This document shows, piece after piece, positions 1 through 64,000 of a stretch of 64,000 nt of DNA; the first letter of the stretch is position 1, and the number at the start of each line of letters is the position of its first letter. Below the pieces are notes generated by a model. It was not told the origin of the DNA. It did no database searches and saw nothing but the letters and a program-made list of their open reading frames with translations. Origin of the DNA: Tieghemiomyces parasiticus (Eukaryota > Kickxellomycota > Dimargaritomycetes > Dimargaritales > Dimargaritaceae); assembly GCA_027575765.1 (NCBI GenBank), contig JANBPT010000102.1, positions 1 through 64,000 on the forward strand, written 5' to 3'. A program made the translations under genes and the position numbers.

Positions 1-32
1 ACAGAGTCATAGTCCTTGACGACCTGCGTCAA

Positions 33-1428
33 CTAGGCGTCAGTGCGCCATTGGATATGGTCGTCCTCGAAATTAGAATATGAGTCGAACTCGTTGGCCA
101 GGCCGTTTTCGTGGCGCGGCTCGAATGTGGTGATACGGGCACCCAGCAGTTTACCCACCAACTCCTGCATGATGTGGCCTGGACGTGGAACAGTCGACAG
201 ATGGGTAGAGATACCCCGTGTGTATGAAACGTAGCGGATTATGGCGCATTAGAACCCAGCTGCCAGCTCTGTGTCACGTAATATTTGATGGTTGCGGCCG
301 GTGTAATGATTCAGGCCCAGTGACTTACCAGTGCACACCAATATCTTGCAGTCAGGGGCCGCCAGGTATCGTACGGTCAGGGCCGTCTTGGTAAGGCAGT
401 CCTCCTCGAGGTAGGGCGGATCGATGGCGATATACTTCATTTTGCCCTTGAGCGACTCGCGGTTAGCAAACTCGAGCGGCGTCTTGTAGTCGTACTTGAC
501 GAACCGGTCGCCGTAAATGTTGAACCGCGTGTCGTACTCGAAGAGGTAGGCGTCAGTCGGCGTGTCCTCAATGGCCTAGGGATGGCGGCATGTGAGAAGG
601 CAGGTAAGAGGGGGTGGAGGGTGGTCAGAAAGGCGGCGGATTAACTTGGAGTTAACGAGTGCACCCGTGCGCGGAGACCGCAACCGGGCTTAAAGGACAC
701 CAACACTGTAGCATACCTTTAACTTGACGTAGGTGGAAGGTGCGCTGATCAAAGCCACGGGCCCATCAGTGGCGTACCGAATGGCCTGGCGAGCCATGAA
801 CTCGGCTGTTTCAGCCGTGTACTAGAAGTAGTGGGTACCGGGTATAGAGAAAGGAAGGAGAAACAAAGTAAGGATGTTAGGGCAAGGGTTCGTCGCCATC
901 GGCAGCCTTCTACCGGTCGACTTGGTGAAGGCATACCGTTCAACCCAGAGAGACCAGTAACAAATCATGAGACAAATAATGGATTTGACCAAAGCGAAAA
1001 ATGCTAAACTTACCCAGAACTGACTCAACTGCAGCGTCGAAAGTTTGCGCCACAGTAGGCAGACGAGGGGAGGTGAACAAATCAAGCGACGCTAGTGGTG
1101 AGTGCGGAAGTGAGGAAGACTAGTGCAGTGGAATTGCTCGTATAGCCTAGGCGCACGGGCCTCTCCTAGTTATTGACTTCCCGTCGGAACATTTTAGTAG
1201 CCATGCGAAAAAACCTCCCATTGCCTAATATCCGTGCTCCAAACCTACCTTCCAGTCCTCGGTAAAGACCTCCATGGACACGTCCTTGGGCCGTTCGATA
1301 AAGTCAGCGTCGGCCTGGCTGTACAGGCTCTGAAAGCGCTCAGCACTCTCATGCTGCTCCAGCATAAACTCCTGGAGGGCGGCCAGGGCGGAACCTGAAA
1401 GCTGAATAGACCCTTCGTCGTCGCTCAT
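33..1428 (-). CDS. EFM5: EEF1A lysine methyltransferase (EFM5/EEF1AKMT1 family), five exons
   Basis: Class I SAM-dependent methyltransferase that modifies a lysine of translation elongation factor 1A in the cytosol (family knowledge). Exons on the minus strand are 1249-1428, 1014-1028, 717-821, 329-575 and 33-178. All four introns have GT-AG ends and the splice phases fit, giving 230 residues (human homologue about 214). The N-terminal LSGSALAALQEF block, LSQFW just after the first exon, YDTRF, the catalytic-type DPPY at residues 152-155, ILVCTG, and the late EPRHENGLANEF block all match the family in order. The LSQFW block is encoded by a 15-nt microexon. The ATG at 1428 gives the usual MSDDEG-type start; an in-frame ATG at 1449 would add seven residues. 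Identification is firm and the exon boundaries are inferred by eye. Confidence 0.9.
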
Positions 1429-3557
1429 AGTTGCGATTAGCGGTGGCACGGTAAATGAGGCTAGGAGGTGGAGGGGAAGCGGATGCGAGGTACGAAGGAG
1501 CTACAACCTGGGCAAATGCCACAAAGCGGTCGTTACAGCGAGCAAAGGAAGGCAAATAGCCGAGCTAATTAAAAAAGCGAAGTAAAGAGGAAGAGGGGGA
1601 CTTATCAGGACACTCCGGGGGGAAAAAAAATACCTATACATGTATATATAGTGTCACCTGGGGAAAATGGTGTGCAGTGAAGTGGGGGGGGCCATCAGTT
1701 TCCACCTCCAGCGGTGTCGTGGAGAGACCGCCCATGCGACCACACACCTTTACTCAATCCTCCCACTGGCCTCTCTGGTAATAGGACAAGCATGCCGATT
1801 TAGGCCAAGTGGTGGGTCATGATCCACAATTGAATCACGTGACGTTATGACCCGTCCGAAATGCAGGTTTTGTAACCCGGCGAAACCTAAACGGGGTTTT
1901 GGTTGAGTTGTAGGGCCATCGACTAGAAAGGTCAGGGGGGTAGATCTACGGTGTCAGTAACCGGACACAGGATGTGGCCTTGTGGTGAGGGTTTCTAAGC
2001 GCATCGCGGCTCCACAGACCTAGGTAAGCAGTCCTCGCATACATCTTCGTGCCCTGTGATCCCGGCGGGTGTCGACAACGCGGGCGTAGGGACCCCAGCG
2101 CTTGGTATTTACTATATTCGTTACCCCCTCATCTCGCCGTTGTCGTCACCCAATCGCCCCGCTTTGTACCCCAGGGAAAGACAGGATGAGGAGGCCCATC
2201 ATAGTCCTTCAGCTGGGTCCTGCCGTACGTGCTGCAGTTGGTTGGCTCTCGATAGCTACTATTCACAGTAGACTCGCGCCGCCAAAGAAATGGACCCTAG
2301 ATCGGAGAGAACATATCCAAATACCAACTCCCCATGCCCGCTTCCAATTCGCACTGTATACAAGCGGTATGGAGAGAGTATACTGGCTCGCACTCCATAC
2401 ATGCCACCGTGACCTGCGCCCCCCTGCCCCTGTTCCCCACAAGAAGCGGGTTAGGGATAGAAGATCGGCCTCAATATCGTACATCCCAGTCCCCGCTAGG
2501 GCTTGGATGGCACCCGTTGGTAGTGAAGCCTATCAAGGGGTCTTGTAGGGACCCATGGGTCGAGCCATACATGCTGGCAAAAGTTGGTCTGCGGGCTACC
2601 ATGCCCAGGACCATAGCGTCTGGAGGGCGCGGACCTGAATTAAGTATGCACACTAGTCCTGGAGACGCAGTTTTATTGGTGCGATGAGGAGGGCTGTCGT
2701 CCGCCATGGATCGCACATGACCTCATTTGCTCGCTGCACCTCCGCCATCATTAATCATAGACCCTTCCCTTTTTAGCATGCCCTGTTCGATCCTTCCGCC
2801 GCAGCGGCCCAAGGACAGTGGCGGGGGAGTACCTTACCTCCGAGGCCTGTGAGTGGCACGGGGCCAAGGCTGTACCCATAGCCATGGGGCCTATAAGCTG
2901 TGGTGATTGTGGGAGGGAGGGTGACGCGCGCGCTTGCGTCGATGCAGTGAAAGGAGGAGGGGCATGGATCGCCCTATATGCGCAAACGCCAGGGCTTGTA
3001 GGCCAAATTGTCTCACCTCGCCCCACCTTTCCCCGCCGGCGTTCTTTCTCACACAGACGGGAAGGGGGAAGGTGTAGCCCTCCCCCCATTCTGACCCCCG
3101 CTTCCCCATCGGGAGCCCTATGACGAACCTCCCACACACACGCACACCGACACCCCGCCGAACCGCCTAGGGCACTGAGGCTCAGGAGCCACCCTGTCAC
3201 GCCGCACCGCCAAGCAGTCCCAGCACCTCTCTATCGTTCCAAAGCCCCCTCCTCCTCTGTATGCTCCACCCGGCGGCCTTGGCACTGCCTTCTATAGCCC
3301 TCTTATACCTTAAACCTCTCTTGTCGACTGACCCCTTTCTTCCGTATACTCTCTACCATTCCCTCCACCAACCCATCCTATACAATTGCCAGTTTCGTTA
3401 TAGCTTCCCTTTGTAACTTGCATCTTACCCACAACCTTATCGCTTTAGTCACCTTCCTAACGCGTCGCGGCTTTCGGTCTCGTGTACGCACCGCTATCTA
3501 TATCCCACTTAACTCCCCCCTCTCTCTTTCTCTCCTCCCCGTTACACCCACCTCGCT
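1429..3557. other. Intergenic: divergent EFM5 / aspartic protease promoters
   Basis: No convincing gene. The short open frames here have no start context, recognisable domain or codon bias. An AT-rich patch at about 1620-1655 lies upstream of EFM5. From about 3130 to 3557 the plus strand is strongly pyrimidine-rich, as expected for the core promoter and leader of the protease gene that follows. Confidence 0.5.
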
Positions 3558-4999
<1,442 letters not shown>

Positions 5000-6961
5000 G
5001 CGCTAGTCTTACGCATTTCATTTGAAGCTGCGATTGGTTAGAACCGGCTCCCTGACGATTGGAGGGGGGTAATACGTAGATCAATATAACCGCGCTTCAC
5101 CCTGTACTGCTCTTTTTTTTATGCACTATTATTTTGCTACCATAACGTACCTCTCTTTCCTTAAATCTTCTTGCGTTCGGCCTAGCTGCGCTGTCGGCAT
5201 TTTGGCTGTACAGGGCTAACCTGGCCAAATAAACAACCGTACCATGTACCAAAGACAATCCTATTTAGGAGTCGCATCCGTTATTTGTCATACTGCTGTG
5301 TATATACGCAAAAATCGGCGGTTACCGGTAAACTACCCTCCAAGATTGTCCTTGGCTAACGCAACGCTGATTTTCAAACTCCACGGGGGTTGGTTAGGGG
5401 GGGTCTTGCAGAACTCCTGATTCAAGGCCGTTTCCGTGTGCCTTGGCGAATACGTATTCTTCATTTGGGACATTATTCCTGGTGACAGGAATCGACAGAG
5501 AAATCATCAAGATAAATCCAGGTTGCGCTGCCAGTGACGAAAACGTACAGTAGCGTTGGCATTTACCCTGTCGAAATTCAGAAAATCAGCTACGAAATCA
5601 GTTAGGTGGTGGTGATTCCCCGGTCACCAGTTGGGTGTTTCGGAGGATCAACGAATAGAGTAGCTGTGTAGCTCTAATCCATCGTGTAGGACTATATCCG
5701 TGGTGGCGAGGACTATGTATTGGGTGCATATCAGTTGTCTACTAGTTGGTCGGGCCCGTTCCTCCAACAAGGGATGAACTATGGTCGAATCAAGTTTACC
5801 AACGTAGCCACATTTGCAGTCACGCCAGTGACCAAAGTCGAAGTAGCCGTGACTGGTAACAAAGCGGCTGGACCATCTGTTGAAGGTTGAGTGGCTAGGG
5901 GCCACAAAGTTCAGGTTGATGGCGAGTCTGGACCTGGATATCCTTGGCCATAGCGTCAGGGGATCATAGATTCGATATGGAAACATATCCGCCATACTCC
6001 ACAAACGTAGGCAGTGTTGAGTTTAGACCTTTAGAGGTAGGCATGGCGGATAGTTATTAGTCAAAATTGCGATGCAAAATATTTGTATTCCATCATGGTT
6101 TGGACCCAATGACGCACCATATGATATAACCTGGGCGTGTCGAGGAGGGGGGGGGTTAATAAAAAGTAGTATGAAACTTGAGTGTTATTCATTGGGATGA
6201 AAGCCGTGTCATCCTTACTCGTATTATCTCAGAAAAAAATCCTAGGTATTTCCCCGAGGGGCACGCTAATCGCTTTTTTTTATTGGGGTTTCGACATTAG
6301 ATACTCGTCACCTAGGGCGCCCTACTCCCCCTCGCATAAGCTCTCCTATGTAGGTCTCAAGGGAGATACCTACGATTCGCTTTGCGTTACGGCTACTTTG
6401 CACAAGGAGGAGGGAGGGGGTTGTTGGCCATCCACAGGTAGGCTTCGACCAAGCCACTTGCCCTCCGCCGTTACTGGGCCTGGGCTATCACGCGTCTTAA
6501 CCTTGACGGGCCGCATTGATGCGCCACTCGCGTGCTCTCGCTGGCCGTTCCACCGTTCACGAAGGGTCGTAACATACACACAGGTCTATTACCTGCTCCA
6601 CGCGCCCAGTTACGCGAGAGCCCAGCTTGCCCATCCCCTCTCGCCTTGACCGTCGCCCGCTTCCCTTCCCTTCCCTTCCTTCCCCCCCCGCCGGTGTCCA
6701 TTGCCACGTCCCAAAGAAGGGGGAGCCTCTTACAACCCATTCTACTGAATCCCACGTTAGCCTCTCCTCTCGGATCCTTCGCACTCACCTTGCATAACTG
6801 ACTCGCCGCCGCCCACCCCACTTTTCGCTAGCAACGCACATTCCCGTGCCTCCACCCGACTCCTTCTCCGGAATCCAACGCATTCGATCCACCTTACCTT
6901 GTTAGTTAGCTCGTACAATACCCTATTTGCCCACAGTTTAGTCGCACCTCAACCAGTCGAC
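5000..6961. other. Intergenic: protease 3' region and ARP8 promoter
   Basis: No supported gene. The first part is AT-richer 3' flank. From about 6590 to 6960 the plus strand becomes pyrimidine-rich, with runs of CCCTT and C, like the leaders of other genes in this window. Confidence 0.5.
5228..5233 (+). terminator. Candidate polyadenylation signal AATAAA
   Basis: An exact AATAAA hexamer lies 229 nt downstream of the protease stop codon, after T-rich stretches. It is plausible as the 3'-end signal of that gene. No transcript evidence is available. Confidence 0.35.
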
Positions 6962-9900
6962 ATGTCCGGCCTTGGTCTACCGCGCAAGCGCCGGTACTCA
7001 TGGCTACCTGAGCATCATCCGAGCGCCATATCCGCCATCTCAGTCGCTCAAGCGGAAGACGGTTCCATCGCGGCCGTTGCTGGCACCGCTGGCGGGAATT
7101 CTGACGCCGTGACACCCACGACGGTCCAGGGGGACGCCGAAGACCCAACCAGCGCGCCCATGCTACCGGGCGCCGGTACCATTGCCACCACCACACCCGC
7201 CGTCGCAGCTGCCTCCCCGGGTCCCACCTCCGTGGCCCCCAAAACCCGCCGCCGGAAACGCATGGACCCCGAGACCAAGGCTCTGCTCGGGATGAGAGAC
7301 GGGTCGCCCGCGCCTGAGGGCTCTACCAAGTCCAAGCGTGGAAGCGGCGGCAGGAATGAGGCCAGCAACGGCCGCGGGGCGATGTCGGCGGCGGCGGAGA
7401 TTGAGTACCGTCGCAAAGCTGAGCTCGACGCGTTCGCCCAAGAGCTCATGGATTCCAGCGGCGACGACCTACCCGTTTCCCTCGAGTCTCACCACCGGCG
7501 GCGGGAACTACAAAACCCGCCGTCGCCCCCCGACCAGAACGATACGCACGCCCAAGCTCTGGACCGGCCACTCACGGAGGAGGAACTCGAGGCGGCACGC
7601 GCCTTCATGACCCGGCTAAAGGAGGATCCCGAGGCCGTCCCGGAGGATGAACCCTATCTCAACGGCGACGCTGGTCCGTACCGCACCGAGCCAACCTACG
7701 GCCAGGACCCCTACGCTGCCTCGCCAGCCCGACCCCTTGGTCGCGACCCATACCGAGCCACTCCGGACGCTGATAGCCGGCACCACCTCGCTCAGCATGC
7801 CGACGCAGCCCTACTCGAATCTTTCCGCCAGGGTCCCCCGGCTCCGTCTTTACCGACCGCCACCGCCGCCCACGCCCGGCTCTCCGGGGGTACGAACGGG
7901 CGGAGCGGAGGTGGTGGATCGCGGTCGGCCACACCATCGGCCTCAGCCGCACAGCCCGTCACACGTGCCAGCCTCAGCAAATACGTGGAACCCAACCCGC
8001 AACTCAAATTCACTACTTTTCCCTCTTACACGTCCCTGGGTAATAAGGCCGCCACTTCGTATTATCTTAAAACCGAAAATACCTTTACGGGAATCCCCGG
8101 AACGGCAGCGGCCACGACCGTCGGCGAGACCACCACAACAGATGGGGCCCAGGATGGGTCCTCCCCCACCGGTGCCGCGGTGAAGGGCGGGACCATCGTA
8201 ATCCACCCGGGGTCGCGTTACCTGCGTATTGGTAAGTCTACCGATATCTATCCGCAGTCCATTCCGCATGTAGTGGCCCGCCGCATGCGCTGCCACGCTT
8301 CGACCCTGCGCCGGTTGCGCACTGAGCTCCTGGCCCCCGGTGGCGGCGCCGTCGTTCCAGTAACGACGACCGGCGACACCACAAGGGCTACGGACTTGCC
8401 CGCAGTCGACCCTGCGAATGGAAACGAGCGCAGTGAGGCCAAAACCGATGGTGAAGCCGATGCCGCGGAGGCAGGGACCACTACCCCAGACCCGGTGGCC
8501 GACGAACGGGAAACGGCCATCACCCACGTTCTGGAGCATATGGATGAGGAACTCAGGCAGCGGCTGAAGGACGCCAAGCGGCGGCCGGTGAGTAACGCCC
8601 TCAGCCAAGTGATCAGCTTCAATTCCAGAACCCAACCCGAGACGATCCTGGATCACAACGACCCCTACAAGGTCGAGTGGACCGACACCCAGGGAGGGCC
8701 ACCAGTGTACACCGGGACCGCTGCCCTGCGGATCCCCGAAGCCGTGCCCGCGGCGGCCCTCACCCGGGCCCAGCGGCGGCAGCTCTTCGATCCGGTAGCG
8801 ACGACCACCTCCGACGTCTCGGCGTCGGAAGTGGAGGAAGCGTACGTGACCCGGTGGCCCATCCACCGTGGTCAGTTTAACTGGGCCGATTATGACAGCC
8901 GCGAGGCCCTGCTTAACGACCTGGACGCTATCTGGACGGCTGCCATCGAGGCGGAATTGGGGGTGCCTCGGGCGCAATTTCGCCACTACGCGGCAGTCCT
9001 GGTGATTCCTGATCTGTACCACCGGCACCAGGTGCAAGACCTTGTCAACCTCCTCCTTAACCACATGGGCTTCCAGCGGCTTCTGATCCAACAGGAGTCG
9101 GTCTGCGTGACCTTCGGTGCCGGCATTTCGTCGGCCTGCATCGTGGATATTGGCGCCCAGAGTACCAGTGCGGTCTGCGTGGAGGACGGCTACTGTCTTC
9201 CAACCACCCGGGTGCAGGCCCAGTACGGCGGCGACGACCTGACGCGGGCCTTCGCGGTCATGCTGGAACGTCACGACTTCCCCTACGCCGAACTCAACCT
9301 CAACCGAGCCTACGACTGGTCCCTGCTGGACAGTCTCAAGGAGCAGTACCTCACGCTGAATGAGGTGGACATTACCGTCCAGGTCTACGACTTTGTGGCC
9401 CGCGTCCCGCACCGCAAGGCCCGCAAGTATCGGTTCAAGGTGTACGAGGAGCCTTATACCGCGGCCATGGCCTTATTTTACCCTCGTCTCCTACCCTTGC
9501 TTACCCCGTACCACCTGCCGACCGCTGATCCGGCCGACGAGCGGTCCGGGATTGTGTCTAACCATGATTACAGCGCCGAGGAGGAAGCCCCCAGTCTGGC
9601 GGAGACCCACAGTCACGGTCTCACACGATTCGGTAAGATCCCCATGATCCTGGTGCCCTCCACCCCTCCACCGGTTGCCACCGCGGAGGAAACCCCGGCG
9701 GTGGTGGCTCCCGGCGCCGAGGCCACGATGACCGATGTGACGGTCGCATCCACGGCGGCGGCTAACCCGGCGGCACCCAGCCAGGGCGTGACATCCCCCC
9801 GCGCGGCGACCCCGGCGGCCGCCCCGTCGGCGCCTGACGAGATTACGTGGCGGTCGCAATCCGACGAGCGGGCGCCCTACACGCTGCTTCCACTAGACCG

Positions 9901-10237
9901 GTTGGTCACCCACTGTATTTCGCACGCGGGACCCGAGGACCGGTGCAAACGGCACTACGCCAACATTATCCTGGTGGGCGGCGGCGGGGTGCTCATTCCC
10001 AACTTTGCCGCGTTCCTCCAGGACCGCCTGTACCGCACGCGACCCTCCCACCTCCAGGGCATCGAAAAGATTCAGGTCCTCCCGTCCCCGCGCGATATGG
10101 ACCCCCGGTTGCTCGCGTGGAAGGGCGCCGCCGTGCTGTCCAAACTCGAAATCGCCCAGGAACTGTCCGTGTCCGCTCGCGAGTGGAACGAGATTGGCGC
10201 CAAGTGTTTCAAGCAGCGGTTGCTCTTCTTTTGGTAG
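6962..10237 (+). CDS. ARP8: Actin-related protein 8 (INO80 chromatin-remodelling complex)
   Basis: Nuclear actin-related protein that, with Arp4 and actin, forms the nucleosome and linker-DNA binding module of INO80 (family knowledge). Single exon, 1,091 residues, compared with 881 in yeast. The start is the first ATG in frame (MSGLGLPRKRRYS); the frame opens slightly upstream but without an ATG. Residues 1 to about 400 are an Ala/Pro/Thr-rich disordered extension. The actin fold begins with IVIHPGSRYLRIG (about residue 413) and the Arp8 signature PHVVARR. It continues with VLVIPDLYHRHQVQDL (about 680), IVDIGAQSTSAVCVEDG, and ILVGGGGVLIPNF (about 1003), ending LLFFW. Two low-complexity inserts, at about residues 460-520 and 880-960, interrupt the fold and account for the extra length. 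Confidence 0.93.
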   Translation: MSGLGLPRKRRYSWLPEHHPSAISAISVAQAEDGSIAAVAGTAGGNSDAVTPTTVQGDAEDPTSAPMLPGAGTIATTTPAVAAASPGPTSVAPKTRRRKRMDPETKALLGMRDGSPAPEGSTKSKRGSGGRNEASNGRGAMSAAAEIEYRRKAELDAFAQELMDSSGDDLPVSLESHHRRRELQNPPSPPDQNDTHAQALDRPLTEEELEAARAFMTRLKEDPEAVPEDEPYLNGDAGPYRTEPTYGQDPYAASPARPLGRDPYRATPDADSRHHLAQHADAALLESFRQGPPAPSLPTATAAHARLSGGTNGRSGGGGSRSATPSASAAQPVTRASLSKYVEPNPQLKFTTFPSYTSLGNKAATSYYLKTENTFTGIPGTAAATTVGETTTTDGAQDGSSPTGAAVKGGTIVIHPGSRYLRIGKSTDIYPQSIPHVVARRMRCHASTLRRLRTELLAPGGGAVVPVTTTGDTTRATDLPAVDPANGNERSEAKTDGEADAAEAGTTTPDPVADERETAITHVLEHMDEELRQRLKDAKRRPVSNALSQVISFNSRTQPETILDHNDPYKVEWTDTQGGPPVYTGTAALRIPEAVPAAALTRAQRRQLFDPVATTTSDVSASEVEEAYVTRWPIHRGQFNWADYDSREALLNDLDAIWTAAIEAELGVPRAQFRHYAAVLVIPDLYHRHQVQDLVNLLLNHMGFQRLLIQQESVCVTFGAGISSACIVDIGAQSTSAVCVEDGYCLPTTRVQAQYGGDDLTRAFAVMLERHDFPYAELNLNRAYDWSLLDSLKEQYLTLNEVDITVQVYDFVARVPHRKARKYRFKVYEEPYTAAMALFYPRLLPLLTPYHLPTADPADERSGIVSNHDYSAEEEAPSLAETHSHGLTRFGKIPMILVPSTPPPVATAEETPAVVAPGAEATMTDVTVASTAAANPAAPSQGVTSPRAATPAAAPSAPDEITWRSQSDERAPYTLLPLDRLVTHCISHAGPEDRCKRHYANIILVGGGGVLIPNFAAFLQDRLYRTRPSHLQGIEKIQVLPSPRDMDPRLLAWKGAAVLSKLEIAQELSVSAREWNEIGAKCFKQRLLFFW

Positions 10238-10670
10238 CCATTGCTCTCCCCCCCCCCTCTCTCTCTTTCTCTCCTCTCCCTCCATTGCGGATTTAGGCAA
10301 GTTTCGAGGGTGTCGGAGTCTACCCGACTTTGATTACTCTTTAGTGGCTAAAGTCCACACACGTGCCGTGTTGTCCTCATCGTCGTTTGTTTTGTTGTTT
10401 AGCTGGATCGTCCCTTCAACCCCACCCACGTTCCCTTTGTGTAGCATACACGTCCGTAAATATATCTAGCATCGAAGGCTCCTTGTTTGTCACCACCTCG
10501 TTACCCTAATATATCGTTGGTCCCTATGGATACCATCTCCTGGTCACATCAAAGGCCACATAAAGTAAGCTATTTTAGCTAGGGTCGAGCGTGTACCTTC
10601 TATTTAGTTAAGCAAGAGTTCTCGTCACGTGTGGGCTTAGTGACTTTAGGATCATCAGGGTCAAAGTGTC
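10238..10670. other. Intergenic between convergent ARP8 and permease genes
   Basis: The 3' flanks of two convergent genes meet here. AT-rich segments such as the one near 10456-10470 could carry cleavage/polyadenylation signals for either gene. Nothing else seen. Confidence 0.4.
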
Positions 10671-12762
10671 TTAAAAGTCCATTCCGGATTCGACCGTTGG
10701 GCGGCCGGTGTGTTTTTTTGGTTGTTGAGACTCCGAAGAAGGCTGTGTCGAACTGCCTACCGTGTCAGACTCGTACGCCACAGCCTTGGCTTCGCTTCGG
10801 TGGCGGCGGCGGCGCATCATGAGGTCGAGGACCAGGGCAGTGATGAGGGCTATCGCAAGGATAATAGCGTTCCCAAGGTGACTGGCGATATAGCGCGGGG
10901 CCTCAGAACTCCGGTACATTTGGCCAGCGACGACCCCGCCGAACCCCCCTATCGACGAGGCCATGGCAGTAGCGATAGACCGTTCACCATCATGGCGGAT
11001 ATTGACCGCCAACCACGTGAAATTAATGGGGATGATGGCGGAGGGACCGAGGGTGGCTAGGAACAGGACTGCATACTCGCCCCCTTTGGAGGTGAGTACC
11101 GCGAGGAGGATGAACCCCACCATACCGACGGTGGCGGCCAGTCCAATATGAAAGCCGTGGCGGTGGGTACGGTCGGATGCGTAGGAATTGATGGTAAGAA
11201 AAATCCCGGCGAAGGCGTAGGGCGGGATAGTGAGCAGCTGGGCTTCAAGATTATCGAACCCGAGGTCGCGGATGATGGTCGACATGAGGAAACTAACAGA
11301 GTAGATCGACATGCTTACGGTGAAGACGAGGAGGCCGTGTAGGTAGGTACACGGATTCGTGAGGGCCAGGTGGAAGTTGTGGCGCGTGCCGGAACGGCGC
11401 TTGGCAACGGACGGTGGCGCTGGGTGACGGTCGAAGCTCTGGATGCTACCATGGTTGCTACTGGAGGCGGAATTGAGATCAGATTGGAGCATGGTGAGCT
11501 CGTTCTGTATACCAGGTGGGGCGGCGGCCGGGGTAATAATCGGGCGCGTCAGCTCCGTAGAATCATTACTGGCGGGGGCCGGGACGCGGACCATCTCGCC
11601 GAGCTGCCCTCGGATATCCTGCATGTACAACTCACGTTCCGTCTCGGTTAGCCACGTCGTCTGGGGGCTATCAGGTCGGTCGGGTAGGAAACAAATCATC
11701 ACGACCGCGAGGAGTACCGTGGGTATCCCCTCCAACAAAAACAGCCACCGCCAGGCCGACAGGTTCCGAACGCCGTCCATATAAGAGACGCCGTAGGCAA
11801 TTAGACCGCCGAGGGCCCCTGCCGCAGGTGGGGCCAAGTAAAATACCCCGAGACGGATACCCATGGCCTGTGGGTTGTACCAGAGCGTGAGATAATATAT
11901 GACCCCCGGAACGAAACCGGCCTCAGCGCACCCCAGGAGGAAACGGATCACCAGGACGCTAGTGGCGTTACTGCACGCAGCCATACAGGCGCAGAGCGCA
12001 CCCCAGACGAGGACGATGGACCCCAGCCATTTGGACGGCGAGGTAAGTTTGAGGGCCATGTTGGACGGGACCTCCAGCATGATATAGCCTGGAGACGGCA
12101 GAGCATGTGAGGGGAGGGGTAATGAAAAATGGCGTGAGCCTGACGTGACGTGCAATTACAGTTGGGGGGCGTCACGGGGTGTGGTGTATGCGCCGCCACC
12201 TTCTCCCTCATTGACCTAATGCCAGTAATTATTGGCAGCGAGATGCAAAGCACCGTTTTATGGTACTGCGGTATGGACAGGGAGGGTGGCAATGTCAAAC
12301 CTACCAAAGAAAAAGATTGACAATGCCCATGAGTACGCGGCCTGGTCCATCCCCAGGTCGGCTTGGAAGTGCATCAGCTTGGCGTTGCCTGGAATGGTCG
12401 ACATTATAGATACCATACGGGCGTGGGTGAGAGGTTAGATTGTTGGGATACTTGGTACCAGTATGTAGGGAAACAGGCAGGCCGTTCGATACCTCCACGC
12501 CGAAAATAGTCGGCAGTATTTGCAATGCATACTACTTGCCGATATTGGAGCGGTCCAGGAAGCTGAGCAGAAAGGTGATGGTGATGAGGGGCAGGATGCG
12601 CAGGTCGATACGGCGGCGTAGTTGATGGATTTGGGCCGTGATTTCAGCGGCCTCGTTGGGCAACCCAGCTTGCTGGCGATACTCAGTGACGGCCACAGGC
12701 TCGGCAAAGTTGGCGGTCAAGCCAGTCGGTTTGGCCGCGGCTGGCTCCTGTAGAACCGTCAT
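10671..12762 (-). CDS. MFS permease, anion:cation symporter (Dal5/allantoate-type) family
   Basis: Twelve-helix plasma-membrane transporter of the fungal ACS family, whose members import organic anions such as allantoate, nicotinate, pantothenate or biotin precursors. The substrate cannot be told from sequence. Exons 12540-12762, 12305-12388 and 10671-12088 give 574 residues. Family landmarks are FLDRSNIGNAK after helix 1, the helix 2-3 block EVPSN, the WRWLFLLEGIP segment, and the LPDRPDSP loop with WLTETER. The central cytosolic loop is long and Ser/Pro-rich, and the C-terminus is a basic then Ser/Gln-rich tail. Intron 1 begins with GCAAGT rather than GT; only that donor restores the conserved RSNIGNAK block. 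Intron 2 is GT-AG. Confidence 0.87.
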
Positions 12763-13828
12763 GACCGATCTATATTCGGGGGCGGAGAGTGTTGGGCCTG
12801 GCCTCCCTGTACGGTGAGTGTTTTCGTGACCAACAATATGCGGAAAATGGATATGAAAGTTGATACTGAGATCCTCAAACTCCGAGAGGTAGAGAGCCCC
12901 AAGTAGATAAAAGTGCGGGGAGTCCAAAGTTAGCCGCACACACACACATATACAAAATAAACGTGACGGTGAAAGAACAAGGGTGGGTCGCCGGCTGGGA
13001 CGTACCGGAAAGTCGCTAATAGGGCGAACACCTCGAACCCCGCGGAAATAGTGAGAGAAAATTGGGTATAGAGGCGATGCGAAATGGTTGTGTCATCGTA
13101 CACTGACCGTGGTGGCAGTCAGGGGTTATCTGTGGTCTTCTAGCTTGTCTGTCAATGGTGATAGATACGGCCGCTTACCACGCAAACCATCCCATCACTC
13201 CCTACCCACCCACCGTCCCTTACGGTGGGTGATCATCAGTCCTGCTACAGATAGGCAATTCCCTATTAAAATGAAGCAAGGCAAAGGAATGGTGAGTGAG
13301 GAATACGGCACTTGCGCTAAAGTCAAAGAAAAAGGGGTAATAGGGGCCGGCATAAGTGGTGAGGGGCTATGCGGTCCCGCATGGCCCTAAAATCTGATTG
13401 CTGCTAATCTGCCTTCCGTCCTCACAGGTCATGACAAGTGTCCCGCTCCGTGCCAAAGTCGACCACGCGCTGGGTAGGTGGATAAGGTCCTGTGTAGACA
13501 AGACGCTGATAAGCGTTCTTGTCATCACAAGCCCGCTGGTATTCTTTTTTTGATCCGCTCACCTCCTGAGCCTCTTGATTCCACCTCTATGGGTCGGCAC
13601 ATACCGACACTGGTACGCATAAAGAATGTGCTAAAATACTCGGGATTGCTCGTGCAATCTACAGTCTAATCCTCGACGGCAGTCTAGGGCCACACAAGGG
13701 TCTATATTATAATCTGGTGGCGCAATAATCTGCACCCTGTGTCTTCGGTAACCCCGAGTTACGTGAACACCAGCTTGGCATGAGCACGCAAGGTGCCCTC
13801 AACTCCATTTTGACCCGGCAATCGGCGC
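12763..13828. other. Intergenic upstream of the permease
   Basis: No gene seen. It contains a short CA microsatellite (12937-12948) and the promoter of the permease gene. The rest is the 3' flank of the Tim44-like gene. Confidence 0.4.
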
Positions 13829-15028
13829 TTACGAAGGCTGTCGGGCCGGGTAACTCTCGGCAAGCGGGATCACGTCCGGATGGGTAAGGCGATTCATGAC
13901 AACTTGGCGGTCCACAGTATAGTCGATATCGGCGACCCGCCAGTCCAGTGGTGACTGATCGTGGGTGGTGCTACAGGTTGCCTGAAGGGTGACAATCACG
14001 AAACGATGGAGCTGGCTCTCGACGGGTTCGTCACACTCTGCAATGCCGGTAGCGCCGGTCGGGAGTTGCACTTCGAAACGAACGTCGGCGTCTAGAAGCA
14101 CGTCGACCTGGATAATGCGCTCCAGTTGCTTCGCCCGTTCTAAGATGGATTCCATCGCCTTGGCTGATAGCAGGCTCTTCTTCGCCGACGAAGGATTAAA
14201 GGGGACATAAGTGACCCCAGTCTCACTGGGGACGAGGGTCACAGTATGGTTGCGGGTATCCTGGTCGCGGATTTCCTTGGTCTTGTTGGCCAGTTTGGTC
14301 AGGTAGGTCTCACGCATCTGGGCTAGGTCATCCTCCGAAACGGGGCGGCGGTAACCCCAGCGGATCAAATACTCATACCAGTACCGTTTCATTGCGTCGG
14401 ATGGCGCGACAAAAGTATCAGATTCCACAATCTGGCCGAGGTCAACGGAGCCGAGCTCGAGTACGACCCGGCCGTTCTCGCGGTTTAACCGTTCGAGCGG
14501 GGGCTGGTACACTGAATACAGGGCCGGCGTGAGCATATTTTTCAGGGCTGCCTGGTCGTTTTCGGAGATGGCCTTGCACACGGCCCGGAGCGCGACCTCC
14601 GCCCCGCGACCCATGTCGCTAGGGGAGTGGCCCTGGCGCCCGATAAAGTTGGTGATGGTCGCTATACGGATCATCGAAAAGACCTGGCTGCGCAGGCTGT
14701 TTAGGAAACCGCTCCAGAAACCCGTTGGCAGAGGGAATACCTTGGTACGCCAGGGTTGCAGCATTCGCGCATCGGTCTTCCACGGAAAGGGGTAGGGTGT
14801 CGGCTGGTCGTAAATGCCTGGCCCGTCCTCGCTAGGGGACGTAGTGGACGGAGGGTCCTCCGTCGGCGAGGTCTGACTACTCAGGCGAGCGTACCGCCCG
14901 TATAGGGTCGCTGGGGGCAGCTGGACGGCCTGGCCAGGGAGCCGCCAGCCGGCCGACCGTCCCATGAGGTTTAGATTAGGGCTTACGGCCCGGTGGAGGG
15001 CTGTTCTCGGTAGCGATCGGGTCAACAT
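13829..15028 (-). CDS. Mitochondrial Tim44-like domain protein, probable Mba1 / mL45 ribosomal protein
   Basis: Single exon, 399 residues. The N-terminus is rich in Arg/Leu/Ser without acidic residues (MLTRSLPRTALHRAV), typical of a mitochondrial targeting sequence. After a Ser/Pro-rich linker (residues about 50-75), the segment from about residue 130 on shows Tim44-like features: ALRAVCKAISENDQAALKNMLTPAL, then a beta-rich domain ending with VADIDYTVD. This domain occurs in Tim44, in mitoribosomal protein mL45, and in its yeast counterpart Mba1, which tethers translating mitoribosomes to the inner membrane. The length and the lack of the Tim44 N-terminal coiled coil favour Mba1/mL45 over Tim44. 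Family assignment is moderately secure and the exact orthology is inference. Confidence 0.72.
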   Translation of the reverse strand: MLTRSLPRTALHRAVSPNLNLMGRSAGWRLPGQAVQLPPATLYGRYARLSSQTSPTEDPPSTTSPSEDGPGIYDQPTPYPFPWKTDARMLQPWRTKVFPLPTGFWSGFLNSLRSQVFSMIRIATITNFIGRQGHSPSDMGRGAEVALRAVCKAISENDQAALKNMLTPALYSVYQPPLERLNRENGRVVLELGSVDLGQIVESDTFVAPSDAMKRYWYEYLIRWGYRRPVSEDDLAQMRETYLTKLANKTKEIRDQDTRNHTVTLVPSETGVTYVPFNPSSAKKSLLSAKAMESILERAKQLERIIQVDVLLDADVRFEVQLPTGATGIAECDEPVESQLHRFVIVTLQATCSTTHDQSPLDWRVADIDYTVDRQVVMNRLTHPDVIPLAESYPARQPS

Positions 15029-18000
15029 GGGTGCGGTAAGTAATGCGATAGGGTGACAAGACAGAAGGAGAGGAGGAAGGCGGCGTCAGAGGTTCGAAAT
15101 CGGGAGAGATGGAAAGGTGGAAAGCTACACGATGCCAGCGGTCACGGATGGGACCACCGGTCCGGTAGGCGATGTGGCTCTGAGGTCTCACACCTCTGTC
15201 CGCATCTTCGCTGCACTTGACTAGTTACGTAACCGGTACCTTACTACATCTCACCGTCAGCCTCCGCCTTCCCCATTCTCGCCCCTCATTCTTTAGCGGA
15301 ATATTGGGAAATGGTGACAGTTTACAAAATAGTATTAGTATTTTATTTGATGATGCTGGTGAGATGCTTACATAATGACCAACAATTGTCAAGGCATACT
15401 AGCTTCACCCAGTATTGCCTCCCTGCGCGGTTAGAGCCAAGTGCCGCTTTATAATCCTGGGGTTCCTAGAATCCGGCCCATAGGGGGCACCGCGTCTAAC
15501 GACTAGCAATGTTATTGGATAACAATTCTATTACAATATCCTATTAAGCAGCTCTAAAAAGAGCCAAATCGCAACCACACTGTGGCTTTAACGCATGACG
15601 CTTCGCCGGGTCATTAATGAAGGACTGTTGCCACGACTACGTAGAAGCTGGTCACCATCTAGCCGAGCCGCTCGACAGCGTGGCAGTTGTTAGACTACAG
15701 GCCGCTGGACAGGCCTATGAGATTGATAGTTTTGTCGAGGAGGCTTTAAGTCCGCACAGGGTACCCGGTACAGGGTGTTGATACCTACCACGGTCGCCGC
15801 GTGAAACGTATCCACCGTGTGGGGGATTTTGGATAAAGGCCGGGAAAAGTGGGTCCCGCCCATGAGGATGCGCAGTTCCTGAGCTTCATGGCGGCGGTGG
15901 GCTCAGGCGGTGTGGTGGATCTGGGCAACAGTGACCCTGATGTCAGTTACCTCTGCGCAAATCAGCCGGTGAGCGAGGAAGGATTATGGGTAGTTAGGGC
16001 GTGTCTTTACCGCGAGCTTAAGCAGCTATAAGTAAGTGTTGACGGTCCCCCAGAGTACAGTTGAATTACAGCGGGGAAATGTACGAGGCCCGTAGGTCGA
16101 CGGGGGGTACCTAAGCAAGTGTGTTATTTAGTAGGCCAAGAGGTTAATAGCCAACAAGCCCGTAGGATTGCCCTGGGCGTTGGTGCTTGCACCCTAGATA
16201 ATGATGATAAGGAAGGCCGGGTTCTCAGCGACCCTATCTGTATAGGAAAGTAGGATGGTTGTGAGGACCGCCGTGGATACAGACTGCTGCACGTGCACCA
16301 TCTCTAGTTTGACCACAGGCTAATTCCCGGCAATATGAGTGTCTAAGATGTCGCAGCTGGAGCATGGCCATCACTGGATGCACAGGGTATTGGGCAGGGA
16401 TCTGACCGAGTTGGTTGCGAGAGGCTGTAGATAGATACCTAAGGGACAAGGTGGACGGGTCTGGCTGCCCAGTGGGTGCTGTTGGGCCAAATCAGGTGGG
16501 TAGTGGCAGCATCCACCTAATTGTTTGGCCTTGGGGGCAGTGTCATATTAGGCAGGTATCATTGACGTCCGTGGCTCGGGTAGTGTGGGGGTAACAAAGG
16601 GATAAGCTGGAATAAAGCATGGAAACCGCATCCATGGGATTTGAGGCGGACCAGTAGCACATTCTTCCCAAATAGCTTGCGCATTCTCAATAGCGTGGAA
16701 GGCCAGGTGGGCATGAGTAGGTAAGTTGGCGGCCGTGAAGGGTAAGGACAATGGGTGCAACCCAGGGCACCGCCGGCCGAGTTAGAGTGCGTAGGCAACC
16801 ACTGGAATCAAAGCGTACCTTTAGTGAGGGGCAGGGCTAGAACACTAGATGGTGCTTGATAAACCAAGGAACAGGGCTTGTACAAGTGTAGGGCAGTGTG
16901 GCAACTAAACAAGCTTTATGTAAAAACTAAGGAATACTGCCCATAGGACAAGAGCTGATACCCCTTGGTAAGTAATGCAAGTGAAGGCAGTTCAGTGCTC
17001 AACCCACCCCGGACAAGGCGAGTTAGCAACTTTCGTTGTGCAACGTGGCCTTGGTATGGAAACTCCGAACATCAGACCCCTTTCCCGGGATTTGGGTATC
17101 CTGGCAGCCTTTGTATCATTTTTTTGGCGAACAATAGGTCCAATAGAACCGTCGCCACCAAGTCTGGCACCTTGGTCAAGTGGCTTGAGGCCCTGGCCAC
17201 CAAGCACAGCCACAGATCTATCAGAATGGCCAACCATTGGACAGCTCGCTCGTCTAGGCCATCCACTATACACCTGGCGGTAAGGCTATTTGTTTGGGGT
17301 GTTTTGAATGGCATGGATAGAACTACCGATCGTTTGTCTCTTTGCAGTACTTGGAGGCACCGGGGCGGGCTTATACCCGAATGCCAAGCACCCGCCAGCT
17401 TGGGAACGGTACCCCCCCCCTGCATATATAGCTAGCCTGTGAGCCACGGTACGTTGGGTCGATGAGATTTGGAGGTCCGGAAACAAGTTAGTACGGGGTG
17501 GTCGCAGGTGCTGGCGATACTTACGCATAGCCATGCTCGATCCAGGTCTGCGGCCGCAACCACGACCTCACAGTACCCACGCCCGGAAACGCTATGCCAA
17601 AGAAAAAATATTGACCCGGACAATCATCCTTACGGGGGTTGTAAGCCTCTTCTCCACACTCTTCGACCCACCTGCCGTGGACACCAGACAACCATTACAG
17701 TTTGTAGCTGCACCGGCTAGTAAAAAAAACAATCACCACTAATGCACTGATCACCGCAATAGGTCGAGCCGCGCATAATATCAATAATTCCGCCAGTGAA
17801 CCTTGTCAGTGGCTTAAAATAAGGCCTGCAGAAGGCTAGCATGGGTCTGGTGAGTGGCCGCAAGTTGGTCGAGGGGCACCGTTCCCTCCTCGCAGCGCAC
17901 CGTACACAACTCGACCGAGCTAATCTTGCCAACACACCGCACCCTGGCCGCTCTCTTGCGCACTATCGGCAGTAACCGTAGCAACTGTACAATCCCTCCC

Positions 18001-18277
18001 AAATCGGAAACCGGCGCCACCTCCATACCCCCCCTCATCTGGCTGCGCTTCGACCAGCCAACTTCCGAGGAAAAATTGGAACTGAATCCGATTCCCTAAC
18101 TCGCCCTCTCCGATTAGGAATTTCACCCACCTATCGCTCCTCTCCGCTTATCTTGCCATTTGGCCGAGTCATATCACGTACCTCAGCAGCGCCATCTCCG
18201 CCGGTAGTCAACGCATCTCTCCACCACGCCCCGTCCCTCACTTTGTGCTTATCCACCCCGTCCGTTATCTCAGCATC
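15029..18277. other. 3.2-kb intergenic stretch without a recognisable gene
   Basis: The longest gene-free stretch of the housekeeping block. Open frames at 15849-16031 and 16965-17435 have no domain, codon bias or splice support. No tRNA-like T-arm with a matching acceptor was found. The last 300 nt are pyrimidine-rich and are the promoter of the transportin gene. A decayed or lineage-specific gene cannot be excluded. Confidence 0.4.
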
Positions 18278-21200
18278 ATGGCTAGCGATCAAGCGGTTGC
18301 GGAGGTTGTAGCCGCGCTCCAGGCGCTGTACACGGGCACCGATCCCCAAGCGAAACAGAGAGCTAATCTATGGTTGTTGGAATTCCAGAAAACGGTAGGT
18401 AGCCCAACACCTCTATTCTTTTAACTACAGCGGCGACCCGACTTGAGGCATTGCCAGGTCCGTATTCGGTCTGAGCCCGACCGGTAGTGCTCTCGGCCGG
18501 ACCTCGTCGTAATCCCTACGCTTGCATACGTTGTTATCACGGCCCGGTATACAGCTCAGGTTCGCTGCTTTTGGGTATAAAAAAGACATATCCATGGAGC
18601 AAGGCACTCCGACCTAAACACTTACATTCCTTGACGATCGAACCGCCCGCTTCTATACCACACTCAGCCCCAATCCTGGACCACCGCGGACAGGATCCTC
18701 AACAGTGGCGATACGGCGCTGGAGGCTAAGATCTTTGCCGCCCAGACCCTACGTCACAAGGTAAGCTACTCTGCTTACCCACCCTGCGTAGCCGAGCGCC
18801 CACTAAGCGGTGTGGCCGACGGGCCACCCTTGCCACTCGTAATGGAACCCGTCGCATCGAATCCGCGCTAACCACCCGCCCTTATCTCTTTTACCTTCCT
18901 GCACCCCCCTCCTTAACTATACCCCATCAGATCACATACGATCTGGGCGAGCTCGACACCACCGCCCAATTGTCTCTGCGTGACTCGCTGCTAAATCTGC
19001 TCTATAATTTCCGCACCGGGCCCAAGGTCATTGCAACCCAGCTGTGTCTCTCCCTGGCCGGTCTAGCCGTTCAAGTCGCCGAGTGGACCGGCGTGATCCC
19101 GCAGATGATGCAGCTGTACGGGACCAACCCGGAATCGGTGAGTTGTCTGATGGAGTTTTTGGCTGTCCTCCCAGAGGAGGCCAACCGGGAGCGCCGCTCC
19201 ACCATGGACCCGCAGGCCTATGATGACCGGTGCGAGGCCCTACTATCACGCAACGCCCCCACCGTCGTGGATACCCTGACTCGGTTCATGCAGAGCCCCG
19301 AGTTGGGTGCCGGGGCCCGTGAAGCCATCCTACAGTGCCTCCGCAGCTGGCTCAATGCCGGAGAGATTTCGACCGGCATGCTGCAAGGCAGCCCGCTCAT
19401 GTCGGTGGCCTTCGACAGTCTCCGTGATCCGGATCTCTTTGAGGCGGCGGTCGATGTGACCTGTACCTTGGTGTACGACTCCAAAGAGGCCGACGACGTA
19501 CCCGCCCTGCTCGCTAGTGACATCTTCCCCCAGCTGCGGGCCGCCCACCGGTATATGCGGGAGACGTGGGACCAAGAGGACCCCGAGCTGGTCCGTGGTT
19601 TCTGTCGTCTGTTCACCGAGGCATGCGAGTCCTACATTGGCATTTTGGTCCGCCAGCTGGACACCTACGGTGAGCTCCTCGAGGCCCTCCTGGAGTGCAT
19701 GACCTTCCCCGATTTGGACATTGTACCCATGACTTTCACCTTCTGGGCGCAGCTCACTGACCGCATGCAGGAGAGCGTACCGGTCGACCGCCGCGCTGGG
19801 CTGGAGCCCGTGTTTGAACGCCTGGTGGGGGTCATCCTTGAGCACCTCCGTTACCCACCGGAACCCTCTGATTGGACCGCTGAGCAACAAGACCAGTTCC
19901 GTGCCTTCCGGCACGACATTGGTGACGTTCTTAAGGACTGCGTGGTGGTGTTGGGCACCGAGCGCGCCCTGGCCCGGCCCTACGCTGTCCTGGCCGAGCA
20001 CGTTCCTGCCGCGACTAGTAACACTGCCGCCGCCACCCCCGGTCCCAACGACTGGCAGGTCATCGAGGCCGCCCTCTTCTCGCTTCGGGCCATGGGCCGG
20101 ACGGTCGATCCCGAGTCCAACGGCGCGCTGGGTGCTATCATGGGCCTGCTGCCCCGCCTCCCGACCCACCCCAAGATCCGGTACGCCGCCACCCTCGTCA
20201 TCGGCCGCTACACGCTTTGGACCCGCCGCCACCCGGACGTGATCGCGTTCCAGCTCGGCTTCATCTGCGACGGCTTCGCGTTCCCCGAGGTGGCTGCCGC
20301 TTCAGCCATGGCCCTGCGCTTCCTGTGCCAGGACTGCGCCCCATGGCTCGCCCAGTACCTCCCACAGCTCCACGGGCTCTACGCTACAGGTCTGCCCAGC
20401 CTCCACGCGAAAGACGTTCGCGAAATTACCGAGGCCGTGGCCCACGTGCTGGCAGCCCTACCCGCTGGCCAGGTCCTTCCGGGGCTGCAGCCCTTCTGCG
20501 AACCATCACTGGTCCGCCTGGCCGCCCTAGCCGAACGGGGCGCCGGTCTGTCGCCGACCGAACTCACCGATCTGACCGACGCCCTGGAGCGCGTCACGAC
20601 ATTCCTAACAGTGACGGGTGAGGAGGGCTGCGTGGACGAAGTGCAGAGCCTCGTCGCTCAGGTGTGGCCCGTAGTGGAGAAGGCCGTCGCGGCCCACGTG
20701 GCCTACGCTCCACTCGGCGAGGTAGCCGCACGGTTTTTCACCTGTTGCACGGGGCCCTACGGGGGTTCGTTCGTGTCCCAGGTGCCCGCCCTCGCCCGAC
20801 TCCTGGTGGAGTGCTTCCAGCGCTCGCAACTCAGCTGCTACCTGTGGGTGGCAAAGAAGCTGACGGTCCGGTACGCCCGTCCAGGCGACCTAATTCCAAC
20901 CCTCCTCCGGCTGTTGGGCGACCTCGTGCCAACCTTCTTCGCGGTGGTGGAGGCGCGCGGATGCGTCGAGATCCCCGACGTTGTGGAGGAGTTTGCCTGC
21001 TTGGTGGCAGCCAGCCTCAAGGAGTTCCCCACTCGGGTATACGAGGCACCCTGGTTCGGCCAGCTGGTCGGTGCCCTGCTCCCGCTGTTTGCGGTGGGCG
21101 AACCCTACGCTCTCACTGCCCTATTCCGCGTGTTTTTGACCCTCCTGGACACGGCGCGGGCTAACCATCAAACCCCGGTCGTCCACCGCAGCGAGGAGCT

Positions 21201-21576
21201 GGCCCATCGGAACCTAACCCCGGCTGCTGTGACCCAGCTCGTGGCGGCCCTCCGGGCCCACGGCGCCACCCTCACCGGTATTATGGTGAGCGGCGTCGCC
21301 GAGGGATTGGACGTGTCGTTCATTCCGGACGCCTCTCTCCTCGTGGGAGATTTGGTCGAGGTTCTGCCTAACGAGGCCGCCGGTTGGCTCGCGGACCGCA
21401 TCGCCGCGTTCCCCGACTCGGCGTACCCGCCCGCCGCCAAGCAGAAGTTCGCGGAGGGACTTGCCCACGTCGTCCAGCACCGTGCGTGGGATACCCTCCC
21501 GCGTCGCCTTCGTGACTTCTCGGCCGTGTACCGCCGGCGTAATCGCCTGGGCAACGCCCCGGCAGCGGACTCGTGA
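18278..21576 (+). CDS. MTR10: Nuclear import receptor, transportin-3 / Mtr10 (importin-beta family)
   Basis: HEAT-repeat karyopherin that carries SR-type RNA-binding proteins into the nucleus (family knowledge). Exons 18278-18394, 18668-18760 and 18931-21576, all in phase 0 with GT-AG introns, give 951 residues (human TNPO3 923, yeast Mtr10 972). The N-terminal exons reproduce the importin-beta N-terminal pattern: ALQALYTGTDPQAKQRANLWLLEFQKT, then WTTADRIL, then ALEAKIFAAQTLRHKITYDL. FRTGPKVIATQLCLSLAGLAVQ is the conserved second HEAT region. The remainder is alpha-helical and leucine/alanine-rich throughout. The first two short exons rest on splice-phase logic and family match. Confidence 0.9.
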
Positions 21577-22857
21577 TTTATTCGCCTTTGCACTACTAAC
21601 CGCTAGGGAAGCCTACACCTACCGATGTGTTACTTCTATCACCTGCTTCACTGACCACCCATCCGCTCATCAGGTCGGCTCGTGCTTTTTTTATTTTTTA
21701 TTATTACATTTTTGCTATAATCCTGCATATTGTCATTTCTCTCGTCCCAGCTGCCCCGTTTGGTCCATTCCGCTACTCACATGTTGCCTTCCCCCGCTCC
21801 TCGCCGCCATTTTATTGTGTACCTCTTTCCTGTTGCCCGCTCGTCTGCTTAATTAAATCATGGTATATCCACAACCACCTTGCCACCCTTTGAGGGCACT
21901 GACCAACGGTACAGCACTGGATCTTTGGATTCACAATTAGAGGCTAGGTCAAGTGTAACAGCGTGAGGATCCGGGGAAAAGTTAGCCCCCGCCTCGTGGA
22001 AATATTCTCCCACCATGGCCTATGTCCACTGGCGGGGTAGAAAATTGGCCGGGCGTCCCGCCTTTTTTGGGACGAGAGGGGCGGACGTCGACGGGCCGTG
22101 TACGAGACCTGAACCTCACCGGCCGGCCAGAATTTGAAGGTTTCCAAATGTACAGCTGAGGTTATCGGATGTGTCTACTAAGGGTTCACAACGCCCACCC
22201 CTCCGTGCCTCCCTCTTTCCGCGCTTGCCTCAAACCGCAAAGTTTGTACATCACCTTTTATCTAGTCGCGTCAGACTTCTACCTACCTAGGTAAGGCGTG
22301 CTGCCAGCCCCTATCCCCTTGTGCACCACGCCGCCACCCTGCCCGCCGAGCGCATCCATCCATCCGTCCATCCGTCAGCCTAGGCCGAGATCTCCATACG
22401 ACGGTGCGCTGTGACAGCTAATGCGATGATTCCGGAAACACGACAGCCCTTGTCATCCATCCGTTCTGGTTTCGGAGCAGTACTATCAAGCATATACCCG
22501 GTTATGCTGATCTAGGTGGTGGACCGGAGCTGATCTTGCCCACAAGATGATTCACCAGCCGATGAAATGTGGGAATCTCGGATGTGGTGGGTGTGCTTGG
22601 GCGGCCATGACATTGGTGGCATCATGCCAAGTCGTTGGGCCTCCTTTAATGTTACGGTCCTTTGACGTTGCCCGGAAGCGCGAGAAATCGTCACAATCTA
22701 GACCGACGCACCACCGTCGTAGAGTTCAGCGTCACCCTGGGATCATGCGAGTAAAGTTCAACCCCTGGGCCCAATGGAAACTAACCCCTCCCCCTTCTCT
22801 CTCCTTGCTTTGTTGTCTTCACTCCCCGCCACAGGTACCAAACTAGCACCTCACATC
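21577..22857. other. Intergenic: transportin 3' flank, RPS16 promoter and probable leader intron
   Basis: No gene seen. The stretch at 22789-22834 is a strong pyrimidine tract ending CACAG, just before the RPS16 leader. A GTAAGG donor-like site near 22291 would make a 5'-UTR intron, as is common in ribosomal protein genes. The donor choice is a guess. Confidence 0.4.
22353..22376. repeat. Short CATC/CGTC tandem repeat
   Basis: About six tetranucleotide units alternating CATC and CGTC lie in the RPS16 upstream region. It is simple microsatellite-like sequence with no other feature attached. Confidence 0.6.
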
Positions 22858-23280
22858 ATGCAGGCTGTACAGACCTTCGGTCGCAAGAAGACCGCCACCG
22901 CCGTGGCCCACTGCAAGGCCGGTAAGGGCCTCATCAAGGTCAACGGCTCCCCGCTGAACCTGATTGAGCCCGAGATTCTGCGCTTCAAGGTGTACGAGGC
23001 CGTCCTGGTCATTGGTGAGGACAAGTTCTCCAACCTGGACATCCGCGTCGTGGTCCGGGGCGGCGGTCAGGTCTCCAAGATCTACGCCATCCGTCAGGCT
23101 ATCGCCAAGGCCGTCGTTGCCTACTACCAGAAGTTCGTGGACGAGGTGACCAAGAAGGAGATCAAGGACACCGTCGCCGCCTACGACCGTACCCTCCTCG
23201 TCGCTGACCCGCGTCGCATGGAGGCCAAGAAGTTCGGTGGTCCGGGTGCCCGTGCCCGTGTCCAGAAGTCGTACCGTTAA
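22858..23280 (+). CDS. RPS16: 40S ribosomal protein uS9 (Rps16)
   Basis: Small-subunit ribosomal protein at the decoding site. The 140 residues include the near-invariant eukaryotic blocks [62 protein letters not shown], and the C-terminal [17 protein letters not shown], whose last residues reach the P-site tRNA in known structures. Single coding exon starting at the only suitable ATG. The immediately preceding pyrimidine tract plus CAG suggests that the leader is spliced. Codon use is extremely C-biased, as expected for a highly expressed gene. Confidence 0.98.
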
Positions 23281-24356
23281 AATGGATACTGTATGTGTGT
23301 GTATTGGGGAGCGGTGGGATGTATACGTGCACCCTGGGGTTCGACTATCCACATACACACATACCCTGGTCGTCCCTGCGTCGCCTTCGTGCCCGCCACC
23401 GCTCGTCGCATTCTTACGCATCTGCCGCACTCTCTCAATATATTGAATTGTCACTTTGGTTATAGATGCCAGTATTCCGGTGATGGAAATATAATGGACA
23501 TTGAAGAAGCGGCCAAATAATGGTCGGGACTAGTAGTTTTGTTTGGTAAACTGGATTTAAGCTTAGCCTTGACTAATGAAGCGTCATCCAGCAGAGTCAG
23601 GATCCTAGAGAAAGCGGGCTGTAGAGAATCATTTCGGGCGGAAGCGTTGATTTGGCAGAGCCAACGCTCGCATCGAAATGAAGACCGATATGGCATGACT
23701 ACCGATTTACTTATACCAGGGGAACATATGGAGCCGGCCCCCCTCCCCCCTACTAAACCACCCGTATCACATAACTACTCAGAGCTGGATCCGGTGCTCG
23801 ATGATAAAGCGGCCAGTCCTGAACCTGTACGTTAAAGGTTGTGAACTAATGGACCGAATATCATAAATAGACAAGTTGCGCTGTTATCAGTACTATTAGG
23901 GAACTGACAGCAAAGCAAACTCGGAAGGCTATGGGCGCTCAAGAATGGCGTAGCCCCATGGACCCCTTCCCTCCATCGGACTGTTGATGTGCCTGCCCTT
24001 TCGTTCACAATCCAGATTCAGCCTTGCCGGTCCGTATAGGGTCCAGTTCGACTATCCACTTGCGTTTCCGTGGGCTACCATCCAACTTGACATTTCTTCC
24101 TAAAGACATTGGCCGTTACCATATATACCCACGACGCGACACGGATCGACGCCGGCAGCATCTACTGTGACTTGGTAGCTATCTGCTCATCCCTATTCCG
24201 TTGGGCACGTAACGGACGCGCAATACAAACTTCACATCTTGTGGTCTCGCTCGGCGCCTTATCCTCATTCACATTCCGGCGGCGCACATTCGTCCTGGGC
24301 CATCTTGTAGCGTGAGGCCTGTCGAATACCCCCCAACACATCTTTAGACTCTGCGC
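23281..24356. other. Intergenic between RPS16 and MED23
   Basis: RPS16 3' flank followed by MED23 promoter. Open frames at 23539-23835 and 24109-24315 lack start or homology support and are treated as chance. Confidence 0.4.
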
Positions 24357-27300
24357 ATGGAGGTCTTCACCAAAGCATTGGCATCGTTCTGCGCCCGGGC
24401 GGAGTCCGAGGTAGGTTGTCGGACACTGTATTGCGTTCGCAGACGCGTTAACGTTGCCCAGCATAAAGGATTGGCTGCAGACATCACTGCGCTGTAAAGA
24501 AACAAAATAATAATCGCTTCCTAACCATCTAACCCCTACTGACCCTCCAACTCTATCATCGCCTCCGCCTTTCTCCGCAAGGCTGCTAGCGCGTCAAATG
24601 ACCAATTATTTGGGAGGTAGGTACCTGCGCTTCTCTAACGATGCCCAAAAGTTCCCAAGGTAGATTAGGCCATAGTGTGGGTCTACCCTGCTGAGAAGCA
24701 AGATTCTAACTATAACCTACTCTCCTCTACTGTGACCGCCGTCCCCTTTCACTACCCGGTCACATTATACTAGTCTCTTCCCGGCTCCCGCGCGCAAACG
24801 GGCCCGATTATGCCCGCGCGAGCTAGCCCGCACGCCCTCGCTGGACTACGCTGTTGCGGAGGCGCACCTGAGCGATGGCGACCGATCCTTCATTGACGCC
24901 TTCACCGTAGCCTGGCATACCGTCGATGACCGCCGGGAGGTGCTGGCGGCCGTCCACGATGCCTTGGCCCAGCACCACGATAGCCTTCCCGTCCTTGACC
25001 GACTCCTCTTCACTTGCCTGCACATCATTCGTTCGCAAGTGACGACGGCCCCCGCGGATCACGGCACCGGCGGTAGCGGACGCGGTACCACCACTCCACA
25101 GTCCACAGCTACATTCCTCTCACCGGGCAGTTTAGGTTCCCCGGTACCCGGATCCGTGGGTACCCCGCACTTGGCCCGGGCGGGGTCGTTCCACGCTGCT
25201 TCGCCACACCCCATACATCACCTACCACACCCACCTACGCTGTTTACTAGTCCTGTACCTGCCACGGTCGGTTTGGTATCTGCCACCGCTGGTGCCGTAT
25301 CTACCCCCGGTCGGGGACACCCAACTCACCCGCCGGCTCTGACGTCCTCTCCTGTCGCCAGCGATCACGCCCTGCGGGTCAAGTACGAAGCCGTTGCGGC
25401 ATTTATCTCGGGGCTATTCCGTCTAGTCACCCTGGATCGCCCGGCGCTGTGGTTGGCAGTGCTACACTTCGTGAACACTACCCTAGAATACGTTGCCGGA
25501 GCCCAGTTGGATCCCGCCGAAAAGTACGTGTTTACCGCCCTAGTCGATTGCCCGGCTCTCCTCCGCCGGCTCTTCCGCCAACTTGACGCCGAGTTGCCAC
25601 GGCGCCACCTCGGCCCGCTCGACCGGCGCCTCCTGCAGTCCGTGCAAAGTACCGTGGAGACCCTAGCCTACGGCCGCACCACTGTCCGACCCTTTGCCTG
25701 CCCGCAGGTATCGTTATACGAGCTGGCCATCACCGCACTCTCCATCTCGGATCCCACACGCGACCCACACTGGGGGCTTTTGATGTTTACCCAATTGGGC
25801 GCGGCCCGTCGTACCCGACTGGCCCCCTGTCTTCTGCCCCCGCGGACCGGGGATCCTGACGGCTTCCGCTACGTCGACCATCCCGGGTATACCTTTGTCG
25901 CCCCGGAGTTGGAAAGTGGGGCCGGTGACGCCGGGGATCTCGCGGCATCCGCCGCCACCGTGGCACACCTACTCGCCAGGCGTGCCCACCCAAGCCGCAT
26001 TGCTCAGTGGCTCGACGAATGTCCCGCCGGCGTACCCGGCCGGCTGCTCATCCGTCGTCTGCTCTTCCGCCGGATCCGCGACGTCCTAGATTACCTCGAC
26101 CGCCATAGCAACTTTGACGACCCGCTCCCCAACTACCAGGAGATCCTCTTCCAGGGGAACGGCCAGTTTCCGGCTAAACTGCCGCGCAACCTGGCGCTGT
26201 GGCCGCTCATGGCCGAACTGGCAGACCAGGTGTACGCCCTGGCCCACTATAGACTCGTGGACTTCGACGGCCTGTTTGACGACGCCTACGGTTACCTGTT
26301 CCCGTCCGATCGCGCGCCCGTCCGTGAACCCAAAGCCGGCGATGACCCCGAGGATGCTATGGGCGACAGCAACCTTAATAGTAACGACGACGATGAGGGC
26401 GCCACTACCGCGCGTGAAGGGGGCCGGCGGGACAATGGCTATTTGTGGATCCTTCTCCAGTTGACCAATTATGACGACGCCCTAGGTAAGCGGCTCAGCC
26501 AGGATTTCTCTCATACCGAGGACTACCTGGCCAAGATGTCGCGCATGTTCAATGAGCATCAGATCGTCTCGTGGGATGGGTTCTACCTTCGTGATACGGC
26601 GCTGCAGTGCATCGTGTATGGCCAACAGAGCGTACTCTCGGACCGGTCCAACCTCAAATACCGCCACCCGTCGCTTACCGCGGCGATGCCATACTTCTCG
26701 GTGCTTAACCAGATCCAGAACGAGGTGCACGCCCGCATCCAGGAACTGGGAGGTAATGACGTTCCCATCACGGCCGCCCAGCTTGACATCCTGGCGGACC
26801 TGGACGATGAGGCGGCCACCAAGGTGGCCGTGTTCACCCAGGCCCGCCACCAATTCGTCCTGGTGGCCCTCTACCGAATCCTGCTTCCGGCTGCCAACCA
26901 GGCCCCCTGGGCTTCGGCCGTATTTCCCTCCCTACGGTACACCGTCTCCGGGCGCCTCAGCCACCGGCTGTTGGAGCTGCTCCCTGTCTCGGTCGTCGAC
27001 CGCGTGGCCACCAATTTAGTGCACTACGGGTTCGGTCGCATGCGGGCCCCCCAGTACCCCGCCAACCAGTGTTTTTCCCCGCCTGCCCTCGACACCCTGT
27101 ACCGCCTCCTGCTAGTCAACCCGTTAGCCACCCGTCCAGTCCTCCTGAGGTTGGTCAAGAACCTGACCGACGCTGACCGGGCTGTCGGGTCCTCCGCCGA
27201 ATCGGGTCCCACCCCGCGTGACAGTAGCACCCTGGGCGCCTACTACACAACACAGCTCCTGGCCCACCGGCTCGCCAACGCGCTGCGCGACCATACTACC

Positions 27301-30279
27301 CCGCACCGGCTGCTCCACTGCGTACGTCGGGCTGTGGAGCGTACGGGGATCCGCCAATACGCGCTGGCCGCTGAGAGCCTTGCCGTGCAGCTCTTGCAGC
27401 TGCCCTATGACGGTCGTCTGCTCGACGAGGGGCTGGCCCCGGACCTGTTCAGTGTCTCCGGTGGCGCCCGGGACACCGATCTGACCACTGCCTGGTTCCC
27501 GGCCAACGAGCTGCTGGCCCGCCGGCTGGTACTGGCCGTAGCGCGGGTGCTGAAGGGGCACCAGTACGGCACGCGGTTCCCGCGGTCCGTGGTGTACGCC
27601 CTGCTGGACCGAATCGGGGCCGGGCCCCGGCTGGTGTGGTCGCGCCACGTCTTGGCCTACTTCCCGGCGGTGGTGCGGGCTTATTACGTGGCCGCTTACG
27701 GCCGTGGGTCCGCTGACCCCACGGACGCAGATCGTCCAGGCACCCCAACCCGCCTATCCACCAGTCCCACCGAGGAGCAGGTCAACCAGCTAATCAGTCA
27801 GGACGATCTACACAACGTTCTGCTGTTCAGCGGGGACGGCAGTCGCGGCGAGGGTGCCACCGCCCTGGCCGCCTTCTACGCCGCCCCACGCCACCAGCCG
27901 CTCTTCCTATGCGTGCTCTGGACCATCTCGGAGGTGCAGGGCGAGGTGCCCGCGGCTATCGTTGGATCGGTTCGCCTTATCATGCGGCTATTCCCGCCGG
28001 CCCATCTGGCCGCCTACACCGCGGCCCTGGTCGACTTTGTGCTCGGCAAGCGCAGCGAGGACTCACCTTCCCCGCTCCCGGGTCGTCTGTTTGAGGACCT
28101 GGTGTGGAAGTATCAGCTTCTCACGTTGGACCACGTGACCGTGGCCCTCTTGCGCGGCCATCAGGGCGCTCTGGCGGGAGCCAAGGCCCGCCGTATCCTC
28201 CGTCACCTCCTCTTCGCTTCGACGCCACTGAGTGACCGTCTCGACCACTGGCGCGCCCAGAACTTCGCGCCCCGCCCCTGGATCGACCCCGACCACTACG
28301 CCCGCGTGGGGCGGTACCTCAACAAGTACCCGGAGTTCTTTGACTTTGAGGCCTTCGGGGCCTCCACCTACGCCGCCCTAGCTGAGCTCACTACGCTGGA
28401 CCCCCCGCACGCCGCCCCGCTCCCGGTTCTCTACGAGACCCATGTTCTGCGCCTCGTGCAGAACCTGGACTACCTGTTGGCCCGCGCGGTGGAGTGGGAG
28501 GACCGTGATCTCCTTCTGGAACTACTGGGGGCCTTTGCCGACTTGGTCCGCACTCACTATGCCGCCCCACTCAGCCTTCTGCATCACATCCTCCACTACT
28601 ACTACGACTCACCCGTACTCCGGGACTCAGCCGTGCTGCGCGCCCTGCTCACCCTCGTTGACCTCAAACGTTACCCGTTCACCTCTGCCCTCACCCGCTT
28701 CGCCAATCCTGCCGACCATGCAGACCCCCACGCCCTGGTCTCCCCGATCTGGGTGACCGAGCTGCTCACCCTAGCCATCCAGGTCGCGCACCCGCTCGCT
28801 GCCGACCCGACTTTGCACGCCACGCTGCCACCTGTCGTCTATCGTGAGGACTCTGATCCAGTCCGGGGCGCCGCCGCGGCCGCCTCGGTCGAACTGCTGG
28901 TGTTCACGCTGGCTTTGGAGCGGGCCGTCCCTGACGCCAATCCCGTGCCTACTCTCCTTCTCGCGGCTCTCTTGCGACCCTCGGCCGTTCCGCTGCCCGC
29001 TGGGATAACCCCCGAAGACCTTCGTGATCTGGTCGAGCCCCTATTTGCCCACCTACCATCGCACGCCTTCACCCGTCCCCTGGTGTCCTCTGTCGTCCGG
29101 GCAGCTCGTGGTACCGACGAACCGGAACCCCGGACTGACGTGTCACCATCTTACCCATTGCCAACGTTTTTGGTGTCCAACGGCAATGAAGACGCAGCTG
29201 CTGACGCCACTCTGGGTGGCGGGGCACCCGATCCCTGGCCCGTTGCCTCGACTGCCGTGTTTAATCCCGACCCGACTTCGGTCGCCCACTTTCTGGGTAA
29301 CGGCCCACATGCCGCCTTGACTCTGTTCCACGCCGTCGCCCGGCACGCCGAGCTGGAGACGTTTTACTTTTTACACATAGTCCTGCGCGGAGCCCGGTCC
29401 TCAACCACGGCCGCTGCCGCGGCTACAGTGCGTTTCACGTACGTCCCGACCTCTGCCGACGCATCTCTGGGCGCGGGTGACGGTGGCCCAGCCATTTCCG
29501 GAGACGGCATCGCGGTCCCTACATCCACCGCCGGTCAGCCTTTACCAACCGCCGGAGCTATGGTCCCGCCACCCTACGGACTGGCCTATCCGAACCCCGC
29601 GGTAGCTACCCCGCACACCCCATCCATGGCCATACCAGCGACGCCCAGCCGCATCTTACAGTCACTGGCTCCTTCCCCCGCCACGGGCTCCATGTCATCC
29701 TTCCCGCTCACCCCACAGCGCCCGGTGGTAACGACACCCGTACGCTTATCAGGAGCGGGTTTTGCCCCCGTTACCGCCACTACCCCAGGTACGATCGCGA
29801 CACCAATGATGGCTGCTGCTGCTGCTGCTGGGTCTACTAGTGCTGACCCGGCGCCTACTGATCCACTAGATGATTACCAGTTACTGGACTATCGGCAGGA
29901 CGGCGCCATGTCCGGGACGGTGGGGCTCACTAGCCCGGCCGATGCCGTAGGGCCTCTCACCAGCGACACCCAGTTACTCTACATCCTAGCTATCCTGGGG
30001 CCCCACCTCCACCGGTTGGACACTGAACCACGACTCTTCCAATCCTTGTTGGGCGACCTGCTGTGGTTGCTCGTTGACATTCACCCAACCCTCCCGCTCT
30101 TCGGTCTCCACAGCACGGTGGCCATGGAAACCATCCTGGACTTTTTTTTTCACGCCCGCCGCCATTTCCACGCGGACCAGCCGGCCTTGTGGCGCGATTT
30201 TGAACCCATCATTGCCCAGTGCCGTGACCCCATTAAGGCCCGGTTGTTGCCCATCTGCCTCGACCGTCCGACATCGTAA
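24357..30279 (+). CDS. MED23: Mediator complex subunit 23 (MED23)
   Basis: Tail-module subunit of the RNA polymerase II Mediator, a docking point for activators. Proposed exons are 24357-24410, 24582-24616 (35 nt) and 24774-30279; phases fit and give 1,864 residues (human about 1,370). The diagnostic region is around residues 1070-1300: PLFLCVLWTISEVQGEVP, then FEDLVWKYQLLTLDHV, then W-x-D-P with LNKYPEFFDFEAFG, then LHHILHYYYDSPVLRDSAVL. Each aligns in order with animal MED23. About residues 1637-1715 are a Thr/Ser-Pro-rich linker with a GCT repeat. The N-terminal exons are an inference from splice sites and phase, and the true start could differ. The identification rests on remembered family sequence. 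Confidence 0.82.
29812..29830 (+). repeat. GCT trinucleotide run encoding poly-alanine in MED23
   Basis: Six uninterrupted GCT codons inside the disordered Ser/Thr-Pro linker of MED23. Length polymorphism between strains would be expected. Confidence 0.75.
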
Positions 30280-31352
30280 TTGGCTGTTTATGGAAAGCAT
30301 AGCCGCCGGTATCCCGGCGCTTGTGATGGGCTACAGCCTGCATGACTGATTTAATGATATATCCACGTCAATAATAACCATCGTAAGGCCATCTGTGCCA
30401 GTGGCTTGCATCACTAAAGCATATTCCACTTCACTTTCCTTTAGTTTATGCAAACTAAGGCCGCCAAGTCTTATAGCAGAGGCTGTGATACATATATAAA
30501 TACTTCTTCCCAGTGGTTTGTGCCATGACCCAGGCAAAGAGGCGATCTTAATCGTCACACACAGGTCGGCGGTAAGTGAGACTGCGCGGGGCCTTGGCGA
30601 CGTGATCGCCCTCTGCATTGGTGGCGTTGCACATAGCGACTCCGACTTGATTATGGAGGCGCGCTGGACCCTCAGAGCTATGCTGCCGACCGATAGCCCA
30701 GGACGGTCTCTCTCGATCGGTCACCAATTGACTGCGGGTCACGTTCACCCTGATGAGGCAATACGATCGAGTACCGAACAGTCGGACCTGGTCAGCCAGA
30801 TCACAGTGTAAGGGAAGGGTGCACAAGTAGCCAAGGAGGGAAGTAACCACGTGGACTAGGAGGAGCTCACGTTAGGTGGGCCGAGCTTCCCTTGCGTAAA
30901 CGTCGCCAGGTGAGTCGACAACACTGGGTTAGACAAGGACCTCGCTTCGACAGGGTTGACGGAGAAAACATTACCTGTTTTATAAAAATTTATTGTAATG
31001 TTGCAAGGGATAAACGAAAAGGGACAGTGCGTTACTGCTGACAATGACCTGGAAGAGCGTGGCAGACTAGCGCCGATTGGGCAAGGGAATGTGATACGAG
31101 GGACCCCGAAATACAGTCAACAACAGTCAAAATACAAAAATCGGTCGACTCGCAACGCGCCGTAAGGTCGGGCTGGGCGAACGTTAAGGTGGAACCGGCT
31201 CCACAGAACCAACCAAGAATAGAAAAGTACAAGAGGGTCCGGGGCGTTAGTGTGGTTGGTAATCCCGTGAAAACCCAAGGCAAGACAGCCAGAGTGAAAA
31301 CAAAAATAGATCCGTGTCGCTAGGCTCAGTGACATCGGAAGCGACGAATTCA
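30280..31352. other. Intergenic between convergent MED23 and BCAS3
   Basis: Shared 3' flank of two convergent genes. AT-rich patches such as the one near 30980-31010 could hold polyadenylation signals. No gene, RNA or repeat recognised. Confidence 0.4.
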
Positions 31353-34300
31353 TTACATGTGGTCGTCGGCTGCGAGCTGAAGCAGGTCGAGGTTCAGGTC
31401 TGCCTCCGACGTTTGGCGAGTGACCTGGTGGCGACTAGACGCGGCAGGGATGGCCCCACCCTCATCAGTATCAGCGTCTCTACTCTCACTATCAGTCACC
31501 GCCGCCACCGCCGCCATGTCACCAGCGCCGTCGTCTAGGTTATCTTCAGCGTCGCTGCTGGCGTAACCGGCACCCAGCAGATAAAGGTCGTCGGTGGTCG
31601 GTGCAGTCAGCGCCTCATTCCCTTCTTCATCGTGCAAGGCAGCTGGATAGCCGTTCCCCGTGCTCGGGCGGCGGTGGGTGGCTACCAGTTCTTCTAAATC
31701 CGAATCCAAATCGGGTAGGGACGCGCGGTCCTCTCCCGCGTCTTGGATAACCGCGGGCGACGAACCAAGGTCAACAAGGTCAGGTTCGCGGAAATCGGCC
31801 GTTAGGTGGGACAGGCCGGGGTCGTCCATCGTTCCAGTGCCCGCCTTCGTCGTTTGCCGCTCGGTGTACAAATACGCCGCCGCCATGGGCGCCTTATCGA
31901 CTGCCATGAAGTCGTCCGAGAGGGGCGATACGGTAGTCAGGTCGGCGCCAGCCAGCAACGCGGGCGATATCCCGTCAAGGGGGGCGCGGCGGTCGAGTAC
32001 GCTGTTCATGGCGTTGTGCAGCCCAGCCCGGACCTGGCCGTCGTCGCCGTCAGTCGTTTCTCCACGGTCCATCGAGGCCGTACCGTAGGGCCGCAGAGCC
32101 CCACGGCGAATCTCCACAGGTCGGACGGGCGGACACCACGGCGTGGAGGCTGAGCCCGGGGTCCCTAGGAGGAGGGGGCCGGTCGTGCCGTGCGGGTTGC
32201 GACGTAGATGGCCGTTGACTCGGACCTCACCCCCGCCTCCCAGGGCCAGTGTCACGATGATCTGAAGCTGGACTTGCGGATGGGCCCACAGCGGTTCCGG
32301 GTTAATCAGCGGGCAAGTGACAAGCTCGACGTTGGCCAGCCAGTCAGCGGACGGCGGTGAGGGGGTGGCCGCCGCTGGGTTTTGGTTAGCCGCCGCCCGA
32401 GCGGAGCCTTGTTTGCGGGCCGCCTTTGGCTTGCGAGTCGGGGCGGCGGTAGAATTCGCCCGGGCCGGGTGCAAGGTCGCAGGTAGGGACTGTCGCCGTA
32501 CTTCCAAAGCCACCTCAGGCCATGCCCGCCGGCGGACCACATCCCACTCGGCCAGATCGTCACGAGTCACAGCCAGGCTGTACAGGGGACGGTACGAGCC
32601 CACCCCACGGCCCTTCTGAACGACACAGGTCGGAGTCAGGCGATGGAGGGTGAGGCCAGCCTCAGGGTGGAACACCCACAACAGGAGGGGCTGGATCAGC
32701 TGACGCAGGCGGTTGGGTGGGGTCAGGGCCGCACTAGGGTCGCTGGTACCGAACGACGTGCTGGGATAGTACTGCCCATGCAGGGTGGCATACCACTGTG
32801 ACCGGGCGTAGAAGGGTGCAAAGCAAGTGACCAGGCCGGCGCGCACGCGGGCAGGCTGGAACCGCGGGTGACCGGGCGCGTCAGGCAGTTCCATGGCGAA
32901 GAGGCCGGGGTCTTCGGGGGTAGCATGGGCGTGGTAGGGCACCTGTAGGGCCGGGTAGGCCAGGTCACCGGGCCTCGTCGGTCCGCGGGGCGCCTTCTGC
33001 TTGAGCCGGGCCACGGCGGCGACGGTGGTCAAATCGGCCTTCCACACGCTGCTGCCGTTGGCGAGGCTGTAGCCGGCGTCCAGCGGGGACATGGCAGTGG
33101 CCGGCCCCAAGTGAGCAGGGGCGTCGATAGGCCCGCCGCGCGGGTTAATAGGGAACACATGGGTGGTGCCCCGGGCAGTACTGGCGGCCAGCCAGCAGGC
33201 GTCAGGGCTGAACGTTACGCTTTCGACCGCCGCGTCAGTGATCCCGCGCGAGAGGCGGTAGAGTTGGCGCACCCCGCGCAGCGGCGCCGCGGGAGCTACG
33301 TAAGCCGGTCCGCCAGTGAAAAAGCCCGCGTCGTGGGGACCAAGTACCGCGTAGACGTTAAGAGCGTGGCCCTGTGTCGACACGGTGGCCAGCAGCGTGT
33401 GGTTGGCGTTGAATGTCAGGCAGCCAACAGGGTGAGTGTGACAGGTGAAGTGGGCCACGGGCGCGGCGACGACGGGGGAGGGCCGGTCGCTTGCGTCATC
33501 GAGGTGCGCCACAATCTCCTGCAAGTCGTACATGATCACGGTGCCTGGGACTATGTCCACCGGGGACTCCTCCCGTGAATCACCAGGGGCTAGAGGTGGT
33601 CGAAAGCTCGACGGCGCGGCGCGGGTTCCGGAGTAAGGGCCCGGCGGGGGTCTGGCCGGGTAAGAGCCGTAGGCAGATGACGGCGGCGGCGTACCAAAGT
33701 AGTTGCTCAACTTGCGGTAACCGAAGCTGCCAAGTACCCTAACGCCGTTGACCACGTCCTTGGCTACTTTGCCTACTGCGTGGCTTGGATGGGGCGACCA
33801 GACAGGTTCGTCCACGGGGGACAGCTTCACTTTGACGGGGGCAGGCTGAATCGTGGGAAAAGCCAGATAGCGTGGGCCCAGAGCGATTCGCTGCGACGGA
33901 GTGGTGGCGTCGACCCGGACGTGTACGTCGTCGAACCGGGCGATAGCCGTTTCGCGGTCCCGTTCCACATCAAGAAGGTGCAGGGTACCGTCATCCAGCA
34001 CAACCGCTACCAGCGGACCAAAGACGGCCGTCTCCACCACGCGGGCTGGGGCGAAGCGGTAGGTGCGAACGAGTTGCTGATCAGCCAAGGAAATGACGGA
34101 CAGGGCGTTACCCGTCGGCGGAGTTGAGGTCAAAGAAGGAGGTTGGCCAGTGAGAATAGGGTCCGCCACGGGTTCGGTAGAGGAAGGGGTGGTAGTAGCA
34201 CTGTGCACTACGGCAGCCCACGGTAGGGCGGCTAGACGGGCAGTGGACGAACCGGGGGGTAGGTGCAATAATCGGAGTTGGGTGACCTGCTCCACCAGGC

Positions 34301-34826
34301 CGCGTACCGATACAACCTCCCGGATGTTATCAATGTCGGCCACATCCCAGATCTGGAAGCCATCAGTGTAGCCTAGGCACAGTCGCACGGCGGCGCCTGG
34401 ACGGCCTGGTTCGGTCGGCCAGTCCTGGAAGGCCGCGTACAGCACCCGTGCCTCGTCGGTCCCGGCTTCCGCGGGCTCCAGGGCATACCCCGAGGCTGCG
34501 GCGGCGGTAGGGGAGACGGGCGCCGCCGGGTAGCCGACATAGGGCGCGAGGCTGGCGGCGTAGCCAGGGTGCGGGTATGGGTAGGGCAGTGCCGGCAGTT
34601 GGGGGGAAGGGCCAGACCAGCGCGTTGCCCGCGCCATGGAGGTCGGCAGACTCTGGGCCACCCTTGAGGACAGATCCGTCCACACCCAGGTGAGGGATTC
34701 CAAAGAGGACGGTTCCTTCAGAAAGACAGGCTTAGCACGGCGACCACCGGGATGGCCTGCGCCCCCGCCGGATGGGGCCGGGCCGCGCGACATGACCAGG
34801 AGGAAGCGGGGCTGGCGAGCGTCCAA
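31353..34826 (-). CDS. BCAS3: BCAS3-type WD40 / beta-propeller protein
   Basis: Member of the BCAS3 family, PROPPIN-like beta-propeller proteins. In animals BCAS3 works with PHAF1 at phagophores and on the cytoskeleton (family knowledge). Single exon, 1,157 residues, versus about 928 in human. Matching blocks in order: LCLGYTDGFQIWDV near the N-terminus, LGPRYLAFPTIQP, FTCHTHPVGCLTFNANHTLLATVSTQGH, LYRLSRGITDA, the hallmark WLAASTARGTTHVFPINPRGG, and in the C-terminal BCAS3 domain WLANVELVTC with ALWAHPQVQLQ-like spacing. The tail from about residue 960 is acidic and disordered. The first Met (34826) is used; a second in-frame Met at residue 12 is equally possible. Poly-Pro/Gly inserts explain the excess length. 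Confidence 0.83.
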   Translation of the reverse strand: MDARQPRFLLVMSRGPAPSGGGAGHPGGRRAKPVFLKEPSSLESLTWVWTDLSSRVAQSLPTSMARATRWSGPSPQLPALPYPYPHPGYAASLAPYVGYPAAPVSPTAAAASGYALEPAEAGTDEARVLYAAFQDWPTEPGRPGAAVRLCLGYTDGFQIWDVADIDNIREVVSVRGLVEQVTQLRLLHLPPGSSTARLAALPWAAVVHSATTTPSSTEPVADPILTGQPPSLTSTPPTGNALSVISLADQQLVRTYRFAPARVVETAVFGPLVAVVLDDGTLHLLDVERDRETAIARFDDVHVRVDATTPSQRIALGPRYLAFPTIQPAPVKVKLSPVDEPVWSPHPSHAVGKVAKDVVNGVRVLGSFGYRKLSNYFGTPPPSSAYGSYPARPPPGPYSGTRAAPSSFRPPLAPGDSREESPVDIVPGTVIMYDLQEIVAHLDDASDRPSPVVAAPVAHFTCHTHPVGCLTFNANHTLLATVSTQGHALNVYAVLGPHDAGFFTGGPAYVAPAAPLRGVRQLYRLSRGITDAAVESVTFSPDACWLAASTARGTTHVFPINPRGGPIDAPAHLGPATAMSPLDAGYSLANGSSVWKADLTTVAAVARLKQKAPRGPTRPGDLAYPALQVPYHAHATPEDPGLFAMELPDAPGHPRFQPARVRAGLVTCFAPFYARSQWYATLHGQYYPSTSFGTSDPSAALTPPNRLRQLIQPLLLWVFHPEAGLTLHRLTPTCVVQKGRGVGSYRPLYSLAVTRDDLAEWDVVRRRAWPEVALEVRRQSLPATLHPARANSTAAPTRKPKAARKQGSARAAANQNPAAATPSPPSADWLANVELVTCPLINPEPLWAHPQVQLQIIVTLALGGGGEVRVNGHLRRNPHGTTGPLLLGTPGSASTPWCPPVRPVEIRRGALRPYGTASMDRGETTDGDDGQVRAGLHNAMNSVLDRRAPLDGISPALLAGADLTTVSPLSDDFMAVDKAPMAAAYLYTERQTTKAGTGTMDDPGLSHLTADFREPDLVDLGSSPAVIQDAGEDRASLPDLDSDLEELVATHRRPSTGNGYPAALHDEEGNEALTAPTTDDLYLLGAGYASSDAEDNLDDGAGDMAAVAAVTDSESRDADTDEGGAIPAASSRHQVTRQTSEADLNLDLLQLAADDHM

Positions 34827-37786
34827 ACCCCAGGTTCAGTGGGGGGGGGTGCAGCGCTCGGGATGGCCAGCAAGTGGGTGGAAAAGGCTTTCGAGTGCGG
34901 GGTAGGTTGGCGCGATTCTGGGAGCTAGATTGTATGGGGGATATGGCGGTTCCTGCGAGGAGCCAACTCTGGTAGCTGGTTAGCAGCGGGTGGACGGTAG
35001 GTCGGTTTGAATGCGTGAGACGTAGGCGTGGGCACCAGGGCCAGTGATGGGGTTTGGACGTGGTGGTTAGGACGGTAGACAATCGAGGGACGGGGGGTAC
35101 ACTGAGGAAGCTAGGGGAAGGAAGAGCGGAGTTACAAATGGATAACCTGGAAACTCCGGGATAGGTCGTGACTAACTGGGGGGAACAGGTGGTTGGTCGA
35201 GCGGCTTAGCCGGCCGTTGGTGAGCCAGACCAGAGCGGACGCGCTGCGGACGAAGGCGTGCCTGGGAGACTAGCGTCGGGGTCGCGTGCGGAGCAGTAGG
35301 AGAAGGTAAGCCGACGGCGGGAGGGAGAGGGGGATATAGCGCAAATGGCACACTCCAAGAGCACACCAGGTTAGTCACTATTCAGGAGGACGGGATGGCC
35401 TCTTTGCTAACGACCCACCCAGTAGCCAGGCGGAGCTACCCCAGTAACGAAGCGCGACGAACGGCTCGGGCCGAGTGGCCAGCCCCCCTCCCGCTGGACC
35501 GGCCTAAGCTCCACCTGACCTCGGTGGAGGAGGATTAAGGGGCAGTGAGAGGTAGGCCGTATTTACTAGGGAAAACACCCGTCCCGCTCACCCCGTGACC
35601 CCGAACCGGCTGAAGCCGGACGGCCAGCCACGCTCGACCTGACCGCCAGGTGCGCCCGCCCTACGTGGCATTGGGCCAGTACTTAGGTCCGCTGCAACCG
35701 GCGAAGAGTTTGCCTGTTCCAGGAGGCCCAGAGGGGAGGGGGGCGGATGCGCAGCCCGGTCAGGCGGGAGGGGCCGGTGGACTCCTGCCCCTGCAGTCCC
35801 AAGGTCCATCGGACCGGCGCCTGTCGAAACTAAAGCTTAGGTAGTGAACTTTACCTTGTCAGCTGGGAGGGAAGGAGCCAAGGCCACACGTCCGCATCAG
35901 TTATGGGGGTATAAATGCGGTGCCAGGAGAGTATAAAACATGAAGGTCGGCCAGAGAGCCGGCGCGAAGTTGCAATGAGCGCGGGGGGTGGGCCGCGGGC
36001 GAATGTTTGCGGTTCGCAAGCAGCTGGACTGTCAATAGAGAGAGGCGATAACGTCGGGATAAAAGTGGGTGGGTAGGACGTGGGGTAAATGCAAGCTTGC
36101 GGGTTAAGCAGGAACGAGAGTGGACATGGCAGTAGAGAGACCGGGTAGGTAGGGCAGAGGGGATTGGGAACGGGCCGGGGGACTTGTCAGTCGAGGTCTA
36201 AGGTTGGCCGGAGTAGGCAAGGGAAGGGAAAGCAAAGACGTCAGGCCAGGCGGTATTCTTGGAGGAGAGGAAAACGGGCAGTGGTCACGCTGGTGGCGGG
36301 CGATAAGCGAGTCAGAGGATGCAAAGGGGCTAATGGGGGAGATGGAAACTCCTCTATGTGACGTTGCTTGTCAGGTGGGGCAGCGACCAATGGGCCAGCG
36401 GTGGGGAGGGGAGCCATTAGAGTTTGTGGGAGAGCCCGCAAACCACCCCCCCAGGCGACGTGGCTGAGGCTTGGCCTCACACTCACGTCCACTGCACTCT
36501 GCCCCGTTAGACTTGCGAGTATGGGCACCCTTTCCCCGCCATTGCCACAGTGGACGGCGACTCGTCGCCATCGTTCGCCCGGAACGCAACCGTCGAACGT
36601 ACCTGGGCCATCCGAACTCCCCAATAGCCTCCTCTTAACGTGACCCCGGGATGCGGCCTGTTGGCCCTACTGGTGTCCATTTGTTCACCCTTGGCTGTAG
36701 CGTAGTACCGATCGACCAGGTCGGCCACCAACCGTAAGAGTTAGCACTGAGGCTTTAAAGCTGGCCTAACGGTCGCGACCTCCCACCGCTAAGCCCCTGG
36801 CGGCCGAACGCGTGACAAAAGGACCGTCAAGCGAACAGCGGCGACCAGGCTCCTTCTGATCCTCCCCCAGCTGGCTGCCTCGTCAATTGAACCTACAGAT
36901 GTGCCCTAATATTGCTCGCCCGAGTTGCAAGCGGGAAGGCGCGGCTGAAACAATGTGTCCCATCAGAGCGCAGCTGGAAATTATCCTGACAGCAAATTCA
37001 AAACCAAGGATAACCTCCCCGTCTTAATCCGCTTCTACCTCGTCCGTCTACCTCCCAGGCCATGAGACCCCATATATTCCCTCCGCGTTACATCGAGCAA
37101 CACCTGACTGCTTCTGATGTGTTGCTCGGTTGTCGTTGTTACTTTGCCAGGCGCCGATCGTTTATACACTTGGTGATATAGTAGAATAGGCCTCAACAGA
37201 TCTCATGTCACTTGTATGGTTGTCCTAAGGCCCAAATTGCTAGTCATGGAGAGCGAAAGGGTAAAACGGGGAGTTAATCTTTTTAGAGCACGTCAGCCTG
37301 TACATTTATAACCGATCGTGTTGTCTTCCATACTCCTTATATTAATAACCCCTTTCTAATGGACACCACTGTGGACAAGTCTTTAATATGGGCGGAATAT
37401 TGACTGGGATATGGCCATTTAATGTAACTTCTTTAATGTCCGAAAAGAGGTATCGCCCTTCAAAAGCTGTGAACCATGAGAAATTCAAACATCTAAATAT
37501 CGGGTAATTAGCAAAGCAAACGAACAGTACATGTGCTTCGTAAAGGTCGCCCTTCCTATCCGGCAGTGCCGGTAATATTAACTTAAGTCGAGCATTGACG
37601 GGGACATCAATGCGTGAAATTGAAACCATTTCCATTCGAGAATACAACTAACCAGTCTAGGTATGCCTTGTCTTTAGGAATATTCACACTACATTGGTTT
37701 ACAATTTTGAAAAGATATGTACACGGCCTGGTTCAATACCCGGCAGGATTGATAGAAAAGGACAAAAAAATAAACCACCAGGCCAT
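34827..37786. other. Gene-poor stretch upstream of BCAS3
   Basis: No firmly supported gene. A purine-rich plus strand up to about 36300 is the BCAS3 leader/promoter side. TATAAA-like boxes occur near 35910-35916 and 35934-35940, but no convincing coding start follows them. A GC-biased ATG frame at 35395-35538 resembles a first exon but could not be completed. After 36900 the sequence turns AT-rich and marks the start of the gene-poor island. Confidence 0.4.
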
Positions 37787-38026
37787 ATGTTGTTGGTGCT
37801 ACTCTATACCATCTCGATTTGTTTCAATGGAGCCTCTCGCACCTCAGACATTCATCACGGGAATGAATTCCCATCAGTGGCTTTGCCAGCTTCGGGGAAG
37901 GCCCAGAGCAGCCGCCGGGGTGGTGGTATATCGGCCACCACAGAGGCAGCGGCAGTAGTCCCCTTGGTCACCGAGCTCTCCCGATATCAATCTGGTAACC
38001 CTACGCGTGATTTTGTTTCAATTTAA
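37787..38026 (+). CDS. Small predicted secreted protein, 79 residues, unknown function
   Basis: Not recognised. From the ATG at 37787 the frame opens with a hydrophobic signal-like segment (MLLVLLYTISICFNGAS). About 60 polar residues follow, with a basic RR site before three glycines, and it ends FVSI. The open frame extends upstream to 37694, but that part is polar and would bury the signal. No TATA box as clear as those of the neighbouring secreted-protein genes. It lies 260 nt from a second small secreted gene on the other strand, with the two genes converging. A chance frame is possible because codon bias is weak. Confidence 0.4.
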   Translation: MLLVLLYTISICFNGASRTSDIHHGNEFPSVALPASGKAQSSRRGGGISATTEAAAVVPLVTELSRYQSGNPTRDFVSI

Positions 38027-38289
38027 GACTAGGCCCACGGAGTAGCCTGTGCTGATGGTATTTTGAATACGGTGAATTGCCCATTACTGTGCTTAAATAA
38101 TGTTATGTGTTTCACAATCGCATTATTATGAAAATTACTACGTCGATATTACCATACTTTGCAAGCATTTCTCTCTGACAAGGGGGATATGGGTACTTTA
38201 TTGGGTCGGTTAAGAATGTATTGGCGAAAGGACCATACCGAAAGGCTGGTGGGACTTAAGCCCGAATTGACCGCAGGCAAGACCAATCA

Positions 38290-38616
38290 TCACTTGAGCT
38301 TTAGTACCGGAATACCCTCGGCCATGGTCTTCCGGCGGAGCTCGGCTTCCCTCTTAGCATATCTGGTGTTCCTATCATAATCCACTGCGTCTCTTACATT
38401 TTCATTGGACCGGGAGGCTAATATTTTTGCCTCGCTTTTAGCATGTAGATGACCAACGGTATTGTAGTACGGCTTCGTTAGGAGTTTCGGTAGTTTTTTG
38501 TTTGCTAAATCTTTGCTGGTGTATTGCTTTTCGGCGGGCATCGGGCGGGATACAGTTCGCTCCGTGAAGAAAAGTGTCATAATGACAAGGGCGTAGAAGC
38601 TGGTAAGGATATTCAT
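38290..38616 (-). CDS. Small predicted secreted protein, 108 residues, unknown function
   Basis: Not recognised. The ATG at 38616 begins a clear signal peptide (MNILTSFYALVIMTLFF) with likely cleavage near residue 22-27. The mature part is Lys/Arg-rich, with several dibasic pairs (KK near residue 41, KR and RR near residues 88-95), and ends VLKLK. There are no cysteines after the signal. A TATA box lies about 195 nt upstream. The frame extends to 38664, but the extra residues precede the signal peptide. The dibasic sites would allow Kex2-type processing, which is inference. Confidence 0.6.
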   Translation of the reverse strand: MNILTSFYALVIMTLFFTERTVSRPMPAEKQYTSKDLANKKLPKLLTKPYYNTVGHLHAKSEAKILASRSNENVRDAVDYDRNTRYAKREAELRRKTMAEGIPVLKLK

Positions 38617-38809
38617 ATCTACAGGCGACGGGTAATAGGAAGTGCTATTTTGGCGACGAGGCAAGGGAGAATAGGAATCGGAGGGCGGGTGAATTTAGCA
38701 ACGTAACTGCTGGACGAGGTACAAACAGGGTGAGGTATGGGTAACAGCGCAGTGAGGCACATGTACTATATGGTATGCAGGTCTAAGGAGGGGATGCGGC
38801 GGTGGCATC

Positions 38810-38816
38810 TTTATAT
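38810..38816 (-). promoter_or_regulatory. TATA box of the 108-residue secreted protein gene
   Basis: ATATAAA on the minus strand, 194 nt upstream of the proposed ATG at 38616. It is the only canonical TATA element on that strand in the upstream 250 nt. Confidence 0.45.
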
Positions 38817-40065
38817 CCCGGCGCACTACGGCATGAGTCCGGCCGTAATCGTATCGGTGTAGGGAGAGAAGGCTTGGCGTGGTGCATTGGGGCCGACAAC
38901 AGGCGGCATAGGGTGATATTTCAATACAGGGGTACAAAGGCGACATAAAGGGTCGACCCGATTGTATGATGGCATAAAAGAAAATTAGGTTGAGATTGAT
39001 CCGCCAACATAATAGATGAGAGGGCTAGAGTTGGCTAACATGTGGGATATTGTATCGGATGTCTCTCTTTGCCGCGTTGTTCCCTCCGCTAGGCGCGACG
39101 CCCCAGCCGCTTCCTTCGCCAGGCGTGTAGGACACCGGCGTCAATTCATACTGCCGCCCTATTGACTTACTCGATAGCTATTTTTTGCCTTTCACGTTAA
39201 AGCGCTGCGTCATAAAACCCTTCCATATACTCGCCGTTTTCACCTACAATCCTCTTCCTCGCCCGTAGCGAGGTTCAGGGCTCGAATGGTTGTACAGCCC
39301 ATCACCTCCCTTCCATGAGCCATTCTCCACAGCTGGCCAGGGAGATCGACTACTGAGTTTAATATATTAACTGTCGTTTGACATGGGGTTCAAAGACTGG
39401 CGCACCCTTGTGACAATCAATGGTGACAAGGGGTTGGTGAAAATCGGCATTGACGGGTCTCTGAGGGTCCCGGTGTCGAACAATCGGTGTCACTAGCGCT
39501 TCTCGGTCTCGCCGGAACGACTACTCAGCTGTTCTTCCGCTTAAAGGGCTCAAAGCTAGGTGTGGTAGTGCTGTTCAAATTCAAAGGAAGTAGATCATTT
39601 GAAACTGCTCACATTATTATACCATGCCCTGTGATCATCATCACTGACCTTTCTATATTATGCCGCTCATTACCAGAATTCACCAGTATCCACACCGTAA
39701 TACAGGGTTGCCTCACTATTTTGTATTGAAGCTAAGAGCAGTCCGGGAGCTATATGTGAAGGACTCCGAAGTCAATATCGATTATTTTTTACTCCGTGGA
39801 GAGCAGTATCTTACGACCCGGTCTGGAGAAGGATACCTCAGGTAGTAGGTCGACCATACAGAAGGAAAGGTCAGGTCAGCCCAGGGTAGGGCCTTGAGAA
39901 AGGTTTGCTTCTAGCCGTCTCCAACGACCATGATAAGGTCGCGCCATTCGCTGAAAGAATGGTGTGGCGGGATTAAGACCCCTAGTAAATGGGGACCGTG
40001 TGCTCGATATGCATTCCATTATAAGTGCTACCACTTCCCCTATTCGCATAAGTCACCATGGATGC
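38817..40065. other. Intergenic, AT-rich
   Basis: No supported gene. Open frames at 39487-39729 and 39660-39845 lack an ATG or any signal or domain. The right end is the 3' flank of the methyltransferase gene. Confidence 0.4.
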
Positions 40066-41067
40066 TTAGGCGGTCGGACAGTCAGGGTTAGTAGCCAGGA
40101 TGAACACAGAATTCCAGTCGGCCTCCCAGGTATCATTCCAAGACGTGCAGCCCTCGGCGGCCATCATCTCCTCGACGTACTCGTGTGCCAGGTTGGCACG
40201 GTCCGGATGGACGTCACAGAATCGCTTATAGCCGGACCAGGTGCGGATCGAGTCCTCAATTTGGGTAGGACTCATATTCATCCGTACGATGGGGCTGCTG
40301 CTAGGTAGATGGAGTCCGTTCCCAGTCTGGTTCTCGTGGATGCGCTGTAGATGGTCCGGCGCGGTACTAGTCGGCAGGGGCTCGGCTGTGGGGTCACCAC
40401 TGTTCTCCCGGCAGTGTTGGGCCGACACGAGGCCAGCCGGATAGTAATAGCGCTTTACCCCGTCGAAGGGCAAGTCCCACGACCCCAGGAGGGTATCGGC
40501 GTCGAAGCGGCCCTGATCCCAGTACTTTCCGAGATACTTGTCTGAATCGGCCAGCGCCCACAGCATTGCAGTGGCCCGCGAACGGCCGGGAAACCCAGGG
40601 AAAATGTAGTTGACAAGGGCCAGGGTACCACCCGGGCGGAGCATCCGGTGAATCTGCTGCCAGACGTCGGGCCGCTTAAACCAGTGCGCGGCCGTGGCCA
40701 CGGTGACAAGGTCTACCGAGTGCGGGGCGATGGCTGGATTCCAGGGCCCTTCGGCCCGGTGGATACTGTAGGTCACGTTAGGCCGCGGGACTGCTGCGGC
40801 GATCATGGGGACTGACACGTCCATGGCGTACACCTGTCGGGCTACGTTGCTGAGTAGTGCAGTCATTTGGCCCGTTCCCGTGGCCAGGTCGACTGCTACG
40901 TTGAAAAAATGGGGCGACCCGTGTGGTTTGGCGCGGCCAATATTGTGCGATAGCGAGTAGGCAATCATTTTCTCCGTCAGCCAGGACTCGTAATTCGGTC
41001 GGTTGTCCTGGTAGACGTCCGACTGGAAGTCGTCGAGGGCGAAGGCTGAATGGACAGGCTGAGGCAT
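40066..41067 (-). CDS. Class I SAM-dependent methyltransferase (Crg1 / trans-aconitate methyltransferase-like)
   Basis: Cytosolic small-molecule methyltransferase of the Methyltransf_11/Crg1 type. It has 333 residues in a single exon, starting at the ATG that gives MPQPVHSAFALDDF. SAM-binding motif I is VDLATGTGQMTALL, followed by the acidic-residue motif YAMDVSVPMI, then VDLVTVATAAHWFKRPDVW, and the motif LRPGGTLALVNY. The C-terminal third is the substrate cap with WSGYKRF and WEADWNSVFILATN. Fungal relatives methylate trans-aconitate, farnesoic acid or cantharidin-type compounds; the substrate here is unknown. It is the only conventional gene inside the gene-poor island and has the C/G-ending codon style of the housekeeping genes. 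An upstream in-frame ATG at 41109 is judged leader. Confidence 0.88.
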   Translation of the reverse strand: MPQPVHSAFALDDFQSDVYQDNRPNYESWLTEKMIAYSLSHNIGRAKPHGSPHFFNVAVDLATGTGQMTALLSNVARQVYAMDVSVPMIAAAVPRPNVTYSIHRAEGPWNPAIAPHSVDLVTVATAAHWFKRPDVWQQIHRMLRPGGTLALVNYIFPGFPGRSRATAMLWALADSDKYLGKYWDQGRFDADTLLGSWDLPFDGVKRYYYPAGLVSAQHCRENSGDPTAEPLPTSTAPDHLQRIHENQTGNGLHLPSSSPIVRMNMSPTQIEDSIRTWSGYKRFCDVHPDRANLAHEYVEEMMAAEGCTSWNDTWEADWNSVFILATNPDCPTA

Positions 41068-43530
41068 GGTGTGCAGGCGGGTTAGGTGACAGTAAATGTA
41101 AATGTGCAAGAGCAGGAGGCGGGTTCAAGGCCCTAGGAATAGGAAAGTAAGCCCGACGTATTAATGGACATCCCTTCGTTTCAAACCTCTATTTTTCCGC
41201 CCCCCTGCACACGTACGTTGTTTGACGTCAGGGGTACATGGTCCGCTTCAAGGGATGGAAAGGGCTGCCCCATAAGTACTGCGGCTGGGCAGGTCTTCGC
41301 TGTGTTGGCCTCCCATGGTCTACATTGATTGGAACGTCGTTTCCTAAAGAGCTGAAGCCATATTCAGGGCCAGAGCCAAAGCAGCAGCAACCGCAGCAGG
41401 AGCGAATCATTAGGGACACCACTACTCAAATGATGCGGACAGCCCGCAGCGGAACTGGGCGAACTAGCGAGCCAGTACAGGACAATAGTTACCGGTGCTG
41501 TTTGCGAGAGGTAGCTCAGTCACCCTTGGCGATAAATTTTTTAAGTAATTTCGATTACAACCGGCAGGAGCGGGGGCGGCACGACATTTCGCCCTAACAG
41601 AGCCGGACGCATAATGAATAGGGATGGGTGGATGGCCACTGCGCTGCCATACATGCAACTAAACCGCTCTCCTTGTGGCCATTGGCCAACCCATTGGACT
41701 CAGGGTAAATTCTCCAGTCGCCCTCCCCCAACTGGCCGATCAAGCCAACGAACCTACTCGTCATTTCATTGTTATTACCTATCTTACAATTAAAAATCGA
41801 TCAGCCAGACATTTGGATCTCGATTAACCACAAGGAGGATGTACCATTTAAAATTAGAGGCACCTCAGCTCTAAAAAGAAAATTGAGACTAGTCAATCGC
41901 CCCGGAGATGGAGCGCTATCATGCCCCACCCTACCCCCTCTGTGGCCCACCAAGCATTGTAGCTATATGTCGCTTGAATCCACGTCTAGCGGCACTGATT
42001 GACTAATGGGTGAGTAACCTTAACCAAGCCTTGCAACAGAGGTCGCCCATTTGCTGGCAAGACCCGCCTAAAGGGCATTTCCGTTGACAAACACCCTCCT
42101 CTCCCATGGACACGCCAAATCGGCCAGTGACATGGGGGGGGGGCAGTTTATGTGGGTAATTTCCAATGCCTCACGCAACACAACACGGGAAAGTGGAATT
42201 CGCGAGTGTTTTGACGGGATAGTGATCCGACTTGCCCGGCGTACGAAATTGGTTATCTGGAGTAGAGGCAGTGAGACACGGAAGACACTTTGCCGCCCGG
42301 TTGATTTACCCGGTTCACTGTCATCGCAGGTTCCAAATCAGCCGTTTCGCTGTGATGACACTTCCTAATACCCGCCTTAACACTGGCACGAATCAACGAC
42401 AGTGCGGTACCGTGTCGAAACTTTTTAGCCACTTCTCTGAAACGTTTAAACATGGGTCCTTTATATATCCCATATCTGAATCAAGCTTTGAGGTACCCGA
42501 AAAGCAGTCCTCCACTGCCAGTGAAACAACCGACTGGTTAATCCACTATCGACATACAAATCGGCTAACTAGGAGAATGACGGTGGCCAGGGGAAATTCC
42601 AGAGAATGGCCACTAAATGGATATTGCGGAATGATGCTCGTCCCGCTGATGGAGAGAACAGAGAAAGGTGTCGATCCAGTATTAGGTATGGGAGCCTGCT
42701 ACTTAGCCGACGTGTCACGCTCTGCCAGTCCCCGTTGGATGGTCGCAACGTAACACTGCTAACTTGAGAACCGCGGAATCACCTTTCGACTTCAGGTGCG
42801 ATGGGAAGTTACCAACCAGCTTATGCTGACAACTGACCAAGTGACGTCGGTTGGATCTGGGTAACGCTCGGTAATGCACTTACCCAAAGGCCCCGAAGAA
42901 AACTGACAAGCCCTATACTTCACCCCTTTAGGATCCGAATCTGCAGCCACGGGAAAGCGACAAACGTTTAACACGTCTCCCATAGGTCGATAGGTATTGG
43001 AGGCCAAAGGTAACCGAGCGGTCTATCAATATAAGGAGGTACCTGAATAGGAACGGTTCGTTGCTGGTCATCACTTGCCTTTTGAAGCAGGCTAGCTTTG
43101 CGAAACCCACCCCCCCAGTCCCCCTACCCCCGTTATAGAGCGTCAATCCTACCACCGCTTCTGCTGTTAATCACTAGTACACTGTTGAACTTGAGTACTC
43201 CGGTTTGATAGCCGTGCCACGGCTTCGTTCGCTGCGCTTAATACTACTTATTCTTTCCCTCTTAACTCTATAATCTACCCCAGTGGCGAGTGTATTTACG
43301 GCCTGCCTCAACCTTCACGAGTTGCCGTGCTATGACCGACTGGGGAATCAGACGAAATAATTCAACCCGCCAGCCCAGTAGTCCCTCCCCATTATACTCC
43401 CGTCTTCCTTAAATATATTGACCCCTCTAGCCGCCTCGCTACAATCTAGCGCCAGACTTTATCCCTTTTAATGACCTCTCGGACATCCTTAAGCCCCTTT
43501 CCGCTTTCCTTTTCTGATCTCATTTATACC
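41068..43530. other. 2.4-kb intergenic stretch
   Basis: No supported gene. Frames at 42084-42368 and 42232-42753 have neither a signal peptide nor a domain and lack codon bias. Composition is mixed and non-repetitive. Confidence 0.4.
43410..43419 (+). promoter_or_regulatory. TATA-like box of the 50-residue secreted peptide gene
   Basis: TAAATATATT sits about 115 nt before the ATG at 43531, the same spacing as the TATA boxes of three sister peptide genes, followed by a pyrimidine-rich leader. Confidence 0.45.
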
Positions 43531-43683
43531 ATGCAGTGCTCTCTCGTTATTGTCGCCGCCACCCTGATGGCTCTCTTCACTACCGTTCAGACCGCCCCGG
43601 TAACCAATAAACCTGTTGCCACCAGTATCAGTGCCGGTAATGAATCGCGGCCTGCGGGCATCGGCATTGGAACCCTTTGGTAA
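43531..43683 (+). CDS. Small secreted peptide precursor with GIGIGTLW tail (peptide A)
   Basis: Not a known family. 50 residues: signal peptide MQCSLVIVAATLMALFTT ending VQTAP, then only about 28 residues after cleavage, with one N-glycosylation-type NES. The C-terminus PAGIGIGTLW matches the last residues of the precursor at 49431-49625 (S-[AS]-G-N, gap, G-I-x-I-G-T-L-W). An in-frame ATG at 43471 would give 70 residues. The inner ATG is preferred because it puts the signal peptide at the start, and because two sister precursors also begin MQ. The X-Pro start of the mature part would suit dipeptidyl-aminopeptidase trimming (inference). Such a short gene could only be proven by transcript or peptide data, but the shared tail makes chance unlikely. 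Confidence 0.68.
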   Translation: MQCSLVIVAATLMALFTTVQTAPVTNKPVATSISAGNESRPAGIGIGTLW

Positions 43684-44388
43684 TTTAGACCGCCCTTCAC
43701 CTATACCCCTAGACCCTTCTACCCGATACCATTCGCGCCGCTTCTGTGCTCCCTTCACACGCCCTGACAGTAAGCGCTTTGTGCAAGGCCAAGGGAGTCA
43801 CCCATCTATTTACACCGCGGAGTACGTCCCCCCTAATGAGTATGACTAATGTAACGAACCCACCGATGATATTTAGTATTACTACACAGCCCCTAATAAA
43901 CCTATTTATGATTCTATTTTTGGTCATACTAAAATTTGCACCCGTATGAAGCCGTCCGTCTGTTACTTGACAGCACGTTTAAAGTGTTCTATTGGGGTGA
44001 GTGCTGTTTGGGAAAGGAGCTGCTTGGCATTCTCAGAGTGGACTGATGATTCTGAAACACCCGTCTAGGTATAAAGCAGCCAACTCCATCGTGACCGCTT
44101 TCCAGACGCCAGGGGGCTGTGTTTCATTGTATTTGCCCCCATTCAATCGGCGAAGTTCGACTCCATTATAAGAGACCGGAATTGTGGATATTATTAAAAC
44201 ACTTTGTGGTAGAATAGCATAACGGAGGTAATATGAAATTGTAAAATATCCTTGAACCTTTAGCCCATTACCGCGGCCCATGTGGGACCGAGCCCGTCCC
44301 CTCTATTGTAGCGGATCCATAAATAAGCAGCGCTGAGTGGACGGCGGAGCATACCGTAAAGTGAGGACGAAACGTTGGTTGGGAGGGT
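43684..44388. other. Intergenic between divergent-coded peptides A and C
   Basis: AT-rich 3' flanks of the two convergent peptide genes. Small hydrophobic frames here, such as 43835-43948, follow AT composition and have no promoter. Confidence 0.35.
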
Positions 44389-44520
44389 TTAGCACCTATT
44401 ATAGCAGTTGTCCCAGCCCAGACCGTTGTTAGCGACGTTGGGGGCAGCGCTGGCGGGGGCGGCGGAGACAGTGACCAATACGGCCATAGTGACAGCGAGA
44501 ATGATGCGGGCGAACTGCAT
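44389..44520 (-). CDS. Small secreted peptide precursor ending WDNCYNRC (peptide C)
   Basis: Not a known family. 43 residues: a textbook signal peptide (MQFARIILAVTMAVLVTVSA) followed by APASAAP and a mature part of about 23 residues that ends GWDNCYNRC. The two cysteines, four apart and at the extreme C-terminus, could close a small disulfide loop. Codons are strongly C-ending. A consensus TATA box (CTATAAAAA) lies 108-116 nt upstream. The cleavage-site signature V-S-A-A-P is shared with four other precursors in this island. Confidence 0.68.
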   Translation of the reverse strand: MQFARIILAVTMAVLVTVSAAPASAAPNVANNGLGWDNCYNRC

Positions 44521-44627
44521 GGCGAGAATACTGAGGGGCTGGATGGGCGGAATGGGGACGTGTGTTCAATGGGGCAAGCGAAGCGAAGATGGTGGTTATC
44601 AGGCCAGAGGACGGCCAGGCCTGTGCC

Positions 44628-44636
44628 TTTTTATAG
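44628..44636 (-). promoter_or_regulatory. TATA box of peptide C gene
   Basis: TATAAAAA on the minus strand (within CTATAAAAAGG), 108 nt upstream of the ATG at 44520. Best consensus TATA element in the island. Confidence 0.6.
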
Positions 44637-46629
44637 TCACCGATCCTCGGCGAAATGCCAGGACTGGTCCTAAAATGCCACTAGGTAGGACAAGTTAGTG
44701 AAGGCAATGCGCCTATTTTCCTTGATTAGGACTGAGAGTGGCCCAAGACCTGGCTGCCACGCATTTTTCGTACTTTTCGCCGAAACGGTAACACGGCAAA
44801 TGATTGTCGACACAACATCCCAGGCTAGTGTCGAATTTGGGGTCACGCCCAATTCTCAGCATGTTCTCTATACGCTGTAAGCGTTTCCCACCTGATTTAG
44901 GGAACTGCACAACCACTCTCGAACAGCTGAAGAGGCCTCTCGCTGGTGATGCTGGTCTTGATGATCAACCCTCCGGATTTCCGCCTAGGAAAGACGAAAG
45001 TTTGCCTCCGCGATACATTACCAAACAGGGGAACCCAGCACGGCTGCATGAATGTATTGCACAGCAGTGGTATGCGGGACAGTTCATCCTTTTCCTTATT
45101 CGGTTTACTTTGGATTCACTTTGCTGAGGTTGCATAAAATCCGTGTACCTTCGTTTAATCCCCCGTGGGCTGCTTAAGGCAATACCATTGTGGCGGGGTC
45201 AGGCACTGATAGTGGAGTCTTGGTGGATTGTGGAAGCCTACGATCCTGGCCTACCCACAGCATGAGCCAGCTGACGGCTATATTGATATATAATGGTTGG
45301 CCGAGGTATTTACGCAATACCTACCGGTTCCACTTTCATTTGTTCTCAGGGCGATGACTAATACGTAAAGAGCGCCCAAAATTCGGGGCCGTCCTTTCCA
45401 CCATTCGACTGCGTTTCATCATATAGAACCATGAGGAAGCCAATTAGTAAGGGTGGCTAAGATGGTGGAGATAACAAATTTAGGTTATTGGTGGGAACCG
45501 CTGAACTACCTAAGTGTCAGCTTCGGCGGATGCGCTTTAGTGTCACGTAATCTAGCCGACTGGAGTGTTAAGTGAACTGCAGTAGGCCCATCCCGTTCGA
45601 TTTGGTGCAACTTTCAACTTTGACAAACGTACTGGGGAGTATCAGGAGCAAGTGGGCTTGGGTTGGGCAAGATAAAACGGAAGTCACCCTAGAGAAGGGA
45701 AGACGGACAATAAAGAGATGTGGATTTTCCGACATGGGTATCGTTCGGAGGATAAAGTACACAGAGCAGTGTGGTCAGCGAATGCACTTGGACTTGTTAG
45801 GGATAAATGAGTTTTCTGGAAATTTACGGAAGTCATTGACCGCCAACCATGGCGCATCACTGTGGATCTCCTCATTGCTACCTTGGCTGACAATGGCGTC
45901 TCGTGATGAACAGTAATTGGAGGTTTATAGTTTGCCCCAACCCATGAGCGATTGAACTGGAGATGAAACTTGGCAAAGCTCGCCAGGCTAAATGACCCAC
46001 GTTGACTACCGTACCAACACGTTGGTGGATACAGCAATGTATACTGCACAAGAACGGGTATTATTCCAACTTACCTATACTATGGAGCCGCCTTTCGATT
46101 AAGAAACTTACTAGTTAATTCTGTAGGGAGCCTTAGAGTGTGTTCGCCCATGCTATGGTGGCTTTTGCAACCGCACGAAGATGAATTAAATATTCAAAGA
46201 AACATGGCAACGATGCTTGGAAAGTCCTTAGATGTAGCGAACAGAGAGTAAAGGTAGTAGACAATTACCCTTCAACTCATCCCGCCTAACCCACTGTAGA
46301 TCACCTGAAGCTTCTATCATGTGGGAGAGATGGCCATTCATCGTCACAGCTCGCATATTCAACAGCGCCCGACCTGCCTATATTATAATTGGGTATGTAA
46401 GCGGGGGTTCACCAACCGGCAACTGATGTGGTGGAGGTTCCGACAAGGGTATTGTGATTTACAGGATGTTGGTTTTAGGATTGAGGATGTAGGAGAATAA
46501 TAATTGCTCGTTAAAGCGGAAGAACTTTCCAGGTGGTAAGTTGCAGGTTATGGATGTAGAGATCGCACAGCGTTGTCGAACTAGCACAAGCCAGCGGCCT
46601 GTCAGTTGAGTTCTTCATGGGGTGGAGAC
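44637..46629. other. 2-kb intergenic stretch in the peptide island
   Basis: No supported gene. Frames at 44804-45127 and 45684-46049 lack signals or domains. Confidence 0.4.
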
Positions 46630-46770
46630 TTAAGGAACAAAGTAGAAGTCGAAGTAAATGGGGTTGTGAGTTATCCAATAGTGTGAAAAAGGGGCAGCCT
46701 GAACGTAATTGGAAGGCATGTAGGCCACGGCAGCGAGGGCGGTGACAAGGATGGGAAAGTAGACCTGCAT
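46630..46770 (-). CDS. Small secreted peptide precursor, aromatic-rich tail (peptide D)
   Basis: Not a known family. 46 residues: signal peptide MQVYFPILVTALAAVAY, cleavage region N-Y-V-Q-A-A-P, then about 21 residues packed with aromatic side chains (HYWITHNPIYFDFYFVP). No cysteine and no basic pairs in the mature part. A TATA box lies 111-118 nt upstream. Start, signal length and V-Q-A-A-P match the sister precursors, although the mature sequence is unrelated. C-ending codons dominate (GTC TAC TTT CCC ATC CTT GTC). Confidence 0.65.
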   Translation of the reverse strand: MQVYFPILVTALAAVAYMPSNYVQAAPFSHYWITHNPIYFDFYFVP

Positions 46771-46880
46771 AGCGTGATGGGGCAAAATTAATTAGATAAA
46801 TAGGATGCGAAATTTAGTCATAATGCACGGAGAAGCTGGTCGAAATGAAGACTACTAGCCTATGGGTGGCGAATGTCTTG

Positions 46881-46888
46881 TTTTATAA
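46881..46888 (-). promoter_or_regulatory. TATA box of peptide D gene
   Basis: TTATAAAA on the minus strand, 111 nt upstream of the ATG at 46770, the same spacing as for peptides C and E. Confidence 0.55.
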
Positions 46889-47565
46889 GGAGCTAGAAGT
46901 GGGGGACGGCGCCGGCGAGCTGAAAACGCGACCAAACCTACGCCAATTTGGCCTCGCCTTAACCAGGGAGCATTCCAAGGGGGAGGAAATCGGTATTAAG
47001 AACCCAAGGGTATCAGTATAAGAAAACAATCGACTGCAACTGCAGTAAGCAATTGATGAGACGATGTGCGATAGATATCCAAGTCCTAGTTACCTATCTT
47101 GGAGGTACCTCTTAAGATTAGCTGTAGCCGATCTCTAAATGACTTACCTCTTCACACACTCGACTGGTGTAGAGTTCACCGTCATACACTTAAGAGCGAA
47201 ATTGTACCTTGTTGGCTCATGTGTAACAGGCGCCGTCATTTTTCCGTACCCGGGCTATATGGCCGTCACTCAGGATACTTTGTGAGCGAGCGACATCCTG
47301 AACCCACACTTCACAATGCGACTGAGGTAACCATTTGGAGCTATAGATGAACCCGAAAACTGTTACTCGTTCGGCCAATTCGGTTGTCCAAGGGACGTTA
47401 ACCAGCAGATCCCACGACAACATGACCATGTCTCTAATCAAGTTGGCGCAGGAAGATATGAGGTTCTCCCCGTCCCAGTTCCCTGATAACCGGCGATGAA
47501 CCGTCACATGGGAAACACTTTTACCAAGTCATTAGACTGATATGTAGAATTTCTGGCTAACGACT
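46889..47565. other. Intergenic in the peptide island
   Basis: Nothing recognised. Confidence 0.35.
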
Positions 47566-47712
47566 TCACATATGTGTGCATTTACGACAAATGGCCGTAC
47601 GTCGGCAAGGTTTGAAAGGATAAGGCTGACCCGGCGTACTATCGTCAGAATCTTCGGCACATAACGACAGTAGGACGATCACAGTGAATAGGAAGGAGGA
47701 GTAGGCTGGCAT
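47566..47712 (-). CDS. Possible small secreted cysteine-containing peptide (peptide F), 48 residues
   Basis: Not recognised. From the ATG at 47712 the frame opens with a signal-like run (MPAYSSFLFTVIVLLSLCA). An acidic spacer (EDSDDSTPGQ) follows, then a basic tail with three cysteines in the spacing C-x6-C-x2-C (KPCRRTAICRKCTHM). It differs from peptides A-E: no V-[QS]-[AT]-x-P cleavage signature and no TATA box at the usual place. Codon bias is weaker. The frame extends upstream to 47778, but those residues would bury the signal. It could be a chance frame. Confidence 0.38.
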   Translation of the reverse strand: MPAYSSFLFTVIVLLSLCAEDSDDSTPGQPYPFKPCRRTAICRKCTHM

Positions 47713-49430
47713 CAGCAGATCGGATCTACAGGTATGGTATGTCCCTGATGCATAATATGCCACACCAAGCACATGCATCTACCCTTAAGGCGAGTCCTCA
47801 TTTCCTTAAGTAATCCTGTGACGGATGATTTGTCCAATAAGACCAGGGCAGAAACTGGCCACCAGCATAGCTCGTCGTCAATAAAACTGCACATCTTAAC
47901 TTCTGACTCCGTAAATGAAGGTATTGTCCGATCCGGCCAGTGTATGGAAATCCATTTAATAATTGGACCGGCTGGTACAGCCTTCCCGGCTCCGTTACCT
48001 TTCCAACGTGGCCAAACCTTGAATCATAGCTCATAATTGCCAAGGATGATAGGAAGGTCCTCACCACGAATCTTTATTACCCAGACCACAAGTGTCAATA
48101 GCTTCATACAAAACCCATTATTTGCTAGACTCGGTTGCCCTTTTTTCTTCTAGCATAGGTGAGACAGCTCCCTATAATACGAATAGTAGTTCTCTTGGAT
48201 TCGGCCATTGACTCTAGCCGCCTATCAGGTATCAGGTGGGAGCCTGTCTGAGCCATGCTCCAAGTTCTGCTGGTAACCCCCCTCCCGGCTAATAGGAAAA
48301 TAACTTACCTGAGCCTGACATATTTCTCTGACGGCCCCTTATACCATGATACGGAAACATCTGGATCGATACTGCCAACCCAATCACGAAGGAATCCAGA
48401 ACCTCACCACTATTGAGTATGTTGCGTAGCTGGCAACCTGAGGGGCCCCTCTCTATGGTCAGTGGTTACCGGCTGAGCTCTGTTACCACCAGTAACAGGG
48501 CCCGCATATGTCTCTTCAGATAAAGTGTCGATTCCAGCTGTCAGAAAAATAACTCTGAAGGCTACCATATACCACTATAAGCTGACTTGGGCTACTGAAG
48601 CCCCCCCCCTCACGAACTCCGCAGATTCTAACTCATTAACTTGCAAGTATGCTTTATTGTGTGTCCTACAGGTATTCATCAAAGCTCCCACGAAGCAAGT
48701 CATTGGTTGGAGGAAATGATCACTACACGCAGTTTCTTTTTTCCCGAGTATTTGAATGGCCCAGACGTGCAGTATTAAAGATGTCGCGATGGATCTGCTG
48801 GTGGTGAGATATCCTGATCAGGCCGACATTGTAGGCCCTGAGGTGGTTCACTGGGGCCAATGAATTGCTATTTTTAGCCTGACCAACATGTTCCCCCAAC
48901 TCTAGAAGAGATATCTATACTTCTGTGGATTAAAAGGAAACTGTCCGGCGATTGTCCATTGGTGGTGGATTGTTTCACCACAGTAGACTAAATATACAGA
49001 GGAAAGAGGCATGAGTGTAGATTACAGCTGGTGGGAAAGTGGCAGGCGATGGACGCTCAAATGCTCGTAGAATGGATCCTACTCAAGAGCTTGGGCAGAC
49101 ATTTAATCTGGTAACACTGCATAGCATCCTCACCCACCTTAATATCTACTACATTTTATGCAGCAATTGGTTGGCCATGGCCATAGTAAAAGTAATTAAT
49201 ATTTATGAAACAGATAGTCATTTGGGTATACGGTATCATTAAAAGTCATCGGCGAACCAGTACATAAGCTATGATAAAATGAAAGTCAACAACCCGCTGT
49301 GTAGGACTAGCGACCTTGGCGTCTCTAGGCAAAGTGTACGTCCCCGGCAAAGAGAGAGGGGGGGGTAGTAAAAGTGAAGCTGGGTGGGCGGAGTTGAAAC
49401 AATACGCGGAAACCAAAGTGAGTGTATGCT
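47713..49430. other. 1.7-kb intergenic stretch in the peptide island
   Basis: No supported gene. Weakly signal-like short frames on the minus strand near 48566 and 48704 were judged too poor to call. Confidence 0.35.
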
Positions 49431-49625
49431 TTACCAAAGAGTGCCAATCTTGATACCAAAGCCATTTGGAACATTGCCACTAGACATCCCCACGGGTGCA
49501 GTTGCGGGGGTGGTAGCAGCAGCAACAGCGACGGGGGTGGTGGTTTCAACTACTACTGGAACGGCCTGCACGGCAACGGCCAGGGCGACCAGAGTGATGG
49601 TAAGAGCGAAGGAAGTGGCGTTCAT
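49431..49625 (-). CDS. Small secreted peptide precursor with GIKIGTLW tail (peptide B)
   Basis: Paralogue of the precursor at 43531-43683. 64 residues: signal peptide MNATSFALTITLVALAVAVQA, then VPVVVE and a Val/Thr/Ala/Pro-rich spacer of about 25 residues. The conserved end is SSGN, five variable residues, then GIKIGTLW. The tail is identical to peptide A at seven of the last eight positions and the cleavage signature is V-Q-A-V-P. The spacer (TTTP, AAATTPAT) resembles O-glycosylated or pro-segment sequence. Upstream TATA-like TATAGATTAAA lies 71-81 nt before the ATG. C-ending codons and the tail shared with a gene on the opposite strand 6 kb away support a real gene. Confidence 0.72.
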   Translation of the reverse strand: MNATSFALTITLVALAVAVQAVPVVVETTTPVAVAAATTPATAPVGMSSGNVPNGFGIKIGTLW

Positions 49626-49695
49626 GGCGTTGGTAAGTCGATGGCTATGTATAACGGAGAGCGAAGCAGGGATAGTCTAGAGACAAATGTGTGGC

Positions 49696-49706
49696 TTTAA
49701 TCTATA
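49696..49706 (-). promoter_or_regulatory. Weak TATA-like element upstream of peptide B
   Basis: TATAGATTAAA on the minus strand, 71-81 nt before the ATG at 49625. Closer and less canonical than in the sister genes. Confidence 0.3.
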
Positions 49707-51635
49707 GCAGCAAACAACCATGGGTTGATAAAGGCACGATTAACAAAACTTGTAAGAAAGGTGAGGGAAAAGAACCGTACCAGGAAGGGGAAACCAGACC
49801 GGAGGATTAAATACGGTGGCCTAAGTCTGTCGTAGACGAGGAAAAGAGGGTAAACTCAGGCCAAAGTTCCAAATGCCTGCCATGCATACCAGACGGGGAT
49901 GAGAAAATGGGCGAGAATGAGATGGAAATCGCATGGATTGGTTAAGCGAACACACGGAAACAACCGGTGGTAGAGGGGATTACTCAAGTTCCACAGTAAG
50001 CTTGCGTTACGGCGGTCCCGCTCCTCTCCCTAGAAAGGCGAGTAGCACAAGCGGCGAATGGCTCCTCTAGGTACATCCTCCTTATTTAGCCGGGGGGGAT
50101 TACAGTAGCCATGAGAAGGTCTCAATTACGGAAATCCTATGGAGTAAGTATACAGCTGACGAGCCTGTGCCTGGCATATCAGAACTAACGACTGGTCACT
50201 CGAAGAAGTCAGAGCCGAAGCCTTCCCCATACCGAACATTATTCCGCCTCGAAGACCCGCGTAATCGAAAAGTATACGGCCCATTGAAAGCTTAAGTTCC
50301 TGAAAGCACAATTACCAGCCATGTCGGACTGAAATGATGCACTGGTAAACTCGCCCATAGCTCTTGGTCCATAGCATCCGAATGTCTTCACAAACTCCTC
50401 TCTCGGGCAGCACCTTTCATCATACGTTGGCGATCAGCCGCATAAGCAGCGGTGGGATTCCCATTCTACAGGGAGGATGGATGTGGGGGACATCCGTAGG
50501 CCAGCACTCCAAAAAAAGTGATTGTCAACTTCACATCTTCCTAATTCATACAATCAAGCCTGTCGATAAGCCATCTGTTAACCCTTGGCCTTGCTGACCG
50601 GTCAAAGGTTCTGTACCCATATTGGATGCCAATCTTTCTTTACTAGGTATGCAACGTTGGACTCGAAAAGGGCGACAAGGAAGAGGGTGTCGGTGCCAAG
50701 GCAAGGAACCATCGCGGATGGGCTATCTATGTACCGTAGTGCTCGCTATCAATTACTGTGCATAAAAATCGAGCGAAAAGTCCGAATCAACCACCCTCCC
50801 GCAAGGGTGGATGAAGTATTGGCAAGGGATTCGCATACCAGGGCACCATAGCTGAGCCATGATTGGTGAACGTGTAGCAAACAGAGTTATCCACACCCCT
50901 CGTTTCGTGATATTAGACTTCTCCTCTCTGTCCCCCCTCCCACTGTCGACATTCCTTTCGTTTGGTATCCAGAAGCAATCCTATCATAGAATATAGTTTG
51001 CTGAGTTCAAGCATGGGTAGTCAGTTGGGGGGAAGTGGGGCAGAGTAGTAATATTGGAAGGCGGAGTACCACGGTTGGATGTGTTGGACGGTGGCAGTGT
51101 CACGATGGGAGGTATCAGCCGGCCCGCCTCTCGCCTTAAATGAGCAATAGCGCTAAGCTTGAACGTAAGCTTTCTACCAACTGACAGAGTCAAACTGGAT
51201 TTAGGGGTCAAGTCAAAGCTGTCAAGACACGTGAGACGAAGATTTACCCCACTCTAGCGCTACTCCCCCCTTTCTCAATCAAGGGGTTCTTTTTTTTACA
51301 TCGATTTACAAGGTCCTAAAGGGTGTACATATTCGACGCTTGTAGCTCATTTCTACAATGCTGCCAAAAATAGAACTTTGGTTTTAAAAAAGTCTTCCTT
51401 TAATAGACAGTAAACGGGTGTATGACTCGTCGGTGGAGCGAAGGCAATCCCGCTAGTTCACCAAGATTAGCGGTTAACAAAGTTAAGATAGTCGATGATG
51501 GATGTATATGGCGCTGCTTCCAGTTGACTGATTAGAGTTGGGGCTGGTAACGCCTTGAATATCGACAACGATCCGAATAACGGGGCAGGTCGTAGGCACC
51601 CAGTGTCGCGAAGAGTGCCAAGAGCAGGGGGTCAC
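49707..51635. other. Intergenic in the peptide island
   Basis: No firm gene. A 36-codon minus-strand frame at 50602-50712 has a short hydrophobic stretch, a KK pair, and the ending DWHPIWVQNL, reminiscent of a processed peptide, but it has no promoter or relative here and is not called. Confidence 0.35.
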
Positions 51636-51770
51636 TTAAGCCCACTTTAGAAACATAGGCTGAACAGTGCCGGAAGAAGCGACTGTCGACTCACCAGTCG
51701 GACCAGCCGAAACAATGGTGACCAGGGCGGCGACAACGACGACAACGGCGATGGTCCGGAGGGCAAACAT
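51636..51770 (-). CDS. Small secreted peptide precursor ending FLKWA (peptide E)
   Basis: Not a known family. 44 residues: strongly hydrophobic signal peptide with five consecutive valines (MFALRTIAVVVVVAALVTIV), cleavage region V-S-A-G-P, then about 22 residues ending QPMFLKWA. No cysteines. TATA box 122-128 nt upstream. The start-to-cleavage design and C-ending codons match peptides A-D. The short Ser/Thr/Gly spacer before a distinct C-terminal segment repeats the pattern seen in peptides A and B. Confidence 0.65.
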   Translation of the reverse strand: MFALRTIAVVVVVAALVTIVSAGPTGESTVASSGTVQPMFLKWA

Positions 51771-51891
51771 GGCGATCGTAAGGGTGGGTTAGGTTCAATA
51801 GGTAGGGATCAAGGGTGTAAAACGGAATGCGGGTCAGCAAAGAAGGGTTGGGTGGTGAAAGATAACGGCTAGAGACGCCTGTGCTCCGTAC

Positions 51892-51898
51892 TTTTATA
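51892..51898 (-). promoter_or_regulatory. TATA box of peptide E gene
   Basis: TATAAAA on the minus strand (within TGTATAAAAG), 122 nt upstream of the ATG at 51770. Confidence 0.55.
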
Positions 51899-53720
51899 CA
51901 AGGCCACCTACATCACGGCCGTGTAGCAAGAAACCAAACACATGGTGCATAAGGACGGACGAGTAAGATGGCACGTATCACTTAACAACGACCAACGGCA
52001 GGGCTCAAGATCAAAAAGGGATTTCAACCAGACGCCTTCATGATTCGCTCGTTGTATGAAGTTTCCCGTCTACCCACCTCCGCCCCATGTCGAACAGCTA
52101 GACCACAATCGGCACATGTACACGTTCTCTCTCTCTCTCGCTCTCTTCGTTACTGGCTAATCTAGCAATAGAAGGGGCATATCGCTCTATAATAGATATC
52201 TGTACGAAGCCGGTTGGCCCGAGGTCGCCGACGGGACTAATGCCTGGCCGTACCGAGTCTAAGTTCAGAAAAAGGCCGACTTTCACGCCACCAGGGTCAA
52301 CAACAGCGACCCGCGATTATATCCTATCCGGGACTGGCTTGCATCGCGTGGTCCAAGGTGCCTTCATTTAGCTCCGTATACTACCATGCCTTTGAGTGAG
52401 CAAGGTTGCCAGTAACAATAAAAAGAACGAAGCGGTGGAAGGGACGTCCCCAGGATCGATTGCCCCCCTGAGGCTTCGAGGGTCGTAACCGCCGCCAATT
52501 CGCACTGCACTGCCGTTTAGATTCATGGTGTGCCTAACTTCGCACTTCTTCCTTGGGAAAGACAACCCGGAGAAAGGCCGAGTGGTGCCAAGTCTGGTCC
52601 AAAGGGTAACACAAGATGGCACGTTAGGATACGAGGCCACCGCCCAGGCCTGGTGACCAGGTCAACGGGCCAATGGCGCGAGGTCGGAGTCCAGGGATTG
52701 CCGCGCTTGACCCACTTGTTCCCCTCCCCCCCTCTTCCTCTCCCAGACCCGATTGCGTTACACTCTTGACCATAGGTTAACCACCATTGATGGTTACCCT
52801 TACTGTCCCTACTCAACTAAATCCAGGGAATCGCACCTCGGCGTAACCACCATTGGCCTGGCATCGGTATAGCCAAATTGGGCAGGCTGGCCCACTCACC
52901 TTGGTCGCAATAGCAGATACCCCTGGAAGTCCACCCTCACCAGGCGAGGTATCACCCATGTGCTCACTGGCTTAGGAACGACACACCCTACCTCCCAAGC
53001 CTGAGATTGGCCGGCCAGGTCCATCCACGGCACTCTCGCTAGACACCGATGGTGGGTAATGATATCCTTCCCTCTCAAAATAGGCGTTAGGCCGTGGGTA
53101 CGGACTAGCGTAGTAATCGGTTGGTCCAAGGGGAGTTTGGCCGCCAGGTGCTCATAGGGTTGGTTAGGCAAGGAGATGGGAACTTGGCGAATACGCTCAC
53201 TAACTCCGTTGACCTCTTGACCATGAACTCAGCAGGCCATCGCTTGCCTTGCGACGATTAACGAAGTTGGGATGCCCTGTCTGGAGTAGGCCAACTTTTC
53301 CGGGGACCCTCGTTCAGGCTTAGTGTTACCAAGCAGGTCACCATAGTCGTTGTGTTAACGATATACCTCTAGGTGCGAACCCGGGCTACGGTGAAGCTTC
53401 CGTCTTTCCGTGTTCCGCTGGTAAGTCCGTTAGACCTTTATGGGGTAGACGCTGGTAAGACGACAAAAACCCTCTAGTAAGTAGTTAGTGACTGAGACGC
53501 TGATATTAGCCCTATTGATGGCGGCGGCAATATATCCCCCACGTCAGCACGACCTGCGAGGGTTAAGCCTGGATCAACAGCGTAACCCCTTCGATGTGGA
53601 GTGGTACATTTGTATGGTATTTATGTAATGAAATGAGACATGAAAAGTCCAAAAATACGATGGTGTTGAGATGGTTTGGAATTCGGAAAGGAAAGCGAGA
53701 GCAGAGGTCCAGTTCGCACC
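51899..53720. other. 1.8-kb intergenic stretch closing the island
   Basis: Contains a short CT microsatellite at about 52127-52140. No supported gene; frames at 52523-52816 and 52896-53171 are composition-driven. Confidence 0.4.
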
Positions 53721-54353
53721 TTAGAACCGTTCCTTCATCCGCGTGGAGATGGTGCGCAGGTTCGCGTATACCTTGCCGGGTGGACTACCCATGATGAGAC
53801 TGACAATGGCGTCGCGGGCGACCTTGATATTGGCGAAGCTGCCCATGATGCTGATCTTAGAGTCGGCCAGTACAATCCGGGTCTTGGTGCAGTTCTCAAT
53901 GGTAAATTTGACTTTACCCTCGCGACCGGCGATACGGCCAACGGCACGGGCCAGGTGATCCCCCCGGAGGGTCTTGACATCCTTAATTTCGAAGCAGTCA
54001 ATGTACAGGTCGTCCAACCGCATGAGGGCCACGGCGTCGTCGAGGTCGAACCCCAGGGTGAAGGCCCGGATAAAATCGGCGGCTTTCTGGATAGCTCCGG
54101 TGTCCTCGGTCTCCTGGTTGGTCCGCACCTCGACCAACTTTTCCCGGAAGTTCACGCGGATGTCTAGCTTAAGGTGGGTGACGATGGGTGTGTAGACCTT
54201 GAGCCAGTCGCGCTTGAGCGGGCCCATGCGGTGTTTGGGGATGATAATCTTGCGGTATTCCAGCACACGGCCTTGGCCATCGAGCTGAGTGACCTTACTG
54301 GGCCGGGGAGCCTGCTCAGCGCCGGGGGTTTCCGAATAAATTTCCATGGTCAT
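53721..54353 (-). CDS. PNO1: Ribosome assembly KH-domain protein Pno1 / Dim2
   Basis: Nucleolar to cytosolic pre-40S factor that binds near the 3' end of 18S rRNA, guards the Nob1 cleavage site and cooperates with the dimethylase Dim1 (family knowledge). 210 residues in a single exon. The conserved body starts at RKIIIPKHRMGPLKRDW, continues with KLDIRVNFREKLVEVRT and GFDLDDAVALMRLDDLYID, and ends with the KH core GRIAGREGKVKFTIEN, IVLADSKISIMGSF, and the near-invariant SPPGKVYANLRTISTRMKERF. The N-terminal acidic extension is shorter than in yeast (274) or human (252). Start at 54353 (MTMEIYSE); a second Met two codons later is equivalent. Upstream in-frame residues look like leader. Confidence 0.95.
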   Translation of the reverse strand: MTMEIYSETPGAEQAPRPSKVTQLDGQGRVLEYRKIIIPKHRMGPLKRDWLKVYTPIVTHLKLDIRVNFREKLVEVRTNQETEDTGAIQKAADFIRAFTLGFDLDDAVALMRLDDLYIDCFEIKDVKTLRGDHLARAVGRIAGREGKVKFTIENCTKTRIVLADSKISIMGSFANIKVARDAIVSLIMGSPPGKVYANLRTISTRMKERF

Positions 54354-55416
54354 GGTGTCGGAATTGTACGGTAGTGGGAGGAAGGACGGGGTGAAGAAAA
54401 GGGACTCAGGTAGAGCGGATCGCGGTAGCTGGTTGGAAGCGTAGTGTAGAGGCGGGCGGCAGCTAATTAGAGATGTATAAAGATACAATTACTGGAACGA
54501 CGGACACGGTGTTGGCGGAGAAATCTCGCTGGTCAGAGGCCGAATGCGAGTACGCTCTCTGCTACGCTATCCCCCGAGCTACGACGACGAGCTGATGGAA
54601 CGATGCCCAGCATTAATATTTTTTTCTTTTTTTTTTCGTCGTCGTGGGCCTGCCTCCTTATCTCCACCCTATTTTTTTGAGGGAGGGGAGTTCCCGCCTT
54701 TCGAAACCAGCACTTGCCCTCCACTGTATCCACTGGTGATCATCGTAAATAATCACGTGATAAAATCTTCTGAAGGTGCGACAGAGATGGATGTTGGGAA
54801 CTGATAGTAATGGTGTGGTAACTCCCGAAGACGTTCTCTACGGGGCAGCCTCGGCTGACCACTGCTACCAGTGGTCCGGTTTAACGCATTGCAACCGCCC
54901 CTTACAAGCCCCCCCAATGATCGTTTGGGAGCGTTGTGGACGGCAGCTGGCGAATAACGCTGTCTTGCAGATTGGATTTCTGTCTCGAGCTGGTCTAGGT
55001 TTGACTGGCCCACTTTCAAAGCTCAAACCGGGTTCTTCCGAAGTTGTGACTAGGATTTCGGAAAGTGGCGGGTCCGCAGCCCTAAAGCCTTGCGTAGCCA
55101 CCTCTTCCCCAAACGATAGAGATGCCACCGATCACGGAGCCCACTCTTCCCTGTGCCAATGCCACTCTCCCCATTTTCTCGGTACGTCCTTAGCTTAGCA
55201 CCTACCAGGCCGCCTACTTGTGCATGTTCGTATACTTTCCAACTTTTTATTGTTTGATAACCGACGAGACCCTTCTTCGCCATTCGCTACTCCCATTTGA
55301 CCCAGGCATTTGAGACAAAGCTGCCGATATAGCCTGGTTTGCCAGTTCCTACTTCTGACCATCGCTGCCACCCGACAGCTACTCCATACCACTTCTTTTT
55401 TCTTATACCAACGACC
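54354..55416. other. Divergent promoter region between PNO1 and ISA1
   Basis: Shared upstream region of two divergent housekeeping genes. Contains poly-T runs near 54620-54640 and a TATAAA near 54477. No gene seen; the frame at 54776-55198 is unsupported. Confidence 0.4.
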
Positions 55417-55983
55417 ATGTCTATTCCCGCCACTGTCCGCAAGGGAGCTCTCGGTGCCAAGCCGTCGCTCCGGCTACGCAAGGCCGCCATAAGCCTCACT
55501 CCGGCCGCTGTGCGGCGTGTCCAACAACTTGTGCCCCCTCCCACGCTCCCCGAAGAAAAGAGCAAGTTCCTTAAAATCGGAGTCAAGACCAAGGGCTGCT
55601 CAGGTCTCCAGTATGCTCTGGATTACACTGACAAGAAGCTCAAATTTGATGAGGTCGTCAACCAGGACGGTGAGTATTCCCGAGGGACATGTTGGTGTTT
55701 ATTAGGTCACCGTCTTTCTCCATTTTACCTGTAACGGCCGACCGGTTCCCCATCGCCAAGGTAAATCGCGGTTTAACTAACGACTTGTGGTGCCTCCATA
55801 CGACACATACCCGTTCTTTTTCTCTCTACGGCAGGCGTCACGGTGTTAATCGATTCCAAGGCCCTGCTGACGATACTGGGCTCCGAGATGGACTACGTCG
55901 AAGACCCCCTGGCCTCGCAGTTTGTTTTTACGAACCCCAACGTTAAGGAGTCCTGTGGCTGCGGGATGAGCTTCATGATCTAG
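55417..55983 (+). CDS. ISA1: Mitochondrial iron-sulfur cluster assembly protein, A-type (Isa1/ISCA1)
   Basis: A-type Fe-S protein needed for mitochondrial [4Fe-4S] cluster maturation, for example of aconitase and lipoate synthase. Exons 55417-55669 and 55835-55983 joined in phase 1 across a 165-nt GT-AG intron give 133 residues. The three cluster ligands are present: cysteine in TKGCSGLQY and the CGCGMSF pair at the C-terminus. Other family marks are RKAAISLTPAAV, DYVEDPLASQFVFTNPN and LKIGVKTKGC. The first 25 residues are basic and serine/alanine-rich, consistent with a presequence. Human ISCA1 is 129 residues. Isa1 fits better than Isa2 because of the SQFVFTNPNVKESCGCG block. Confidence 0.95.
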
Positions 55984-58083
55984 ACCAGCCTATCGTCTCG
56001 TCCATGTTGTCACCTAACCAGGTTATATTCCCGCCGGGCAACGGCAGCCCGTTCTCTCTTCCGTGCGGTACGCACTAATGTACATCAACCATTGTTTTTC
56101 CTTAATCCGTAACTTAAATCCATATCGTACTTGGAATAATTAATTAGGTCAGTCCGCTCTGATGTGGGGGCGGGTAGGTGGGGCTACCGAGTCAACAAAG
56201 TGCCTATGGGCGCACAAACTGCAAGCCCTTAGAGAGGATCGCAGAAGTGCCCCTCCCACAGCTGACTTTGACGAAATGAAATGGGTGGCCTAAAATATTT
56301 CGCCATGAGCGGTGATTGAAGCCGGAGTGTATGGTATATCCGTCAGGGGTATTTGTGATGAAAACGGTGGACAATGGGGGGGGGGAGCCAACGCGTTGGT
56401 CCTGCGGCATGGTGCGGGCTCCTGCCTTTGGCGGAGGTTGCTATTGTGAACGACTGAGTAGGGCAGACCAATAAGCCTAATGGATAGTGACTTACTGGCC
56501 CATCCCATGAGTGGGATAAGTCAGTGGAACATGTTTGTCGCCTACAAGTTGCGTCTACATGGCCAAGAACTGAATAGGTGGAACGGAAAGAGGGTTAGCC
56601 GACTGGAGCAAAACGCAGTAGGAACTGGTGCGACGCGCCCGGTGTGGACCTGTAGCTCTAGCTGTCAGCTCGCAACCGGGTCACGTCGTTCCCCAGTTAG
56701 GCCAAATGCGGGGGAAGCAGGCGCCAATCACGCTCCAAACCGCCAGCTTCTAGAGTCCATTGGCATGCTCGATCAGTGGGCCACAAAAGGCGTCTCCAGT
56801 TCGCCGAATCATTGCCCCTCCGTATTCTATCCTTCATTATTAATGGGCGGGATAGGCCTTACCATGCGTGAAGTGGGGCAGGTACGCGTCTGTCCAGGCC
56901 CATCCCTCACATATTTTTTTTTTTTACCTCCGCTGCCCCGCGCGACTCGGGTCCTGACGTTGATGACTATGCTTCTCCCACCGTATACGACCCAAATACC
57001 CAGCGCGACCTTGCCCACTTTGCCCCTGCACCCTGTAAATTGCGGCAGCGAAGCCCAGGGTGAGCTGACCGTGGCCAACAACTGATAATCCGCCAACTGT
57101 TGGCACACCCGCTAGGCCTGACCTAGCGCTTTCCATATCGGCCCTGGCTGACCCTTCCTCTGTCCTCGCCCACCCACATGCGCTGACATGGTCCAATCCC
57201 CTCCCCTCATGCATCGGCCCGTTCCACTGACCTGTGTTACCTTCTCCCATCTGTCTCGCTCATTGTACGGCGACTAATGTGCATTCCTTTCCGCACCGTT
57301 TCATTTCGCCCTTCCCTTCATTGCCTTGTGGTTCCGCATGCGTCCAGGGCCTGCCTTACCAACAGTACGTTTCCTCCATTCGAAGTCGCCCATATTAACC
57401 TTCCTACTCCGTTACTTTCTCATTACCCAAAATCTGCGCATTGGTTCGTCAACCGTGCTAGCCGTGACTGAAATCGCGCCTTGCGCCCCTAGGGTTGTGC
57501 TCCGTAGTCCAATCTTGGTTTCCCTCCCTCTTACCGCTCGTCATCACCATCTCTGCTGCAGCTGCCGCAGTTCACGTCGACCGTGCCATATACCGTTCGT
57601 CCATTGCTGCAGTGGGAACCCTAATTGCCTCGCTGCCTAACGTACACTCTCCATCAGTACCTTTAAAGTAAGTTATATTGACAGGTCATTGCCAACCGAT
57701 ACGTCCGGCGACCGACGGCATGTTCAACAACCACGCATGCCAAATGTTTTTATTTCCCTGTCTGGGGTCCCCGTCGCCCCGCCCGAAGCTCATGTTGAAT
57801 TCTCTCATTGTTACACCTGTCTGGCCGAGTCCATGGCGTCCATGGGCTTGGCCAAGGAAGTGGGGAGCCGGGCATCTGGCCTCAAGCGTGACGCCCTTCT
57901 ACCACACTGTCGTCCTGATGTATCTATGCCTGCGTGGCGCTTGGGAACCGCTTCGCTCTTGTCCACTAACTTCGCATCCTAGTATTTTATTTTGCAACCC
58001 TTTTCTTTTTCATACAGCCGTCTGGTGCTCTATCCTTCTCCGCCACTTGTATATAACAGACTCAGTCACACTCCTTCCGCGTC
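55984..58083. other. 2.1-kb upstream region of the SET/PHD gene
   Basis: No firm gene. The last 800 nt are pyrimidine-rich leader-like sequence. CTTTTTCATACAG ending near 58018 is a good 3' splice site, so the next gene may have a leader intron. A frame at 57689-57982 looks partly coding but has no recognisable content. Confidence 0.4.
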
Positions 58084-61000
58084 ATGGACGTACTAATAGA
58101 AGGCCAGGCCCTCAGCGGCACTTCTAAAAAGCAGGACGGTACCCCACCGACTGACGATCGGCCGCCCAAGTTTACCCTCACTCATCCGCGACCAGTTACT
58201 ACCTCTTCAGCTGACCCAACGTATCGGTCCCCACCCCCGCCGGCGACCCCTCAAACCCCAGCCAAGAGAGCCGGTAGCTCCGGCAAGGCTACCAAGTCCG
58301 CCGGTGGCGGCGATTCCGGGGGGCCCACCAAGTACCACCAGGGGGTGGGCGGTAACCACACCAATCGTGTCTGCTTACTCAACCTGGTCCACTTTGGTCT
58401 ACTGCGCCCGGCCTCCGTGGTAAATTTCCGAAGTCATACCGCGCTGGTCACCCCCGAGGGAACACTGCGTCCCAACCCCAATGAGCCCTTGTCTCTGCAG
58501 ATGCAGGCTGAGTACGAGACCCCCAGCGCCTGGGCTACTGCCGTGTGCAAAATGGGTCGCCATGGCCGTGTGGCCGTCAACGGTTGGTCCTCAGTAAAGG
58601 TTTGGGTGCCTTGCGAGACTTTCGATGGCCAAATGCAACGGCTCGAGGTGCCTCTGGACGCCCTGCGGCAGAAGTATCTGGCGGCCACCAGTGGGGATGC
58701 TGCTCTGGCCAACCTACCCTTGCGACACTTTCTGGGCGACTCCCGCAAGCGCAAGTTACGCAAGGGTGAACCTGGCGGCGACCGACCCCGGCAGCGCAAT
58801 CGCAAGACTTTTGACGGAACCGTTTCGGGCTCCAGTCCTCATGAAAAGCTTCCCGATAAACCCGCCACCCCGGCATCGTTGACACCCCCGCCCAAGCGCA
58901 AATATGTACGGCAACCCAAACCGTTCGAACTCCTGGCCGACCCGACGGATACCCTGCCCGATCCTTCCACGGAAGAAACTGGGGTGCCACCGCCTGAAGG
59001 GAGTGAGGCCGCTCGTCGTGCCCACCAGCACCGACTCCGCACCAAGCGCCAACGGAAACTTACCCAGCGCATCCGCCACTGGCTGGAACAGCGGCGAATC
59101 ACCCGTGGCGTACCCTGGGCCTTCCCCGTGGCCCGTCGCCAGACCATCGCCCGATTCCGAGCTGGTCTGACCGATCCGAGCTCCGCACCCTCTCCCCTCC
59201 CTCCGGCGGCTCATTTCCGATGTGTGGCCCTGACCGTCCCGCCTTCTACGCGGAGCACTGACCCCCGTCCCTGCGGTGCCTGCGGTCATTCCCTTACAAC
59301 CACCACTACCACCGGGACTGGGCTCACCGCTGCTCGGGCCCGGCCGGACCGCAACGTAATCAACTGCCGGTACTGTGAAGAAGACTACCACCTGGCCTGT
59401 GCCGGCTACGACCCGGCCCGGGTGGGAGACGTCGCAGCAGCCGGTTCGCTCGTGCCCCCAGCCCTGTCCGCGCCACCCGCGACGGCGGCCCGTCGGACCC
59501 ATGAAGCCGGCATGCGGCCCTGCGCCCACTGCGCCACCTGTGAGAGATGTGACCAGCGAGAGCCAGCCGGCCAGCTCTTGCAATGCGACCAGTGCCCGCG
59601 GCTATGTCATGTGCCCTGCCTCGACCCGTCGACGCGGGAGGCGGTCCGCCAGTGTCGCCGGTGGGTCTGCGGGGACTGCGTGCGGTGTCAGGCCTGCGGT
59701 TCTCAGTCAGCCAGCGGTGACTTGGGCGACACAGCCGATCTGGAGGCGGCCTGGACCTACGACTACACGCTGTGCGGACCCTGCGGTCGACTACTTGACA
59801 CAGGAAACCTGTGCCCACTGTGCCAAAATCTGTACCGTGACGACGATTACGAAACGCCCATGATTGCCTGCGACGGGTGCGGGTACTGGGTACACGCCGG
59901 CTGCGACGCCCACCTCACCCCGGCGCGCTACCAATCCTTAGTGGAGGATGAAGCCTCGCAGTACTTTTGCCCCGTGTGCCGGTCTGAGCAGGAGGAATCC
60001 CTGTTTTGGACCCTGCCCGTGGCTTTCGAGCGTGAACGAGTCTGGGTGGCAAGCCTTGGTGGCATTCGGGCCAGCCTGCGTACCGAAACTCGCGAACGGA
60101 GTGGCGGACGTGGGCGGCCCAGTGGCAGCGGTAAACAGGCTGTTGCGGACCGGTTGGCCAAGTGGCAGTCAACCGCCGAGGCGAGCGCGGGGCCCGATCC
60201 GCTGATACGCCCCACCGACCCGGAGGATCTCGAACTGGATGTACACCCTATTCTCGATCTGGGCTACCAACCGGACCCGCCCGCTGACATTCGCCGATCG
60301 CATACAGTCCACGGCGATTCGGCCGCTCACACCGGTCTTGGTGATTTATTGTTGGCCGCCGCCGACACCAACGCAGTGACCCGGCGCGCCTCGGCTGCCT
60401 TACCCCTCGCCACCCCACGATCGGCCAGTCTACACCCTCCCACTACGGCATCGGGGCGACAATTCATGGAGCCGCCGCTGTCCGCCCGAGCCTCGGTTCC
60501 TGCTGCCTCGTCCGCGGCCACCGGTTCATCGGCCCCTTCTGTGGTCGACGCGGCGGAGATGCTCCTCACCCTTTTCAGTGCGGAACCTAGTCCAGCCCCC
60601 ACGATGACCACCACCGTTTCCACAACCCTGGTAGTCACTGTGAATACCTCGTCTTCATTCCCGCGGGCCCCAATCCAAACCCCAGGGTCGCCCCCGGTGC
60701 TAGCGTCCCGTCCGCATCAATCACCTAGCTTACCTGTCATTAATCCACCCCAGCCCATGCCCCCGGCTTTGCACGTCCCCTCGGCAGCCACGCGCCGGCC
60801 CTCTATTGCTGCCCTGCTGGCCTCTCCACCTCTCAACTCCACCAACTCTACAGCGGCTACTGGGGTGGCGACCACGTTGGGGAGTTCAGGCGGTACGGCC
60901 AGCCCCGTCAAGTGCCTGCTGTGTCACGGTAAGGAACTCTCAGCCTTAGCCAGCCAGCACACCATCACCAGCGGTTCTGCCGGGGGAAATTCGGCCCTGC

Positions 61001-64000
61001 TGCCGTCTTCGGGTACGGGTCGCCTGCTCTTTCTCTATTCGCAAACCTACCCCAATTCGTACGCCCACATTGACTGCTTGCTATGGCTGTCCGACATCCA
61101 TATCAATGACCGCTACGAGGTGGACGGGATCGAGGCGGCCCTGGTGCGGGCCCAGCAATCCTACTGCAACTTGTGCGCCCGCCTGGGAGCCACCGTGAAG
61201 TGTGCGGTCGGGCCGTACTGCCCCACGTCGTACCATATTTCGTGCCTCTTTTCCAAGCCTTACCGGATGTGCGCCCCCGAACGCCGCCCGGCTCTCTACC
61301 ACCATCTGCGGTGCCTCCTCTGCCACGTCCACGCCCCTGCTAACCACGTCATGTTCTCCAGCGAGGACGCTGCCCGGCCCACTGCCGGGTCATTAGACCA
61401 TCGTGCTCTCGTTGTTGCCCCACACGACCGTGCACCCGGCGTTGTGGAGCCCGGGGCCGGAACCGACTCACGTAGCCTCAATGGGTTCCACCTAGACCCG
61501 CAACGCCATGTGACCACTCGGTCGCCCTTGACGGCAGGTGTGTCATCCTCGGCGCTCTCCCCGATCCGTGAGAGCAGTGGACGGCCAGCAACTGCCCTTC
61601 CGATGCTCACCCGGGCCACGGCCCCGCAGCCCACTATCGTGGCGTACCGCATCGGTGCTCTGGTCGTACGTCAGCTGGGCACGCTGACCACCTCGGCCTC
61701 GCCCCCCACCACGGCTGCTGTGGTCAGCTTCGACTTTCCGGACTTCCTCGTCCCGCTCGGCTTCACCTGCGAGCGCTCGTTCGGTAGCTACATCAACCCT
61801 ACCAAGCGCACTCGCATTCGTTGCGAAGTCGTCTCGCTCCCCGCCGACCAAATTACCCTGAACTTTGCCAGCGATGTCAACCCTGAGGCTGCCTCTTGCC
61901 TGGCTGGTCTGCCCTTCACCTCACTGACTTTTGGCGCCATCTGGCAGTTCCATGTGGAGGATGACTCCTCCGCGAACGGCACCATCACTGCTAGAACCCT
62001 GCAAGGGGCCCTCCGGACGTTGCTCTCGCGGTACGCTCACGGGCCGTCGGCCCGCGCCCTCGCGAGTCAGGGTGATCGCTACATCTACCTCCGCGAGCCC
62101 CTGAGGTTTGTCGGGCTGGCTAACCGCGAACTCACGGACGCACTGGCCCGAACGGTGAGCGGATACAGGGCCCTCCGCGAGCGGTTCGCACCTGAGACGC
62201 GCGCCACTGACATTCTTGTTCAAATGATCGAGGCCCAGCCCCGGACTCAACTGCCAGCCAACCCACCTTGCCATCCGCGACCCCGCCCCGATGGGACTTT
62301 CAGCGCCGCCCGCACCGACCTCATCTACCGTCGACGCACCGTCCCATTGGCTCGGGCGACCACCACCGTTAACGCGTTCGACCCCAACGCCATGGTCCTG
62401 ACCAGTAACCCCATCGCCAAAAAGAAAATCAAGTTGGAGCCCGGGACCAGCGGCACGATGCAACTCTGCCACAACGCGGAACTAACCGCCCTCGCCCAAT
62501 TTCGCGCCGACCACCGTCCACGCTACTTCTTGGCCCCTTCCGAATGCTACCAGCGGCTACTGGAGGCCCTCGACTACCGGCGTAGTGACGACCCGGATGC
62601 CACCCGCGCCCTATTGGCCCGGCGCGCATTTGCCCGTACCCTCCACGATTTCGACCGGATCGTGCCCCCGACCCACCGCTTGCCGCCCGCTTTATTTCAG
62701 ACCCACTACCCAATCAACCGCGCCCATATCCCACTTGCCCATTCCGGCAGTGGCACTGGCATGGGTAGCGCCCTGAACGGCGGCAGCGGGAATATCGACA
62801 GTCCATCTGGGGTAGCAAATACCAGTTCCGGCCCGGGCGTTTCCGGTACCAGTGGTGGAGTGCCTGGTACGGTGGCCCACTCCCGGCAGCGCAGCACCAA
62901 CAACTTACCGGCTGTACCTCGGTCGCTCTTCCCGTCTTCTGAGTCATCATCGCCTGAACTGTCACCCATACGTCGGTCCAGTAGCCCTGGGATTCAGCGT
63001 CACGGGCAGAGTGCTGGCCCCTACCGTGGGGATACCATTGCCGACGATAGCGATCTGGATGACTTAGAGTGTGGGGAGGTGGAGTTTGAGGGGCCTGGCT
63101 TAGACTGGGCTACGTTATCGGTGTTTGGTACTTTTGGGTATCGCCCCAACCACCACGGTATCCTGCCTCTGTCCAACCACGATCCGGTTGGCGTGGGCCC
63201 CGTAATCCAGCGCATGGCCCACCCGACCAGCGCTGTGGGGGCCTTCTTCCGAGTTGTAGGGGTTGTAGGATCCACCGCTGACCTGGCGGCCACCCTAATT
63301 CCGTCTTCGCAGGGCCACGCGCACAACCATGTCGCATCTGGCGCAGCGGCTGCGGACGACCAATTCGTTGCGCAAGCCCTACGTCAGCCAGGCGCGGCCG
63401 ACCTCACGGAAACCAACCGCAAGTTCTGGGAGGCTGATGTATTGGGCGCCTCTTCGTTCCCCGCTGCTCCGCCCACCATCGCCAATCTCGGCCTCTTTTC
63501 CGCACAGGGATTCGCCCAGCACGACATTGTAATGGAGTTTGTTGGTGAGACCGTTGGCGCTTACGAAGCGGCTCGTCGGCAGGGGTGGATGCTCAGCGTG
63601 GCACGGTCCACAATTGGAAGCGTACCAACCGACGGTTGGGGCCATGCGGGGTTGGTAGGGGTTGGGGCCGCATCACACGGCGCCTTCGGTGGTGGTGGCG
63701 GTAGTGGGCCTAGTCGGTCCCGTAATTCCCAGCAGGCCACTAGCAACGCCCATCAGTCATCATCTCTGGCCGCGGGATCGTTCCCGGCCCAGCGCTACCC
63801 GCACTGCATAATGATCCGCGCGGGGCGGGATACCTTTGTGGATGCCAGTCGGTCCTGCGCACCCAACATGTTTATCCAGCACAGCGCGAAACCTAATCTG
63901 TACCCGAGAACCATCCGGGCCGACGGTGATGAAACGGATTCGCAGGTTCATGTCGTGCTTTGTGCCGCGCGGGCTATTGAGGCCGATGAGGAACTCACCT
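58084..64000 (+). CDS. MLL/Trithorax-like chromatin protein: RAMA, PHD fingers, ePHD, FYRN-FYRC, SET (3' end outside window)
   Basis: Partial: 1,972 codons open from the ATG at 58084 to the window edge, without an intron. Domains by eye: a RAMA-like domain at residues about 95-175 (LVHFGLLRPASVVNFRSH, P-S-A-W-A-T at 147-152, NGW at 166-168, S-V-K-V-W). Cys/His zinc fingers follow at about 395-440 and 480-545, with a typical PHD at 578-634 (CPLC, MIACDGCGYWVHAGC, YFCPVC). An extended PHD spans 944-1083 (CLLCHG, YAHIDCLLW, CNLCARLGATVKC, YHISCLF). FYRN starts near 1187 (AYRIGALVVRQLG) and FYRC lies near 1270-1355 (WQFHVED). SET begins near 1800 with EFVGE at 1818-1822 and VDAS, and continues to DEEL at the edge. 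This order matches MLL/Trithorax-type H3K4 methyltransferases. The usual NHSC motif reads QHSA (1932-1935), and a Gly/Ser-rich insert of about 60 residues splits the SET domain, so catalysis may be lost. Naming beyond family level is not justified. Confidence 0.8.
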   Translation, partial: MDVLIEGQALSGTSKKQDGTPPTDDRPPKFTLTHPRPVTTSSADPTYRSPPPPATPQTPAKRAGSSGKATKSAGGGDSGGPTKYHQGVGGNHTNRVCLLNLVHFGLLRPASVVNFRSHTALVTPEGTLRPNPNEPLSLQMQAEYETPSAWATAVCKMGRHGRVAVNGWSSVKVWVPCETFDGQMQRLEVPLDALRQKYLAATSGDAALANLPLRHFLGDSRKRKLRKGEPGGDRPRQRNRKTFDGTVSGSSPHEKLPDKPATPASLTPPPKRKYVRQPKPFELLADPTDTLPDPSTEETGVPPPEGSEAARRAHQHRLRTKRQRKLTQRIRHWLEQRRITRGVPWAFPVARRQTIARFRAGLTDPSSAPSPLPPAAHFRCVALTVPPSTRSTDPRPCGACGHSLTTTTTTGTGLTAARARPDRNVINCRYCEEDYHLACAGYDPARVGDVAAAGSLVPPALSAPPATAARRTHEAGMRPCAHCATCERCDQREPAGQLLQCDQCPRLCHVPCLDPSTREAVRQCRRWVCGDCVRCQACGSQSASGDLGDTADLEAAWTYDYTLCGPCGRLLDTGNLCPLCQNLYRDDDYETPMIACDGCGYWVHAGCDAHLTPARYQSLVEDEASQYFCPVCRSEQEESLFWTLPVAFERERVWVASLGGIRASLRTETRERSGGRGRPSGSGKQAVADRLAKWQSTAEASAGPDPLIRPTDPEDLELDVHPILDLGYQPDPPADIRRSHTVHGDSAAHTGLGDLLLAAADTNAVTRRASAALPLATPRSASLHPPTTASGRQFMEPPLSARASVPAASSAATGSSAPSVVDAAEMLLTLFSAEPSPAPTMTTTVSTTLVVTVNTSSSFPRAPIQTPGSPPVLASRPHQSPSLPVINPPQPMPPALHVPSAATRRPSIAALLASPPLNSTNSTAATGVATTLGSSGGTASPVKCLLCHGKELSALASQHTITSGSAGGNSALLPSSGTGRLLFLYSQTYPNSYAHIDCLLWLSDIHINDRYEVDGIEAALVRAQQSYCNLCARLGATVKCAVGPYCPTSYHISCLFSKPYRMCAPERRPALYHHLRCLLCHVHAPANHVMFSSEDAARPTAGSLDHRALVVAPHDRAPGVVEPGAGTDSRSLNGFHLDPQRHVTTRSPLTAGVSSSALSPIRESSGRPATALPMLTRATAPQPTIVAYRIGALVVRQLGTLTTSASPPTTAAVVSFDFPDFLVPLGFTCERSFGSYINPTKRTRIRCEVVSLPADQITLNFASDVNPEAASCLAGLPFTSLTFGAIWQFHVEDDSSANGTITARTLQGALRTLLSRYAHGPSARALASQGDRYIYLREPLRFVGLANRELTDALARTVSGYRALRERFAPETRATDILVQMIEAQPRTQLPANPPCHPRPRPDGTFSAARTDLIYRRRTVPLARATTTVNAFDPNAMVLTSNPIAKKKIKLEPGTSGTMQLCHNAELTALAQFRADHRPRYFLAPSECYQRLLEALDYRRSDDPDATRALLARRAFARTLHDFDRIVPPTHRLPPALFQTHYPINRAHIPLAHSGSGTGMGSALNGGSGNIDSPSGVANTSSGPGVSGTSGGVPGTVAHSRQRSTNNLPAVPRSLFPSSESSSPELSPIRRSSSPGIQRHGQSAGPYRGDTIADDSDLDDLECGEVEFEGPGLDWATLSVFGTFGYRPNHHGILPLSNHDPVGVGPVIQRMAHPTSAVGAFFRVVGVVGSTADLAATLIPSSQGHAHNHVASGAAAADDQFVAQALRQPGAADLTETNRKFWEADVLGASSFPAAPPTIANLGLFSAQGFAQHDIVMEFVGETVGAYEAARRQGWMLSVARSTIGSVPTDGWGHAGLVGVGAASHGAFGGGGGSGPSRSRNSQQATSNAHQSSSLAAGSFPAQRYPHCIMIRAGRDTFVDASRSCAPNMFIQHSAKPNLYPRTIRADGDETDSQVHVVLCAARAIEADEELT

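Follow-up and report, generated by a model that had tools for sequence, protein, structure and literature searches.

The window analysed here, a 64,000-nucleotide stretch of the genome of the mycoparasitic fungus Tieghemiomyces parasiticus (Dimargaritales), contains five short frames with hydrophobic starts, and the question that this locus raises is whether the frames are genes and, if so, what their products might do. An earlier note had proposed that they form one family of very small secreted peptides. We find it very probable that each of the five frames is a gene encoding a very short secreted peptide, and that the family claim holds for some of them.

Five short frames in a gene-poor island

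All five frames were found where the earlier note had placed them, and their translations, of 50, 43, 46, 64 and 44 amino acids, agreed with its description and with its range of 43-64 codons. Gene 1 (43531..43683, forward strand) encodes a predicted secreted precursor of 50 amino acids (MQCSLVIVAATLMALFTTVQT before the presumed signal cut and APVTNKPVATSISAGNESRPAGIGIGTLW after it) with 92% identity to its homeolog; an in-frame ATG also lies upstream, at 43471, giving a frame of 70 amino acids, and the start at 43531 was preferred because the signal peptide is then N-terminal. The other predicted secreted precursors are all encoded on the reverse strand: gene 2 (44389..44520; 43 amino acids, tail NNGLGWDNCYNRC, homeolog 86% identical), gene 3 (46630..46770; 46 amino acids, aromatic mature part APFSHYWITHNPIYFDFYFVP, homeolog 98% identical), gene 4 (49431..49625; 64 amino acids, tail GFGIKIGTLW, homeolog 88% identical) and gene 5 (51636..51770; 44 amino acids, tail TVQPMFLKWA, homeolog 91% identical). 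The surroundings of the start codons of genes 2 and 1 match at 74% over 34 nt, and were listed as an inverted repeat. None of the five precursors contains KR, RR, KK or RK, and none contains repeats.

The genes all lie in an island of 12.4 kb (41200..53650, unstranded), flanked by a methyltransferase gene (40066-41109) and a KH-domain gene (53721-54488). Between these two genes, the best other coding window scored below all five frames, in keeping with the description of the island as gene-poor, and its lower GC content was likewise borne out: in 2-kb windows the GC fraction at 41-53 kb was 0.468-0.523, compared with 0.51-0.67 in most others, with the drop starting at approximately 37 kb. A repeat origin of the island was rejected, because the segment 44540-49400 matched itself (on contig C25) and contig C1031 alone in the genome.

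By a crude rule, rather than SignalP, all five genes carry a signal peptide, and in each of them X-Pro follows directly after the presumed signal cut; such a start, after a cut at alanine, is also common among fungal secreted chains. The signature V-[QS]-[AT]-[AVG]-P, which the earlier note had seen as shared, was present in its strict form in five of the eight signal-like ORFs of the island, whereas the signature never appeared in 200 dinucleotide shuffles of the island, each of which yielded 2.7 signal-like ORFs on average and no more than 7.

The upstream elements were in close agreement with the proposal of three canonical TATA boxes at 108-128 nt and a weaker one at about 115 nt. TATAAAA precedes gene 2 at -115 (44629..44635), gene 3 at -117 (46881..46887) and gene 5 at -128 (51892..51898), each on the reverse strand, and these are the only three such words on either strand of the island; the probability of at least three of five falling within a 36-nt window is about 8e-7, for a window picked after the data had been seen. 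The boxes of genes 2 and 5 are unchanged in the homeolog, and that of gene 3 keeps the word with a difference in the next base. Gene 1 has a weak TATA-like element, TATATTGA (TATATTG), at -117 (43414..43420, forward strand), and the sole TATA-like candidate of gene 4, a possible weak element, is TATAGATT at -81 (49699..49706, reverse strand); both are unchanged in the homeolog.

Coding signal and the homeologous contig

When the island was scored in all six frames, the five frames made up its top five 30-codon coding windows, with scores from 20.8 to 12.7 and the next at 9.3. On synonymous codons alone, genes 1, 2, 3, 4 and 5 were outscored by 0, 0, 1, 2 and 0, respectively, of the 91 other ORFs of the island, one of which is the 70-amino-acid version of gene 1. 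Whether the frames are conserved was examined on C1031, a colinear homeologous contig of the same genome and not of a sister species. All five are intact there and free of indels, whereas of all 119 ORFs of 35-90 amino acids at 36.5-57.5 kb, a total that counts in genes 2-5 and the longer version of gene 1, 34 are intact. Pooled, the five genes differ from the homeolog at 38 of 756 sites, against 8.14% in the noncoding surroundings (P = 5.6e-4). Taken singly, gene 3 is the most conserved (3 of 141 sites differ), gene 2 is not less diverged than noncoding DNA (P = 0.72), and genes 4 and 5 each fall short of significance (P = 0.12 and 0.13).

The expectation that gene finders would skip such genes seems justified, since all five were apparently missed by annotation: the product of gene 4 had no protein-database match at E ≤ 10, and a profile built from genes 1, 2 and 4 of the five, with which the 8000 candidates sharing most words were scored, matched one protein, an NCBI hypothetical protein of T. 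parasiticus that is a dispersed relative. With these two queries, the protein collections yielded no relative from another species. None of the five reached the Pfam cut-off, the sole match pairing residues 1-26 of gene 2 with a prepropeptide of mussel myticin (14 bits at E = 0.061, against a cut-off of 28.5), and a Pfam search with two dispersed precursors gave nothing useful. A search of solved structures turned up six matches, all weak, with E no lower than 0.32; three were to the first 24 residues of tapasin.

Paralogy and a dispersed precursor set

The proposal of one family stood in part. Genes 1 and 4 are clearly paralogues (BLASTP E = 1e-4 for the pair; E = 0.066 for gene 4 against the homeolog of gene 1), with the last codons to the stop in common (IGTLW-stop) and the rest of the chains diverged. 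The relationship of gene 2 is likely and that of genes 3 and 5 unproven, the latter two having no paralogue in the genome besides their own homeologs. Duplication gave rise to genes 1 and 4, and probably also to gene 2.

Related precursors also occur elsewhere in the genome, and the set is therefore not confined to the island. These dispersed secreted precursors, of 50-107 amino acids and of the MVSF/MVSL type, have Gly/aromatic tails, such as GLGWGGRWP, and are resembled by three of the five window genes (1, 2 and 4). Most of those read have a Kex2-type KR site (C55:875, C430, C566, C1058, C1077 and C776), in a layout of signal peptide, short pro-part, KR and small C-terminal peptide, exemplified by KR followed by QLGGGSGGTMPTSGLGWGGRWP at C776. 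A search with the 50-amino-acid precursor of the C776 type gave 12 matches, comprising eight strong, near-identical loci, of which C776 alone was read, and three of a 70-amino-acid type; the match at C52:5857 has an internal stop. The 70-amino-acid precursor (C55:875) gave 10 matches, seven of which were read, itself included, with C230 and C643 left out; the match on C1061 has no secreted frame and that on C566 extends past the contig end. Strict TATAAA lies upstream of only two of the seven further short-precursor genes read (C776 and C55), with TATAAAAAG at -118 in the C776 member.

Residue shuffling of the mature parts gave p < 0.002 for gene 4 with C1058, 0.004 both for gene 4 with C55 and for gene 1 with C1058, and 0.01 for gene 2 with C776; 45 pairs were tested, so approximately 0.45 pairs at p ≤ 0.01 would be expected by chance. 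A [VA]-[SQ]-[AT]-x-P cut together with a Gly/aromatic tail fits genes 1 and 4 and, partly, gene 2, and genes 3 and 5 have the cut only. The related window genes thus described appear to be clustered members of this dispersed precursor set.

Genome-wide patterns gave no excess over controls. VQ[AT][AV]P, searched in DNA, was found 147 times (79 + 68) versus 219 (121 + 98) for the backward control; signal-peptide frames accounted for four of the 30 loci read. Three of these belong to the window; the fourth, at C159:4025 (51 amino acids), is new, and a search with it also matched C904:14510 at 98% and, weakly, C776:12592, which has no ATG frame of at least 35 amino acids on the matching strand. 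GTLW-stop gave seven matches versus 19 for its control, four being genes 1 and 4 with their homeologs and the other three not secreted. WGGxW-stop gave 39 versus 49, four being known members, and none of the 10 read among the other 35 is secreted.

Possible roles of the peptides

On balance, we think it probable that the island holds a local cluster of five genes for TATA-driven, signal-peptide-bearing short precursors, which release peptides perceived by another cell. Each gene would be expressed from its own promoter, three of them having a strong TATA box at 115-128 nt upstream of the start codon; the N-terminal signal peptide would lead the product into the secretory pathway, and a cut after V-[QS]-[AT] would yield a linear peptide of 21-43 residues beginning with X-Pro. 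Genes 1 and 4 keep a tail of roughly G-aliphatic-x-aliphatic/aromatic-G-[GST]-x-[WF], with a Thr/Ala/Val-rich spacer that varies in length and sequence, and because the tail is kept while the spacer changes, our inference is that activity resides in the tail. It seems most likely that the released peptides would be sensed by a fungal partner, in the manner of a pheromone, or by a mucoralean host, as effectors.

That they act as host-directed effectors at the haustorial interface with a mucoralean host, in a gene-poor, faster-diverging 'two-speed' island, is quite conceivable, if short of an even chance. Like the small secreted effector candidates of other parasitic fungi, they are short, orphan and predicted to be secreted, and lie in such an interval: most 1-kb bins of the island are more diverged from the homeolog than gene-dense bins, and the pooled pN/pS of the five is 0.61, compared with dN/dS values of 0.01-0.28 in nine large ORFs. 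According to PMC10386755, members of the Dimargaritales form haustoria and their targets are mostly Mucoromycota. However, the window peptides are very short for effector candidates and four of the five mature chains lack cysteine; genes 1 and 4 have retained their tail instead of diversifying it; a pN/pS below 1 may reflect mere relaxation; and the eight near-identical dispersed loci make an arms race less likely in that branch.

A tentative alternative is self-signalling by pheromone-like peptides with a C-terminal active tail and a receptor in the same species. The layout of the dispersed members, ending in KR and a small peptide, supports it, and the window genes resemble ascomycete alpha-type pheromone precursors in a signal peptide and a short C-terminal peptide, the KR before the tail being found in the dispersed members. 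Alpha-type precursors also have X-Pro or X-Ala beside the processing site, and the X-Pro start of the window peptides may correspond to it or may equally be the one common among fungal secreted chains. Ste13-type trimming, described in PMC6339444 for XA/XP dipeptides of alpha-type precursors, could apply to that X-Pro. The paper also presents pheromones as largely unknown in early-diverging fungi except Mucoromycotina and Blastocladiomycota. Against this, the five window genes have neither the Kex2 dibasic sites nor the repeats of alpha-type precursors, five divergent peptides in one cluster are many for a mating signal, no sequence homology to alpha-type precursors was found, and a literature search found no peptide pheromone of the T. 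parasiticus lineage. The KEX2-processed repeat proteins (KEPs), as treated in PMC6339444, are likewise small secreted fungal precursors, often of unknown function and also present in early-diverging fungi, and one predicted Trichosporon peptide, QSWGGCGGRGTPCW, is loosely similar in its Gly/Trp make-up; the KEP pipeline there requires a minimum of three repeats bounded by KR/RR/KK sites, however, and the window genes have neither.

It is unlikely that the products are antimicrobial or surface/spore-coat peptides, abundant and receptor-free. Their tails are Gly-rich and aromatic, and strong TATA promoters are suited to high inducible output, but the five mature chains, judged from their composition, carry little net charge, and no Pfam family was matched at the cut-off by any of them. 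Much less probable still is that the frames are signal-peptide first exons of longer spliced genes, with their stops inside introns. The aspartic protease of the window seems to have such an exon at 3558, judging by its presumed link to the gene, but the reading was rejected on the coding scores, no further island window attaining those of the five, and genes 1 and 4, though diverged elsewhere, agree in their last codons as far as the stop. That the frames are open by chance and merely begin with a hydrophobic stretch is scarcely credible. This reading gains something from the abundance of short frames, 331 ORFs of 35-90 amino acids in 74 kb, and from a codon table that favours Ala/Val-rich text, but it was rejected on the largely separate grounds of intactness and divergence, synonymous codons and coding rank, TATA boxes and signature shuffles.

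A cluster of short precursors whose peptides are perceived by another cell may belong to something wider, although we regard this as rather doubtful: a lineage-specific peptide language of TATA-driven short precursors, clustered and dispersed, with Gly/Trp tails perceived by partner or host cells. If this is true, the Kickxellomycotina would have their first known peptide signalling system, as far as an open-licence literature search extends. Genes of 43-64 codons, apparently overlooked in annotation, can be retrieved by codon scoring combined with a single homeologous contig, and the five peptides are concrete candidates, short enough for synthesis and testing.

Conservation and coding signal of the five frames

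All five short frames proposed in the earlier note were found as described, namely gene 1 (43531–43683, +), gene 2 (44389–44520, −), gene 3 (46630–46770, −), gene 4 (49431–49625, −) and gene 5 (51636–51770, −), in a gene-poor island of 12.4 kb (41.2–53.6 kb). Gene 1 has a further in-frame ATG upstream, at 43471; the sequence makes 43531 the likelier start, because initiation at 43471 would bury the signal peptide.

T. parasiticus is placed in the Dimargaritales, Kickxellomycotina, and the nuclear import receptor encoded at 18970–21576 is 100% identical to a T. parasiticus entry. In the assembly used (46.5 Mb, 1363 contigs), the window's contig is colinear over its full length, with few indels, with the reverse complement of C1031:1–73975, at 93.7% (BLAST) or 94.2% (aligned sites) identity. 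The alignment indicates two diverged homeologs or haplotypes, ~94% identical, and from their colinearity we infer a genome that is probably non-haploid or hybrid. Positions 41001–53000 show ~8% divergence from C1031, yet 38 indels per 12 kb (1-kb bins summed), a share that seems low.

This colinear second copy provides a built-in conservation test, and the frame conservation check, run against C1031, found all five frames intact, with zero indels and protein identities of 92, 86, 98, 88 and 91% for genes 1–5, respectively. Across the five genes together, 38 of 756 sites differ, a lower rate than the 8.14% measured in noncoding island DNA (11 492 aligned sites; P = 5.6e-4). Taken singly, gene 1 (P = 0.012) and gene 3 (P = 0.0026) are conserved, the divergence of genes 4 and 5 is not significantly below noncoding (P = 0.12 and 0.13), and gene 2 shows no conservation beyond noncoding (P = 0.72). 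The pooled pN/pS is 0.61, much higher than the dN/dS of 0.01–0.28 in nine large window ORFs; taken together, the genes are under constraint, yet fast-evolving.

Codon usage was trained on the same nine ORFs. Of 91 other ORFs in the island (30–90 aa), 0, 0, 1, 2 and 0 outscored genes 1–5, respectively, on synonymous codon choice alone, and one of these is simply the longer frame of gene 1. In a six-frame island scan with 30-codon windows, whose score is favoured by Ala/Val-rich signal peptides (the synonymous-only score is unaffected), the five genes took the top five ranks (20.8 to 12.7) and the next window scored 9.3, which argues against hidden downstream exons. Just past the cluster, a 34-aa frame (52056–52160, +) has a high synonymous codon score and a start without a hydrophobic signal.

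Precursor design and promoters

The common cleavage-site signature, V-[QS]-[AT]-[AVG]-P, held up: it occurs in five signal-like ORFs of the island and in none from 200 dinucleotide shuffles. Signal-like ORFs of any kind number eight, against a shuffle mean of 2.7 (maximum 7); 102 ORFs of 30–110 aa passed our crude signal rule in the 300 281 bases examined, window included. A 51-aa secreted precursor at C159:4025 (L044 1438–1593) has a VQAAP signature and a basic tail, without a TATA box; its homeolog, C904:14510, is 98% identical.

Canonical TATA boxes had been claimed for three frames and a weaker element for a fourth, and both are present: TATAAAA lies upstream of gene 2 (115 nt from the start codon), gene 3 (117 nt) and gene 5 (128 nt), and gene 1 has TATATTGA at −117. 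Gene 4 has only TATAGATT, at −81. The island contains three TATAAAA words, counting both strands, and each is one of those upstream of genes 2, 3 and 5. For a 36-nt window, picked after seeing the data, the probability that three or more of the five genes would have the word there by chance is ~8e-7. The TATA-type words of genes 1–5 are identical in C1031. Upstream of seven further short precursors (145–220 nt each), strict TATAAA occurs in two (C776, −118; C55, −144), C1058 and C1077 have TATATAG at −92, and a TATA word is absent from the stretch examined at C430, C566 and C159. An unrelated 108-aa signal-peptide ORF on C400 (L057 2302–2628, −) has TATAAAAGG at −142.

Relatives within and outside the island

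The claim of one family stands in part. Genes 1 and 4 are paralogous, sharing SxGN...GIxIGTLW-stop (pairwise BLASTP E = 1e-4), and the sole non-allelic match of gene 4 in the genome is gene 1's homeolog (E = 0.066). A 34-nt stretch around the start codon is 74% identical between genes 1 and 2; genome searches with genes 3 and 5 matched only their own homeologs.

Ten loci matched a 70-aa precursor (C55:875, L038) in a genome search. The strong matches are C55, C430, C566, C1058 and C1077, the C566 copy being cut off by the contig end and lacking its tail. The weaker matches include C230 and C643; of those read, one is a 107-aa form (C55:10229), another a 50-aa form (C776:20445, L070), and C1061 has no secreted frame at the locus. 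The 50-aa precursor matches eight loci at 90–100% identity (C776:20445, C425:64029, C478:17275, C916:21806, C762:19998, C171:2117, C191:2956 and C405:1596), its frame being read at C776 only, with a KR site and the tail GLGWGGRWP.

These dispersed precursors have an MVSF/MVSL signal, [VA]-S-A-x-P and a Gly-rich spacer, and of those read the 107-aa form alone lacks KR. Their tails include GIGMGWGGRW, GLGWGGRWP and GIMLRFGSRF. Among 45 pairs of mature parts compared by residue shuffling, likeness was found for gene 4 with C1058 (p < 0.002), C55 (0.004) and the 107-aa form (0.006), for gene 1 with C1058 (0.004) and C55 (0.016), and for gene 2 with C776 (p = 0.01); this makes a common origin of genes 4, 1 and 2 with the dispersed set likely, not proven. 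The C430 copy corresponds to hypothetical protein IWQ60_003627 (70 aa), the sole match to a profile of 11 precursors among 8000 candidates scored from 5.8 billion database proteins.

Possible role of the peptides

By analogy, genes 1–5 would work like small secreted peptide precursors. What the sequence shows directly is the coding signal, the TATA boxes, the conservation and the paralogy of genes 1 and 4. They are not KEX2-processed repeat proteins under the published pipeline (PMC6339444), for which a minimum of three repeats between dibasic sites is required, nor alpha-pheromone precursors, the dibasic site being absent in 5/5; the dispersed relatives are nearer. A search of the open-licence literature yielded nothing on peptides from T. 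parasiticus: no paper came up for the species and only a classification of eukaryotes for the genus, and such peptides are undescribed for this lineage in the titles and abstracts surveyed.

We propose that genes 1–5 are expressed, that the signal peptide is cleaved after V-[QS]-[AT], and that linear X-Pro peptides of 21–43 residues would be released. The C-terminal tail may be the active part, because genes 1 and 4 have retained it despite spacers of different length. Members of the Dimargaritales form haustoria and parasitise mainly Mucoromycota, according to one account (PMC10386755). The released peptides would be perceived by another cell, a self-signal and a host-directed role being about equally likely, and an antimicrobial or surface role less likely than either.
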